NCBI GenBank assembly: GCA_010405405.1
Contig: MU004242.1
Location: forward strand, 38,748 to 102,747
DNA: 64,000 nucleotides
Direction of reading: 5' to 3'
Source: Microthyrium microscopicum
Lineage: Eukaryota > Ascomycota > Dothideomycetes > Microthyriales > Microthyriaceae
Below the pieces are notes generated by a model, which ran no database searches, was not told the DNA's origin, and saw only the letters and a list, made by a program, of their open reading frames with translations. The translations under genes and the position numbers were made by a program. Of the stretch, positions 1 through 64,000 are shown in pieces. Each line of letters begins with the position of its first letter. The stretch's first letter is position 1.

Positions 1-1400
1 TATCTTATTTAAAGAATATCCTTTATTAGCTTTATAGAAGTACTTTAATAGTTTATCTTATTTTATTAATTTAAACGCTATAAGTAGTTTTAGTTTTTAT
101 TTCTATTTAATATATCTTAAATTAGTAAATTTATTTTAATTATTCTATATATTTTAAACGAATTAGATGTTAAGTTAAGTACTTAGATATAGGACTACGT
201 ATTATAGTAATAAGTAGTTATAGTGTTATTAGATAACTTAAATTAATGATAATTTTTTTACGATGTACTAATATCTAATAGTTATAAGAAGTATATTAAA
301 TATAAAGGTAGAAATAATAATTTAATCTTATTTAGCTTATAAAATAGTACAAACTAGTAGATAAGATAGCTCTTATATTTATTAATTATTAGAAGCTACT
401 AGTAAGCCTTCTTCTATACTTAATCCTTTAACTAGTATTACTTTAAAAGATATTAAAAATGCTATATCTAGATAAATTCTAGGTAGTTATTTAAATAACT
501 ACTATCTAATACTACTATAGTAAAGTTAGTACTCTAAATTTAGTAGTTTTAAAGCTATTAACTTACTAATTATAATATCTCCTAATATAAGCCTATTAAA
601 CTAAGACTTTAAGATAATGTAGCTTTTAATAATAAGAAGAGGCATAATAGTTCTATTACTAGCGGAATAGGCCTCTACTAATATTAAATTCTCTCTATTA
701 CTAAGCAATTTAATAAAATTATAATAGTTACTAAAGAACTTATAATTATTAGGAATAACTACTACTAGTATTTAGCCTCTTCCTATACTAATTTAAACGC
801 CTATTTTATCTATATTCTACTAATCTTTAGTCTAAATATTATATTTATTAATTATTTCTTTATAATCCTAATAAAACCTAGTAATAGTATCTCTATTTAT
901 AGCTTGCTTACAAGTAGCTTTAATAGTAAATTAAAATTATAAAGTAAAAAATAAGCGCTTTATCTAACGTTAAGCCTATTTTAAGCTAACTTAAAGTTAA
1001 TTTTAGTAAGGAATTATATTAAAATTAAGGATGTCTCGTTATAGAATCTCGTTAGTAGTATTATATATAAGTTTAACTTAAATAGGAACCTTAATCTTTA
1101 TTATAAAGTTAAGATATTACTTTAGGGTGCTTCCTTACGCTTTAGATAGCTTTTAGTTAGTTAATTTACGTAAAGAATACAATCTAGTAAGCTTATTATA
1201 TTATTAGTAAAGTTATTTAGGTAGAATTAAAGAGAATTTCTTAGTAAGGGCCTTTTAAGTAGTCTTAAGCTATTTAGCTTTAAATTATATAGCTTTTTTA
1301 ATAGTCTTCTCTTTGTCTATATATAGTATATAGTTCTACTTCTTTTACTAAGTTTTTAAAGGTATATTAGTAGTAGTAGAAATAATTATTAAAGTAATAA
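1..1400 (-). mobile_element. Decayed pogo/Fot-like transposase remnant
   Basis: Read on the minus strand, this stretch keeps the block order of a fungal pogo/Fot-type transposase. There is an N-terminal helix-turn-helix-like segment (about 1200-1317; KALTKKFSLILPK), then a block around 900-1090 resembling the CENP-B-like part (NEILxRDILNFN), then YNI and a degenerate DExGxxxG block, then NRENLILVEAYSASNRTIMP around 640-720. Stops interrupt every part. The 3' part runs off the left edge or has decayed beyond recognition. The MULE at 1409-4855 sits just upstream of the N-terminus, so 4865-5300 may be this element's 5' end; that is inference. Confidence 0.6.
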
Positions 1401-1408
1401 GTTATTAA

Positions 1409-4400
1409 GGCTGTTGCTAGCAAGCGCTAGCATTTTTGCTGCTTGGCGCCAGAATATTTACTACTTAGCGCTAGAGCTATACTAGATTTATAATTTTATG
1501 GCGCTCTAGTCTAGAATAGGTAAGGCGTCATACCCTAACCCTAAGGTCTAGCCTAATTTAGTAATTCTTTTATAAAATCTATTTACTAGCGTTAAATACC
1601 TAACTTTACTTCATTATATTATTTTAAGTCTTTAAGTCTTTAAGTCCCTACTACTATATCTTTAACTACTTACTATTATAATTCTACTAACAAACTATAG
1701 ATTATAAACCAATCCAAAAATATCCTGTAAATATCTACTTTAATACCTAGTAAGATGCACAAGAATTAATTTATAATTATACGCAGATATATAGCTACAG
1801 CATAAAACGCAAATTAAAATCACCTTCTAATATTACTAACGCTAAAGTACGAAATATTTATATAAAATATAATAAAGAGGGAGTCTTTATATCGCAATCT
1901 TAAGGAATTTAAATAGTTAAGACTATAAAAGATAGTTATCCCTTTAAAATTACAATCCGCAAGACTCTAAATTAACTTATATAACCTTATTTCGTATATT
2001 AAAAGCCATAGGAATTAATTATTAAAAACGATTATATATATCCGCTAATTAATGCTTCTTTAATTACTACTTATTACTAGCACGATATTAATATTAATAA
2101 CCTACGTAAAGAGATTAATTCTCTATATAAATCTAATACTAAGCTAAAATAGATTCTCTCCAAAATTAAGGACAAATTCCTTGACGTCAATATTAAGATA
2201 AAGGATATCTACAACGTAAATTAGGCTAATTAAACTAAATAATTAGCAGGCTATACACTATTAGAAGCGCTTCTTAATAAGCTATAACAATATAATGAAT
2301 TCGTCTTATTGTTTCATCTTAACTCTAAGAATCGTTTAAAAAGCCTCTTCATTACTACAAAAGCTTAGATTACTCTTTATTAGGCTCATCTAGATGTCCT
2401 ATTATTTAATACAATATACTAAACTAATCGTTACAAAATGCTACTCCTTTACATCGCTGCGTTGAATTCTATACATAAATACTTCTCTATAGCATTTTGC
2501 TTCATAATAGGTAAAGATAAAGCGAAATATTAATAGGCATTGGAAACATTTAACAAGTTATTACGAGATAGACAGAATGTAAAGCTTCTAAACGTCGTTC
2601 TTACTAATAGCTATCAAGCGCTAAAGAATATGCTTTAAACAACTATTCTTATTTAGCAACTAATTTATTAATACTACTATAATAAGAATATTAAATTAAA
2701 GGTTAAGGAGATATAGCAAACTATAGATTATATACTAAGTTATAACGCTCAAGATAGTGCTTAGAAGCTTTAGGATTTTGCAATTTTAATATAGCAATAG
2801 GTTAGCTAAATTCAGCTCTTCTAATAGTTATTTTACTAACAAATTTGTAAGTAATTGATGCCTTTACTAAGCAAGCTCTAGATACCGCCTAGAATACCCT
2901 TAAAAGCTAATTTACTAACGTTAAGGGCCTTTAATTTGTTAAATATCTTAAGGATATTTAGATAATATCTAAATAAGAACTATGCTATGCTTTTACGCAT
3001 CTTATTAAATATTTTAATGCTATAATAATATCGCTATTAGAAGGACTTCACAAAGCTCTAAAGGAATGGATTACTTTAAATAACGACTTACTTAAAGTAG
3101 TTAATTCGATGCTAAGATATATTCGTAATATAGTTAAGAAGTTGCGTAAACGGGCAAAGAAGGATACTAATCATAAGAATCCTATCTTAAAAGGCAAGAA
3201 TCTTCTTATTCTTTACCTCTCATTTATTTATTATGTTAGCTCATACGCGTTAAAAATGGTTATAACGAAATATTAAAAGTATAAAAGTGAGGAATCTAGT
3301 AAAACACTACTAACGAAATGCTTAAATATCTTTAGTAAGATCTTTAGATTACCCTATAGCTATACTATTAAAGAACACCTATTTTATAACGACAAATAGT
3401 AACTCTAGAAGCAAGATATTAATACGTATTAGTACTATGATTGAATTAAGTCTAGAGTCATAGAAGAAGAATATCTTAAAGATCTAGAGCTTTTTATTAG
3501 TCTAGATCTACCTCCGCTAGCTCTACTAGTATAGATTTTACCTCTACAACGTGTGTTAAGTAGTAGACGTCCTTTAGGATCTTAGCCTTATTCTTAGCCT
3601 AATTAACATCTAACAGCTCCTTTAGGTTAAATCCTCTCTATAAATAAGATTCCTATGCTAGCATCTTACGATATTACTAATGCTACAGCATTAGCACAAT
3701 CTATAGAGTAGAAGACATTATAAATATCTTGGGCTAAATAGTAAGTAATTAATGCTCAATAACGGACTTAGGATGTTGTAGAAGGACGTCAATAAATAGA
3801 GGATATTATACGTAAATTAGAGGCTATAATAGCTTGACATAATGAGACGCGCGCCAAATAGCGTAAACGCCGTAGAGACTGCCAACGCTATAATAATTAG
3901 CTTAAAGAACTTAATTCTAACGAAGAACAAGAAGCTCGCGATGCTCTAGAACTGTTATAGCAAAAATATCTCAATCTTTAAGAATACAATAGCTAGATGC
4001 TACTATAAGAACTCAATTAGTTCAATGTTATACCTATTAAAGATCTCTCTACTAAAAAGACTACTACCAATATGCCTAAAGTTATTAAACTCTCCTTAAA
4101 TTCTAGTAGCTCTAAAGAAGAGGAACTAGCACTAAAACGTTGCTATACAGCCTATATAGGTCCTCTATCTAATAGAGCCCTTTAAGAGAAGGTTAATCTA
4201 TAAGAAGATAAGATTAAGAAATTACGATAGATATTAGTTACTATAGAAGTAGTATCTTTAGCTTTAGTAGCTACTCTGCGTTCAATTCCTACACCTATAG
4301 TTACTATTACTACTAAAATTACTTTGCAATCTAGCGTTACTACTACTTTAACTACTATAATACTAGTTCCTCCTTAAAAGAAGCGAGGAAGACCTATTGG

Positions 4401-4855
4401 TTCTAAGAACAAGGTACGATCAGAGCCAAAAGACGTGAAGAAGCTATAGAAACAACCTCCCTTTAGACCTGCGGGTTAGAGAACATAAACATACTAAAAA
4501 CAAGGTTAAGATACACTAAAAACGGAGTCAAGATAGGACAAGGAATAGCTACGAGAGGGCACAAAAACGATAATAGGATATAGAAGAGATAGATCTCTTT
4601 AAATGTATATTTTGGGCGTAAAATCGCTATCGTAAGAGTTAATCTACTAAACTAGTCCCATAGGCTTTATCTATAGTAAAAGCTTTAATATTTTGTACTT
4701 CTTTTAAACCTACTTTTTAACTAGTAGACTAATACTAAGATTTCTATATTTATTTCCTATTTAGGCATAGCCTAGAGCGCCATATTATTTTGGCGCTAAG
4801 TAGCAAAAATGCTAGCGCCGTGTAGCAAAAGTACTAGTGCTTACTAGTAATAGCT
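1409..4855 (+). mobile_element. Decayed Mutator-like DNA transposon (MULE)
   Basis: A 3447-bp element bounded by ~68-bp terminal inverted repeats (1409-1476 and 4788-4855). Further subterminal inverted similarity includes ATGGCGCTCTAG near 1498. The mismatches between the ends are mostly G/A and C/T, as RIP would give. An exact 9-bp target duplication, AGTTATTAA, lies at 1400-1408 and 4856-4864, the size typical of MULEs. On the plus strand around 2390-2650 the frame still resembles the MULE transposase core (TNRYKMLLLY, then FCFIIGKDKAKY, then a VVLTNSYQALKNM-like block), with many in-frame stops. Near the 3' end (about 4378-4413) an AT-hook-like KKRGRPIGSKNK is intact. The element is dead. 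Confidence 0.85.
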
Positions 4856-5300
4856 AGTTATTAAAAGAGATAGAATTATTATATTATAGGTAGTAGAACT
4901 AGGATTACTTTATTATATAAAGTTAAATCTACTAAGAGAGTCTAAGCGTTAGATTTCTATTTATTATAACTACTTTACTAAAAGTAGATATTATTTTCTA
5001 AAAATCTAGTAGTACGTTTAAATATATATAAATATACTTTAGTAAAAATATAAAAACTATCTAATAGTTAGTTACTAAGTAGCTATAAGGAACGTATAGA
5101 AATTAAGAAATACTAACCTAATTCTAGATTAAACTAATAATACTTAAATATTCTTACTATATTTAGTTTTAGAGATATAATCTTAAAAATAATATAGGAT
5201 TTATAGCCTATACTATAGAATATAATTCCTCTTTTAGAAATTGAAAATATTAAGTTTTAGTTATACGGCATATATATAAAGTAAAGGATACTAAAATTAT

Positions 5301-5745
5301 CCTCGTTGAGCTATACTCCTCGTTGAGCTGTCCCCGATCGCCTACGGCGAGCGTGATCTTATCCGATGAGTACGCCACGGCACTGCTCAGCCGGACTAGA
5401 AGAGAAGTAAACTGGACGGACGTCTAACATCCAAATCTGAACTCTAGCCTAGAAAATTATAGTGGGTGGCGCATACTTTAACCAAAAATGATTGATTTCG
5501 TGCCATTCAGGGTAAAGCTTAACCTATTAGCAAGAGTACAATTCATTTGCTTTAATCTGAAACTCCAACTTCTGCCTTTGCGAAAGCCAATTATACCCTA
5601 CGACGAATAGCTAGTCTCCACAAACTTACAACTACCTGTTGCTTTTATGGTGTCTTATCCCTATGTGCCTGGTTAATAAAAGTAATGGATGCGCTTTGAA
5701 CATGCGGATATGGCCCAACTACACATTAAGTTGAAGTTCGCGACC
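5301..5745. other. Upstream region of the FAD oxidase gene
   Basis: Composition returns to normal here. A short direct repeat, CCTCGTTGAGCT, occurs twice at about 5302-5333, right at the edge of the AT-rich block. No gene is visible, and I see no clear TATA box. It presumably contains the promoter of the FAD oxidase gene. Confidence 0.5.
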
Positions 5746-7468
5746 ATGAAGGAAACTAGCTCACTGAGCTTGTCCGTGTTTGTATTACTTTTAACATTGA
5801 TCAATTCTGTCGCCGCAGTCGCTGGCACAGCTGGAAAGAATGTAAGCTGTTCCCATCCAGTGTCGTTAATTGCCCTCTAACAATATCAAGTATCCCGACT
5901 CGCCAAATTATCCCAATGCCACAAAATGGGACGAACTCAGCAAATCAATAGGCGGCCGTCTAGTAAAATGCCCAGCCCTCGCATGGGCCTGTAGTTCAGG
6001 AGTTGCGTATGCGATTACTGCTGAATCGGCAAAGGATATTCAAGCGGGCATGAAGTTTGCGCATGAACATAACCTACGAGTCAGTGTTGTTAATACTGGG
6101 CATGACTTCTTGGGAAGGTATGAAAATATCATCTTAACAAGGCGCCGAGAGATTGGATTGCTGATATCTTGTTGATAGGAATAAGGGGACTGGTAGTCTG
6201 CTCATCAGGACAGAGAAGTTAAAAGGTGTTCAATGGGTGCCAGAATGGATTCCAACTGTTGTTAATACAACCGGCACGAAAATGTATGTTGCTCCGCAGC
6301 CAGCGGTTATCATTCAGGCGGGTATGATGTGGCAGGAAGTCATACCAGAAGTCATCAAACACAACCATATCGTCGTATCGGGAGCAGAAAAGGTCCACCT
6401 CTCTTCCTTCTCCCCTCCCCCATCACCATCAACTAACGACATCCACAGACAGTCGGCGCATCAGGTGGATGGACAATGGGTGGCGGCCATGGCGCCTTCT
6501 CCAACAAATACGGCATGGGCGCCGACAACGTCCTCGAATTCACCGTCGTCACTCCATCCGGCGAAACAGTCATCGCAAACACCAACTCCCACCCTGATCT
6601 CTTCTGGGCTCTCCGCGGCGGTGGAGGCGGAACCTACGGCATCGTAACATCAACCGTAATGAAAACATACCCCAAACCAAGCATGTACGGCATCAACCTC
6701 GACATCTCAGCAGCAGCAAACAGCACCCGAGATCAACTCCTCGACGCACTAGCCTACTACTGGGCCATGACGCCTAACATGACAGACTGGGGACTCGGCG
6801 GCTTCCCAACCGTACGATACGGATCAACCTATCCAGGCCGTCTATACGCACCCGGCAAAACGCGCTCAGAAATCGACGCCTTCTGGGCTCCCATCGCGCA
6901 AAAGATGATAAAACTCGGCGCAAGCGTAAGCACGAAAACAAGTGAGAAGGAATTCGACCAATGGCTCGAACCCATCTCACCAGTCGTCAACCTCCCCCTG
7001 CCCTTCGTCGGCAACATGCTCGCTTCACGCCTGCTATCCCGCTCCAAACTGAACGAAGCCAACATCCCCGCCATCCGCACCATGTTGGACAAATTGCTCT
7101 CCTATACCAACATGGTGCTCCCCTACGCAGTAGGAGGCGGCCAAGTAGCTGCAAACCGGGATCTTGATATAGGCTTGAATCCAGCATGGAGGGATGCACT
7201 TATGCATTTGGTTGTTATAGGGATTGATCCGAAGGGGGCAATTGAGGCGATGGAGCCGTTGAGTGTGGATAGTGCTGCGTATTGGGGGGAAGCGAATGTT
7301 GCGGAGAAGGGGTGGAAGAGGACGTTTTTTGGACCAGATGCGCATTATGAGAAGTTGTTGGCGGTTAAGAGGAAGTATGATCCGAAGAATTTGCTTTGGT
7401 GTAGTCCGTGTGTGGGGATGGATATGTTGGAGGAGAGGGCGGATGGGAAGTTATATACGGTGGTGTAA
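5746..7468 (+). CDS. Secreted FAD-linked oxidase, BBE/PCMH type
   Basis: Join 5746-5841, 5891-6117, 6179-6392, 6449-7468 gives 518 aa, the usual size for this family, with three introns of 49-61 nt. The start at 5746 places a signal peptide first (hydrophobic VFVLLLTLINSVAA). An in-frame upstream ATG at 5689 would only add a polar leader. The FAD-binding PCMH domain (about residues 65-240) has NTGHDFLGR, whose H103 is the expected histidyl-FAD attachment site, and the GGGHG and GGGGGTYGIV blocks. The C-terminus has the BBE-like YDPKNLLWC. Members oxidise alcohols, sugars or alkaloid-like metabolites with O2; the substrate cannot be told from sequence. It is convergent with the S8 protease. 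Third codon positions switch from C-rich to G-rich near 7145. Confidence 0.93.
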
Positions 7469-7727
7469 TCCGTTATAATGCTGATAGAATTGAGTATTAC
7501 ATCAAGAATACTGGATTAAAGTACTGAATTGGGCTCACAGAGGTATCATAAGTAATTACAAAAAACTTCATAACAGTCTTACTTCATTCTGAACAAATTG
7601 TAGAAGCATCAGAGCATTTAGCTCATCAAACATAAAGCAGCCAGCAAAGTCAACAACTAGCGCATCGACATAAGACATCAAGACCGGAATCAACATCTAC
7701 CACACTCACAGTCTCTCATAACAACCT

Positions 7728-9538
7728 CTATCCATGCCGTGCCTGACTCATCTTAATAGCAGCAGGAATCATATAACCCAAATCCGGCTGACTACCCACC
7801 TTCTGATCACTCAACCACCCATTCGCCGTATCACTAGCCTGCGGAATCCCCAAACTCGCATCCGCAAACAAATCCTGAAAATCCTTCGCATTCAACGGTT
7901 TCCTACCAGCACCCAACACCGCTCCTTGAATTGACGCAACCACACCTCCAATGACTGCAGCGGACGCGGAAGTGCCAGTGTAGTAGTCCATGTAGCAGCT
8001 ATTTGCGCCATTATGGTACACGTTGCAGGCGGGTTCGGCGCAGGTGGTTTGTACGTTTCGACCCCAGGTGGCGACGTTGAGACGGCCGCCGTAGTTGGAG
8101 AAGGATGTACGGGCGTGCGGAGTGAGGATGTTGCCTGGTGGATTGCGGGCGCCGACGACGATTGTTCCTGGGTTGGGGTTTGAGGGGTTGAAGGGGTTGC
8201 GGTATTTGGCGGCTGTGGCGGCGCCGAATTTTTGGGCGCGGACGTTGTCTTGGTAGTCTGAGGGGTGAGGTTAGTTGGTGGTGATAGAGAAGGAGAGTAG
8301 GGGAAGCTGGGGATGCGGAAAGTGGACTTACTTGGACCACCGAGATCAGCACCCTCGTTGCCGGAAGGTTGGACGAAGATCATGCCTTTGTTGGTAGCTT
8401 TTTGGATGAGATCGTAGTAGACTGGGAACCATTCCAGAGGACCGGCGACGTTGTCGTCGGCGAGAACTAGATTGATGATCATGACGATTACATCGCCTGC
8501 CTTGCCATTGTCAATGGCCCAGTTGATAGCTCCATTGAAATCCTGAGCACCCTTGTTGGCGTTATCCTGACTGAAGTAGAGAGTACGCGCAGTCAGTCTA
8601 GAGTTTGGTGCAATTCCAGTGTAACCAAAGTTGTTGTCATCTGCGCCCATGACACCAGAAGCGCCAGTTGCGTGGGTGCCGACAACACCATCAAAGCCAA
8701 CGTAGCGCATGTTGCCTTGCAGATCTTCGTGGGTGTGAAGCCAGTTGGATTCAACGTGGAAGATCTCGACGCCATCGCCTTTGCCGCCTTTTAAGCTGGC
8801 GGCGTAGTTGACGTTCATGCCACCTTTGTCGTTACCGGCGTAGAGACCATTATTTTGGCGGCTTCGAAGGTCGGGAGTTGCGGCGGTAGCATCTGAAGAA
8901 CGCTTGGAGCGCTTGATCTTGATGGTACGCTTGAAAGCTTCAGTGTATTCAGCATCTGGAATGACATGCTGTGGCATGACATAGGCAGTTTCAACCTGAT
9001 CATGACGGCGGAAATCCTCAACGAGAGCATCATGATGGACACCATCTGCTTGAACGCGATAGTACTTTCCGAGGGTCTCGTCATGCTGGGCATCAGAGCC
9101 TTCAAAAGCATGGCTGAAGGTTGCGTTATAGTTGCGAACGATAGGATGAAGACTAGGGAAATGTTAGTGTCCAATTGTTTTAAACCGTGGATAACCGCAT
9201 ATCCAAATGTAGCTATCGGCGACGGCTTTCAATGGGTAATGTTGGGAGCTTCGCGAAATCATAGCTATGGAAGCAGAAGTGGAGATGATGAACTTACCTA
9301 TCTTCAATAGCGCGCTTGTGTAGACCATTCAAAGGAGAGCGCTTCAACATAACATGGACTTCTGGCTTGCCAATGGGCATAGAAACGGTTGGAAAACCAG
9401 CTATACGTCACACTGATTAGCTGTTATATCTAATAACTGGCTTTGGGGACACTTACCTGGAACATCTTGTAGTACAGATGCACCGACCGAGGTCAAAAGA
9501 CCGGCGCTCGCCACCACAAAGGTAATAGAACACTTCAT
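7728..9538 (-). CDS. Secreted subtilisin-like protease (S8), Glu in Asp position
   Basis: Complement join 7728-8257, 8332-9152, 9298-9400, 9457-9538 gives 511 aa with three introns. It has a signal peptide (MKCSITFVVASAGLLTSVGA) and a pro-region of roughly 120 residues with dibasic sites (KRS, KRSSD near 142-147). The catalytic domain follows: FHVESNW where a DTG-type Asp is expected (E196), GTHATGASG with the likely catalytic H222, PSGNEG with the oxyanion N326, and GTSASAA with the nucleophile S432. Some little-studied S8 subfamilies are known to carry Glu here, so it may still be active. Start 9538 was chosen because the longer frame upstream (to 9592) adds polar residues before the signal peptide. 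A TATA-like box lies about 160 bp upstream. Confidence 0.92.
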
Positions 9539-9696
9539 AATTATGAAATGCGCAGAAAATGGTAAGAGCGAAAGACTTATGCGAGAGGACAATCAATGCT
9601 CTGTGCAAAGTGTTGCTATTTGGTTAGAAGTGGAAAGGAAGTTGATGTTGTTAGGAGGGAAAATTGATGATCAAGAAGCGTTGAGGGAGAGAAAGC

Positions 9697-9702
9697 TTTA
9701 TA
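9697..9702 (-). promoter_or_regulatory. TATA-like box of the S8 protease
   Basis: TATAAA on the minus strand, about 160 bp upstream of the ATG at 9538. Spacing is plausible for a fungal promoter. No other element in 9539-10091 could be assigned. Confidence 0.45.
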
Positions 9703-10091
9703 GCACGGGAGAAAGGAACACAGACTAAGTGACCATGAGGTATAAGGCTACTTTTGTTATGGTTACCTGTCACAGACCTTGAATTTCACGTCGTTTGATA
9801 CCTTCATTTCCCATGTGGGTTTGGTGGTGTAGGAGGTTAGTATCTAGGAGGAAGGAGCACCGCGAGGTTGACCAATATGCTCTTTCCTTCTTCGTTAGTT
9901 CGCCTCAGCTTTGGTCGTACCTTCTCGTTCAAGGAGGGGACATCGCACCTACCTTGAGCAGATGATCTATTCAACATCCTTCATATCTTGATCCTCGGCC
10001 AACTTCATGTCCAAGCATTGAACAAGCTTCCCCTCTTCAACTAACCATCTTGAACAACCTACACATCAAGCCGCTCCACACAAGGTCCAAC

Positions 10092-10513
10092 ATGCTCACT
10101 CTCACAACAATCCTGTACGACCAAGCTCTTTGCGCCCATAGCCCATCGACCTGCTCGCTAACGTCACTAGTTTCGTCCCCATCCTCCTCGCAGCTACCTC
10201 CTACTCTGCTCCACTCCCTACCTCAGTCGACGCCCACGAACTCACCCAGAACACAGCCCTCATCCACTCCATCGCCGCGCCCAAAGATGGCCAGTCTAAC
10301 ATTAAGTACTCCGACGCATTCTATAAGTGGCTCTGGACTGTCTCCACCGTTCGTCAAGTCAAGCAATTGAGCGAACCAGTTTGGTCGTTCGGTGAAGACG
10401 GAGATGAGCTCTCAAAGCGGGACGATTTGATCATTGTTGAGGGTGATGGTGGACGAGCGCCTATTCCGAAGTTGGTAGGGAATCGGGAACATCGTATTGT
10501 GGCGCGGCCTTAG
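10092..10513 (+). pseudogene. Small secreted-like ORF with no intact start
   Basis: An open frame from 10142 to the TAG at 10511-10513 encodes about 123 residues that look coding: a hydrophobic FVPILLAATSYSAPLP segment, then a polar acidic body with FYKWLWTV and LSKRDDLIIVEGDGG, a Kex2-like KR site. There is no ATG in that frame; it is closed by a TAG at about 10139-10141. The only nearby ATG (10092, MLTLTTIL) is in another frame. Joining the two would need a ~27-nt intron, below the fungal minimum. It is therefore either a broken small secreted protein or a gene whose first exon I could not find. No family was recognised. Confidence 0.35.
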
Positions 10514-11822
10514 ATTTCAGAACGACAGATGATTGAGCCGATTTCAGGATGTCCATTGAAGAGGCGGTTGTCTGTTTTCTCTCCAGCGAATAGACCTTGG
10601 TAATGTGGTTGGTGGCAGCACGGGGGATCGGAGTTACTAGGCAACTATGAATACGAACCATATTACTATGACCGCATTTTGATGAGATATCCTCTGGTAT
10701 GCCGAACCCAATGCTTAGTGAAGTATCGAAGATATTTGGACAAAATAAGAGAGAAGTCTTGAATACTCCAGGATCTCTATTAGAGCTCAATGTTCAACAT
10801 TGCCGTCATTGAGACTTTTCTCAAGCTGATATACAGCTCCCTCCCATCAGTGTGTAATGCATTGTCAACCAGGCGATATATATGAGGTCTTGATGCATCT
10901 GATATGCATGAAGTTGAAGAGAGGAGGTTAGAGTTGACGACAGGCATAAGAAATGTTAGCCGCTTTAAACTGCCGCCACATGATTGGCGCTCATGAACTC
11001 AACGGCTATTTTCAGAGAAAGGATTGGTCAAGATGTCAAAAATCATCAGGCACTAAGCTTCATTCGTACTCTGGGGAAGAGTGGAACTAAAGCTTTGAGT
11101 CCATTTTTAGCTTGATGCCACTTGAGCTGTCTTAACTTCTTAAGCAGTGTGAAATGCAAGACATTTTGAACCCTTCTCTAGGTCAACTGCATCTTCACCA
11201 GGCATTTCCTAGAATTGTATCCATTCATATTCATTGAGCATTATAGCCCTTATGCGAAAAAAATAGGTCTAAAAGAACACTTGTCACGCAACGTTTCACA
11301 GCAGTGTCAGCAACTGCAGAGGGAACATGGCACTGACCAGCTGAATTTAATCAATCCCATCTCTTCCTTGATCCTCCATATTATTGCCTGCCACTCTCCA
11401 TCTCTCCAACCGGACAGCTGGCCATATCATCCAGGAACAAATTACTCGCCTGGTCCGCGCTTTCTATTCTTCACCAAAATATATTCTTTCACTTCTCACT
11501 GCCTCAATTGCTTCACTATCGTTGATCGAGTCGTGAATAGCTACTAGTTCAGCATATCTACTTTGCGGTTACCTCACTCATCAGGAACCAACTATTTTAT
11601 GTTTCACGAGCCGCTTTAGTATTCCATCAGACGGATTTCTGGCATTGTAGGCCTGGTACACTAAGCCTTACCTTAAACTTCTGACCCGTGACGCAATCGC
11701 TAACTTCCTCAGTGGCCACAGTTGCTTTTTTGCAGATTAAACACACCTTCTCATCTTCAACCCTCCACGCCTTCTCTCGCGGCCACGAGCTCACCGTCCC
11801 TTACTTCCTTCCGTCGTACAGC
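10514..11822. other. Intergenic, no gene recognised
   Basis: Open frames here (for example 11215-11547) have no family resemblance or splice support. The last few hundred bases are presumably the promoter of the lectin gene. Nothing repetitive was noticed. Confidence 0.5.
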
Positions 11823-13385
11823 ATGCTTTCCCCGCAGTCCTTCATATACGCCATAACCGGCCTTCTTGGCCTACTAGCCTCTGGCGCAGCCGCACGGTCA
11901 GCAGAACATTTGAATGTTCAAGTCGACTTGAGTTTCGGTCATGATGGACACCATGTCTGGACAGACGACCATAGACATGTTACCGGCTGGACTATGGATG
12001 GTGATCAGTACGGTCATCATCCAGAGCTGCTGTCGGACCGCGTAATTCTCACACCTCCATGGCCGGGCAACAAACGCGCTTCGGCATGGGCAGACTGGCC
12101 GGAGATGGACGAGCATTGGACAGTGAACAGCGAGTTTCGTGTATCTGGACCGGAACATGCAAGCGCAAACTTCAACATCTGGTATGTCTCTGACAAGCAC
12201 CTTGTGGAATCGTCGAGCATCTACACAGTCGGCAAGTTCGATGGTTTGGCTATAGTCATGGACCAGTATCATCATGGAGGCAGCATCCGTGGTTTCTTGA
12301 ACGATGGAACTATCAGTTATAAAGACCATCACCATGTAGACTCGCTACCGTTCGGCCACTGCACATACTCGTTCCGGAACACTGGCCAATGGGCAAACCT
12401 GGAACTCCGTCAAACCGAACACGACTTTGAAGTTCTCGTCGACGGCCACCGCTGCTTCCAGACCAAAAAGGTACATCTCTTCCCATACCTCTGTTATAAC
12501 CACCATACTAACCCACCCCAAGGTCAAAGTCCACCCTGGCCACTACTTCGGTCTAACCGCCGCCTCCTCCGAACCCCCAGACTCAATCGAAGTAAAAAAC
12601 TTCATCGTCAAAGGCCCCGCCCACAACGCCCACGACCCCTCCCACGATGCCACCGACCACGCTCACCACGCCGCCGACTACTACAACCCCTCGCACTACC
12701 AATCAGCCTCGCACCACGATCCAGTACACCACGACGCCATCCACGGCGCCCCACCACCTAAATACGAACACCACGAACACCACAAAGACTCACGCGACCA
12801 ATACGATGGCAAAGACTGGTACTGGGTTGACGAAAAAGAGCACATCAAGGACCACGAATCTGGGTATTATAACAATGAGAAGGAGCGGTTTGGCGATTTA
12901 CATGATCGCATGCAACTTTTGAACCACCAGATGGATCTGCTGTATCATGATTTCAGCGTGTTTAAGGATACGGCGGAGGATAAACAGCGGGAACTTACCT
13001 CCTGGCTTGCGCCCATTCACGAGTACGTCAGCATCAATAAGGTAATGCTGGAGCGGATGGAGGCGACTATTGAGGAGTTGAAGAGCCAGGTGTCTGGAAA
13101 GGAGTTTAAGGAGCATTTGGAGGGGTTGAGTCATTTGGTTGCTGAGAGCCATGCTACGTTGATGGCGGGAATACCGAACTCGGTACACTCAAGTAAGTTT
13201 GCCGAGCCTGCGAGGCTTTTCCTTCGAAGGGTTTCGAGATTACTAACGTGGGTATAGTGGTGAGCTCGAATAGTCCACGTTTCGGCTTCTTTGTCTTTGT
13301 CATTGTGGCGAGCCAGGTTATGCTATTGGGCAGCTATATTGTCTATAGGAGACGGCAGGATGCTGCGCCAAAGAAATATTTGTAA
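11823..13385 (+). CDS. L-type lectin-like ER/Golgi cargo receptor (EMP46/47, ERGIC-53 kin)
   Basis: Join 11823-12470, 12523-13192, 13258-13385 gives 481 aa. Start 11823 gives a signal peptide (MLSPQSFIYAITGLLGLLASGAAA). An upstream in-frame ATG (11688) would bury it. Residues about 30-240 form the L-type lectin beta-sandwich (SDRVILTPPWPGNKRASAWA, GLAIVMDQY, GQWANLELR). A very His/Asp-rich stretch (about 240-310), a predicted coiled coil (about 325-430), one transmembrane helix (FGFFVFVIVASQVMLLGSYIVY) and a short RRRQDAAPKKYL tail follow. The last four residues, KKYL, fit the KKxx COPI retrieval signal. That layout matches cargo lectins cycling between ER and Golgi; the His-rich insert is unusual. 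Third positions switch from C-rich to G-rich near 12830. Confidence 0.9.
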
Positions 13386-15079
13386 ATGTCATAGAGACGA
13401 TATAGGGTGTGGGTTGTGTTGTTGTATATTACGAGGGCCTGGATGGCTAGTTGCATTAAACGCAAGAATCGGCGTTTTGGGATTGGCGATTTCAAGTAGG
13501 TAAAGTCTAGTTGTTTGGATTTCTTACTTCATGGTTTGAGGGGATTGTGAGACTGAGATTAGTAGATGAGTTTGTCAGAATGAGATATGTGTATGAGTGA
13601 TTGGATCTTTGAAAGGCTCTGTTGGAGGTTGATAGGCGGCTGGTGATTGTATGTTGTTGACATTGTAAGTTTATCCTGAGCTTGGGTACAAATTGTTTGC
13701 TAATTCGAGTCCAGAAAGACCTGTACCAATAGTTGATGGCTTGATCAACACGATCTGCGGTATAACCAAGAGAGCCACGCTTCGGGCCACGCTTCGGCTT
13801 TCCGACATCTGAAGCTCCTCTGCCTTGACAGGTTCCCCAGGGCCGTTCTTGGGTCTGCTTCGCTGACGTAAATATCCTCTGCCAAAACCATGATTAGTCC
13901 GATTTTCAGAATCCCGGAAATCTTTAGAAAATCAGTTAGCCATTACCGAGCGAGCGCACCTCCTGTGAATACTAAGTGCTACCGATGCTTCGCTGCGGGC
14001 TTGAGCTTGTCCAATGTCCTTTGCTAAAGCCGAGATAGGAAGCTTTGAGTTGATATACTGAAGTGTGTACCCTAGAGTACGTCGAGGAATCAACTTTTCA
14101 TGTATGCTTATGTAGTATAAACTTTTACTTGAATACGATATTCACTGCAATGAATGGTAAATAATAATGATACCCTTTCTACCACTCGTTTGCATGCTGC
14201 TTGTATCGAGATTTTGTGTTAATTTTAAGCAGTAAACTGTCGTTCTCAATGCTATCATGCTAAAATGATATTGAAATAGGTACAACATCGCGGTTGTTCG
14301 AAATCGTCGGTACAAATAATCCCCCTTATAGTTGAAAAATGAGATGATGAGATCTTCATATTGAGTCATCAGAGAAAGAAGCATTAAAACACCAGATTCC
14401 CCGAGTCATCATTATCGAAGAATTGGATGAGAAGACTTGGATAACCTAGAAACACGGAGTTTCGTTGTACTTATCCAGTGACGAAGTTCTGCGCGAGATC
14501 TGCTCTGCCACATGCCCTTGTGTTGCGGCTTCTTTTTCCTACATGGATTAAAAAGAGTTTGATTCTAGCAATTTTCACTGTAGATCAATAACATACAGAT
14601 GATGCCTTAATGCTATTTCTCCCTATCGCCTTGCTGTATCATCTGAATACAGATTTGCTGAGCCCTCAGTCAGAAAAACACTCAATTATCAGGCTATCGA
14701 CAAAAAGCTACACGGATATGTCCGATCTCCACCATCATTGAACGGCAAGGTCACTATGCTATACCGTCCTGAGAAGATGAGAGCATAGAGAATTGTACTG
14801 CTCCACTGCCGCTACAAAGCAGCCCATCAGGCTGAACCACACAGCTTCATCGCCCTATTTTGCAGCCTATATGCAAGCTAATCATGCACTCGCCCTAAAG
14901 TATGCCCACTTGCATCTCTAGCCTAACCTGGGTTTGCGAGAGCTGTACTTGAATGTCCGCTACCCCCAGCGTCATGCTCCTCCATTTTCCTAGCAAGATT
15001 GCTTTCGACGCCCAAGACTTTGGCCACGCTTCACTTTTCAGCCTGATCAGCTGCTGCAGCTACCTGGACACGTCACACA
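13386..15079. other. Intergenic with a possible decayed coding relic
   Basis: Between about 13650 and 14060 the minus strand shows runs of coding-like sequence in more than one frame. One contains KPKRGPKRGSLGYTADRVDQ around 13730-13795, another ISALAKDIGQAQARSEAS around 13985-14045. No start, consistent frame or intron set joins them. The KRGPKRG part rests on a short local duplication (CCACGCTTCGG twice near 13776-13798). I read it as a relic or chance. The rest (14100-15079) holds nothing recognisable apart from the upstream region of the zinc-finger gene. Confidence 0.4.
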
Positions 15080-16263
15080 ATGGATCCATCTTTCTACCCA
15101 GATCTCAGCGATGATTGGACAGCCAACTTCATGCTTGATCCCACTTTTGGGTTGCCTGGTCAGGAAGGGTGAGCTTTTTTTTTTAGTTCTCACATACATT
15201 TAGGGCGCGTAGCACGGCAGCTGGCTCATGGACTCGGGAAGAATTCAATACATATTCCCCCGGTGGACATATTTGGTACGATCATGGGAAAATCTCCATG
15301 CCAATTGCGTTTCTTCCGCCAAGCGCAGTTATAACAGCCCAATGGGATTGGCAAGCTGCATGGGCTGCAGCCCCGTTTCGTGCCTCGAACTCTGCTGCAA
15401 CTTCGAATCAAGCTCAGCAAAATGGGATGATTTCGTCAAATTTTGCACAAGATACGGCTTTATCCAAAGTATCCGATAGCTTGCAAGATGGTGATTCTAG
15501 GTAAGCATGCGCCTTTTGCTCTGTATTACGATATTGATCACGAACTAGAGATTGTTGCCCCTTTTCTTCTACCTGTAAGGAATGGTTCTCCACCGAGGTT
15601 TCTCCCATCACCCATATGAGAGTATATCACTCAGAATTTGAATTGACCTGCCAACAATGTCACCAAATCAGCGCAAATATGGCTCAGGCCATGCTCCATA
15701 GTGACAGCTCCGGGCATACGATCCTTGGGTGCCCATTCCCGGATTGTGAGTCGACCTTTGCAAGACATGATATCCTTCATCGTCACATGAAGACCAAACA
15801 CACAAATACCAAGGCAAAGTTTTCTTGCCCACATTGCAAGAAGTACAAGGTCTTCAAGCGAAAAGATCATCTTGCTCAGCATCTTCAAGGATATCACATG
15901 ATAGAAGGAAAAGACTCATGGTGGAGTTCCGAGGGCATCTCATGCCATCACCTCGAATGCAAATATTATCGATCAGGCGCGACTGAGAGCTTCAACTTCG
16001 GTAAAGGGACTACCTTTACTAGTTACCAAACTCTACCAGAAGGGGGACACGCGTTCAAAAAGCGCTCAGAGCTCACAGCACACCTGAAGAAAGCTCACGA
16101 CGAATCGCCTTTTCCATGTAAAGCACCACAATGTGATCGCTTTGGAGGGAAAGGCTTCTTCCGCGAGCGAGATCTTGCCAAGCATTACCAGAACAAGCAT
16201 CTAGACTTTGAGCCCAAGGACATCGATGACGAGGAAGACGAGGAAGAAGTGGCAGGGAAGTAG
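15080..16263 (+). CDS. C2H2 zinc-finger protein, probable transcription factor
   Basis: Join 15080-15168, 15204-15500, 15549-16263 gives 366 aa. The introns are very short (35 and 48 nt). The N-terminal third is low-complexity and acidic/Gln-rich (MDPSFYPDLSDDW at the start), suggesting an activation or interaction region. From about residue 130 come Cys/His clusters: CCPFSSTC, CQQCHQ, then a canonical finger (CPFPDCESTFARHDILHRHMKTKH), a second (CPHCKKYKVFKRKDHLAQHL), an atypical ECKYY segment with KKRSELTAHLKKAH, and CKAPQCDRFGGKGFFRERDLAKHYQNKH. It ends in an acidic tail (DDEEDEEE). DNA binding is inferred from the fingers; the target is unknown. A 35-nt first intron is near the minimum, so that join is the least certain part. 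Confidence 0.85.
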
Positions 16264-17335
16264 TCAATACCTTTCCTACACTCTGTGGTCCCGCCAGATA
16301 TTGACGTATGGTTCTCATCTCAAGCCCCGGATGCTTAATAATGGATAGAACAACTGTTGGGCACGATCGAGATTACTTGGTCTTTAGTGACAAAACATGA
16401 AATTACAAAAACATTTGGATTTGGAGTTTATGGAGATGATCAGAAAAGCAAAAAAAAAATTGACAGCACCTAATGACCTTTCGTTTGTAGTAATCTCAAA
16501 CCATCATCTTGTTCTGATCTTCGTCTTTTGACTTTGGAATGATCAACGAAAAATTGAAAAGACACAAACACTGATTAGTCTCGAGATTCGCAATATGCCT
16601 ACCCATGCCTAACAAATGATAGGCCTGCTGTCACCCAGCGATAACGGATATTGACAGTTCACGAAGCATCATATACGCTACTCGCAAGCATGTCAACTAT
16701 TGAGGAAATACAAGACACTTGAAGGGCTTACCTGCTTGTCACTTCATTAGAAGAGGCCTTAGCTCGAGAGTTCTCTGGCAATTTGTTACTCATGAGATGT
16801 ACATAGAAGTCCGATCTGCGGCAGCTAGAATCATGAATCACTACAGATGAGACGGCGCGCTGACTAAATGATGGTTCATTGATAAGGTAAATGCCTGGGT
16901 ACTGAAGTATATCGGTACTCATTAGGCTACGTACAAAAGTAGCCCACAAGTCTGCTAGAGATAATGTCTTTAGCATGCAACAAAGCCACTGAATACCCGT
17001 AATCATTGGGTCCTGCTTGGACTGGTCGCAGTGTAGTTGTATAGTGGGTCTGACTCAACTTATGTTGTACAGTATAACATTAGCAATAAGTGCATGTCCT
17101 AATTCCGCTTCAAAGATGGCTGGAACGCTGAGGCTTACAAAGGGGTGAAAGTACTGGACAATACAGGGTGAATGAAGGGACAGTGTGGGTGAATGACGAT
17201 AAATATTGAATCTAATCGATCTGACCCAGTGAGATTTCGGGCTACAATTTGTGATTTAGAGCCAATCGAGTTGACATTGATTGAAAATCCGATCTACGGC
17301 ACATCAGAAGTCTTGAAACTCACGGCTTTGGAAGA
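16264..17335. other. Intergenic, no gene recognised
   Basis: Lies between the convergent zinc-finger (+) and F-box (-) genes. It contains short A runs and no open frame with coding character. Nothing else seen. Confidence 0.5.
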
Positions 17336-18403
17336 CTAGGCATTCAGGTGTTTGCGCCATAAGTCTTGGGCGTGTATACACCAAGTGAAATGCTTGAGGA
17401 AGGAGTTTGTTGAATGATGTCCCTCAGAAGAAATTTCTAGCTCCCATTCTTCTTCTTCATCCCCAACGTATTTCTTAGCGCCGTTCAGATGTGAACAGCC
17501 AGCGCAGGTAAGTCCATGACGAGTGTGGCCAGACTTTGGGCTATATATTTGCATTGCGCCACATGACATGAAAGTCCACACTCGTCGTGGGCGGAGGCGG
17601 TGCATAATCTTTTTGAATGTGAGCTCCTTGCTAGGGTATTTTTTGCGAAAAGCGTCAAAGACGACTCTCACTGGAATGAGACGGCGTCGCCTGCCCTTGT
17701 ATTTGTACTGATGGGGACCATATGAACCAGGAATACTTTCAATACCTCCCAGGCTGGAAAGATTGATTTTCCCGAGGCTCAAAAACTGCCTTGCAGTACT
17801 TAAGGGGGTCATAGCAGTAGGCATTGGAGGTATATGACCACGGCGACCACCAATCTCCAAAGGCCAACTTTTGAGACACGCATAACAGTACCTAGTCCAT
17901 GTAGGTAGAAAGACAAGACCACCAATCATGGAACAGTATGCACATTCATCGGTGCATAGCACGCGATAGAACTCCGACAGCGTAACTCTCATGGCTAGTT
18001 TTGTTCGGACAAGTGTCCAAAACATGTCCAGTGCATGCGATTTCATGATTTGAAACTGGTGCACTGAGTCCACACACTCTCTAACATAGTAGTTGACTCG
18101 ACGAAATTCAAGCAGCGATTCCAGATCCAGTTCTAGAATGACAAATTGAAGTACCTCCAGCGGAATTCGATCAAGATTTCCAAGATCCGAGGCCTTTTTC
18201 GCACTGTCACGTTGCAACGGAGCCAGCTTTGCTACTTCCTGACCCCGATAACAAGAAGAAATGACAGTGGCAGCTTCATTTTCGAAGTCATCACCGCCAG
18301 AGGGGCGGCTACAAACACGGATAATGTCCATCGAATCTGCTTGGGTGTAGAGGTATGGTGTATCCGAAATATCGTGGAGGAAGTCGCATTCTGGGTCTGC
18401 CAT
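17336..18403 (-). CDS. F-box domain protein
   Basis: A single exon of 355 aa from the ATG at 18403 (MADPECDFLHD). An in-frame ATG at 18436 would add 11 residues (MLDFVVCRAFI). Residues about 90-135 (LDRIPLEVLQFVILELDLESLLEFRRVNYYVRECV, given here as key positions: L-P at the start, LLEFR in the second helix) form an F-box, so the protein probably acts as a substrate adaptor in an SCF ubiquitin ligase. The rest has paired cysteines (CTDECAYC, RYCYACLKSW, TCAGCSHL) typical of lineage-expanded fungal F-box proteins, a basic KGRRRRL patch, and ends HAQDLWRKHLNA. Substrate unknown. No introns are apparent. Confidence 0.8.
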   Translation of the reverse strand: MADPECDFLHDISDTPYLYTQADSMDIIRVCSRPSGGDDFENEAATVISSCYRGQEVAKLAPLQRDSAKKASDLGNLDRIPLEVLQFVILELDLESLLEFRRVNYYVRECVDSVHQFQIMKSHALDMFWTLVRTKLAMRVTLSEFYRVLCTDECAYCSMIGGLVFLPTWTRYCYACLKSWPLEIGGRRGHIPPMPTAMTPLSTARQFLSLGKINLSSLGGIESIPGSYGPHQYKYKGRRRRLIPVRVVFDAFRKKYPSKELTFKKIMHRLRPRRVWTFMSCGAMQIYSPKSGHTRHGLTCAGCSHLNGAKKYVGDEEEEWELEISSEGHHSTNSFLKHFTWCIHAQDLWRKHLNA

Positions 18404-19673
18404 TATAAATGCGCGGCAAACAACAAAGTCGAGCAAAATGCGAGGCAGGAAAAACCTTAGAGGCTGATGGAAGTAGTTGTGCGAATGATCGAGGGTCTAT
18501 ATATAGCAAAGTCGTCAGCGGGTATCAAATAGTAAGGAAAGATGCACAACAGATACCTACCGTTGATTCGGGTATTTATTGTTTTGGGCAATGCTCAACG
18601 CGCGTAAAGGCGTTTGCAGAATGTTTGCGAATTTGAAGGCTTGTAGATGCGCAAAATTGCTGTGGTAGCAGTTTGTGAGTGTAGCAGTTTGTAGATGCTC
18701 AAGCTTATGGATGTAAAGTTTGAAGATGTAGAAGTTGAATGGAAGCGGAGGTTTGTGGATGTAAAGGTCTGCACGTTCAAAGTTGGTTGGTGTTATGGTC
18801 CAAAAGCAGCAGATGTCGCTGTCGGCACCATCAGGCTGAGGTGAATGACTTAGGAAGGTAGGTATCTATCTAATTGGTTCAGCGACCAGTAGTCCATCCA
18901 ATTATCGTAATGGGAAGGCTTTGCGCTAATCCTAACTCAGAAACCCCTGTAAACAAACACAACCTCACCTCATCTGCGACTCGCCCGCCACCACGTCTTC
19001 CGTTAGACCAAGAGTCTGCAGTCAAAGCCAAACGAGGCATTCTTGTGATCCTGGCTTCTCTTAATTTGCTGCGAATGAGTAGCTCTTGGTTCAATCTCGG
19101 GACAGACTCGGATGTACAGCTGAGGCTGGGCTTGACCTCCTCAATGCTAAGCCTCGAAATCCATCAGCGCGGCTAATCCGCACGAAACCGTCATCTTCAC
19201 CAACCAATTAAGGGCAAATATTTCATCAGAAGGAACAAGGAAGTAAGCAGCTTACATCGCGTTATAACTGTCTAAACTACTTTGCAACTAACGCCCTAAA
19301 GTACAGCAGTGCCATGCGGCTGAATGTCGCGCCCTTCTACATCTCCATACACCATTGAGCAAAACCAAATGCCGTAGCAAACACCGTCTTTATGTATGGT
19401 AAGTTTTTATAGCATCCGAGAGAGTTGACAATGTGTATAAAGGATCAAATGGAAATAATATAGGAAAACTATTTTTCATGATAAACAATTTCGCATCCAA
19501 GTTTCTTTTACTCATCCATAGCGTTCACGATTTCTAGCTTTTCGTTGAGACTCTCTCTTCTTGTACGATTGGTTCCCTTTCTGCAGTTTCCTATCTTGTT
19601 CTATTATCGCCAGCTCTCTGCCAAACCATAGACTAGTCTCATCGACAACATCTACTCGCAATTCCTGTTCATC
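18404..19673. other. Intergenic with degenerate short repeats
   Basis: Between about 18600 and 18780 a loose repeat of GTTTGTRGATGTARA-like units recurs. The rest of the stretch shows no convincing gene. The open frame at 18874-19176 overlaps the antisense frame at 18879-19094, and neither looks coding. The final 200 bp is pyrimidine-rich and presumably the leader of the next gene. Confidence 0.45.
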
Positions 19674-21016
19674 ATGTCTTCTTTGGCATCGAAATCGCTT
19701 GCATTTGTAGTAGCCGCCCTACTCTCACCAGCTTTCTCACAACCTGTTGGGCCTGGGCTTGGCGGTCTCGGTCCTGGCCTAGCTGTACCAGGCGCTCAAT
19801 TGAAAACTGGATGCGGCGTCGCAGATTTCACTCAGGACAACTGGAATACAAATGACCTTGATGACTTTATACTTGGCATACCTCAATTCGGGCAGCGTAA
19901 GTACATCATACTTTTAGAAGATATCAAATGCTAACATCGTTTGCAGAAGCCGGATTCCCTCGCAATGTGCTGGCAGCTAATAGCATCAACGGAGATCCAA
20001 CCTTTGACTGTACCGATTTCAGCAGACCTGGATCATGCAGCATCCCAGGTCCTTTTCCCGATGGCTCCACTGTTTGCAGCTCCTTCAACGACCTTCGCTT
20101 CGGATTCGTAGCTCAAGCCTACGAAAATATTTACAACAACCTCAGGAATATGTTCAATGGCATCAAGGACGCCCACGATCAGGTCAACTCAGAGGGCTAT
20201 ATCGGTACCATGTTACACGATATCTCTCCACAACCTCTCCCCGTTTCACGCGACAACCTCCTTAAGATTCAAGAACTAGCTCTCAACTTCATTCCTGTTC
20301 CCGAAGCTGGTGCCGAACTGAACTTCATTAGGAAGATCCTCAAAAAGTTCACAAAGCTGGCGAAGAAAACTGTCAAGAAAGCCCAGAAAGATTCCGCAAT
20401 GGAAGCAGAGACTCTAGCCGAGCAGCCCGAGATCATGCAAGGCTTACTCGACAGCGTTGTCCCAACCGTTCAAAGCGCCGTCATGGATCAGCTAAATTCC
20501 ATTTTCGTCAACGGCGTAACCGACGACTCCAATGTCCAAGTTCTCCTCGGTGGCGCTCACCTCAACCCAGTCATGAGCCAGTCCGACTACGCATCTGCCA
20601 TGGCTCAGAACATACGTGCCTACCTTCTATCAATGGCCATGAGCAAGATTGGAATGACGCTGGTTGTTGATAATATCGTCAGCACTTGTGCCAACAATGA
20701 CCCAGAAGACTTTCTCAGCCCTGATGGTGCAGTATGCCAACGTTTCCGTCTCCCTGAGGATGAAGGTACCACCGTGACTCTAACATCAGGTGATCACCCT
20801 AATGCTATGGGCGACATTCAAAATCGATTCGGCTTCAAGTTGCAGGACATTGCTTTGAATGCTGAAGCTTGCAAAGAGGCTGGTAAGACCTTTGCGGATG
20901 TGGACTTTGATGCTTTCTTGGACAGCGATACGCCAGGTGTTTTCCCGGATTGTTTGTTCGGTATCCACGTTAATGCTGAGAAGATTACACCTTTTGGAGA
21001 GCCTTTGAAGTTGTAA
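19674..21016 (+). CDS. Secreted protein of unknown function
   Basis: Join 19674-19896 and 19947-21016 gives 430 aa with one 50-nt intron. It starts with a clear signal peptide (SLAFVVAALLSPAFSQP) followed by a Gly/Pro-rich linker (VGPGLGGLGPGL). The mature part has scattered cysteines, a FDCTDFSRPGSCSIPGPFPDG segment, a long helical middle with a basic patch (ILKKFTKLAKKTVKKAQK, about residues 215-235) and a C-terminal cysteine-containing segment (FPDCLFGIHVNAEKITPFG). I do not recognise the family. The basic amphipathic helix and secretion signal could fit a membrane-active or cell-wall protein, but that is guesswork. Confidence 0.85.
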
Positions 21017-21219
21017 TAGGATTATGGGGTAGTGGTTTGTGTCAGTCACGTTTGTTGATTGTTTGGATTGCTTTTATCAATCATTGCATTGTATACTACT
21101 CTTCTTCGAGCATTTACCTGGAGTTATGGTGTTTGCTTGCCGCAATCTATTCGTTATTTATAATGATCTCCTGGCTCGTCGTAGATACTAAAGGGAAACT
21201 ACCTATCTCTCCACATCCA

Positions 21220-21275
21220 ACGACTAGGCAAAATAAGTGGCAGGCTTCCATCAGCGCGGATGACTCCTACCACCG
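21220..21275 (+). repeat. Diverged end of a MITE family (copy C)
   Basis: The core GCAAAATAAGTGGCAGGCTTCCATC matches, with substitutions, the left ends of the MITE copies near 22975 and 35744 (consensus TAGAYAAAATAAMTGGCGTGC; the longest shared run is shorter than 20 bases). The matching right end is not clear; a weak candidate lies near 21487-21515. Treated as a partial, older copy. Confidence 0.45.
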
Positions 21276-21993
21276 CTTTTGGCTAGACGCTGTTATACTT
21301 GTGAAAGCACTCGGTGCAACGATAAGGCGATGGAGGGGACGTTTAAAAGCCGTCTTTGAAAAATCGGCTTCAAAGAACATGCATGCAAGCTCCCACTCTA
21401 AGAACTATTCTTATGGTGAATCCATTGTGTAATGCGTTGAAGCATTTTATTCTGGTTTTCATCATCTTTTCAAATCCAAGAATGATGAGACGGTAGCCAA
21501 TTTTTGTTTATCACGACAAAGGGTTTTTCAAGCCGATTCCGACAAGTTTGTCAGATTCACTCAATTAACATGTCGGAATTTTTAGAATCTAAATATACAC
21601 CAAGCTGAACCACGTTCCCGTTTTGCCCCGGATTGTACGAGCATTAGCTCAATTATATACATCGCCAAGCAACCGCGTGGCTTGCGGAACGTTGCATCGT
21701 GGTCGTACTTTACCAGGCATAAAAAGGGGAACAAACTCAGCTTAAATCTTTCTCTACTACCACGCGCATCTTGAGTACTACTATAATGCAAAACCTCAAA
21801 AAGAATGGGCTTGGATCTGCCTTTAAAGCTTTGTTTGCCAAGGTTCTAGATCACCTCGTGGTCTGACTTTCTCGTGAATCGTACCACCCAACCTCCCAAT
21901 TGAAATCTTCAATGTAAACTTCTTAGTTGTGGCGTGCGTAACTTTAGGTAAAGAAGAAATGTTTACATAGAATGCATTGCTGGCCTAAAAAAG

Positions 21994-21999
21994 TATAAA
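21994..21999 (+). promoter_or_regulatory. TATA box of the Cys-rich secreted protein
   Basis: TATAAA about 100 bp upstream of the ATG at 22097, with a pyrimidine-rich leader between them. Confidence 0.55.
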
Positions 22000-22096
22000 G
22001 AGCGCTGTCAAAGGCGGACATTTCAGAAGAATTCAGCACTCTCCGATTCGTCCAGTCTTCTTCGCTCACATCATACACGAATTTCTATTAGCCAAT

Positions 22097-22607
22097 ATGA
22101 AGTCTCTCGTCTATCTCCTCCTTGCCGTTTGTATGTAATAAGTATGGGAAAACCCTTTTTACGTTGCTAACAACTCCATTAGGCGCTGTAGCAACTCCCT
22201 CCGCCAGTCCAGCCGCAGTAGACAGCAAATGCAAATCCTTCTGCAATAACGTGTCATTGCCCGATGACTGTCTGACAGCTGCTGCCACTGGAACTGGTCC
22301 TTGCTACGAATGTGGCCCTTACAAAACCATCACTGATCAAAAGCTCTGTGATGAAGTTTGCGTTAGTACCACGCATGATGCTGCTAACTGCGGGAAATGT
22401 GGCAATGAGGTACGATCAACATCTCCATCAATGGGATTCACTAACAATCAGAGTTAGTGCGAGTATGGTCAAATCTGCCACAATGGAATCTGCGGATGCC
22501 GCTCTGGGTCTGCTTGGTGCTCTGAGATCAATCAGTGTGTAGCTGGACGCAGTCAGCTGTACAAGGACCTTGGAGACTGTGGATGTTATGGTACCAATTG
22601 CCCGTAA
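22097..22607 (+). CDS. Small cysteine-rich secreted protein (effector-like)
   Basis: Join 22097-22130, 22183-22409, 22458-22607 gives 136 aa. The first exon is only 34 nt and encodes most of the signal peptide (MKSLVYLLLAVCAVATP). The mature chain has 18 cysteines, an even number compatible with nine disulfides. It includes ANCGKCGNECEYGQICHNG, a pattern found in fungal Cys-rich secreted modules, and ends GDCGCYGTNCP. Introns are 52 and 48 nt, both in or near cysteine-rich parts. Small, secreted and Cys-rich fits an apoplastic effector or antimicrobial protein, but no specific family was recognised. It has a strong TATA box, and a MITE lies about 370 bp downstream. Confidence 0.85.
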
Positions 22608-23432
22608 AGCTTCATTCCAACAGCACGGTAGCCTCATGAAATGAATAAAGGATGATTGATCAGAGATCATCATAAAAGCTTTCGGTTTATAGTTATCCTA
22701 TCCTTTCAAAATCCACTTGTGCGAAGTTGTGCTGATATTGTAAAGAACTCCACATGAAGGCTCGATGAGATTGAAGGAACGCTCAGTTCTCCTGAGACTT
22801 CTCATATTCTTAGAACTTATTAGTTGGTCAGTACTGACACATCTCTCTTGTACCCATATATCTACTATCAAATCTTTTTTTGAGTGTACGCCATAGCCAA
22901 GCATACAACAACATGGTCTAGCGAAATCAAGAAGTGTTCCAGCAAAAAACCTTTTCTATCCATAGCAACCAATAGACAAAATAAATGGCGTGCCCCAATC
23001 GACTTGGATAGCTCCTACATAACAAGCTCCGGCATCGAGTGCTTTATTTGAATAATAGGACGTTTAGACTCGAATTTTTATTGAATGCGATGGAAAATAA
23101 CACCTCTTTATTAGAACCAGTCGTGGGAGCCAGCGATGTTGATGGGGGAGAACGCCAGTTATTTTGTCATGCGGTTAGCATATATAGATTCATTTCCACT
23201 TATTTTTAATGTTTGGGGACATTATCACAATTCTGCAAAATTAAGTTTGTGGAAAAAAAGCGGCCAACGTTGGTGAGTCCTGCTCGAGCAGGCGTAGTGA
23301 GGTAGTACCTGTGTCGTCGTCCTGTATGATGCCGGTGGCGCTTGCCCTTTGTCTTCACCACCTCTTCATTAAGAACTCCATTCCTTGGGAGTTTTACTCA
23401 ATTATGTTCCAGTTGGTTCGCAGTCTATCAAA
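22608..23432. other. Intergenic containing MITE copy A
   Basis: Apart from the MITE at about 22973-23169 there is no gene signal. The last 250 bp is the upstream region of the D-lactate dehydrogenase gene. Confidence 0.5.
22973..23169 (+). mobile_element. MITE copy A, ~200 bp
   Basis: Short non-coding element with ~45-bp terminal inverted repeats. The left end GACAAAATAAATGGCGTGCC pairs with the right end read in reverse, GACAAAATAACTGGCGTTCT. The arms continue through a GCTCC-type block (TAGCTCC left, GGCTCCCACG right). The same element lies at 35744-35942 in the same orientation. No transposase. The exact ends and target duplication could not be fixed by eye. Confidence 0.7.
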
Positions 23433-25196
23433 ATGACGCGATATTCACTCTTAAGAGTGTACGGCAATGCTTCTCGCCGCGTAATCAAGGCTGGGAAACC
23501 GGGGAGCTCTCGAACAATTGCAACAAAATCATCTCCGCCATCCAAGTCCGACAGATGGAAATGGGCAATACCTGTGAGCGCTGGGGCATTCATCGCAATG
23601 TCTTCAGTTGCACTGTACAGTGCTCGCGGCAACTCGACATCAAATCCTGGTGACAGTCAACGACTCAATGGCCAATCAACTACACCGTTAGATGCAATGC
23701 CTGTCGCAGTATACGATCTGACAGAAAAAAGTCTCAGAGACGCAGAAAATGAACTCGTCACTCTCTTGGGTGCTGAACGAGTCATTACCAGCCTTGGAGA
23801 GCGCATCACTCATTCAAGCACAGAATGGTCTGTAGCCCCTGGTGGAGACCTTGATAGACATTCATTTATCGTCCATCCGAAATCAACGGAGGAAGTCAGT
23901 GCCATTGCCAAAATATGTCACAAAAGGCGAATTCCAATGATTGCATTTTCTGGAGGTACTAGCTTGGAAGGTACTTTAGCTGCAACGACGAGAGGAGGAT
24001 GTTGTATCGATTTTCAGCTCATGAACAAAGTCATACAATTACACGCAAAAGATATGGACGTCGTGGTACAGCCAGGTGTAGGTTTTGAAGAACTTAACGC
24101 CCAACTTGATCCTCAAGGATATTTCTTTCCGCCAGATCCTGGACCAGGCGCTCAAATCGGTGGAATGATTGGTCAGGGGTGTTCTGGAACGAATGCTTAT
24201 CGTTATGGAACCATGAAAGATTGGGTCCTTGGTATGACTGTTGTTCTTGCGGATGGAACGATTGTTAGAACAAGAAATCGACCTCGAAAGTCGAGCGCGG
24301 GTTACAATCTTACTCAACTTATGATCGGATCGGAAGGTACTTTGGGAATAGTCACTGAAGCAACACTAAAATTAACAAGTGCACCAAGAAACATAAGAGT
24401 TGCAGTGTTGGCGTTCAAAACTACACAAGCTGCAGTTGATACAGCCATCGAGATTGTCCAAAACGATATGCCTGTTGCGGCATTGGAGCTCTTGGATGGG
24501 TTCACAATGAAAGCCGTGAATCAGGCTGGTTACTGTGACAAGCAATATCCGGAAATTCCTACTCTGTTTATGAAATTTGCTGGACATACACCGCAGAGCG
24601 TACAGGAATTAATTGATCGTGTCGAGGATTCAGCGAAACGAAATGGATGCCAGTCGCTCGAATTCTCGAAAGACGATAAAGAAGTCGCAGCGCTTTGGAT
24701 GGCTAGAAAAACTGCTTTATGGAGCTTGCTTGCCATGAAAGAGAATCCAGAAGACAAGTTTCTCAGTGCAGATGCAGCAGTCCCAATTTCTCGACTAGCG
24801 GATCTCGTCGAAGAGACAACTGAGCTTCTCAACAAAAGTGGCTTGATTGGATCGTGCTTGGGACATGTTGGGGATGGTATGTTCTGTTTCCGTGCATACA
24901 TTGGGATTTGATGCTGACTTTTGAAAGGCAATTTCCATACCACAGTACTGTACGGGGGCTCGGACAAAGACAAAGCCCGACAAATCATTTCCACTGTACA
25001 GAAGCGAGCCATCGAAATGGAGGGAACGATTACTGGCGAGCATGGAATCGGCTTGGAGTATCGTGACATGTTGGTAAACGAGAATGGACCAGGCTTTGTG
25101 GATATGATGCGACATGTTAAGCTCGCGCTTGATCCATACTGTCTCCTTAACCCAGATAAGCTATTCAGGGTGAACTGGGACGCAAAAAGAGATTAA
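23433..25196 (+). CDS. DLD1: D-lactate dehydrogenase (cytochrome), mitochondrial
   Basis: Join 23433-24876 and 24928-25196 gives 570 aa, a normal length for fungal Dld1. It oxidises D-lactate to pyruvate using FAD and passes electrons to cytochrome c. The N-terminus is basic and Ser/Arg-rich (TRYSLLRVYGNASRRVIK), followed by a hydrophobic segment (AIPVSAGAFIAMSSVALY), the layout of a protein anchored in the inner mitochondrial membrane. The FAD-binding PCMH domain contains PMIAFSGGTSLEGT, PPDPGPGAQIGG, GCSGTNAYRYGTMKDW and MIGSEGTLGIVTEATLKL. The C-terminal FAD-oxidase domain ends with GTITGEHGIGLEYRDML and LDPYCLLNPDKLF. The ATG at 23433 is the first in frame; the longer frame upstream has none. 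Confidence 0.93.
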
Positions 25197-25283
25197 GGTG
25201 TATCTGCTTCAGCGTCGCGTTGCAAGATTTAATGGTAATAAACAGCTTCAACTATAGCGTGGGGGGACCGCATACCTCAAAGC

Positions 25284-25771
25284 TCAACTCGATATAAATT
25301 GACTGGCATCAAGTCTCTGTATCAGTAATAAGCATCCATAAATGAATAGCAATTCCAATGGAAACAGCCACACCATGACCAAAGGCGGCTTGTCTTGCAG
25401 CTCCAACTCTTTCCAATTCTCATTGCCACTCGTTTCCCGTCTTACTTTATCGAGATTTTGCGTATATTTGAGGACCGATAACCCAGCAACGAGGCCCACA
25501 ACTCCTCCGTGAGCTAAACGTGCGCCAACTGCTCAATTGAAACCTATATAAACAAACGCAAGCATGGCTAGTCCAGATGGAATGACTACCTCCAGCGACA
25601 GGAAGAAAGGGGTTGCTGGCCGCCGAGTTCGTTGTGACAGACGCGGCGTCAAAGCCGTATGTCTCGGCATAGCTAGTTGGGTTCGTGATGGCATGTGTTC
25701 CAACTGAAATGCTGAGTAGGCCGAAGCACGATGCGGTTCCTCGAGCAGGGGTTAATAGTGAGAAGGCCGTA
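25284..25771 (-). pseudogene. DUF4267-like small membrane protein, start missing
   Basis: On the minus strand, 25771-25590 joined to 25528-25284 across a 61-nt intron reads about 142 residues in one frame. It contains GLLSISVGTHAITNPTSYAE, then ETYGFDAA, VGARLAHGGVVGLVAGLSVL and a C-terminal hydrophobic VMVWLFPLELLFIYGCLLLI. Position and wording of the SxxxGxxxxxxPxxYAxxxG segment suggest the DUF4267 family of small fungal membrane proteins; this is a tentative match. There is no ATG at the beginning, and upstream sequence offers only a possible acceptor (TTTATAG) with no good first exon. It is either broken at the 5' end or has an exon I missed. Confidence 0.45.
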
Positions 25772-26697
25772 CTATAAATGTGGTATCATCTTCTATTGCC
25801 TCCAAAAATTTCAGGACTCTGCGCGAGAGATAACTTGGGAACAGCCTGTTTCCCTGTTTAGGCCATGTGTCCAGCGATCAATTCAATTGACATGATGGAT
25901 CTTGAAGACGCGAATGGTGTTGAGTGTTCAAGGCATGTCAGGGGCAATATTAAAAAGGGGGCACCGTCAAATAGTACAATAAGAACAACATTTCGCGCGC
26001 TCTTTGGACCTGTACGAACCAGTTATCATCGTGTTCAAGTTCTCCAAATCAATTGCATTACTGCAAGAAGAGGCCTGTGTTCTTTCTCTCCACACATCAG
26101 AGAAGGGGAGAAACTTACAAGACATGGCAAGCTACAAGCTAGACTACCACTGCAGTACCTTTGACGACGGCGATATATCTTACACGAAATTCTATCGGAG
26201 CGAGATATATTCACCAAAACTTCTCTTCTTGGCTGGAGTCTGGACTGACAATACCATAGAGTATGGCAAAGGGCTGAAGGCTGACAGGAGCGATGGTACC
26301 TGAATCCACCGCGACATCCACGCCGTCGCGTGTATTTATGGCACTAGCTCGTGACGTCACCATTGAACGTTCTTATGTTTTACCTTTTTCGGATTTTGAG
26401 TAGTACATCAATTCAATGGACAACAACCTACCGTGAGCCAAAGTCTATCGCTGCCGTCAATTGATTGACCAGGCGTGTACTGGTTTCTGTACGCTTTGAG
26501 ATTCGTGACGATCGCTGCCAGTTTTGTTTCCGTCATGGCCTTTACCGTCCTGAACCTATTCGCATAAGAGGTACCAGCGCACCCAATAGGGAACATGAAC
26601 AGAACGGAGACCACCGATTGCTAATGCTACTGAGTAGATATCGGCCGGGGATATTGCAATACTCATTTCCTTCACCCCATCTCCTCACCAAGCTGAT
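25772..26697. other. Upstream region of histidine kinase 1
   Basis: No gene supported. Open frames 25865-26164, 26004-26303 and 26465-26746 overlap each other in different frames and resemble nothing. Confidence 0.45.
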
Positions 26698-29600
26698 ATG
26701 GACGCGGAAGAGCTGCCTAGTGATACGAGCTTATTGTATTTTCTAGAATGCGATCCAAGGCCAACGTTCATAATCGATACCGCCACAGCCTTAACCGAAG
26801 AATCAATCATCAAGCCTGTTTACAACAATCCTGCCTTACTGAAACATGAATTTGGCGAGTTGTTGGCGACAGTTCAAGGCAAAGAATGCCTAGACCTCGC
26901 GGCATGGCACAAATTCCGAAACTGGGCTACAACTGCGGTTGAAAGCCCCAGTGCTACAGATACTGTAGACAGCTTGATCTACAACAATTTCACTTGGGCC
27001 AAGGTTGTTCTTCATAAACGGTGGAATGTTTTGAGTGGAACTCGCTTCGAGCGTCTGGAAGGAACTGAACCCAGAACTATCACTAGATCTATATCACAGG
27101 ATCGCTCATTTGATTGGACTGCTTCGCTTCCGCCTAAGGATAACACATCTCATATCCAGTTCGCTCGCAATACCGACTGGGCCAATAGCCCGCTAGGATC
27201 AATGCATACATGGTCAACACAACTACGCAGTGCCGCCAATCTCATCATGCAAGATCCACGGCCAGCCGTTTTGTTCTGGGGCCCCGAGGTAGTAATGATT
27301 TACAACGAGCCATACACCGAACTCATTGGAGGTCTCCATCCAATGTGCATGGGAAAAAGCGCAAGAAATGCCCTTGCTGTAGTCTGGCATGACTTCGAAC
27401 CTATTATCATTGAGAACCTTGCTGGTAAACCTGTTGAAGAAACAAATAAACCGGTTGTGATTACTCGCAATGGTTTTCTGGAGGAAACCTATTTCTCCAT
27501 GAAATTTTTACCCATTTTTGACGGGCAAGGCGCGACTATTGGACACTTTGAGACCGTCTCCGAAACTGTAAGTCATGTACCGGTCCTTTCCTTTGGTTTT
27601 AAATTGCATCCCGCAATCACGGTCTTATTCATGTACTCTCTATCAGTGATTATCTCTGACAGCTCTACAGACTAAACAAGTCTTACTACAAAGACGTCTG
27701 TCAATGGTTCTGGAACTTAGTGAAGAGATTAACAAATCACGGAGTGTTACAGATTACTGGACTCTGGTCAAGGAGGTGCTGTCCCATCACGAAAAAGATG
27801 TTCCATTTGCGTTACTCTACTCTGTCGAAACCGAGGGTGGTCCAGCCGAGGAGTTGGCCTCCGTAATTACTCCAGATTCTGGAGAGGATACAAGCTGCAT
27901 GCTGCGAGGAGTACTTGGTTGGGAAGGTTCTTCACCACCTCAACTTCAAACTGTCCTCTTCAATGATACCAAAGGCCTGATGCCTTATTTCCGAAAGGCC
28001 ATGGTTTCGGGAGATCCAATTGTTGTTGTATTTGACGACGATACAATATCAAACAATCCTCTGATTGAAACTATGGCTAAAACCTTTGGCGAAACTTGCA
28101 AATCAATTGCTATTTTTTCCGTTAATCCTACATCTGGAGACGATCATATACTCGGGTTTGTTGTGATTGGTCTCAATCCTCTCACTCCTTACGATGATGG
28201 CTATCATCAATTTATATTAGTCACGAGCAGACTACTCTCCGCATCTTTGACATCCATCCTTTTGAACGAAAAGGACATTCAACGGCGTGAAAAGGCTATG
28301 GATAGAGCTGAGGCTTTGAAAACCAAGCTGATGCAACAACTGCTCGTCACGCAAAGAGAGGTCGAGCGAAGCAGTCTGAAATTCAAACGTTTTGCAGAGG
28401 GAGCTGATATTGGCATCTTTATCGTTGGCTTAGATGGGCTTGCCACGTACCGGAACGAAGCTTGGTATAACATTTTTCAACCAGATAATAGAGAAGTAAA
28501 TCTGGATGATGGGTGGGATATGTTAATCGATGAGGAGTATGCAGAAAAAGGCAGGGCCCGATTCGCGGAGTTGATGGAAAAGAAAAACCATCAGTAAGCA
28601 TACAGTGGAAATAGTCTTCGTATTGTCAAACATGCTGATATTGTGCAGGTCGTTCGAGCTGCGCCTAAAAAGAACTTGGACAGTACCCAATTGGCACTCA
28701 GCTGAGAACCAACAGCCAATGTGGGTGTTATGCTCAGCTTTTCCCGAATTATCCGAAGATGGCGAGATTTTGGAAATCATTGGATGCGTTACAGACATTA
28801 GGTGAGACTTCAAAGAATCGTCTCTTCCAATGCTGATGCGTGTAACAAGTCGCCAAAAATGGGGCGAGAAAGTCCAATCGGCTCGTGCATTGGACGCTCA
28901 AGAGTCGAAAAGGTATGTTACTGGCTGTCGCTCGAACGATATCTTGATTTAACGTTCGCCAGACAGTTGGAGAACTTCATCGATACCACCTCGTAGGTTC
29001 CATACCTGTCAAGAACGTTCACTGCATTCTAATCAAGTAGACACGAAATGCGAAATCCATTATCTGCTATCGTGCAATGCGCCGACGTGAGTTTTCTCTG
29101 CGGCTTTGGCACGAATTGGATGGTTTCTAACCGTGGTTACAGGGTATCCTATCTTCTCATAAAGAGCACTTAAAGTCAAGCGATCCATCTGGATTGCCTC
29201 AAAGTACGATACATACGGCTATTGAATCCGCCGAAACAATTGTGCAGTGTTCGCAACACATGAAGTGCATTGTAGATGGTAATTGTCCTTTTACCATGCC
29301 CAGCCCAAGCTAACGATACTTGAAGATGTTCTTACTATGTCTAAACTCGACTCGGGACTTTTAGCAATGACTCCAGTCGCTGTACAACCTGAAATTCTAG
29401 CAAGGCATTCCGTGAAAATGTTTGAGGCAGAAGCAAAGTCGGCTGATGTTGGACTGATATTTGAACTGGAAGAATCATGGCAACAAAGTCAAATCACTTG
29501 GGTGTCTATGGATCCAACCAGATTAACACAGGTTCTAATTGTTCGTCCAACTCGTACGTCATCTCCGAGTCTGTAGCTACTAACGATTGTCTAGAATCTC

Positions 29601-30692
29601 ATCACCAACGCGATCAAATTTACTCGACTTGAAAAGATACGCAATGTTGTGGTGAGCATGGGCTTATCGCTTCAGCGACCGTCAAAAAGTACGTGTGGAC
29701 ATATTGTGTATGGTCATATACACAATGAGACTGAAGCTCAATCGTTACGGGCAGACTGGGAGCTGGGAGAAACAGTATGTTCTCATAAATCGTTCATTGG
29801 TATTCAGCTGCTGACATCGTGGAAGATATATGTGCATTTCATGGTTCATGATACTGGTCGAGGTTTGACTGAAGCTGAAAAAGATTTACTCTTTGCCCGC
29901 TTTTCACAAGCCTCTCCTCGCACTCATATCAATTATGGTATTTACTCCTCTCACTTGACATTTGTAACTATCTAATCTATTCTAGGTGGTTCCGGTCTTG
30001 GGCTTTTCATTTCCCGGCGGCTTACTGAAATGCATGGTGGAGCAATTGGCTTCGCATCCAACACGGGTGCAGGAAGTACTTTCTCTTTTTATATGAAAGC
30101 TCGCAAACTCGACTCCAACTTCGCTCAACCAGGAGATTCCAGAGCAAGTCCAAACTCTGCTATCGGCCCAACCACAAATATACCACCTCTTCCCGATCGC
30201 ACTGCCAGCAGTCATGCAGTTCAAACTCTCAGCCAGTCCCCGTCCGATACAACCACCGAGAAACCCAGAGACGCTAAAGATTTCTATGTTCTGGTCGTGG
30301 AAGATAATCTCGTCAATCAACGAGTCCTTGCCAAGCAGTTACGAAATCTTGGAATGAAGGTTGCAGTAGCCAACCACGGTGCTGAAGCTTTAGATTACTT
30401 GCGTACCACCAAGTTCTGTTCGCCAGATGGTGAACCGCTTTCTTTGATCTTGATGGATTGGGAGATGCCAGTTATGGATGGTTTAACCTGCGTTCGCAAC
30501 ATCCGACAGTGGAAGCAGAGCGGAGCTATGCAAGGACATGTGCCAGTTATAGCAGTGACTGCAAATGTTAGATTAGAACAGGTAAAGATTGCCATCGAAG
30601 CCGGCATGGATGATGTTGTATCCAAGCCGTTTAGGATACCGGAACTATTCATTCGTATGCAGAAAGTGATGGATCAGGTGGAAAATCAATAA
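26698..30692 (+). CDS. Hybrid histidine kinase 1
   Basis: Eleven exons: 26698-27567, 27671-28593, 28649-28801, 28850-28912, 28963-28992, 29041-29086, 29143-29278, 29326-29540, 29595-29774, 29826-29937, 29986-30692, giving 1144 aa. Order: an N-terminal region shared with kinase 2; a PAS-like domain (TDWANSPLGSMHTW, ~155-290); a GAF-like region; a second PAS-like segment (FKRFAEGADIGIF); HisKA with H681 in TTSHEMRNPL; HATPase with N-box LINLITNAIKF, HDTGRGL and GGSGLGLF; and a receiver with VVEDNLVNQ, the phospho-acceptor D1067 in LMDWEMP, and K in VVSKPF. All phosphorelay residues are present, so it should sense a cytosolic signal and pass phosphate to an HPt protein. One exon is only 30 nt (28963-28992). 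The donor at 29541 is GTTCGT, weaker than the others. Confidence 0.9.
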
Positions 30693-30720
30693 TATCCCCA
30701 TGAATCAAAACTTCACGCTC

Positions 30721-31879
30721 TCAGTCCCCGTCGGAGAGTTTCTCGTTGTGCTCGTCCACAAATCGGAATGTCAAGCCAGGTTGTGGAGTGTCAGAATCGT
30801 CAAATTCGATTTGGCATCGTACCACTTCGTACATGTCCGATTCGTAATACTGCAGAGCTTGTTCTTGCTCTGCCGACGTGATCCAGTGAGCGAACCCTTC
30901 CACTGCGGCAGATGGATCATTGGAGTTAACCAAGGCCTTGTATCTTCCGCACCATGTTTTCACAATCCCTCTTTGAATATAGCAGGCTTTGAGTTTTGGC
31001 TCTGCATCAAGATTGAGAAGACGAGCTAGGCGATCTGGTTCTGCCAAAGTACCGTAGAAAAAGTAGCAGACGGGATACTCGGTATGGCCCGGGCTGCCTT
31101 TCGCTCCATTCTGCATCCGGAACTGAGGCAGTGTACTGTCAATGCCTATATCATGTTAGTATCAGTTCCAATCGAAAGCTGTCCTTGACTTTGGCAAACA
31201 TATTCGGATTCATCTCTGGCTTCCCATCAAACGCGATGGCCATGAATGAGTGCCATGGCGCTTTCAAGAAGAAGACAAGAAGAAAGAGCTTAGGAAAAAT
31301 GCAAGTCTTACCTAGTGTTGGATAGAGCGAATTGCTCTGTAGATCCTTCTTCGCCATAGCAATCTTCAAAAACGTAGGATGAAATATTGCCGCAGAAATC
31401 GAGCTTTCAAAATGTTCCTGGATGACTGCCTTCGTAGATCCGTTGACGATGACAAAATCCACGTCCTGGTCTGAGTCATCTGAACCATGTACTAGTGGGA
31501 GCTCTACCCCAATAATGGCCTTGACATCAGCCGCAGTTTTCAGTGGTCCATCTAGCCGAAGAAGATATTCAGAGCTTTTTGTTGGGGCAGGTTTGGACTT
31601 CTGCGGAGCTCGCCGTATGGTTGATAGATAGAGAGAATATTGGTAGCTTTCTTTGGTATGGCCGGGATGGTTTTCTTGAACTTCTTCCCAGTAATCGTCA
31701 GAGACTATAGGTCTTCCAATACTGGTTCTCTGTTCGCGAATACGTTCTTTGGCTTCATCTGCTGAAAGATTAAACAGGCGCTGCCATCGATCCAGATCTT
31801 CGGCGGAGATATTGTCCGCATCGAGACAATCTGGGCCTATTGACTGAGCTATGATTTCGAGTTCCGCGAGAAGATCCAT
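30721..31879 (-). CDS. Gamma-glutamylcyclotransferase-like (AIG2-like) protein
   Basis: Complement join 30721-31145 and 31312-31879 gives 330 aa. The N-terminal half (LLAELEIIAQSIG to about residue 190) is unrecognised and partly helical. The C-terminal half is a GGCT/AIG2-like barrel: CYFFYGTLAEPDRLARLL has the YGTL substrate loop, and VEGFAHWITSAEQEQALQYYE carries the acidic residues expected near the active site. Such enzymes release 5-oxoproline from gamma-glutamyl compounds; the real substrate here is open. The 166-nt intron is open in the exon-1 frame, so a retained intron would give a 242-residue product lacking the GGCT domain. Its stop is 28 bp from the stop of kinase 1 on the opposite strand. 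Confidence 0.85.
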
Positions 31880-33561
31880 TTCGGTTGATCTGTCGAATCG
31901 ATCTTACTAGTTTGACTGTGTAGCTAAAGTACGCGGAACTGGCGGAAGTTGAGTTAAATAGTGTGGAAAGATGCGAGGACGAAGATGAAAAATTAGACGT
32001 CAGACTACTTAGCTCAAGTTTGCGAATGGGACGAGAATCATTACATTTATACCTAAAGTTCACTACGGTACTTACAGAGTGACTCAAGGGTCGATTTTCA
32101 AGATCTGTGAACCGTAGTTGAGGGAGAGAACATCAATTAGCGTACCAGACTGGTAGAGACCATGCTGACCAACATCTCCAGCGACCATAAACAGTATTAC
32201 CGGTAGCCACGACGTTTCCAAGATCGTCAAAATCCGAAAGTAACAGATCCATGGATAGCAGGAATCGTATCACTGAGAGTCAGAACTAGTACCGGAGTCA
32301 TAACGTGAATCCTTGTACTCAAAATGAGATTGTCCAGTTGCAATTTGGTTCTAGCAAGAGTAAGACCATCGTTCCTATGAGCAATTGTCGCATAGCGAAC
32401 AGATGCGTGGTAGGCAAGTCGTGGAATTAGGCTGCGAGCAGTGCACAGATGAACCCAAGGTCCATTGCCGGGCCATCTGACAGAATGATGGCGTTGCATG
32501 AGCAGCAATGACTAGGACTGGCTAGACTCGTACCAATGCACTTCATAAGCATAAGGCTTAACACGCATTGAGGCCATGTGCTGTGGTGGGTGCGAGAGTG
32601 CTATAATAAAGATTTTGCGTCACAATGGAGCACGACGATATCTGATGCTTGAATATCCGAAAAGCCGATCTCTTGGGTCTATCGGACCAATCGGGGAATA
32701 TATATGCACGTGCACATGTTCCGCCTCCCGAAAGTCTTGGAACATGAACTCCAAATGTTGGGTCAATCATTGATCATTCTAACCTCGTTGCCATTTTCTG
32801 GATCTTGAAATTGTTTTTCAATTCCCACTTTTCCGCTACCGTCGCTGGATCGAAATCGGGTCCGTGATACAGTCCTTCGAGAGCTCTAGCCATCATATAC
32901 TCCTTGAGGTTTTCACGCGCAACATTTGATTTTGGAAACAACTATTCGCCCCACACGCTAAAAAGCTTATTATTTATCTTACCTTTGTTTGGTACTCGAA
33001 GTTGATCCCTGATCCACGCGCAACATTAACTACATAGATTGAGTGTGCCTGCCAAGGCTGCTGTACCCGCCTACCTACGTTACATAGCTTGACGTGGCTG
33101 TGATCGCGGGCTGTGGCTGTATAAAACTACGAGAGTACCGGTACCGACCTACAGTTGCACCCAAGTACACGGGACACCGGTAGTTTACAAAGTACGTACC
33201 CAGGTCCTAGGAGCCGTAAAAGTGGAAGAAGTCAACACATTGGCAAGCCAGGGTCCAATTTCAAGTCTTGTATCGCACCTACTTGTCGATGACGGACATG
33301 GTAAACACGCGCAAAGGATCTTGATACGATAACACTGTCTGATCTGCCACGATTTGTCTTGCTCGCAGAGGTTGGCACTTGACCGTTGCTGGTCAATGGT
33401 CATGAGCCACTACCCTCCTTGTGCCGGATACATCTGATACACGAGTATCTTCACAACTTTGAAGTCGCAACGTACTACACCCGCCGTAAACCTAATTCCA
33501 CCGCCGCCTACTATGCACCTATATCGCCTTTTCATCTTTACCTACTAGTAGTACTATATCC
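31880..33561. other. Divergent promoter region between GGCT-like gene and kinase 2
   Basis: About 1.7 kb. A 93-residue minus-strand open frame (32227-32508) has no recognisable features or splice partner. Nothing repetitive stands out. Near 33130 are short GTACC-containing repeats (GGTACCGACC, GGGACACCGG). Confidence 0.4.
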
Positions 33562-36500
33562 ATGGACACACCCATCACATCGCTTGGGGAACTCGAGCAT
33601 CTTAGCATCGAAGAAGTACTCGACCAGGACAGCCGACCTAGCTTCATCCTCGATCTCGATCCAGACCAAGACAGGGTCAGCCACCTTCTCAGTCCCATTT
33701 TTTGCAATTTGGCCCTTCGCGTACACTATCAACTCTACGATGCGGTCACCAGCGGAGAATTACCCACACCTCTTTCTAGATCTGAAAAGCCATCGTATCA
33801 GGACTTCAGAGCTTGGGCCATTAGTGTAACTACACACGACGATTCGAAAGATGTGTTTCCACTTTCGTTCCTGTTTGGGAATCTTCTCTGGACGGGTTTC
33901 ACTGTTCGACGCCGATGGCGAATCATTAGCGGCAACATATTATGGAATGAAAAAGGCCCTCTAGCGAACGTGTCGTCCAATGCAACTAGCGAAATACCCA
34001 AGGGCATCTCTGGTGCTACTAGAGCCTCTGCGAAGATCGATCTTATTGGTTCTACTTCACGAAAAGCGATAAAGATATCCACAGATGACAGGCCAAATCT
34101 CGTACCAGTCCAAAAAATCCCTTCCTCCAAGCCTTATTACTTCCCAAAGTCAGCCCGCACAAGCTCCGATGATACCGGAAACTCTTCTCACAGCAGAGGA
34201 TCACTGACACTTGCGGCTCCTGATAAAGCGTGCGCCGATTGGACTGCAAAATCACCCAAGGGCGTAATATCAGATCATATTGCATTAGCTCGCCTAGTAA
34301 ACTGGAAAGACACTCCTTTGGGTCCAATGGAGAAATGGTCGCCCGAGTTTCGCCAGGTTGCAAACCTTCTCATGTCCAATCCTCACCCGGCCGCTCTGTT
34401 TTGGGGGAGTGACTTGACTATGCTTTACAACGCAGCCTACGCTGATGAAGTAGCTGGCAACAAGCATCCAGAGCTGATGGGTACCGGATTTTCAGGGCCA
34501 TTTTCTGAATTATGGGACTCCATTGCTCCTGTTTTTGCGGAATGCGCTAAGACTGGTGTCTCTATCCGACGAGAAAACGATTACCTGCCTATCAAACGGC
34601 GTGGATTCCTTGAGGAGACTTTCTTTTCTTGGTCGTGGACCCCTTTGTACGGCGGCACTTCGCAAATACTAGGCTTCTATAATGCCCCGTTTGACGTGTC
34701 AGATCAAGTCCGAAATCGCCGGGGAATGGAAACAGTAAGCAAACTCGGGGGCACGGTGTCTAGAGCCACCTCAGTCAAGCAATTCTGGAAACTGGTACTG
34801 GAGGGCCTGGAAGAAAGCAACTTTGATGTCCCAATGGCGCTCCTCTATTCTGTGAGCGATACTGAAGACCCAGATCATGAATCAATATCCTCAGGCAGCA
34901 CAATCTCTTTGAAATCATGCAACTTTGAGGGATCTATTGGCATACCGGAAGGACACCCTGCGACACCTCTCCAACTGGATCTCAAACGCAGTCGAGAGGG
35001 CTTCGTACCCGCTTTTCGCGAAGCAATGCGTACCAGGGAGCCCACTTTACTACACATCAAAGATGGATCCCTTCCTGAAGAGCTACTGGAAGGGATTGAG
35101 TGGCGAGGGTTTCCAGACCCATGTCAAGATGCAATCATTTTCCCAGTACGACCAACGAATGGGGAAACGGTACTTGCCTTTCTCGTAATAGGTATGAATC
35201 CAAGGCGTCCATACGACGAAACGTACAAGTCTTTCATAAGTTTACTCAATCGACAATTGGCCACCTCTTTAGCTTCCACCATACTTCATGAAGAAGAAAT
35301 TCGGCGAAGCACCGCTGCTGCGATAGAGAAGGAAAGTCTCTCGAAGCAACTCGCACTTCAGACTGATAGACTGCGGCGAATGACAGCACTCTCTCCTCTG
35401 GGAATGTTTTTCCTCAATCCAGAAGGCAAATTTGTCGAAGCCAACGATCGATTCTTTGAAATGACAGGTCTGGCGAGGGACGAAATGCTCACTGCTTCGT
35501 GGGCAGACTGCATTATGGATAGTAGCAATGAGAAAATGGATGAAGGTTGGCTACAAATGCTGCACGAACACAAATCCTGGTCTAGTGAGCTTCAACTCAA
35601 AAAGACAAGGGACGCCGCAACCAACTTTGATCTTGATGGCGAGATAATTGATTCTTGGGTGCTGTTTACAACCCAACTCGAATTTGGGTCTGGGGATTCG
35701 CTGAAGTAAGTCTTTCCTTTTGAGCCGACTCGAGCACAACCAGTAGATAAAATAACTGGCGTGCTCCCACCGACTTCGATTGCTCCCTCAAAACACGCTC
35801 AAGGATCGAATGCGTTCAGTGCTATGAAAGGCTTCTAGAGCAGCACAATTCATCGAATGCAATAGAAGTAATACTACCTTTTATTTAGTAGCGTTTGTGG
35901 GAGCCACTGATGTTGATGGGGGCATGCCGGTTATTATGTTGATCAGTTGAAGCACTAATAGAAAAAAATTCACCTCGGGCGAGCCCATGGATTTCAACTT
36001 ATAGCGGTCGCCTCACTAACCGGTTCAGATCAATTCTAGGCTCGATAACAGATATTTCTCACCTCAAGTGGGTCGAAGGCCTTCAAAGCCGACGACTCTG
36101 CGAGGCTGAAGAAAGGAGACGCCAGCAGACTGAATTCATCGATATCACGTCGCATGAGATGCGAAATCCTCTCAGCGCTATACTACAGTGTGCGGACGAT
36201 ATTTCAGCTAGTCTGAGCAGCTATCGTTCTACAGACGCTGCGCTCAATGCCTCCATTGTGGAAAGCTGTTTGGATTCTGCGAGTACCATCAAACTCTGCG
36301 TAAACCACCAAAAGATGATCGTCGATGACATTCTTACAACATCAAAACTCGACTCAAACCTCCTGGAACTAACTCCTAGTGCCACTCAGCCCACTGAAAT
36401 TGCCAGTCTCGTTGTTCGCATGTTTCAATCTGAACTTCAAGCCAAGAAGATCCAAGTATCCCTTGATCTGGACTCCTCCCTCCAGCAGCTCTCGGTTGGC

Positions 36501-37496
36501 TGGGTCATGTTAGATCCCAGCCGAGTCCTCCAAATTCTTATCAATCTCATGACAAATGCAATCAAATTCACCGCCGGCTCGAAAAAGAAAGTCATTACGG
36601 TATTTGTCGCAGCGTCGTCAGAATCACCCGCCACGATTAGTAAACCGAAACTCCAGTACATCCCCGTACGAGCAACAAAGGCAGATACGCCTATTGGAGA
36701 TGACTGGGGTTCAGGTGATATTGTCTTTCTACGATTTAAGGTGAAAGATACCGGAGTTGGTCTTACATCCGACGAAAAACAAGTGCTTTTTGAGCGGTTC
36801 AAACAGGCTTCTCCTCGCACTCATGCACAGTATGGCGGCAGTGGACTTGGTCTCTTTATTTCTCGCCAGCTTGCCGAGCTGCACGGAGGTCAAATCGGTG
36901 TTGCCTCAGAATCAGGTATAGGGAGCACGTTTGGCTTCTTTATCAGCACCCGACGTGCCAGCCGACCACCTTCTTTCCCAGACGATGTGGACGCTGCTAA
37001 GAGCAGCTATGATCCCGTCAGCATCCAGTCTGCCTCAGAAACAAAGTCCGTGAATCCATTAGCTGTTGAACCAGCGCCCATATTAGACGTCGCTTCGCTT
37101 CATATACTGGTCGTTGAAGACAACCAGATCAACCAAAAAGTGCTCGTCAAACAGCTGCGCAAATTCGGTTGTACTGTTCACGCAGCCAACGATGGCCTTG
37201 AAGCTTTGGAATTTCTTGAAAAGACGGTCTATCGAGTACCAAACGGCGTTGAGCTTAGCGTCGTGCTCATGGATCTCGAAATGCCAAACATGGGAGGTCT
37301 CGATTGTGTTCGTGAGATTCGAAAGATGGAAGACGCAGGCGAACTCAGTGAACATGTGCCAGTTATTGCTGTGACGGCCAATGTAAGAGACGAACAAATC
37401 GCCGTTGCAAAGGACGCCGGCATGGATGACGTTGTTGGAAAGCCCTTTCAAATTAAAGAAATAATTGCAAAGTTTGGAGTGGTGTTGAGAGCTTGA
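33562..37496 (+). CDS. Hybrid histidine kinase 2 (paralogue of kinase 1)
   Basis: Join 33562-35705 and 36029-37496 gives 1203 aa. It has the same domain order as kinase 1: N-terminal region (SIEEVLDQDSRPSFILDLD), PAS-like domain (LVNWKDTPLGPMEKWSPEF), GAF-like region, second PAS-like segment (MTALSPLGMFFLNPEGKFVE), HisKA with H757 (DITSHEMRNPL), HATPase (LINLMTNAIKF, KDTGVGL, GGSGLGLF) and receiver (VVEDNQINQ, D1130 in LMDLEMP, VVGKPF). It has one intron of 323 nt, unusually long here because it contains a MITE. The intron does not share a position with any intron of kinase 1; the nearest is about eight residues away. A full phosphorelay set is present, so both paralogues look functional. Sensing ligand unknown. 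Confidence 0.93.
35744..35942 (+). mobile_element. MITE copy B inside the kinase 2 intron
   Basis: About 199 bp. The left arm GATAAAATAACTGGCGTGCT pairs with the right arm read in reverse, ACATAATAACCGGCATGCC; both continue to a GCTCCC block. It is similar along its length to copy A at 22973-23169, including the CAACCARTAGA flank. It lies wholly between the donor at 35706 and the branch site near 36014, so splicing signals are untouched. Confidence 0.75.
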
Positions 37497-37926
37497 TCTG
37501 ATCGATAGGTTTTAGTTGTGTTCTGTATTCTGTCACTCTCTTCCCAAGAAGACTGAGTTGACACGCATTTGTGGGTTACAATGATTCTTCCATGGCATAA
37601 TAATATATCTCTAGCAGCAAAGTTTTGCAAGAAAGTTTCCTTGATCCAAAGATTATGGTCGGTGGCTGTTATCGAGCTTTTCTTTTATCTCAGACTGCTA
37701 CCAAGAATACATGCTCCTAATGTTCACTCGTAGCCATTCGGGGTCATTTGAAAATAGTTAGAAATCCTACCTGTCTCATGCAAGTAAGTACCTAAGGTAT
37801 TCAAGGTCAAACATGCGTCGAACCGTGTACCCAGGTACGGCCTGATCCTGACCAGATTTTTTGCAGCTAAGACAGGTACTAAGCAGCACTTCCCAACTTC
37901 ACTTCTTCAACATCTACCCATCGATC
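37497..37926. other. Spacer between kinase 2 and the metallophosphoesterase
   Basis: No gene. The longer open frame before the next start has no ATG. Presumed terminator of kinase 2 and promoter of the next gene. Confidence 0.5.
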
Positions 37927-39066
37927 ATGGATTGGGCTAAAAATGTGGTCGATCCTCTCAACGAGCAAGCCGAATTAATCACAAGGCTTGCCTTGGAGAG
38001 CACATCGATCAATAATACTGGAGCCCGCCAGGTAGCGGAGACTGGAGATGACCCGCACTCTCAAACAAATGAGACACGAACCCCGAAGAACCTGAGCCCC
38101 GAAAAGACGTCGCGCTCTAACTCTACCAGTACAGTTCCTACAAGCAACATCGGAAAGCTTTTTGCAATTTCAGATCTGCATTTATCTTTTGGCTCCAACT
38201 GCAAATTCTGGGCGGATCTGGAATCTCACCCAGATGACGGGCTCATTCTAGCTGGAGATATTGGCGAAACAGAAGACCATCTAGAACTGGCATTCAGTTC
38301 GGCAACTAAACACTTTAACCAAGTATGGTGGTGTCCTGGTAACCATGAGCTCTATTCGGTTCCAAAGAGTCTTACGATTACCGCATCGAGGAACAGTGCC
38401 CTTCGAGGAGAGGCAAAATATATGGACTGCGTAGAAATCGCCAGGCGTTACCAGGTACTTACCCCAGAAGATGATTTCGTCATTTGGAACGGCGATGGTG
38501 GACCATTGCTCATAACCCCCATTTTCACGCTTTATGACTACTCATTTGCTCCCGATGAGGTCCCTCTCGGAGAAGCAGTCTCCTGGGCAAAAGAGCTTGG
38601 AATTGAGGCTACTGACGAGAAGCTTCTACACCCTGATCCTTACAAAAGTAAAGCAGAATGGTGTTCAGCGCTAGTATCTAAATTCGACCAGAAGTTGGAT
38701 CAAGCTGTACGAGATAACCCAGACGTCCCACTTGTCATTGTGAATCATTGGCCACTTAGACGAGACACCGTCAGGTTGTTTCAATATCCCCGGTTCATAA
38801 TCTGGTGTGGTACACGGAAAACCGAGGATTGGCATGCCCGATTCAATGCCAAAGTGGTGGTGACAGGGCACATTCATATTCGAAGAACAGATTGGATTGC
38901 GTGGGGGGATTCCTGGACCCGATTTGAAGAAGTTAGCATGGGTTATCCACGTCAATGGAAAGATGCAGCGGAAAGAGGCTTGGATATTAATGAGCTTCTT
39001 CGAGAAATCTCGCCTGGCCCGTCGAGAACTGGATTTGGCGAGACTCGGTTTAGAAGGTATGGTTGA
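37927..39066 (+). CDS. Calcineurin-like metallophosphoesterase
   Basis: A single exon of 379 aa. The first ~75 residues are polar and Ser/Thr-rich, probably disordered. The catalytic domain carries the standard metal-binding motifs in order: SDLHLSF (D83, H85), LAGDIGE (D111), CPGNHELY (N139, H140), IVNHWPLR (H274) and VTGHIHIR (H315, H317). It should hydrolyse a phosphoester with two metal ions; the substrate cannot be read from sequence. No signal peptide or membrane segment, so likely cytosolic. The start is the first ATG in frame, and an upstream frame extension lacks one. Confidence 0.9.
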   Translation: MDWAKNVVDPLNEQAELITRLALESTSINNTGARQVAETGDDPHSQTNETRTPKNLSPEKTSRSNSTSTVPTSNIGKLFAISDLHLSFGSNCKFWADLESHPDDGLILAGDIGETEDHLELAFSSATKHFNQVWWCPGNHELYSVPKSLTITASRNSALRGEAKYMDCVEIARRYQVLTPEDDFVIWNGDGGPLLITPIFTLYDYSFAPDEVPLGEAVSWAKELGIEATDEKLLHPDPYKSKAEWCSALVSKFDQKLDQAVRDNPDVPLVIVNHWPLRRDTVRLFQYPRFIIWCGTRKTEDWHARFNAKVVVTGHIHIRRTDWIAWGDSWTRFEEVSMGYPRQWKDAAERGLDINELLREISPGPSRTGFGETRFRRYG

Positions 39067-39395
39067 TTGCGTTGAGCTAATACTTCCTATGATCGCCGTA
39101 GGATCCAATTTGCAGTTACGCTATTGGCTTTTGAAAGACAAATCAATTAACGATAGAATTAAAGTCTAACCATAATTACCCTGTTGAGGATCAACTGTTC
39201 CTGGATGATCCACAGTCAACTATGCTCAAAGAAGCTGTTTGATTTGCCATGGCCGGAGAAAAAAGATACGGCAACATGGAGAACAGCAAAAATCGGGTTT
39301 TCTCGTCCACATGAGAAAGATATCGTTTTCTATATCTGATTGATATTCGCTCCTTGGCACTATCTCATCCAAGGTCACTTTGACGAGTTACCGCG
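39067..39395. other. Spacer before the WSC-protein gene
   Basis: About 330 bp, no gene signal. It includes the presumed promoter; no clear TATA box. Confidence 0.45.
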
Positions 39396-42300
39396 ATGGG
39401 TTTCCCTACGACTTTTGGTCTTTTCCACTTCACACTCATTTACTGTCTCTCCTTTCTAATTTCTTCAACAAATTGCCTGGGCCATGCGACTGACACAACG
39501 ACTTGGGGAAGCGATACTTCAAGATGTGGCTATCAAACGTTTGTCGATCATCCCTCCATTAAGCTCTCATCTATATTAATCTGATCAGGAACCATAACAT
39601 GGATCCAAATATAGTCAATAGCGCCAATTTCGGTCAGCTATTCAAGACTAATTTGCCTGGAAACTTCAACAACCTTGCAGCTGAACAAATTTATTCTCAG
39701 CCTCTTGTGTTTACAGGAAGTGATGGCTCCCAACAGGTTTACGTAGCGACTTCTCAGAACAACATCTACAAGTTAGATGGCAAGACGGGTGCCATTCTTG
39801 CGTCAAGAAACCTAGGCGTACCATTCTTGTCTGCCGACTTGGGATGTAAGTTCGAAAATCAGCCACATGTCACTCATTCTAACTACAACATAAGCCTGCA
39901 ATGATATATCGCCTTGTATTGGTATAACTGCCACTGGTGTAATCGATCCGGCTACTGGCATCTGGTACTTAACCTCCAAAACATACTCTGAAGCTTTTCA
40001 AAACGGCAATTTCACTCCTTCGAGTCCTCCAGGAAGATTCAATGCGCGGTATTACTTTTATGCAATCAACACACAATCTTCAAATCTAGCTGACAGCTTC
40101 CCACGTGTCCAATTAGAAGGAATCTTGTTTCGGAACAATCAAAACCGCAAGTTCATCAGTGGCAATCAGCATTCTCGACCCGCGTTGGCACTTGTTGGCG
40201 ATTATGTATACACGGGCTATGCCAGCCACTGTGTCCAGTACAACTATACAGGTGCGATCATCGGACACAACAAGAATACGGGTGCCATTATCGAGTCTTT
40301 CGCTACTCAAGGTGGCCCTGAAGCCAACAGTATTGCAGGTGGCGGTGTCTGGATGTCGGGTGGTGGTATTGCCTATGATGGCAGTGGTAGTCTCTTCTTT
40401 GCAACTGGAAATGGCTGGGCATCTCAGCTGAGTGGAACTCCAGTCCCAGGAAGACAGCCTCCCAGCGCCCTAGAAGAAGCTGTGGTACATGCCAAAATAA
40501 ACACCAATGGAACCCTCTCCGTGGTCGATTTCTTCATGCCTTGGGAAAAAGTCCAGCTGGATGGAGCGGACAAGGATCTCGGAACTTCACCGTTTGAGCT
40601 TTTGCCTCCTGATGTCTTTTCTTGTCCTAACGTTCGTCGCATGGGTTTTGTAACTGGAAAATCTGGGAAAACTTATGTTCTCAACCTGGATAACCTTGGA
40701 GGATACCAGATGGGCTCCAACAAACTTGATGCCGCCATTCTCGTATATCAGAATGAAAACTCGGTCTATGCCGGAGCTGGTGTTATGCCTCTTGGGGGCG
40801 GCTACATCTATATCAACGTCATCAAATATCAAACTCGAGTATTCAAATTCAGCTGCGACAGTTCTGGAAATCCCGTTTTCACCGTCGATTCGGTTACTAA
40901 GGAATACAATTCCGGCTCTCTAGGCATTGGTCATGGTACAACCACCTCACTTGCTGATCAAGATGGAACTGGCCTATATTGGGTCACAGACACAAGTGGC
41001 TTGAATCTACGTATATACAATGCTGTTCCTTCCCAGAACGGGGCACCCTTGACTTTGATGAAATCATTCAACATTCCGGGCATGGGGAAGTTTGGTCGGC
41101 CTGTTTTCGGCGATGGACGAGCGTATTTTGTGACTTCAGTGGCTACAGTCTATGGTTATGGCTCTCCTGTCCAGCTACCTCTAAACTGTACAGGATCTAT
41201 TGTGTTTCCCAAAACACTTATTAATTCGACGTCACTTTCGTCAACCGTAAAATGCACAGCTGTTATTGACACCAAGATTGCAGCACTATCTGTGCTCGGA
41301 GATCCCCATTTCATCATATCCAATCTTCCTCCACCAAATCTCAATCTTCTGGCAGGCCAATTTTTCACTTTTAATGCCACATTTGCTCCTTTATCAGTAG
41401 GAGAACTGTCCAGTGATGTTTTAATCAACACCACGAATGTACAATCTGGATTTTCATCTAATACACCAGTCACACTCAGTGGAACCGGTGAATCTGCACA
41501 ACCTTTACTCGATATCTCACCAAATACTGCCTCGTTCAATGTCATAGTTGGTCAACAAAAAGGAGGAGTCAATCAATCCGTCATCTTCTCCAATCTCGGT
41601 GACCAGCCACTCTCCATAACAAACATACAGTTTTCCAAAATCAGCGAGACTGGGCCATGGCTGGCTGCAAATACCACATCTTTTCCTCGTACTTCTGGAC
41701 CTTTCACGTTCTATAACCTTCCATCTTCCATACCTGGCAACTCTGCGGTCACGGTGAATATCAACTATAATCCCACTACTACTGCCAACGATGGTGTTTT
41801 CATCCAAGTCATCACCAACGGCGGAGCGCAGGTTCTGGACGCCGTTGGCGTTGCTGGATCGTACCCTAAGGCTCTGATTGAGTTTGAGAATTCAGATGGA
41901 TCTGGCATCTGGCTTAGACTAGAGGATTCTTCTACATTTTCCTTTGGCAATGTTACCGAGAACCAGACAAAGCAATTGCGACTTCGAGTCACCAATGGTG
42001 GTGGACAATACGCTGTCCCTCTTTCAATCACCGTTTCCAAACCACCATATGGTGATCCTGGCATCATCGGTGCTATTAACAATGTTGATCTGGCTGAAGG
42101 TACACTTATCTCTGCTGGGCAAAGTGTCAATGCGACATTGTTCTGCTCTGTACCAAGGTCTCAAATGAATCTACCAAGCTATGTTGGAGCGGCTAACTGG
42201 ACTATGAACACGGCCGATCCTCTTTTGGGAAAGCAGTTCATCCAGTTCAATTGTAATGCTGTGACTGAACAGATTGGACCTCTTTTGGCTAACGGAACTG

Positions 42301-43430
42301 CGCAATTTCAATACGTTGGATGTTATCGAGAGAATACACCAGGCCGACAACTCTCTACGAACATATACACTGATGCCAAAAACAATACGAATGAGAAGTG
42401 TATTGCTGCTTGCTCAGCCGCTGGGTGGATATTTGCCGGCACACAATATCGACAAGAATGCTGGTGTGGAAATGCCATCCCTAACACACTTGATTTGGAA
42501 AGAGATTGTAATTATGCATGCACTGGCAACGTCAATGAAGTCTGTGGAGGCAGTGGATACTTTGGCGGTCAAGCAGAGTTCTCGCTCTTTGGTGATTCAA
42601 AGCGCTTCAATGGAAGCAAGATATCGCCTCCACTTTCTATCCCTCAAATCGTCAGCGGATACCAATATGCTGGATGTTATGCAGAGAATGGAGGCAAAGC
42701 TGTCAGCGCAATCAGTACGACAGATACAAAGTCCATGTCAGCTGAATTATGTGCCGCCTTTTGTGCTTCATACAGCTACTTCAGTCTGGAATTCGCGCAA
42801 GAATGCTCCTGTGGTAATTCCATTAACAATGCCGTGGCGACTTTGACAAACAACACGGATTGTAGTTTGAGCTGTAAAGGCAATAACAGCGAAACATGCG
42901 GCGCAAGTAATCGTGCACAGATTTATGCCAGAACCAGTGTTACTCTTGCACCTAGCGTATTACCACCTTCTTCATCTAGCACCATTTCCACCAGCTCGGC
43001 TTCATCTACGGCCACGCCAATCGGAAACTCCAATCCCCAGCACATCGGACATTATACCTACGTCGGTTGTTATACGGATAGTGTTGAAGCGCGAGCTCTT
43101 TCAACCGTCTATTATTCTAGTACAATGACTCTTGACCTATGTGCCGCTCAGGCATCTACTGCAGGAGTAAATGCTACATTCTTCGGGGTGGAATATCACC
43201 AAGAGTGTTGGTTCGGGAATTCCATGCTGAACGGCCAAGGCCCTGCTCCAGATTCTACAGCATGCAGCTTCCTCTGTCCGGGGAATGCACAACAAAACTG
43301 TGGAGCTGAGAACCGTCTGACTCTCTATCGATTAGAGTCCCAAATATACAGCAGCAACACGGATCCACTTTTAATGGTACAGTCACTGAACGTCAGCGCA
43401 ATATCCACAAGTTCGACCTTGATGTCATGA
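39396..43430 (+). CDS. Large secreted protein: beta-propeller, choice-of-anchor D, three WSC domains
   Basis: Join 39396-39538, 39589-39845, 39895-43430 gives 1311 aa. Signal peptide first (HFTLIYCLSFLISSTNC). Residues about 50-510 look like a PQQ-type beta-propeller (DTSRCGYQTNHN, DPNIVNSANFGQLFKT, GTVIDPATG-like ITATGVIDPATGIWYL). Next come repeated choice-of-anchor-D-like beta-sandwiches (FTFNATFAPLSVGEL, VTLSGTGESAQPLLDISPN). Three C-terminal WSC domains begin at YVGCYRENTPGRQL, YAGCYAENGGKAV and YVGCYTDSVEARAL. A Ser/Thr linker (PPSSSSTISTSSASSTA) separates the second and third. WSC domains bind glycans, so it is probably a cell-wall or extracellular carbohydrate-binding protein. The third WSC has CWFG where the others have CWCG/CSCG, so one cysteine is lost. 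Confidence 0.9.
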
Positions 43431-44224
43431 GCAACATATTTATCTTGTTAGCAAGGAGTAAATAAGTCTAAATAAGCTACCATTGTGTGTGTCAAGCATA
43501 AAGAAGATTTTAGCATCCGCTTGGGGGCGCTCGTGGGTCTTGAACTTTGCCGGACCATAGAGTCTTTAATATCAGGGGATGTCTCAAGGATTTTCGTCCT
43601 GAATGATCTAATCTGCAACCTGACAGAGTAAGCAAGGTTTGACTTGATAGGTAGTCATATTTTGGAGGTAGTCATATTCTCGAGGTAGTCATATTTTTTG
43701 AAGAAGAAGCTCGTGAACTATGGCGAAGATGCAATATATCTTGAGCGCAAGATTGATCAGTAGTGTTCCATCAACAATTATGGTTACCAGCCATCGTAAT
43801 AAATAGAAGCTGCTATATCTCTCATCAAATTGGATATGTCATGGCGATCTAAGCCCGGTGTGCAAACAAAGCACTCGATAACAAAGTGTAGCGGCTGGGA
43901 GACATTGCAACAGGTGAGGCATGTCAATTACCTTGCCGACCCGTTGATGAGCCTACCTTAGCTTTTACCACGAGCTGTATTCCATATGCAGTGGAGTGAA
44001 TGACAGGTGATGAACAATTTTCCGACCATGACGCTGCACTGTGAAAAGGCTGGCAATACAGGTAAAGCAAAAGGTAACAATGTAGAAGAAACTTGTTGTG
44101 GAAAATCTGTATAAAGCAAAGATGGTCTGCTCATTCAATTACAATTCCTCATCACCCTCCCGGTATTCGTAGAATCGCTCAGAAATCTTTTTCTGTCACA
44201 AAGCCAGTATCCTGACCATCCACA
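43431..44224. other. Intergenic with a short tandem repeat
   Basis: About 800 bp. It holds three copies of a 17-bp repeat (listed separately) and a stretch that looks like the leader of the next gene. No gene seen. Confidence 0.5.
43650..43700. repeat. 17-bp tandem repeat, three copies
   Basis: The unit GGTAGTCATATTTTGGA occurs at 43650, 43667 and 43684 with one or two changes. It lies 220 bp downstream of the WSC-protein gene. Confidence 0.8.
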
Positions 44225-45539
44225 ATGTCCTTGGAGCCGTCAACATCAGGCAAACACAGAGCAAAAGAGTGGTCATTCTCCAAAGAATCATCTCCGAGCT
44301 CTGAGCCCGCATGTCAAGTCCGCTTTAATGACCCCGATCTAGCCGAATCCCTATTCAAACTCCTATTGAATGATGGTTATTGCGCCAAAATCTCAGTCCC
44401 AGAAACCTCCACTCCCCAAAATCTTCCTCATCTGCACCCACCATGCAATTGTAGCGATCCTGTCGACTGGTCTGACGACAACGACGCCGAAGGACCTGAA
44501 GCCAACAAAGTCGGTTACGCAGAGCTAAAGGTAGCACTCCAGCAACGAGGCGAGTCGTTCTATCGATATCTCTTACCGCAACTTGCATACTACTACGATT
44601 CATTCAAGCCCCAAGAGGGCGATTTCCATACCTATGGCGCTTTGTTCGAGCATGATCGGAAATCTTTGGTGGAATTGGCAGAGCATTTGCGATCTGGAGA
44701 AGAGAATCCAAAGACACTGGCCAGAGTGGTTAAGAGATATCAGTATTTTCTGATGAATAGTATGATAAGCATGCAGTTGGGGCCGTTGTGGGCCGCATTG
44801 GCATATCGAATCAGCTTAAGATTGGAGAATCGTATCGTTGGTCTGAGGAAATTTGGGATAGAGAATCCGGCTATGGAGGCTTGGGTGAGTGTCTGCTTGT
44901 GAAATGATCCTGAACGTTGGTAACTGCTGAAATACCAATCAAGTGTTATTGATTGAAATTTTAATATGTTGTCAGCTGCCAGTGATGAATTTTCACTGAA
45001 ACACTGTTTTGCCAAATGATCTGACACTGACGAGTTCCAGTGGGAACTGTGTAGTGATGTCTGGGATTCAGGCGATGAGACAATGAAAGCTTACTCTGAT
45101 GTGGCGAATCAAACCAGACGAAAGTATCCCAGCATACAATTGGACTTACTACGCGCTGGGTAGGTGAACTTTCGGCAACTTCCAGACTTTTTCACTAACT
45201 TTTCCTTAACACAGCCTGTCAGTCAAAGACCTGTATATTGCCTACCATCGAGCCTTAGCCAGCGTCACCCTCGAGCAAGTCCACACGCCCAGCCATCTCG
45301 TGATCAACAAATTGAATCTCCCATCTCGGACGTACAAAATCATATATGACGCTGTTCATATGTTCAGTGCAACTGAAGAATGGGACGATATCTCAACAAA
45401 GATTCGCAATATTGCAAGTTTGCTGGGATTGGATGCCACTGGTGACATGAACAAGGATTTGGACCTAATTGCCAACTTTGTGTCGACTGGTAAATCAGCT
45501 TCAGAACAGGAGGTCAAGAAGGAACCGACTGAACAGTGA
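44225..45539 (+). CDS. Conserved-looking protein of unknown function
   Basis: Join 44225-44884, 45041-45159, 45215-45539 gives 367 aa; introns are 156 and 55 nt. No signal peptide. The N-terminus is Ser-rich, followed by HPPCNCSDPVDWSDDNDAEG, an acidic loop with a CNC pair. A mostly helical middle follows (ALQQRGESFYRYLLPQLAYYYDSF, RVVKRYQYFLMNSMISMQL). The C-terminus is also helical and ends with EQEVKKEPTEQ, where VKKEP resembles a SUMO-acceptor site (psi-K-x-E). I do not recognise the family. The first intron could be shorter if an internal donor is used, but the given joins close the frame exactly. Third positions go from C-rich to G-rich near 44645. Confidence 0.8.
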
Positions 45540-46601
45540 AGACACTGTCAACGATTCAGTATTTGGACAGTAGTGGACATGCGTTATCGCACTTGATGGC
45601 ATATAGCATCATGTTGCCAATCTGTTGAATACTCGTTGCAGTTCCACTTGGGCATTTTGATTGCAGTAAAGGTTCAGTTAGTTCTCAAGTTCTCTAAGCC
45701 CAAATGTTAAGTAACTACTCCAGGTTTTTAGCTTTAGTTTCTCCACACCATCCTAAAGTTTATTCCTAGGAACCGTTAATATCAAGCCAATGATCAATTC
45801 AAGCTATGATAGTGCACCGTGCGATTGAGAAGAGTATAGATTAACTTTTGACTCATTGCGAGTACCGAACAGTAATCGTTCATGACTTTCAACGTCGTCT
45901 GATGTTGGCCTTCTATGTCACTTTTAAGCCATTTCGCCTATAGTGACTAGTCGGGTCTACAATCAGATCGACGAATGATTAGCGATGAATCAAAAGTCCC
46001 GACTCCCGACGCAAGCAAGGAGAGCATCTGAGTGGAGGGCCGTAGAATATCGAGACTAAGGCTGAGAAAAGGCAAGTACGGAAGGCACGCCACTTTTCAG
46101 GGGCAACCAACCACAGCACCTCCATCAACCTTTTATCCAACCATACGCTCACAACACCAACCCGACTCACAATACACTCTTTACTAGTTAAAGCCACAAT
46201 CCGATGTCCCTTGTTATACATATCTAATCCGGACTGGTCGCTGGAACTTTACGCCTGTGAGCCTGTGACGGCTCTGCCGCTAAAGCGGCAACCTCAGCGG
46301 ATGAGCGCCTTCAACGGCATTTGGCTTACTTGTAGGAACTCAGGTTCGCTTTTGGCTCCCAGCGCCGCCGTTCTTGAATCGCGAGCTCGTGCGATGCGAC
46401 TAAAAGCAAGACGCGTCCGGATTCCTCGAATTCCCCGTGAAATCAGTCCTAGATCCTTCAAAGTCCGGTACACCATCTCCAAAGTTCCAAACTCACAGCT
46501 CATGGTGTCAACCGTCTCTGTCCCACCACCCTCCCGGTTCCTGTGAAACCCATCTAACGGCCGTCTATCCATCCCCTGCATCAGAGGTCATAAATATCGC
46601 A
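45540..46601. other. Intergenic, no gene recognised
   Basis: Minus frames (45979-46221, 46294-46581) and plus frame 46211-46546 overlap and do not resemble known proteins. The last ~150 bp is open in frame with the HypX-like gene but has no ATG before 46602. Confidence 0.45.
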
Positions 46602-49055
46602 ATGGTTTCCTCTGTGGCCAATTCAGGAACAATCACAGCTTCCAAAATGAAGATTCTCTTTCTCTGCACTGCTCACAACTCACTTTCCCAGCGCCTGTAT
46701 TTGGCCTTGTCGACTTTTCACCATGTTACCATCGAATATGCGCTTTCCGAAGATGTTATGATTTCCGCGACCAAACTGGCAAATCCGGATCTGATCATAT
46801 GTCCGTTTTTGACCGCGCGCGTTCCGAAAGAAGTTTATGAGAATTACATGACTTTGATTATCCATCCAGGACCACCAGGTGATGCGGGACCAAGTTCTCT
46901 GGATTGGGTTCTTCTCGGAGACAATGGAACTGTGGATAACGCCGGAGAATTACTCAACACACTTTCTAGCGACGTTTGTCACCCAGGTAAGAATCCACTT
47001 GTTTTTATCCTCCGAAAGCCACCATCTTGATTTCGCGATGGACCCTCTTTAGCATAACTTGGCAGCTAGCGACTAGTTTTTGAGATTTTCTTCTGAAGAA
47101 TGATATCAAAAGTTTCCTGAATTTGAGGTTTGACGCGTTATATGAATGATCATCGTGCACTACCAATATTCTTGTACTAACCAATCTCAGGTCGAACGCA
47201 CTGGGGAATTACTGTTCTTCAGGCAATAGAGCAGTTTGATGCAGGACCAGTGTGGGCATTCGAGCAATTCTCAATTAATATCGATCAACAGACACTGAGC
47301 AAATCGGAGCTATATAGAGGGGCAGTGTCGCGAGCAGCAATTTCCGCAACGTTGGCTGCTGTCCGAAGAATCCAAGATATCGCATTTTCAACCCAAAAGC
47401 CTCTCACTGGACAGAGTGAGGTTGAAGGAGGTTGGTCAGCGATTGAGCTACAAATCTCCCCGGATATCAGACCTCATCCAGAGTACAAGACACTCTCCGT
47501 AGCAACCCAGGAGCCATTTCAAGGCGGCCCCACGTTTCATCGACCTCTTTTGAAGGCGGCGCAACGTGAATTCAATGTTGCTAAGCATACTGCTCAACAA
47601 ATTTCCCGTCGGATTCGTTGTGGCGACTCTCAACCAGGATCACTGAGTAAAGTATTTGGCCCGGACCTTTATGTTTACGGAGGAATTGTGGAGGATTGTC
47701 CCGAGGGTCCCAATCCAGGTGCTTGTCCTGGTGCATTTCCTGGAACGGTTGTTGCAACAAGAAATTCTGCAGTTTGTATCGCAACCTGTGATGGCCGTGG
47801 AGTATGGATCACGCACGTCCGGAGACCAAAGAAAGCCAAAGACGCAGCACTATGGCCCAAAGTCCCAGCTGTATCCGGATTAGTAGCACTTGGAGTTTTG
47901 ACAGCTTCTCACGTCCAAGATTTGCAATGGGACCTTCCGAACAACTGGGCAAAATCTCCTTTCCAAACATTCCAGGAGGTTTGGATCGATTTCGTCAGCT
48001 ATGCACCATCCAAACAGGCTGCATACCTCTACTTTGATTTTTATAATGGCGCTATGGCTACGGATCAATGCTCCTATCTTATCCAAGCTATGGATTATAT
48101 CATTGCGTCATCTACCTCAGATAATCCTGTTTGCGCCGTGGTTCTCATGGGGGGCCAATATTTCAGCAATGGAATTGCTCTCAATGTTATCGAAGCCAGC
48201 TCTTCGCCAGCAACGGAATCGTGGCTCAACATCAATCGCATAGATGATGTTGTACACTACTTGTTGCATGAATTTCGCAGCAGAAATATCGTTACTATCG
48301 CTGGCGTAAGAGGGAACGCAGCAGCTGGTGGAGTTGCACTCGCCGCAGCCTGTGACATTGTCGTTGCTGGCTCCGACGTTGTCCTTAATCCAGCTTATCG
48401 AGGCATCGGTCTCTATGGATCCGAATATCACTCCCTCTCCTACTCTGGCCGCTGCGGCCCCCAGAAAGCCTACCAGATACTTCGCTCAATGACACCACTC
48501 AGCCCTTTCCAAGCGCGCTCCATCGGCCTAGTCGACCACGTCTTCCCTGGCAACGGCAGTCTTCTTGACAAGCGCATACGAAACCACGTAGCAGTCATCG
48601 TACGATCTGGCAAACTAGGCCGCATCCCATGGACAGCCAAGCAAGAACTCTCTCCCGCCGTACTAGCACAAGCACGAGCCAAAGAGCTCAGCGAAATGGC
48701 GCAAGACTTCTACAGCCCGCGATCAGTGCGCTACCACAGCCGAAGATTCAACTTTGTGCGTAAGGTCAAACCAAAGCAAACACCACTACGCTTCGCCACA
48801 CATCGACGATTCGGCGCAGATCATCTGGACGAAGAAGAGCATAATGATTTTGATGACGTTGAGCATTATCAACGACAATTCGAGCTTCAGCTTCAACATC
48901 ATTTCCACATCACGTCTGGTGCCACCACTCCGTTATCAAGTACGCGAGATGCGTCAAGTATCCGCGATACCTCAAGTACTAGAGATGATTTGCATTCACC
49001 TCGAGGTAATGGCGAAACTATGTTCTCTTGCTACTATGCTCCTGTGAAGGCATAG
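46602..49055 (+). CDS. hypX: HypX-like formyltransferase/crotonase fusion
   Basis: Join 46602-46986 and 47191-49055 gives 749 aa. A start at 46647 (MKILFLCTAHNSLSQ) would match bacterial HypX/HoxX better and drop 15 residues. The N-terminal formyltransferase-like domain has HPGPPGDAGPSSLDW (from residue 88) and WGITVLQAIEQFDAGPVWAF. A linker domain follows (GPDLYVYGG, FPGTVVATRNSAVCIATCDG). The C-terminal crotonase domain has GGQYFSNGIALNVIEA (about 449), ESWLNINRIDDVV, VRGNAAAGGVALAAACD and NPAYRGIGLYGSEYH. This is the complete HypX order. In bacteria HypX makes the CO ligand of [NiFe] hydrogenase by way of formyl-CoA. Fungi have no known [NiFe] hydrogenase, so the role here is unknown. A disordered ~120-residue tail with SSTRDASSIRDTSSTRD repeats is an addition. 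Confidence 0.88.
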
Positions 49056-49909
49056 TGTATGATCCTGTTTATTGTACCTCTTGTAATGATTATTTTGGCC
49101 ACTGCATGGTGTTCGGCGTGGCCTTGTACACTTAGTTGCCAGATTGTAATTATACTCTGAATCATAACTTTCAATACTCCAATTTCCTCAATTCATGACC
49201 AATACTGCGCCAGGAGACGAGATTAAATCATGATTGGATAGCTTCGAGAAATCTGAACAAACCGTGCAATCGAATCCTGGGTAAACGGATCACAAGACAA
49301 GACAGGTGGTCGAGACAGGTGGTCGCAACAAAGACTTTGGGAGGGTCCGGACACCATCAGGCTGACCACAAGGCTGAAAATCAATTTAGGTTACCGTGAA
49401 GTGGCTGGTCGACAAGGGAGCCGATATCTTCCTGGAAGATAGAGACTGGCAAGATGATGTAAAGCTGGCAATTGAACATGCCGGCGATCATACCCCCGAG
49501 AGTCCTGCAACTATCATACAATAGGTCACCCGTTCTTAACCAGAAGCGAACACAATGAATTCTTGAACCATTTAGACAGGCATGGTGTGCAGATTCAATC
49601 ATATCCAACTGCAACCTAAAGTCACTATTGAAAGCAAAAGCCGCAAGTCATATGCTGTGCGAATTGCTAGTTCGTCTCTGAAAATGTGATTAGATATTTA
49701 TCTAGGCAGTTTTAATCCTATTGAGCCAACATACATCTTGCTGCCAGTGCAATCGATGGCTCTTAGAAGAAATAAAGTTATCAACGGAACTAAGGACCAT
49801 AACATTCTTCAATTTCCATATGTAACCTACAATAAATGATTCCTAGGTCTAATCCCACATGGGTTCCCTCTTACATCAAACTTCCGAAGACACTATCCCA
49901 TCCCACCGC
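49056..49909. other. Intergenic, no gene recognised
   Basis: Spacer between the HypX-like gene (+) and the convergent Pro/Tyr-rich gene (-). It has a small direct duplication, ACAGGTGGTCG, near 49302-49324. No coding frame stands out. Confidence 0.5.
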
Positions 49910-50575
49910 CTAAGTCTCCCTAAGCCACACAAAAACCGGTGCCCCATCCTTGGATCTCACATCCCACCCAAAGTCCCTGAGAGACTTCTTCGCATTGCCA
50001 TTATCGCCCTGCGTAAACTCTATCCCCTTGTTGAACCGGCCACTGCCCGCCTCATAGAGTTCCAGCAACTTGCAACCGTTCCCGCCACCAGCTAGAGCAA
50101 TCAGGTCGTTGATGCTCGTACTCGACGGAAGTGTTATGGGATCATATTCGGGGCTGTTGACTTCGTTGGCGGGATCGTAGCCTCGACGGATCACATTGAC
50201 ATGTGTGTTGTCCTGTGCGAAAATGTAGGTGCGCCCGGGTGGAAGGCCACCAGGCAAAACTGAGCCGGGGACGCCGTCGTTGGGGGGTGGTGGATATTGA
50301 GGTTGCTGGAAATATGCGTTGTATTGGTATGGGTATGGGGTCCAGAGCGGCATCGTGGCGGTTGGTGCTGTAACTACGGCCGTGGGTGCTGGTTCAATAA
50401 CTGGAGGACAGGTTAGTGTACATGCGCTGGAGAATGGGATGGAGATGGTAGAGGGGCGCGAACAGGCATATGTTGGAGGAGCAGGTTGGACAGGATAGTA
50501 ATATATGCCAGCAGGGTCATATTCGACCAGTGTGCATAAACCGGTATCATACCGGTAGTGGTTTGGGATAGACAT
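49910..50575 (-). CDS. Pro/Tyr-rich protein of unknown function
   Basis: A single exon of 221 aa from the ATG at 50575 (MSIPNHYRYDTGLC); the frame extends further upstream without an ATG. The first half is low-complexity (YYYPVQPAPPTYAC, PLWTPYPYQYNAYFQQPQYPPPPND). The second half looks folded (PPGRTYIFAQDNTHVNVIRRG, SINDLIALAGGGNGCKLLELYEAG, AKKSLRDFGWDVRSKDGAPVFVWL). No signal peptide and no family recognised. A TATATAA box lies about 190 bp upstream (50767-50773, minus strand). Codon third positions change from C-rich to G-rich at about 50095, dividing the folded half. Confidence 0.75.
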   Translation of the reverse strand: MSIPNHYRYDTGLCTLVEYDPAGIYYYPVQPAPPTYACSRPSTISIPFSSACTLTCPPVIEPAPTAVVTAPTATMPLWTPYPYQYNAYFQQPQYPPPPNDGVPGSVLPGGLPPGRTYIFAQDNTHVNVIRRGYDPANEVNSPEYDPITLPSSTSINDLIALAGGGNGCKLLELYEAGSGRFNKGIEFTQGDNGNAKKSLRDFGWDVRSKDGAPVFVWLRET

Positions 50576-50766
50576 TGTGGAGACGTACTTTGGTTTAAGC
50601 ACAAACTTGGTTGTTTATTGTGCGATATTTCGTCAAGAGGCTTTATAGGCCCAGCTGCTGATTGTGGATTGTGATAGTACAATTGATACTGTAATGGATA
50701 ACTGTGGTGGATAGTGAGAAGAATTTGGTGATGTAGAGCATGGGAAGTTGGGGACGGTAGAAAGAG

Positions 50767-50773
50767 TTTATAT
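50767..50773 (-). promoter_or_regulatory. TATA-like box of the Pro/Tyr-rich gene
   Basis: TATATAA on the minus strand, about 190 bp upstream of the ATG at 50575. Confidence 0.4.
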
Positions 50774-50849
50774 AGCAGCATATTTGGAGATTTGACTTGC
50801 GCCAGGTCAGTCATCTTAAGCTGTGACCGCTCCTAATCTTTCATGGTGC

Positions 50850-51230
50850 TAAACCGCTGGCCTTTTGGCCAGTTGATGGTGAATGAAGCCCCTAGAGTCT
50901 ATGGACAGCTGGGAATTGACTGCATCGTCGTTTGACACCAACAACAATGACATTGCTTGGTGCTGTGACCTCTCCCATTTCCCCAGCCGTTTGGATATTG
51001 TGTTGGCCGATTGATGGTGAGTGATATCCATGAGCCAGAATCTGCCAGTGCGCGAGCAGTCCAGAGAGTTCAGTGTGAGCAATGAATTGGCTGTATCATC
51101 ATTTGACACTGACAATGCTGATACTATACCATGCAGTGACCTCTCCCGATCTCCCAAGTAGCTGAAACGATAGCCTCTTAGCTGCTTGATGGTGAACGAT
51201 AGTTGTACATCTGGCATCTATCATACACTT
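50850..51230. repeat. Degenerate tandem duplication, about 2.5 units of 130-170 bp
   Basis: Three blocks share the order: a GGCCGTTGATGGTGA-like segment (near 50868, 51006 and 51185), then, in the first two, a ...TTGACACYRAC...GTGACCTCTCCC stretch (near 50932-50978 and 51109-51148). The third is truncated. No coding frame crosses it. It lies between the Pro/Tyr-rich gene and CFT2. The remaining sequence to 51645 shows nothing recognisable. Confidence 0.65.
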
Positions 51231-51645
51231 CACTGCCGCACCACGAGGCCTGCCTGTGTTATCAGCGCAGAAGATTAGGTATTTCGACATTTGTAGCCAA
51301 TGCTCGCTTAGAACTCCAGTGGAAAATTTTAGTGTTCTGCTAATCGTGGCATAGGCAGTTCCGTTGGTAACTTCAGTGAAATGAACGAGAACAGTTCGCC
51401 TGCAGTTCTGCTCCTTTCAACAGTCTCCGGAGCATATTGTTGGCCGTATGTCGATTGTAAGTGCGTGATCGTAGCTCGGAACTGTTTGGAGATAAAATGA
51501 AGCACAGACACGATGGAAGTTCGCAGAATTGAAAAGACCATGGGTAGAGAGTTCGTGAGTGGTAAAGTTCGTGAGCGGTAAAAATCGCAGATGTATGCAG
51601 GCGGTGGGTTGTGTTCGAATGTTTGTATTAATATGGTACATAAGC

Positions 51646-54534
51646 CTAAGAGGACTGACTGATCAGCGCCAAACTCTCATATATCCTTGTTCTCACAATA
51701 TCAAAAGTAGAATCAGTGATTGAGAAGCCTGGAAGACCGATGACTGCTTCTACTTCAATCTTGCCCACAGCAGACTTGCGCACCACCACCTGCCCATTGA
51801 CCAGTAAAGTTCCCTCTCCACGGAACTCTGCACCAACGCCCATTGATTGCATCCGTCGCCGTAGGTCAGAAAGTCGGACATCACCAACGTGCAAAGGGCG
51901 CGCAACGACGCGTGTGGCTGATAGAGCGGCAGTGCTGGCAACAACATCAAGCACGGGAACAGTTTCAACTTCTGCGTCGTTTGCATCTGTAGTCACTTCC
52001 GTGCTGGTGGTGGTGATGGCTTTGCTTGCGGGGTCACCTTTCAGTCGTTTGGCTTGATGTTGTGGCTGCGCAAGAGTGATGGCCATAGCTTTCAGCTGGC
52101 CACTTAATGGGTAAACGCCCAAACTGCCCACCATCTGCCATTTGATGTTACCGAGCGCATCACTGAGCTTGACGTTCCAGGCGTTTGTGTCTACGCTGGC
52201 GTTGAGTGTTTCTCCCACTGCCGGAGTGAACACTTCAGATGCGTTATCTCCAGAACTTGTATCAGTGTCAAGAAGCTTTTCGCACTCCGCTTGAAGTGCC
52301 ATAGTTTCCTCAGGGTCACCGCCAGTCAACACCAGTTTGCGTGGACGAATGAGTGGAATCAGCATCTGCATGCTTCTTCTGTCATGCAAACCGCTAAAGT
52401 CGGCGTGAGCAAGCCTCATGTTAATGGTGATAGTCTTGGTTTCGTAGACGACTTTGACAGGCCCTTCAGGTTTTTCCGGTGCCTCATCATCACTGTCAGA
52501 ATCATCCCCGAATTCAGTGCCATTTCCCATGGTATCGTAACCCGAGTCTGTATAAACACCATCATCTTGTGTCTTGCCCGAGACCTTTCTCTTCTTGGAT
52601 GAGCCATTGATATCGATCGCTGCTGTGAGATTGGTTTGGCTAAGTTGTCCCCATTTACGCTTTTGCCCCATCTCAACCTCCTTACTACTCTTGTGGGCTT
52701 TTTGGTCGTTGGCCAAATTCTCACGTTCTTCAGCTCGTAGATAATCATCGGGTCGAATGATTTCACCATATTCGTCTGATCGCTGAGCTTTTTTGGGCGG
52801 CATTATGGGAAACATGCGTTCTCGACCACGCTTGCCACGGACATCGTAATCGTAGTGACCTTTTCGACGAATAAGAATATCAATACCCAGCTCCGCATCA
52901 GTCAGTCCAGCCTTGTGTCGAGCGGAGCTTAAGTTGGTAGTGACGTTGAGAACCTTTCCTTGCTGCTCATCGTCGGATTCTTCAGATTCGTCGGATGAAG
53001 ATGAGGCATTATCATCAATGGCATCGTCCACGCCTGGACGGAGATTTGTAGCTTTGTCAGCATCGATTGTCCACTGTTTTTGTCGCTCCGCTGCTAGATA
53101 CTGTTGATATAGAATGGTTTCGTTTTCTCCCAGTTTTTCCATTTTCGCATGGGTAAAGGAAATCGATTGGCCAGCAGTTTCCACGACGGCGTCTGGGTCA
53201 ATTTCGCCATTTGCTTTAGCGAGGGAACTGTCATCGCACCAAAGGTTCCAGAGAGTATGGCTAATGCTTTCGCGCCCAGTAGGAGTTTGCGTAATTGGTT
53301 GTGAAAGAACCACAAGATTTTGTTCGTTGGCACAAAACTCGTCAAAGAAAGTTCTGGCATGACCCCATTCTAATGAAAGATCTGAAGCGAGAATGACTTT
53401 GGGGCCGCTTTGCGCCATCATTTTCTTGATCTGTCGGGCCTTTTCGACGAAGCGTAGATGTTTGAAATCGAATGGCGTTTTGATATCCTGTTGATTTTGG
53501 TTTCTGTTGTCCTGGCCGAGAGATTCAAATTCGCGCACAATATCGGGATCCATCCATTCAAGCATTGATTTCGCATGTCTCATTGTCAATCCCGCAGAAG
53601 CACTGGCAAAATAGAGGCTTGCATTCTTTAAAGAGTCTGTGTTCTCTGGTCCAGACTTTTCATCGTTCCAGGTGTTTTCAAGGAAATAGGCCAACTCGAG
53701 GGAGCGAGCACAAGAATCAGATGGGATGAGGACAGAACCACCATTTGAAATTGTAGTTTTGATAAGATTGATCAGATGGCTATCTCGTTGTTCGCGAGGA
53801 AACATGACGCGTTGAGAACATCGGCTGCTACATATGAGGGCAGTAGGCCTTCTCAAGCTCTCAATGACCTCGGTACCACCAGCAGAAAGCCACGCAGCGG
53901 CTAAAAGGGCCGTTTCTTTGGCTTGATTCCAATCGACAGCGTAGACTATGGACTCGAGGTCATGCTGAATGTGCCATATTGTACCACCCAACGAATGACC
54001 TGCGCTGTAGGCTGTGATTGTGAGGCCGTTCAATGGCGGGGAGGATGGCGAAGCTTCCGGTTCGAATGGCTGAGAGAACTTGAGAGGGCGAATGAGATTA
54101 AAGTATTCGGTGATATCCTCATTGGTAGGTGGTTGGTGTAGCATATTAGGCACTGGCCCTTTGGCTTGCGAGGGATTGTAAAAGGCATCTTGAGGGATAG
54201 TTGATGCGGCGATTGGATTGGTGGCGTAGATATCCTGAAGTAAGGCCCGTCCCAGGGATATGACTGGCACAGTGGCGTATACGGGGATTGATTTGAATTG
54301 AGGAAAGTGTTTGCAACAATGAGCAAATGCGCCTAGATGAGAAGTGGTCGCATGTGTGAGGAGGATAAGGGAGATGCTCGGAACGTGGGATTCGAGAGAT
54401 TTGAGTAGGGAAGCATCGAAACTTTCATCCCAGCCGACATCCACGAGAATATTGATGCCTGCTTCTAGTTGTAAGAGTGATATTGAGGCAGAGGAGGAGG
54501 ATCTGGCGCCTAGAAGGGAGGTAAAGTTGAACAT
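51646..54534 (-). CDS. CFT2: Cleavage and polyadenylation factor subunit 2 (CPSF100/Cft2)
   Basis: A single exon of 962 aa, the expected size. The start MFNFTSLLG at 54534 matches the family's usual beginning; the longer frame upstream begins without ATG. Order: a metallo-beta-lactamase-like domain, where LLTHATTSHLGAF replaces the HxHxDH metal motif, as in the catalytically dead CPSF100 branch; a beta-CASP region (FPREQRDSHLINLIKTTISNGGSVLIPSDSCARSLEL, key residues R and S/D); an acidic disordered insert (SSSSDESEESDDEQ); and a C-terminal MBL-fold end with HADFSGLHDRRSMQMLIPLIRPRKLVL. It acts in the pre-mRNA 3'-end processing complex as partner of the endonuclease CPSF73/Ysh1. No introns. 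Confidence 0.93.
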   Translation of the reverse strand: MFNFTSLLGARSSSSASISLLQLEAGINILVDVGWDESFDASLLKSLESHVPSISLILLTHATTSHLGAFAHCCKHFPQFKSIPVYATVPVISLGRALLQDIYATNPIAASTIPQDAFYNPSQAKGPVPNMLHQPPTNEDITEYFNLIRPLKFSQPFEPEASPSSPPLNGLTITAYSAGHSLGGTIWHIQHDLESIVYAVDWNQAKETALLAAAWLSAGGTEVIESLRRPTALICSSRCSQRVMFPREQRDSHLINLIKTTISNGGSVLIPSDSCARSLELAYFLENTWNDEKSGPENTDSLKNASLYFASASAGLTMRHAKSMLEWMDPDIVREFESLGQDNRNQNQQDIKTPFDFKHLRFVEKARQIKKMMAQSGPKVILASDLSLEWGHARTFFDEFCANEQNLVVLSQPITQTPTGRESISHTLWNLWCDDSSLAKANGEIDPDAVVETAGQSISFTHAKMEKLGENETILYQQYLAAERQKQWTIDADKATNLRPGVDDAIDDNASSSSDESEESDDEQQGKVLNVTTNLSSARHKAGLTDAELGIDILIRRKGHYDYDVRGKRGRERMFPIMPPKKAQRSDEYGEIIRPDDYLRAEERENLANDQKAHKSSKEVEMGQKRKWGQLSQTNLTAAIDINGSSKKRKVSGKTQDDGVYTDSGYDTMGNGTEFGDDSDSDDEAPEKPEGPVKVVYETKTITINMRLAHADFSGLHDRRSMQMLIPLIRPRKLVLTGGDPEETMALQAECEKLLDTDTSSGDNASEVFTPAVGETLNASVDTNAWNVKLSDALGNIKWQMVGSLGVYPLSGQLKAMAITLAQPQHQAKRLKGDPASKAITTTSTEVTTDANDAEVETVPVLDVVASTAALSATRVVARPLHVGDVRLSDLRRRMQSMGVGAEFRGEGTLLVNGQVVVRKSAVGKIEVEAVIGLPGFSITDSTFDIVRTRIYESLALISQSS

Positions 54535-57433
54535 CGGATTGGACGGGGCATTTGAAATCAATGGCCAAGGCGAGAAGTGATGGCTATGCGGGAAGACAGA
54601 GAAGCTCGATAGTGGTAATGCGATGGTCGAATGGTAGAGAAGTGTATGAGGATGCGACGGCGATGTGAAGAAAGTTGGTGATGCTCGAGACGGAAGAAGT
54701 TGGGATGGTGTTGAGTTCGGTCACGATAATTAGGCAGTCGCGAAGCCTCTAGCCTACTCTGAGTAGGTCGGAAGGAGTGACAAAGGCAGGAGCAACCAAC
54801 TGGTAATCGCGTGGCAGCAAAGGTCAGTCGCAATGCACAAAGAAGGAAGTCGCGAAGTTGGTGTTTTGGCAAGAGCTCCATCATCCAATCCACATTTGGC
54901 TTAGCTCCCATGCTTCCAGTCTGGCTGCCTTGGCTCCTAACCATACACTGTCGATGCCTGAAACTCAACTCTATCAACATCCATATCTTCTATCTTCTCC
55001 TATCAATAACATCCTCAAGAGATTTATTGAGTTTGCTTATGGTCGTTGCGGAAGTCATCTGAAGGGCGAGACAAACAGCGTTCCCCGTTGAATCCCGATC
55101 TTAACATCGACTAGGTACAATTGACGACCCTTCATTATCTGATGCTCACTCGTATCGATTACATCAAAAGCGAATACCGCGATAGCATCTTCTCTTTACA
55201 GAACTTGCGAGGCATTATTGATTTCGATGGCTCAGAAGGATGTCTTCGCCTCGCTCTTCACGAGTTTCATAGTCGACAGCAACTTTGGCATGCGATAAGC
55301 TTCTACTTCTGTCAGAAATACTTACGGGCGAAGCATCAGAAAATAACTCGTCTAGGTGGCTGCTGCTGCATACTGAAATCATCGCCATGTTTTCCATGTC
55401 CGCAGTGCGAGCTTTCTGGGACTTCCGAACAATGGAGTTTTTCCACTTGTAGCCATGTGGCCCGAAGTTTGCTGTCAACGGGCAGAATGTTTTAGATCAT
55501 AGCGACTGGTGGACACTCACTATTATCATCATCGCCATCTCTTCACGCAATACGAATGCTCTGGGTCTTTTGAAGAAGAACAATGGTGTCCTTCCACTTC
55601 CAGCCATGGCCCGAAGTTTTGCTGTCAACGGGCAGAATGTTTTAGATCATAGCGATTTCGGTGGGCACTCACTATCATCATCGCCATCTTCTCACGCAAT
55701 ACGGACGCTCTGGGTCTTCCGAAAAAGAACAATGGAGTCCTTCCACTTCCAGCCATGGCCCGAAGTTTTGCTGTCATCGGGAAGGTTGTTTCGGATCTTG
55801 GCGATCTCAGCATTGAAACAATTCGCATCCACCCATGATTCCTTCAAATTTACTGGTTGTCGATGCTGCAGGTCAACCTCACATTAGACTAGGACTTGCA
55901 TCGCTTGAGAATATAGGTGGTTTCGTTTGACATGATTGTCTTTCACCCTCAGCAACGTGCTACGGAGGCCTTTCCATTATGATGCTTCTTTGCATGCTTC
56001 TATTGTTCCACAACGATTCCATGGCTTACGCTATCAGCTTTGCTTCCTGCTGTTTATGCGATCTCCCCCTCCATGCCAGATATGACTTGATCAAGTTTTA
56101 CAACAGAATCTTCACCACTACCAATGCTCAAGTGAGTGTTTGATAGGCTCAAAGGAGATACCAAGTCCTTACCTGATACTATAAACATACGAAATGGATT
56201 ATACGGCTCAGGTTCGGTCATAGCCTTCCCTTTTGGAACCTCAGTCCGCAGTATTTATTTCCAGTCATTTCTCGAGCTCTTGCCGGCTCAAATGCGCTGT
56301 GCAGCTGCAAAACATTGGACTTCTTCTTTATGCAACCAAACATAACCCTATGGCAGTGCGAAAGGCCTGTCAGAAAGGCCTATACGCCGCTATCAACCAT
56401 GCTGGTGATCTCTTCGTGTGGAGGTAGGCGAGCAGTATTTCCAAAGTCGTTTCAATTCTGTTCAACAATACTTTACAGGCCATTGTATCCAATCTGTCTG
56501 GCATACACTTGTTGTTCAAGAGAGCAATTGAGGATGCTAGCTGCCCTTGTATCACATCATGTAATCCTGGCTTCCCATGAGCTTCCAGATTTCACTTGTC
56601 TCGTGTGCCTGTCTAGGGCATTACGAGAAGAAGCTAAGCAGTGAGAGTCTATCTCCACATCAGTTCGTACACCGACTTCCCATGCTGCCTTAAACCCAGT
56701 ATCACATCCCCACAAGCTGTCATTGATAAACATGCAAGTTAGGAAGTATTTGAATTGAATCGCCATTATTCGGCCCTTTCTCTTCATCTTACCATCCTCT
56801 TCTCTTGTCTGGCACTGGCCATCAAGCCTAAATTAGAAAGTGGTTCATTCATGCAGGAACAACTCCAGCTTTCTACATAAATATATACGCTTCATATCTG
56901 AACAACAATGTTCAAATCCAATCTTCAATTCACCTTTCGTGCTCTCGGAAGTACCGTCACTGTTTCTATCAGCTAAAAATGTTCTGTTGGATAGTACTCC
57001 AAATATGCCCCTATCTTCCTGTCTTTGTAGGCGCCTTACACAGAGATCTTTAGGGCAGCGAAGACTACAGTTTGGCAGTCGAATGTTTCCTCGCATATTC
57101 CGAACTTCTCCTTATACTCTAGCAGCCAATCCTCTTCTGATGTTTCTTACTTCCCATGTGCGCAAAAATATTCGAGCAATGCAAACATGTCTGAGAGCCC
57201 TTGAGCCAAACGGTTTCGCGGCCATGATACACGGCTCTTCCGTGTACAACAATACTGCCGCCTTATAGATAATACTTCTAGAACTCGCACCGAAGAAAAA
57301 GCAATTTTCAAGAACCACTCGAACTACGGACCGTCAAAACCCTGTGCTGGTCCATTGCTATCGATCCAATACAAACCTGGCTGTCTCACCTCAATACTGA
57401 TGTCCCCTACCATGGCCTAAATTCGGACTCGAG
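54535..57433. other. Gene-poor stretch with tandem repeats
   Basis: About 2.9 kb without a gene I can support. It contains the ~150-bp tandem repeat at 55376-55795. Around 57020-57310 the minus strand has short coding-like pieces (SRSIIYKAAVLLYTEE, then RLPNCSLRCPKDLCVRRL in another frame) reminiscent of the small fungal 2EXR/F-box-type proteins. They do not join into a gene. The open frame 56840-57268 on the plus strand lacks an ATG and overlaps them. Confidence 0.5.
55376..55795. repeat. ~150-bp tandem repeat, about 2.8 copies
   Basis: The unit begins GAACAATGGAGTCCTTCCAC and recurs at about 55427, 55578 and 55727, with spacings of 151 and 149 bp. A partial copy precedes the first (55376-55425). 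Units share the block CCCGAAGTTTTGCTGTCAAC and the block CATCATCGCCATCTTCTCAC. Copies differ by scattered substitutions and small indels. Short open frames run through it on both strands, but none is shared by all copies. Confidence 0.85.
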
Positions 57434-58837
57434 ATGGCGACCTACAACATTACACAATGGCCAGCACCAAATTACATAAATCCCGTCACAAGAGGAAAGA
57501 GTCTGTTGGTTGTTGACACTGTACTACCGTTGTTCGCTGCTATTGTTGTCTGTTTACGCATCTATACCCGATTATACATCAAGAAATGGTTCGGCTTTGA
57601 CGATTTCCTCATCATATTATCCTTGGTAAATATGATCTTCCCATATGCAACTTTCGCTGAACTTAACCAACTGACACTCCCTAGGTGCTTTTTGTTGGAC
57701 TTAGTGTTGTCATTAACGTAGCCGTGTTAAAGTACGGTTGGGACAGGCATGTTTGGGATATAAGGCCAGACAGACTTACAGGTCAGTATAACTCTTGCTT
57801 TTTACGGCGTTCATGTTTGTATGCTGATACAATCGATACTTAGACTCAGCAAAGCTGATCTTCGTCACACGCATATTATACCCTGCTGCGTTATGTTCTA
57901 TGCAACTTTCACTTTTATGGTTCTATTTTCGCCTAGTGCGCGACGTCCACTATAAAGTCTTTCGGCTCGTCGTCATAATCGCCGGAGGAATTTTCGTCTT
58001 CTCGTGGATCCTCAACATCATGCTCACCATCTTTACATGCTAGTAAGTACCTATCTTCCACATGTAACCCAAGAAAACACATATTTCGGTTCTAACAATA
58101 ATTGTTTCCAAATAGTCCAATAGAAGCGTATTGGAACCCCTTCCTAAAAGGCGCAACATGTCTCGACAAACCCGCCATCACAGTCGGCAGCGCAGTCATA
58201 AACAACTTCTTCGACCTATTCATCACCATCCTGCCCTTCCCCCTCGTCCTCACTCTCAAAGTACCGCGCCGGATCCTCATTATTACCATGTCACTGTTCG
58301 GTCTAGGATTCATCGCTACTCTTGCCAGTGTAATGCGCACATATTATTTGTGGATTGCATTATACAAAAGCCATGATACGACATGGGAAGCATATCCGCT
58401 ATTCACTGTATGTGCTGTAGAACTCAGTCTTGGAATTGTAAGCTTCACGATGTATATTTGGAAAGAAAAACGAATCTAATTAGAGAATCTAGATATGCGC
58501 TTCCATACCGCCGTGTCGACCACTTTTTGATATACTATGCAAACGCATGAGCAACAACAAGCCCGTCCGTCGAAATGCAACACGATGGCTACCGAACCGG
58601 ACGCGTCAAGCTGGTCTCGATACAAGTAGCATGATAACCTCCCTCCCGAGCTTGACTGTGCGCAGGCCGGAAACAGATAACGACGAACAGCCGTTGAAGA
58701 TGGAGAAGGAGAGGAGGTTAAGTAGTTCTGAAACTAGCATGGATACAAAAAGTGTGGAGGCAGAGGAGGAAGGCCATGAACTGCAAGATAGTTCGTATGG
58801 CTCGAATGCTGGGAAACGGATACGCGATATTGTTTAG
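57434..58837 (+). CDS. Rhodopsin-like fungal integral membrane protein (seven TM, PTH11-type without CFEM)
   Basis: Join 57434-57625, 57685-57781, 57844-58042, 58116-58437, 58493-58837 gives 384 aa; four introns of 55-73 nt. Residues about 20-270 hold seven hydrophobic segments with the family's conserved pieces: VDTVLPLFAAIVVCLRIYTR, KKWFGFDDFLIILSL, YGWDRHVWDI, LYPAALCSMQLSLLWFYFRL, ATCLDKPAITVGSAVINNFF-type extracellular segment, and LSLGIICASIPPCRPLFD near the end of the last helix. The tail of about 110 residues is polar (KKMEKERRLSSSETS-like) and cytoplasmic. Such proteins are thought to be receptors or sensors in the plasma membrane; the ligand is unknown. No CFEM domain precedes the helices. 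Confidence 0.92.
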
Positions 58838-60125
58838 TTTGCGTATTGTTCACGGCCTATGGAACGATTGTGCTACTACTTAGTAAATAGTAATGAGATT
58901 ATGAGACTCACTTGAAGCATTGCTCCTATGATTCAGGGTTTCTTTTAAGCGTTGGGTAGATCGTCAGAATAAGGTTACGCCAGCTTTGGCTAAAAGTGTG
59001 CGGGCTGTAGCGTTCGTGGACACTTCACCTGCAATTTGTCATACATATCAGTATTTGAGAACGGACGAAAGGCGCTGTGGAGGACATATCTTATGTACCT
59101 GCTATGAGTATAATAGGCATGGACGCCTGTCAGTGGGTTGTCGTCAATTTATACTACATTTTGATACTGTATCATTACACTTGCGTGTAAGTTGAGCGAG
59201 ACTGTGAGACCTAACAAACTAAACATGGTAAATACAAATTCTGTCAGTCTGGACTCTGAAGACATCGTGGGCCAGAACAGATCTTTAATAAAAAATGCCG
59301 AAAACGCACTCGTCTTTCACCAATAATATTTAGCCATTTCGATGAGCCTGTTCCAGGCTTTTGCTGCAGTCCCTTTTGAAATCGTCCATCCCCATTCAGC
59401 CTTGTCATCGTTGCGCTAACTCTAAAGCATCAACGAACAGCGAATGAGATCGAGAGTTGAGCTTAAGGCTGCCCAAAGGAGCGAAAGCTGAATTCTAGCC
59501 AAGAGAATGGATCCAACTTCTGGCAGAGTTGAAGCCAATCTTATCGTGAGAAAGGGTCTTCGATCCCAACTGGTTATGTTAAGCTTTTCAGTGGCGCTCT
59601 TAGCGGGCGATGAGTCGATGACAGGACGCCAGCTACGTCGGTGGTGAGATTTGAAATGCAGAGGGGCATTCTTCATCAGGCACATCAGATACGGTAACGC
59701 TGCTTGGCTGCGTAATATCGAACAATCCGGGCAACTTTTGCCCGCAACTAGACTCTGAAATCTGCAAGGCTATCGCATCAAACAGCAGATCGAGTGCTGG
59801 AAAACTTGCGATGCTTGCTAAAGTTGCGATAGTGTTGACGCAGTGATCGGCAATAAGGTACGCCACGAACGCTATTGGTACTTCGGAACCATCATGAACC
59901 GGCTGCGCGGGCTCAGCCTGGCCAGATTGCTGTGAAAGCACTGCAAAGAAGACTCAAAACTCAGGCTGTTGTTTGGTTCTGGTGGGGAGCCCTTCTCGAA
60001 AGCTACCCATGATTGAACTTGAGCTCTCTCGCTACCCCTGAGATAGCTTGCAAGCTATTCGTACATGCTCGGTACTATTATACCTTTATTATCACCCTTT
60101 AAGCAGCCAGGAGACCTTTATATTC
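58838..60125. other. Intergenic, no supported gene
   Basis: On the minus strand 59422-59941 has two adjoining open frames (about 100 and 87 residues; FVAYLIADHCVNTIATLASI, then LLARIQLSLLWAALSS) with no ATG at the first and no clear splice pair. It could be a small membrane-protein gene or relic, but I cannot support it. The plus strand up to 60126 is open in frame with the F-box gene but lacks an ATG. Confidence 0.4.
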
Positions 60126-61487
60126 ATGAAAGCGACAGGAAAGAAGCCAAAGAAAGCTCGCCGGATAACCTCAGTTCTCAAGACCTTCATGGATCTCCTT
60201 CGATTGAAAAGATGGTCATACACAGCAATTCCGCAGACTTCACATGACAAGTGGAATGAATCAACCACTTCCTTCTCCGACGATCACATCGAATCCACAG
60301 TCAATTACTTTTCCAAGCTACCAGAAGAAGTAGTCACAGATATCCTCGTGTCCCTTTTAGATGACTTGACATTAGACCAGATGGTTGATACCATCTTGAC
60401 CTCAAAATCATGGTATCACTTAGGTCTTCCACTTCTCAGGCACTACGAAATCGCTGCGAGCAACAACCCAGATGATGACAGTGACCGATTGTCATTACCC
60501 TTCTGTAATCCATGGTTCGATGCGCCATGCCTTTTCTCGCATATGTCCAATTCGAGATTGGAAAGCCTCCACAATCTGACACTAGATCTCGATTGCACAA
60601 ACACATCTTGGTTCTCCAGTGAATCCTGGCCGCCCTGGCCTAGTAGTCTCGAAGCAAAGCCTGGAACTCTTACCGCACTCACTACACTTTCCTTGACGGT
60701 ACGAAACTGCGCATCAGTGGACTTGGAATCTCCTTCGTCAACATCAGAATTGCTTCAAGATATACTCATGCTCTTCAACCACAAGGATGTACCTCTAGAG
60801 AACATAGAGCTTAATCTCGATGGAGTAAGCTGTCTTCCAGCAACAATGGCAGCCGTCACGAGCAATGCAAGATTTGAGGCCAACAGAGTTGAAGAGGCCA
60901 AATCAAGTTTCCAAATGTTGGTCGAACGACTAAAGCTCCAACTGCGCATGATACAGATTCGAGGCAAGATCCGCAACTTTTCATTGCGTTGGATTGTCGA
61001 TTCTGCGGTTCATGAACATCTATACGGACTAAATCGAGGGTTGAACAACGGTCTGATAGAGAGATACCGATCACGAATTGGCTCTGGCAATCGATTGCTA
61101 GCAACAATACCAACGTCCGACGATATTGCAAGCCCACAAGTTACACTCATTCACTACGAAATACTCGCACCCTCAGGAGCCGATGCGCCTGCCCCAGCAT
61201 CAATCGTCAAAGTCCACAACAACCAAAAGAAATTCCGAAGTCAACGAAGCCTCAGCAATTGGAACATAGAACTTGCGCCCGAGGCCATCACGCCTGCCAT
61301 AGTGGCCAGACTAGACGGAGACCTGCGATGGGTCTGGCGTCGAGGAGTTCGAGTACCGCCAGTGAGCGCACACCAAAAGCTCTCAGACGCCGTGAGTCGG
61401 AGAAACAAAGTACGCCAGTCTTGGGCTGGCTGGAAAAGTACTGTAGCGTCTACATCTCGTAGATTTTCGATCGCGAGTACTACCTAA
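60126..61487 (+). CDS. F-box-like protein of unknown target
   Basis: A single exon of 453 aa from the first in-frame ATG at 60126 (MKATGKKPKKARR). A basic N-terminus is followed at about residues 63-110 by an F-box-like segment (FSKLPEEVVTDILVSLLDD, then TLDQMVDTILTSKSWYHLGLPLLRH). The middle has leucine-rich, LRR-like stretches (LESLHNLTLDLD, LTALTTLSLTVRNC, LENIELNLDGVSCLP). Near the C-terminus SNWNIELAPEAITPAIVARL is followed by a basic, Ser-rich tail. The layout suggests a substrate adaptor for an SCF ubiquitin ligase. It is not closely similar to the F-box protein at 17336-18403. Confidence 0.8.
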   Translation: MKATGKKPKKARRITSVLKTFMDLLRLKRWSYTAIPQTSHDKWNESTTSFSDDHIESTVNYFSKLPEEVVTDILVSLLDDLTLDQMVDTILTSKSWYHLGLPLLRHYEIAASNNPDDDSDRLSLPFCNPWFDAPCLFSHMSNSRLESLHNLTLDLDCTNTSWFSSESWPPWPSSLEAKPGTLTALTTLSLTVRNCASVDLESPSSTSELLQDILMLFNHKDVPLENIELNLDGVSCLPATMAAVTSNARFEANRVEEAKSSFQMLVERLKLQLRMIQIRGKIRNFSLRWIVDSAVHEHLYGLNRGLNNGLIERYRSRIGSGNRLLATIPTSDDIASPQVTLIHYEILAPSGADAPAPASIVKVHNNQKKFRSQRSLSNWNIELAPEAITPAIVARLDGDLRWVWRRGVRVPPVSAHQKLSDAVSRRNKVRQSWAGWKSTVASTSRRFSIASTT

Positions 61488-62848
61488 AAGTTTGGACGGC
61501 GGTTTACTGATGATAGCGGTGGCTTGCGTTGTGCTTTTATACCCACCTATTAGATACCTGATTTACATAGTCGAATGATATCCACGAGCATTATACACAC
61601 TGGCCTCTTGTGAGCTGAATAAGATACTAATCTGTACCCAGATAGCTGAAGTGCAAATATATTATGCTGTGACATTTACAGTTGTACCTCCCTAACACTA
61701 CAGTAGATCAGATCTAGGCATACTCGATTGATAGGAGCGCTATGCCGAGCAAGCATTATCCATGGATTGTTACCTGAAGTAGTTCATTGTTGAAATCATG
61801 ATGCTTTTATGGGATACGACGGAATCTCTCCACGAGAATTCTTCGTTTGCCTATGGTCCAATCAACGTTGGTGATGGGTTGCAACAACATGGGGGAAGTG
61901 TACATAAGAGTTTGTATTTTCCCCAGAAAGATGCTAGTAGCAGGTTTGAATATTTGCAGTATGGTATTCTGAGTGCTATGATCCGAATTCTTGATCGGTG
62001 AACTTTATTATCGAGCACAAAAAACAACATATCACTGTTATCAGGCTGAAGCCTAGAATAGATGCAACAGAATATTCAGGATTATCATGTTTCTTTCATT
62101 TTGTCTAGCTACGCATTTTACTTCCGAACCCCACAAAGAAGCTTTAGCCAAGCTCTATATTTGGTTGCATCGACTGAATCATCTTGAAAAGCTCATGAAT
62201 TACTAAATAGTACGTAAATCTATCGTTACTCAGTACCTCTACGATAGTCAGGATTGCGAACGTGGTCGCTCTTTATCTTCTCTAAATCTTTTATTACGTA
62301 CATTTAGACTCTAGAGCCAGCGACGGCGATTCCAAGTGGCCAACGCCGGGCTTTAACAATTGCCAAAAAGTTGGAAATAGTAGGAAATGTAGGCCGTTTC
62401 AACTTTGTTTTTCGCTACACCACCTAACTTTTTGGATTGGCTTATTCTAAGTTGCTGAAATAGCGTCCCGTGCCGGCGCTAACTGCAGATCTCCTCCACG
62501 TTAGGCTTTCGGCGATGATAACTGGATGCAACAAAGATCTCCAATTTCAAGCCGTTGCTGTTAGCGGACGTCCTGTTCATCTTACCTACCCTATTCATCA
62601 TAGTTGACCCTGCTCGCCCCCGGCTTGTGAGCCGTGTGGTGGGATAAGGCGAAATGATACGAAGGATTCACCAGAGGATTTACATGTGTATTACTACAAT
62701 GGTTACATCCCCACAAGAATCAGGAACATAAGGTTATATTTGGATTTGTATAAAGAGGGACCTGAATCCTTCTGTTGATACCCCGGAAAAAGGATCTACA
62801 CCAAGTTCTTAACAACTCGTTCCCCCTGATCTGCATCGCATCTAGATC
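61488..62848. other. Intergenic before the ribonuclease gene
   Basis: About 1.36 kb. The open frame 61798-62001 shows no family resemblance. Only the TATA box near 62749 could be assigned. Confidence 0.5.
62749..62754 (+). promoter_or_regulatory. TATA box of the ribonuclease T2 gene
   Basis: TATAAA 95-100 bp upstream of the ATG at 62849, followed by a purine run and a pyrimidine-rich leader. Confidence 0.6.
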
Positions 62849-64000
62849 ATGGCTCTTACTTTGATCGCTTTGGGCCTGCTCGGCCCAGCGCTTCTTGTTC
62901 AAGGTGCTTCAGAATCATGTCCTGCGAACTCGCAAGTGAGTTGCAAGAACACTACCATGGTTGCAGATCTCTGCTGCTTCAATGCTCCAGGAGGTTCTCT
63001 GCTTCAGACTCAATTCTGGGATACTAGGTGAGTTATTCTCATGCGCTTTCATTATGCGCTAGACGACTTTTATCTTGAGTAAGATGAGGTGACAGAAGTT
63101 GCGGACTAGAGACACTGTGCATGTATGATATCGTAGAGTTAGAACTTACTGATGAAATTTAGTCCTTCCACTGGACCAACCAATTCATGGACCATCCATG
63201 GACTTTGGCCAGATCACTGCGATGGAACTTATTCCTCCAATTGCGACTCGAGCAGAGCTTACACAAACATTGCCGGCATCTTGACATCATTTGGCCAAAC
63301 CTCTACTTTGAGCTATATGCAGACATACTGGAAGAACGATCCAGATGATGGTACGGATGAAGAATTCGTAAGTATCCAACTCTGCTGCATTCGGATTGAG
63401 AAACTAACTTCTGATAGTGGGTAAGAACCTATTCGTCTCTGGCTATAACACCTTTCCGATATTTGACTGAGCTTGGTTTTGATAATCCAACATCAAAGCC
63501 AAGTTCAACGTGTGGATGGAAGTTCTGTACTCTGGTGCTAACGTTAATCAGGAGCATGAATGGGCACAACACGGTACCTGCATTAGTACCCTCAATCCCA
63601 GTTGCTATAGTGGGTATCAATCCAAACAAGAAGCATCAGACTTCTTCGTCAAGGTTGTCAGTCTTTTCCAAACCTTGCCCACATACACAGTAAGTTTTCA
63701 TCCAACAGCCGGCTTTACCAAAACCTAATTCCACCTCTTCAGTGGCTTGCAAATGCCGGTATCACTCCTTCTACTACGAAAACATACACTTCTGCCCAGA
63801 TACAAAGCGCACTGAGCTCATCTCGAGGTCACCAAGCCGCAATCGTGTGTGTGAACGGCGCCCTCAACGCGGTCTACTATTACTTCAACGTTCAAGGCTC
63901 AGTACAAACCGGGAACTTCATTGCTGCAGATCCAGATTCATCTGCTTCCAACTGCCCATCTACTGGTATCAAGTACCTTCCAAAGACTGGCTCAACTGCT
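62849..64000 (+). CDS. Secreted ribonuclease T2 (3' end outside window)
   Basis: Exons 62849-63027, 63163-63367, probable microexon 63418-63420, 63552-63689 and 63743 to beyond 64000; 261 residues are visible. The signal peptide is MALTLIALGLLGPALLVQGA. Active-site segment CAS I is SWTIHGLWPDHCDG (H72). CAS II is WEHEWAQHGTC, with the E and H pair at 132 and 136. Cysteines typical of the family are present (CPANSQVSCKN, DLCCFNAPGG). It should cleave RNA by way of 2',3'-cyclic phosphates, secreted or vacuolar. Reading directly from 63367 to 63552 also keeps the frame but loses the conserved Trp before EHEW; see the microexon finding. The missing 3' part may include a C-terminal extension known in some fungal T2 enzymes. 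Confidence 0.88.

Follow-up and report, generated by a model that had tools for sequence, protein, structure and literature searches.

A HypX-family protein of an old fungal clade in Microthyrium microscopicum and its proposed use outside hydrogenase maturation

The window, a 64,000-nucleotide stretch of a Microthyrium microscopicum contig, encodes a genuine HypX-family enzyme that belongs to an old, single fungal clade. By family it is a HypX, but its role is not that of hydrogenase maturation. PMC6802093 and PMC12134894 present HypX as an enzyme of hydrogenase maturation, and the latter source gives supply of the CO ligand as the established job of bacterial HypX. We consider it rather probable that the fungal protein carries out HypX-type formyl-CoA/CO chemistry for a purpose other than hydrogenase. 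Most likely it is a folate-fed, CoA-dependent enzyme which releases CO, perhaps for signalling. In the proposed reaction, the enzyme would be fed by formyl-folate, and N10-formyl-THF would be converted to formyl-CoA and then to CO. The CoA arm would swing via an internal tunnel into the crotonase domain, where Tyr516 and Glu525 would release CO from formyl-CoA, and the CO (or formyl-CoA) would be used for something other than [NiFe] hydrogenase.

Gene model and protein architecture

The HypX gene consists of two exons separated by one intron (Table 1), with GTAAGA at the 5' end of the intron, CTAACCAATCTCAG at the 3' end, and a branch-point-like CTAAC 14 nt before the 3' end. The spliced frame 46602-46986 + 47191-49055 (+) translated into 749 amino acids followed by a stop. 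The frame is intact and contains all the motifs quoted in the original prediction, which had described a 749-aa protein. The spliceosomal intron of 204 nt described there was also found, although the wording "two introns' worth" of host features was loose, as the gene has a single intron.

The original prediction placed the start at ATG 46602. Judging from the aligned relatives, the in-frame ATG at 46647, which gives 734 aa, is the likelier start codon, because it corresponds to the start residue of P0001 and of nine of the ten other fungal rows in the alignment. The remaining row, P0072, starts 8 residues earlier. P0001 is the public M. microscopicum protein and is identical to the window HypX across the aligned part, but three residues (HPG) are missing from it where the exons join, which would fit the use of a donor 9 nt upstream. 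Most of the 11 fungal rows in the alignment have RPG, KPG or similar residues at this junction, and therefore the donor of the original prediction is better than that of the public model. A search of the 36.9-Mb genome assembly with the HypX protein gave two matches, which were the two exons of a single copy.

Sequence and structure comparison both found a formyltransferase-like N-terminal domain and a crotonase C-terminal domain in one chain. The phmmer comparison with A. aeolicus HypX covered both domains with an E-value of 1.8e-97 (330.8 bits), whereas the best ordinary enoyl-CoA hydratase scored 43 bits against the window HypX. The match to 6j0p spans residues 12-190 of the 749-aa form. 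Pfam Formyl_trans_N matched below threshold only, and the other two Pfam domains were above the cut-off (Table 1). Structural matches in VIA-align beyond HypX were those of the crotonase part, one domain filling the list, and none of the 25 NCBIfam families listed (of 63) is a HypX model. Ordinary enoyl-CoA hydratases and methionyl-tRNA formyltransferases resemble the window HypX in their single-domain folds, but each covers one half of the protein with far weaker similarity (at most 43 bits compared with 331), and both were rejected as identities. Membership of the HypX family is secure, and the HypX/HoxX homology first read from the DNA was borne out by the sequence score and the structure comparison.

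Five open frames of the window were scanned with Pfam: one was CPSF100-like, one had the WSC domain and three were without a match. The CPSF100/Cft2-like gene lies downstream of HypX, and the WSC frame upstream (Table 1).

Table 1. Positions of the HypX gene features, of two neighbouring genes in the window, and of regulator genes in four bacterial loci
Feature	Position	Strand	Basis
Exon 1, HypX gene	46647..46986	+	translation, splice sites; start from relatives and P0001
Intron, spliceosomal, 204 nt, GTAAGA...CTAAC...CAG	46987..47190	+	splice sites; junction residues in fungal rows
Exon 2, HypX gene, including stop codon	47191..49055	+	translation, splice sites
Formyltransferase-like N-terminal subdomain, residues 1-180 approx., intron inside	46647..47390	+	6j0p match, model
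His73 (A. aeolicus His74), formyl-transfer triad	46863..46865	+	kept 120/120 (best 120 of 4,125 relatives)
Asp79 (A. aeolicus Asp80), formyl-transfer triad	46881-46883	+	kept 120/120 (best 120 of 4,125)
Fungal-type insert after LDW, ~22 residues, bounds approximate	46908..46982	+	alignment, 11 fungal and 12 bacterial rows
Asp130 (A. aeolicus Asp109), formyl-transfer triad	47238-47240	+	kept 120/120 (best 120 of 4,125)
Formyl_trans_C / OB-fold subdomain, residues 237-329	47559..47837	+	PF02911, E 7.8e-07, above cut-off
Crotonase (ECH_1) core, residues 420-576	48108..48578	+	PF00378, E 2.7e-16, above cut-off
Ala515 at A. aeolicus His415 position, beside catalytic Tyr	48393..48395	+	row comparison
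Tyr516 (A. aeolicus Tyr416), proposed decarbonylation residue	48396..48398	+	kept 120/120 (best 120 of 4,125)
Glu525 (A. aeolicus Glu426), proposed decarbonylation residue	48423-48425	+	kept 120/120 (best 120 of 4,125)
Fungal-type C-terminal tail, residues 654-734	48810..49052	+	DEEE from 48828, FSCYY 49023-49037
Upstream open frame, three WSC domain stretches	40125-43430
CPSF100/Cft2-like gene	51646-54561	-	Lactamase_B_6, Beta-Casp, CPSF100_C
DJ-1/PfpI-AraC gene, locus L034	6882-7928
DJ-1/PfpI-AraC gene, locus L057	6933-7988
DJ-1/PfpI-AraC gene, locus L072	5840-6874
DJ-1/PfpI-AraC gene, locus L078	6840-7913

Conserved residues and fungal-type changes

Residue roles and numbering follow A. aeolicus HypX, with the roles taken from PMC6802093. 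Three sets were compared: the best 120 of the 4,125 window relatives (the fungal-type rows, 42 of them with a fungal organism name, P0001 included), the best 120 relatives of A. aeolicus HypX, and the best 80 bacterial loci. In addition to the formyl-transfer triad and the decarbonylation pair (Table 1), the CoA contacts Ser194, Gln195, Asn306 and Arg131 were kept in 118, 120, 120 and 119 of the best 120 rows, respectively, and the tunnel-neck residue Ala392 in all 120. Judged from the aligned residues, the tunnel neck (Ala392/Ile419) and the CoA anchors are retained. Of the features that the original prediction proposed to check, the catalytic Tyr/Glu and the CoA-tunnel residues are kept in the alignment. 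Since the fungal protein keeps the residues that the reaction needs, CO-making chemistry is likely and CO is a plausible output. The main doubt comes from two replaced residues, His415 and Arg81.

At the His415 position, 118 fungal-type rows have Ala and 2 have Ser, whereas His was kept in 200/200 bacterial rows (120 + 80). Arg81 is replaced by Ala, Val, Ile or Ser in 120/120 fungal-type rows and is present in 196/200 bacterial rows, the rest being two gaps, one Ala and one Lys. Because both residues are replaced in all 120 fungal-type rows, the fungal site for decarbonylation may differ from the bacterial one. The Tyr416-Glu426 loop has one residue less in 120/120 fungal-type rows and in 28 of the 80 best bacterial loci, 9 of which are beside hyp genes, compared with 0/120 in the best A. 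aeolicus-like rows. Most fungal-type rows also have Lys in place of Arg542, and Ala or Ser in place of Arg9. As a side observation, five Bacteroidota HypX proteins (L017, L021, L031, L036 and L063), all near hyp genes, have Thr at the expected catalytic Tyr416.

Besides these replacements and the shorter loop, the fungal protein differs from the HypX of [NiFe] maturation (A. aeolicus 6J0P; Cupriavidus necator) by an insert of about 22 residues and a long tail with conserved spots. The median tail length is 102 residues for the fungal type and 6 for bacteria. DEEE was found in 111/118 and CYY in 96/118 of the tails from the best 120 relatives, a count without P0021 and P0076, in which the anchor is missing. 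Eight of the 12 inspected tails without CYY have CHY. In the P0001 model, pLDDT falls below 50 at residues 693-696 and 698-715, within the tail. The DEEE and CYY spots may be docking motifs.

The same residues bear on two other functions. The protein could be a one-carbon overflow valve, which would regenerate THF from N10-formyl-THF by hydrolysing or discarding its formyl group (as formate or vented CO) without signalling, a role likened to that of the hydrolase domain of 10-formyl-THF dehydrogenase. The N-terminal formyltransferase fold with its His and Asp residues is kept, the His415 and Arg81 changes could steer formyl-CoA to hydrolysis, and, according to PMC12909089, mushrooms give off CO whose enzymatic source is unknown. 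However, a plain hydrolase would have no use for a CoA tunnel, 3'-phosphate anchors or the crotonase Tyr/Glu pair, and all of these are kept. The CO-emitting mushrooms are basidiomycetes and fall outside the fungal clade examined. We regard such a valve as unlikely.

Less probable still is a formyl-CoA synthase, in which the crotonase half would no longer release CO and formyl-CoA or another acyl transfer would serve biosynthesis. The change of His415 to Ala and the shorter Tyr416-Glu426 loop would suit this function, and the conserved tail motif could dock a partner. Against it, Tyr416 and Glu426 are kept in every one of the best 120 of 4,125 relatives, the shorter loop also occurs in the 28 bacterial rows (best 80 of at least 591), including those beside hyp genes, and no biosynthetic gene was found among the five window open frames scanned with Pfam.

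Hydrogenase marks and the fungal clade

No match to NiFeSe_Hases (PF00374), HypD (PF01924) or zf-HYPF (PF07503) was found in the M. microscopicum genome, while 5, 4 and 4 of the 14 control genomes matched, respectively. In this respect too, the fungal protein differs from the HypX of A. aeolicus and C. necator. Given that these three marks are without a match, a purpose other than [NiFe] hydrogenase, as originally suggested, is a sensible reading. HypX without hydrogenase marks was also seen in bacteria. Among the 30 genomes in which both PF00374 and HypD were sought, seven had neither (L012, L042, L044, L045, L064, L067 and L070), of which L012, L042 and L067 are metagenome assemblies and possibly incomplete. 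The M. microscopicum genome also contains a heme-oxygenase-like gene (L130, C5:1319598-1320116, E 3.6e-10), so that CO from haem is possible in this fungus.

The fungal HypX might instead feed CO as a ligand to a non-hydrogenase Fe-CO centre. We know of no fungal Fe-CO metallocofactor and consider this highly improbable. It would keep the established role of bacterial HypX as CO-ligand supplier, as given in PMC12134894, and the conserved tail could be where a scaffold binds; the missing matches to HypD and zf-HYPF in the genome argue against it.

Among 7,997 candidates scored, 4,125 proteins had E-values of 0.001 or less. The best 120 of these showed 87-99% query coverage and 54-100% identity, so the search for full-length homologues yielded near full-length relatives, 42 of them named as fungi. 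The fungal HypX is thus real but less singular than first implied, with at least 42 named fungal relatives, and several of those listed already carry the annotation "hydrogenase maturation factor HoxX". The named fungal relatives presumably span Dothideomycetes, Orbiliomycetes and Sordariomycetes.

Two trees were built from 108 and 50 HypX proteins, with 16 and 8 fungal rows, respectively, all from named species. Both contained one fungal clade with full support, on stems of 1.33 and 1.56 changes per site, respectively. The fungi fall outside the main hyp-context clade of the 50-row tree (13 rows, 94/99), and the fungal clade has no supported sister among the other bacterial lineages. We rejected a recent transfer from a nameable bacterium because of the very long stem, the position outside the main hyp-context clade and the lack of a supported sister. 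Both trees covered HypX proteins only, and it is the similarity scores that separate the fungal protein from other crotonases. Contamination or a pseudogene, which we give almost no weight, was ruled out by the intron, the intact frame, the single copy in the 36.9-Mb assembly, the many fungal relatives, the 87-99% coverage of the best 120 of 4,125 relatives and the fully supported fungal clade; the 1.18-Mb contig likewise agrees with the earlier view of a settled gene. No HypX relative was confirmed in an IMG/VR scan. In the open-access papers searched, we found no description of HypX/HoxX in fungi or of this fungal branch.

MHYT genes and a possible CO signal

A genome scan found at least 591 stretches encoding a HypX relative, and the best 80 loci were analysed, with seeds taken from two annotated plasmids (HypA-E and two for the large subunit) used to judge hyp context. 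Within the locus DNA examined, hyp or hydrogenase genes were present in 53 of the 80 loci and not in 27, which include short contigs and contig ends. An MHYT gene adjoins HypX in 11 of the 27 loci without hyp genes (with one gene between the two in Aliikangiella) and in none of the 53 with them. The Fisher p value of 1.2e-6 makes the association look stronger than it is, because 7 of the 11 pairs come from Nocardia and are not independent. The neighbours of HypX are MHYT-only in Nocardia, Streptomyces and Aliikangiella, MHYT-PAS-GGDEF-EAL in Bacillus aerolatus and MHYT-PAS-HisKA-HATPase-REC-REC in Methylococcaceae. In the Aliikangiella, B. aerolatus and Methylococcaceae assemblies, the single gene at the side of HypX accounts for all the MHYT matches found. 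A minimum of 6 changes on the 50-row tree is needed to explain the MHYT label, against 4 for the hyp-context label.

The pairing is not strict. Of the 27 loci without hyp genes (best 80 of at least 591), 16 have no MHYT neighbour. An MHYT neighbour was found in five of the seven genomes without PF00374 and HypD (L044, L045, L064, L067 and L070) and not at HypX in L012 and L042. The genomes of all paired loci but L043 were checked for HypD, and five of the 11 loci sit in genomes that have it, those of L026 and L028 among them. Ten genomes of this kind, with neither hyp genes nor an MHYT gene beside HypX, were checked: in six, MHYT genes are present but not next to HypX within the locus DNA examined, and the other four show none, and therefore HypX does not need MHYT. 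HypX was found in 14/274 Gammaproteobacteria and 7/346 Actinomycetota genomes, query genomes included; in 299 Bacillota genomes, full-length HypX was found only in the query genome among the matches listed. Of 19 further loci, 15 had hyp genes and no MHYT gene, and 2 of the 4 without hyp genes had an MHYT pair, both closely resembling the Nocardia arrangement. Ten of 48 HypX plasmid records were examined and gave no confirmed MHYT neighbour, and an MHYT-like match beside Embleya HypX (L127) was not confirmed by Pfam.

Other contexts of bacterial HypX were also observed. In four methanotroph loci (Table 1), a gene for a DJ-1/PfpI-AraC regulator is found upstream of HypX, with one open frame between the two in L072. 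The HypX of Methylomonas (L078:7935-10163) has a C-terminal hemerythrin fusion (PF01814, E 8e-08), a gas- or iron-binding module. The surroundings of the plasmid HypX of Mycetohabitans rhizoxinica (L120:7001-8755) include genes for an acyltransferase, an acyl carrier protein and an acyl-CoA dehydrogenase, but neither hyp nor MHYT genes within the locus DNA examined, and the fungus Rhizopus microsporus is the source of related records. In one Nocardia strain, two plasmids each bear a HypX gene (L125:5992-7692 and L126:5995-7668), again with no hyp or MHYT neighbours within the locus DNA examined.

The bacterial HypX proteins that are not beside hyp genes (Nocardia, B. aerolatus, Aliikangiella, Methylococcaceae) have the same architecture as the fungal protein, and the fungal one-residue deletion occurs in 19 of these 27 loci (best 80 of at least 591). 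In 11 of the 27 loci the neighbour is an MHYT gene, whereas the fungal ones are unlinked: of the two MHYT genes in the M. microscopicum genome, one is on contig C2 and the other on C11, and HypX is on C13. The C2 protein is a hybrid histidine kinase (MHYT-HisKA-HATPase-REC), and the C11 gene adjoins a 530-aa open frame without a Pfam match. At least six named fungi occur in both the best-120 HypX and the best-120 MHYT-kinase lists, namely M. microscopicum, Venturia inaequalis, V. effusa, Verruconis gallopava, Tothia fuscella and Xylariales sp. PMI_506. Many fungi occur in just one of the two lists, which shows neither presence nor absence, and so strict co-occurrence was not seen. The link between HypX and MHYT in fungi is one of co-presence only. 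No paper containing both MHYT and HypX was found among the open-access papers searched.

The MHYT domain is shared by the M. microscopicum genome and CoxC of Afipia carboxidovorans, which senses CO via this domain and needs copper, according to PMC11347149. The same source states that O2 opposes CO in CoxC and links another MHYT protein to NO, and thus CO need not be the MHYT ligand. CoxC is an MHYT-LytTR repressor there, whereas the fungal protein is a kinase with CO as a candidate ligand. Since MHYT recurs beside HypX in unrelated bacteria without nearby hyp genes, gas signalling via MHYT is the best lead for the use of the CO, a purpose not considered in the original prediction, and the MHYT protein is a candidate receiver of the HypX product. 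In such signalling, the released CO would act as a gas signal received by an MHYT protein, a step that is possible but, taken alone, doubtful. Slightly more doubtful is the wider proposal that CO is an enzymatic second messenger reporting the formyl-folate pool, with HypX as the synthase and copper-bearing MHYT membrane proteins as receptors, which would be coupled to c-di-GMP enzymes or histidine kinases.

If true, the second-messenger proposal would mean that such a signal is used in several bacterial lineages and in filamentous ascomycetes with no hydrogenase. The fungal branch, together with the bacterial genomes that have HypX without hydrogenase marks, points to another use for HypX chemistry. 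The MHYT neighbourhood turns this into a testable proposal, in which folate-derived CO, made by a dedicated synthase and read by a dedicated sensor, would be an endogenous signal, and it makes the fungal HypX a candidate gene for non-haem CO production in fungi.
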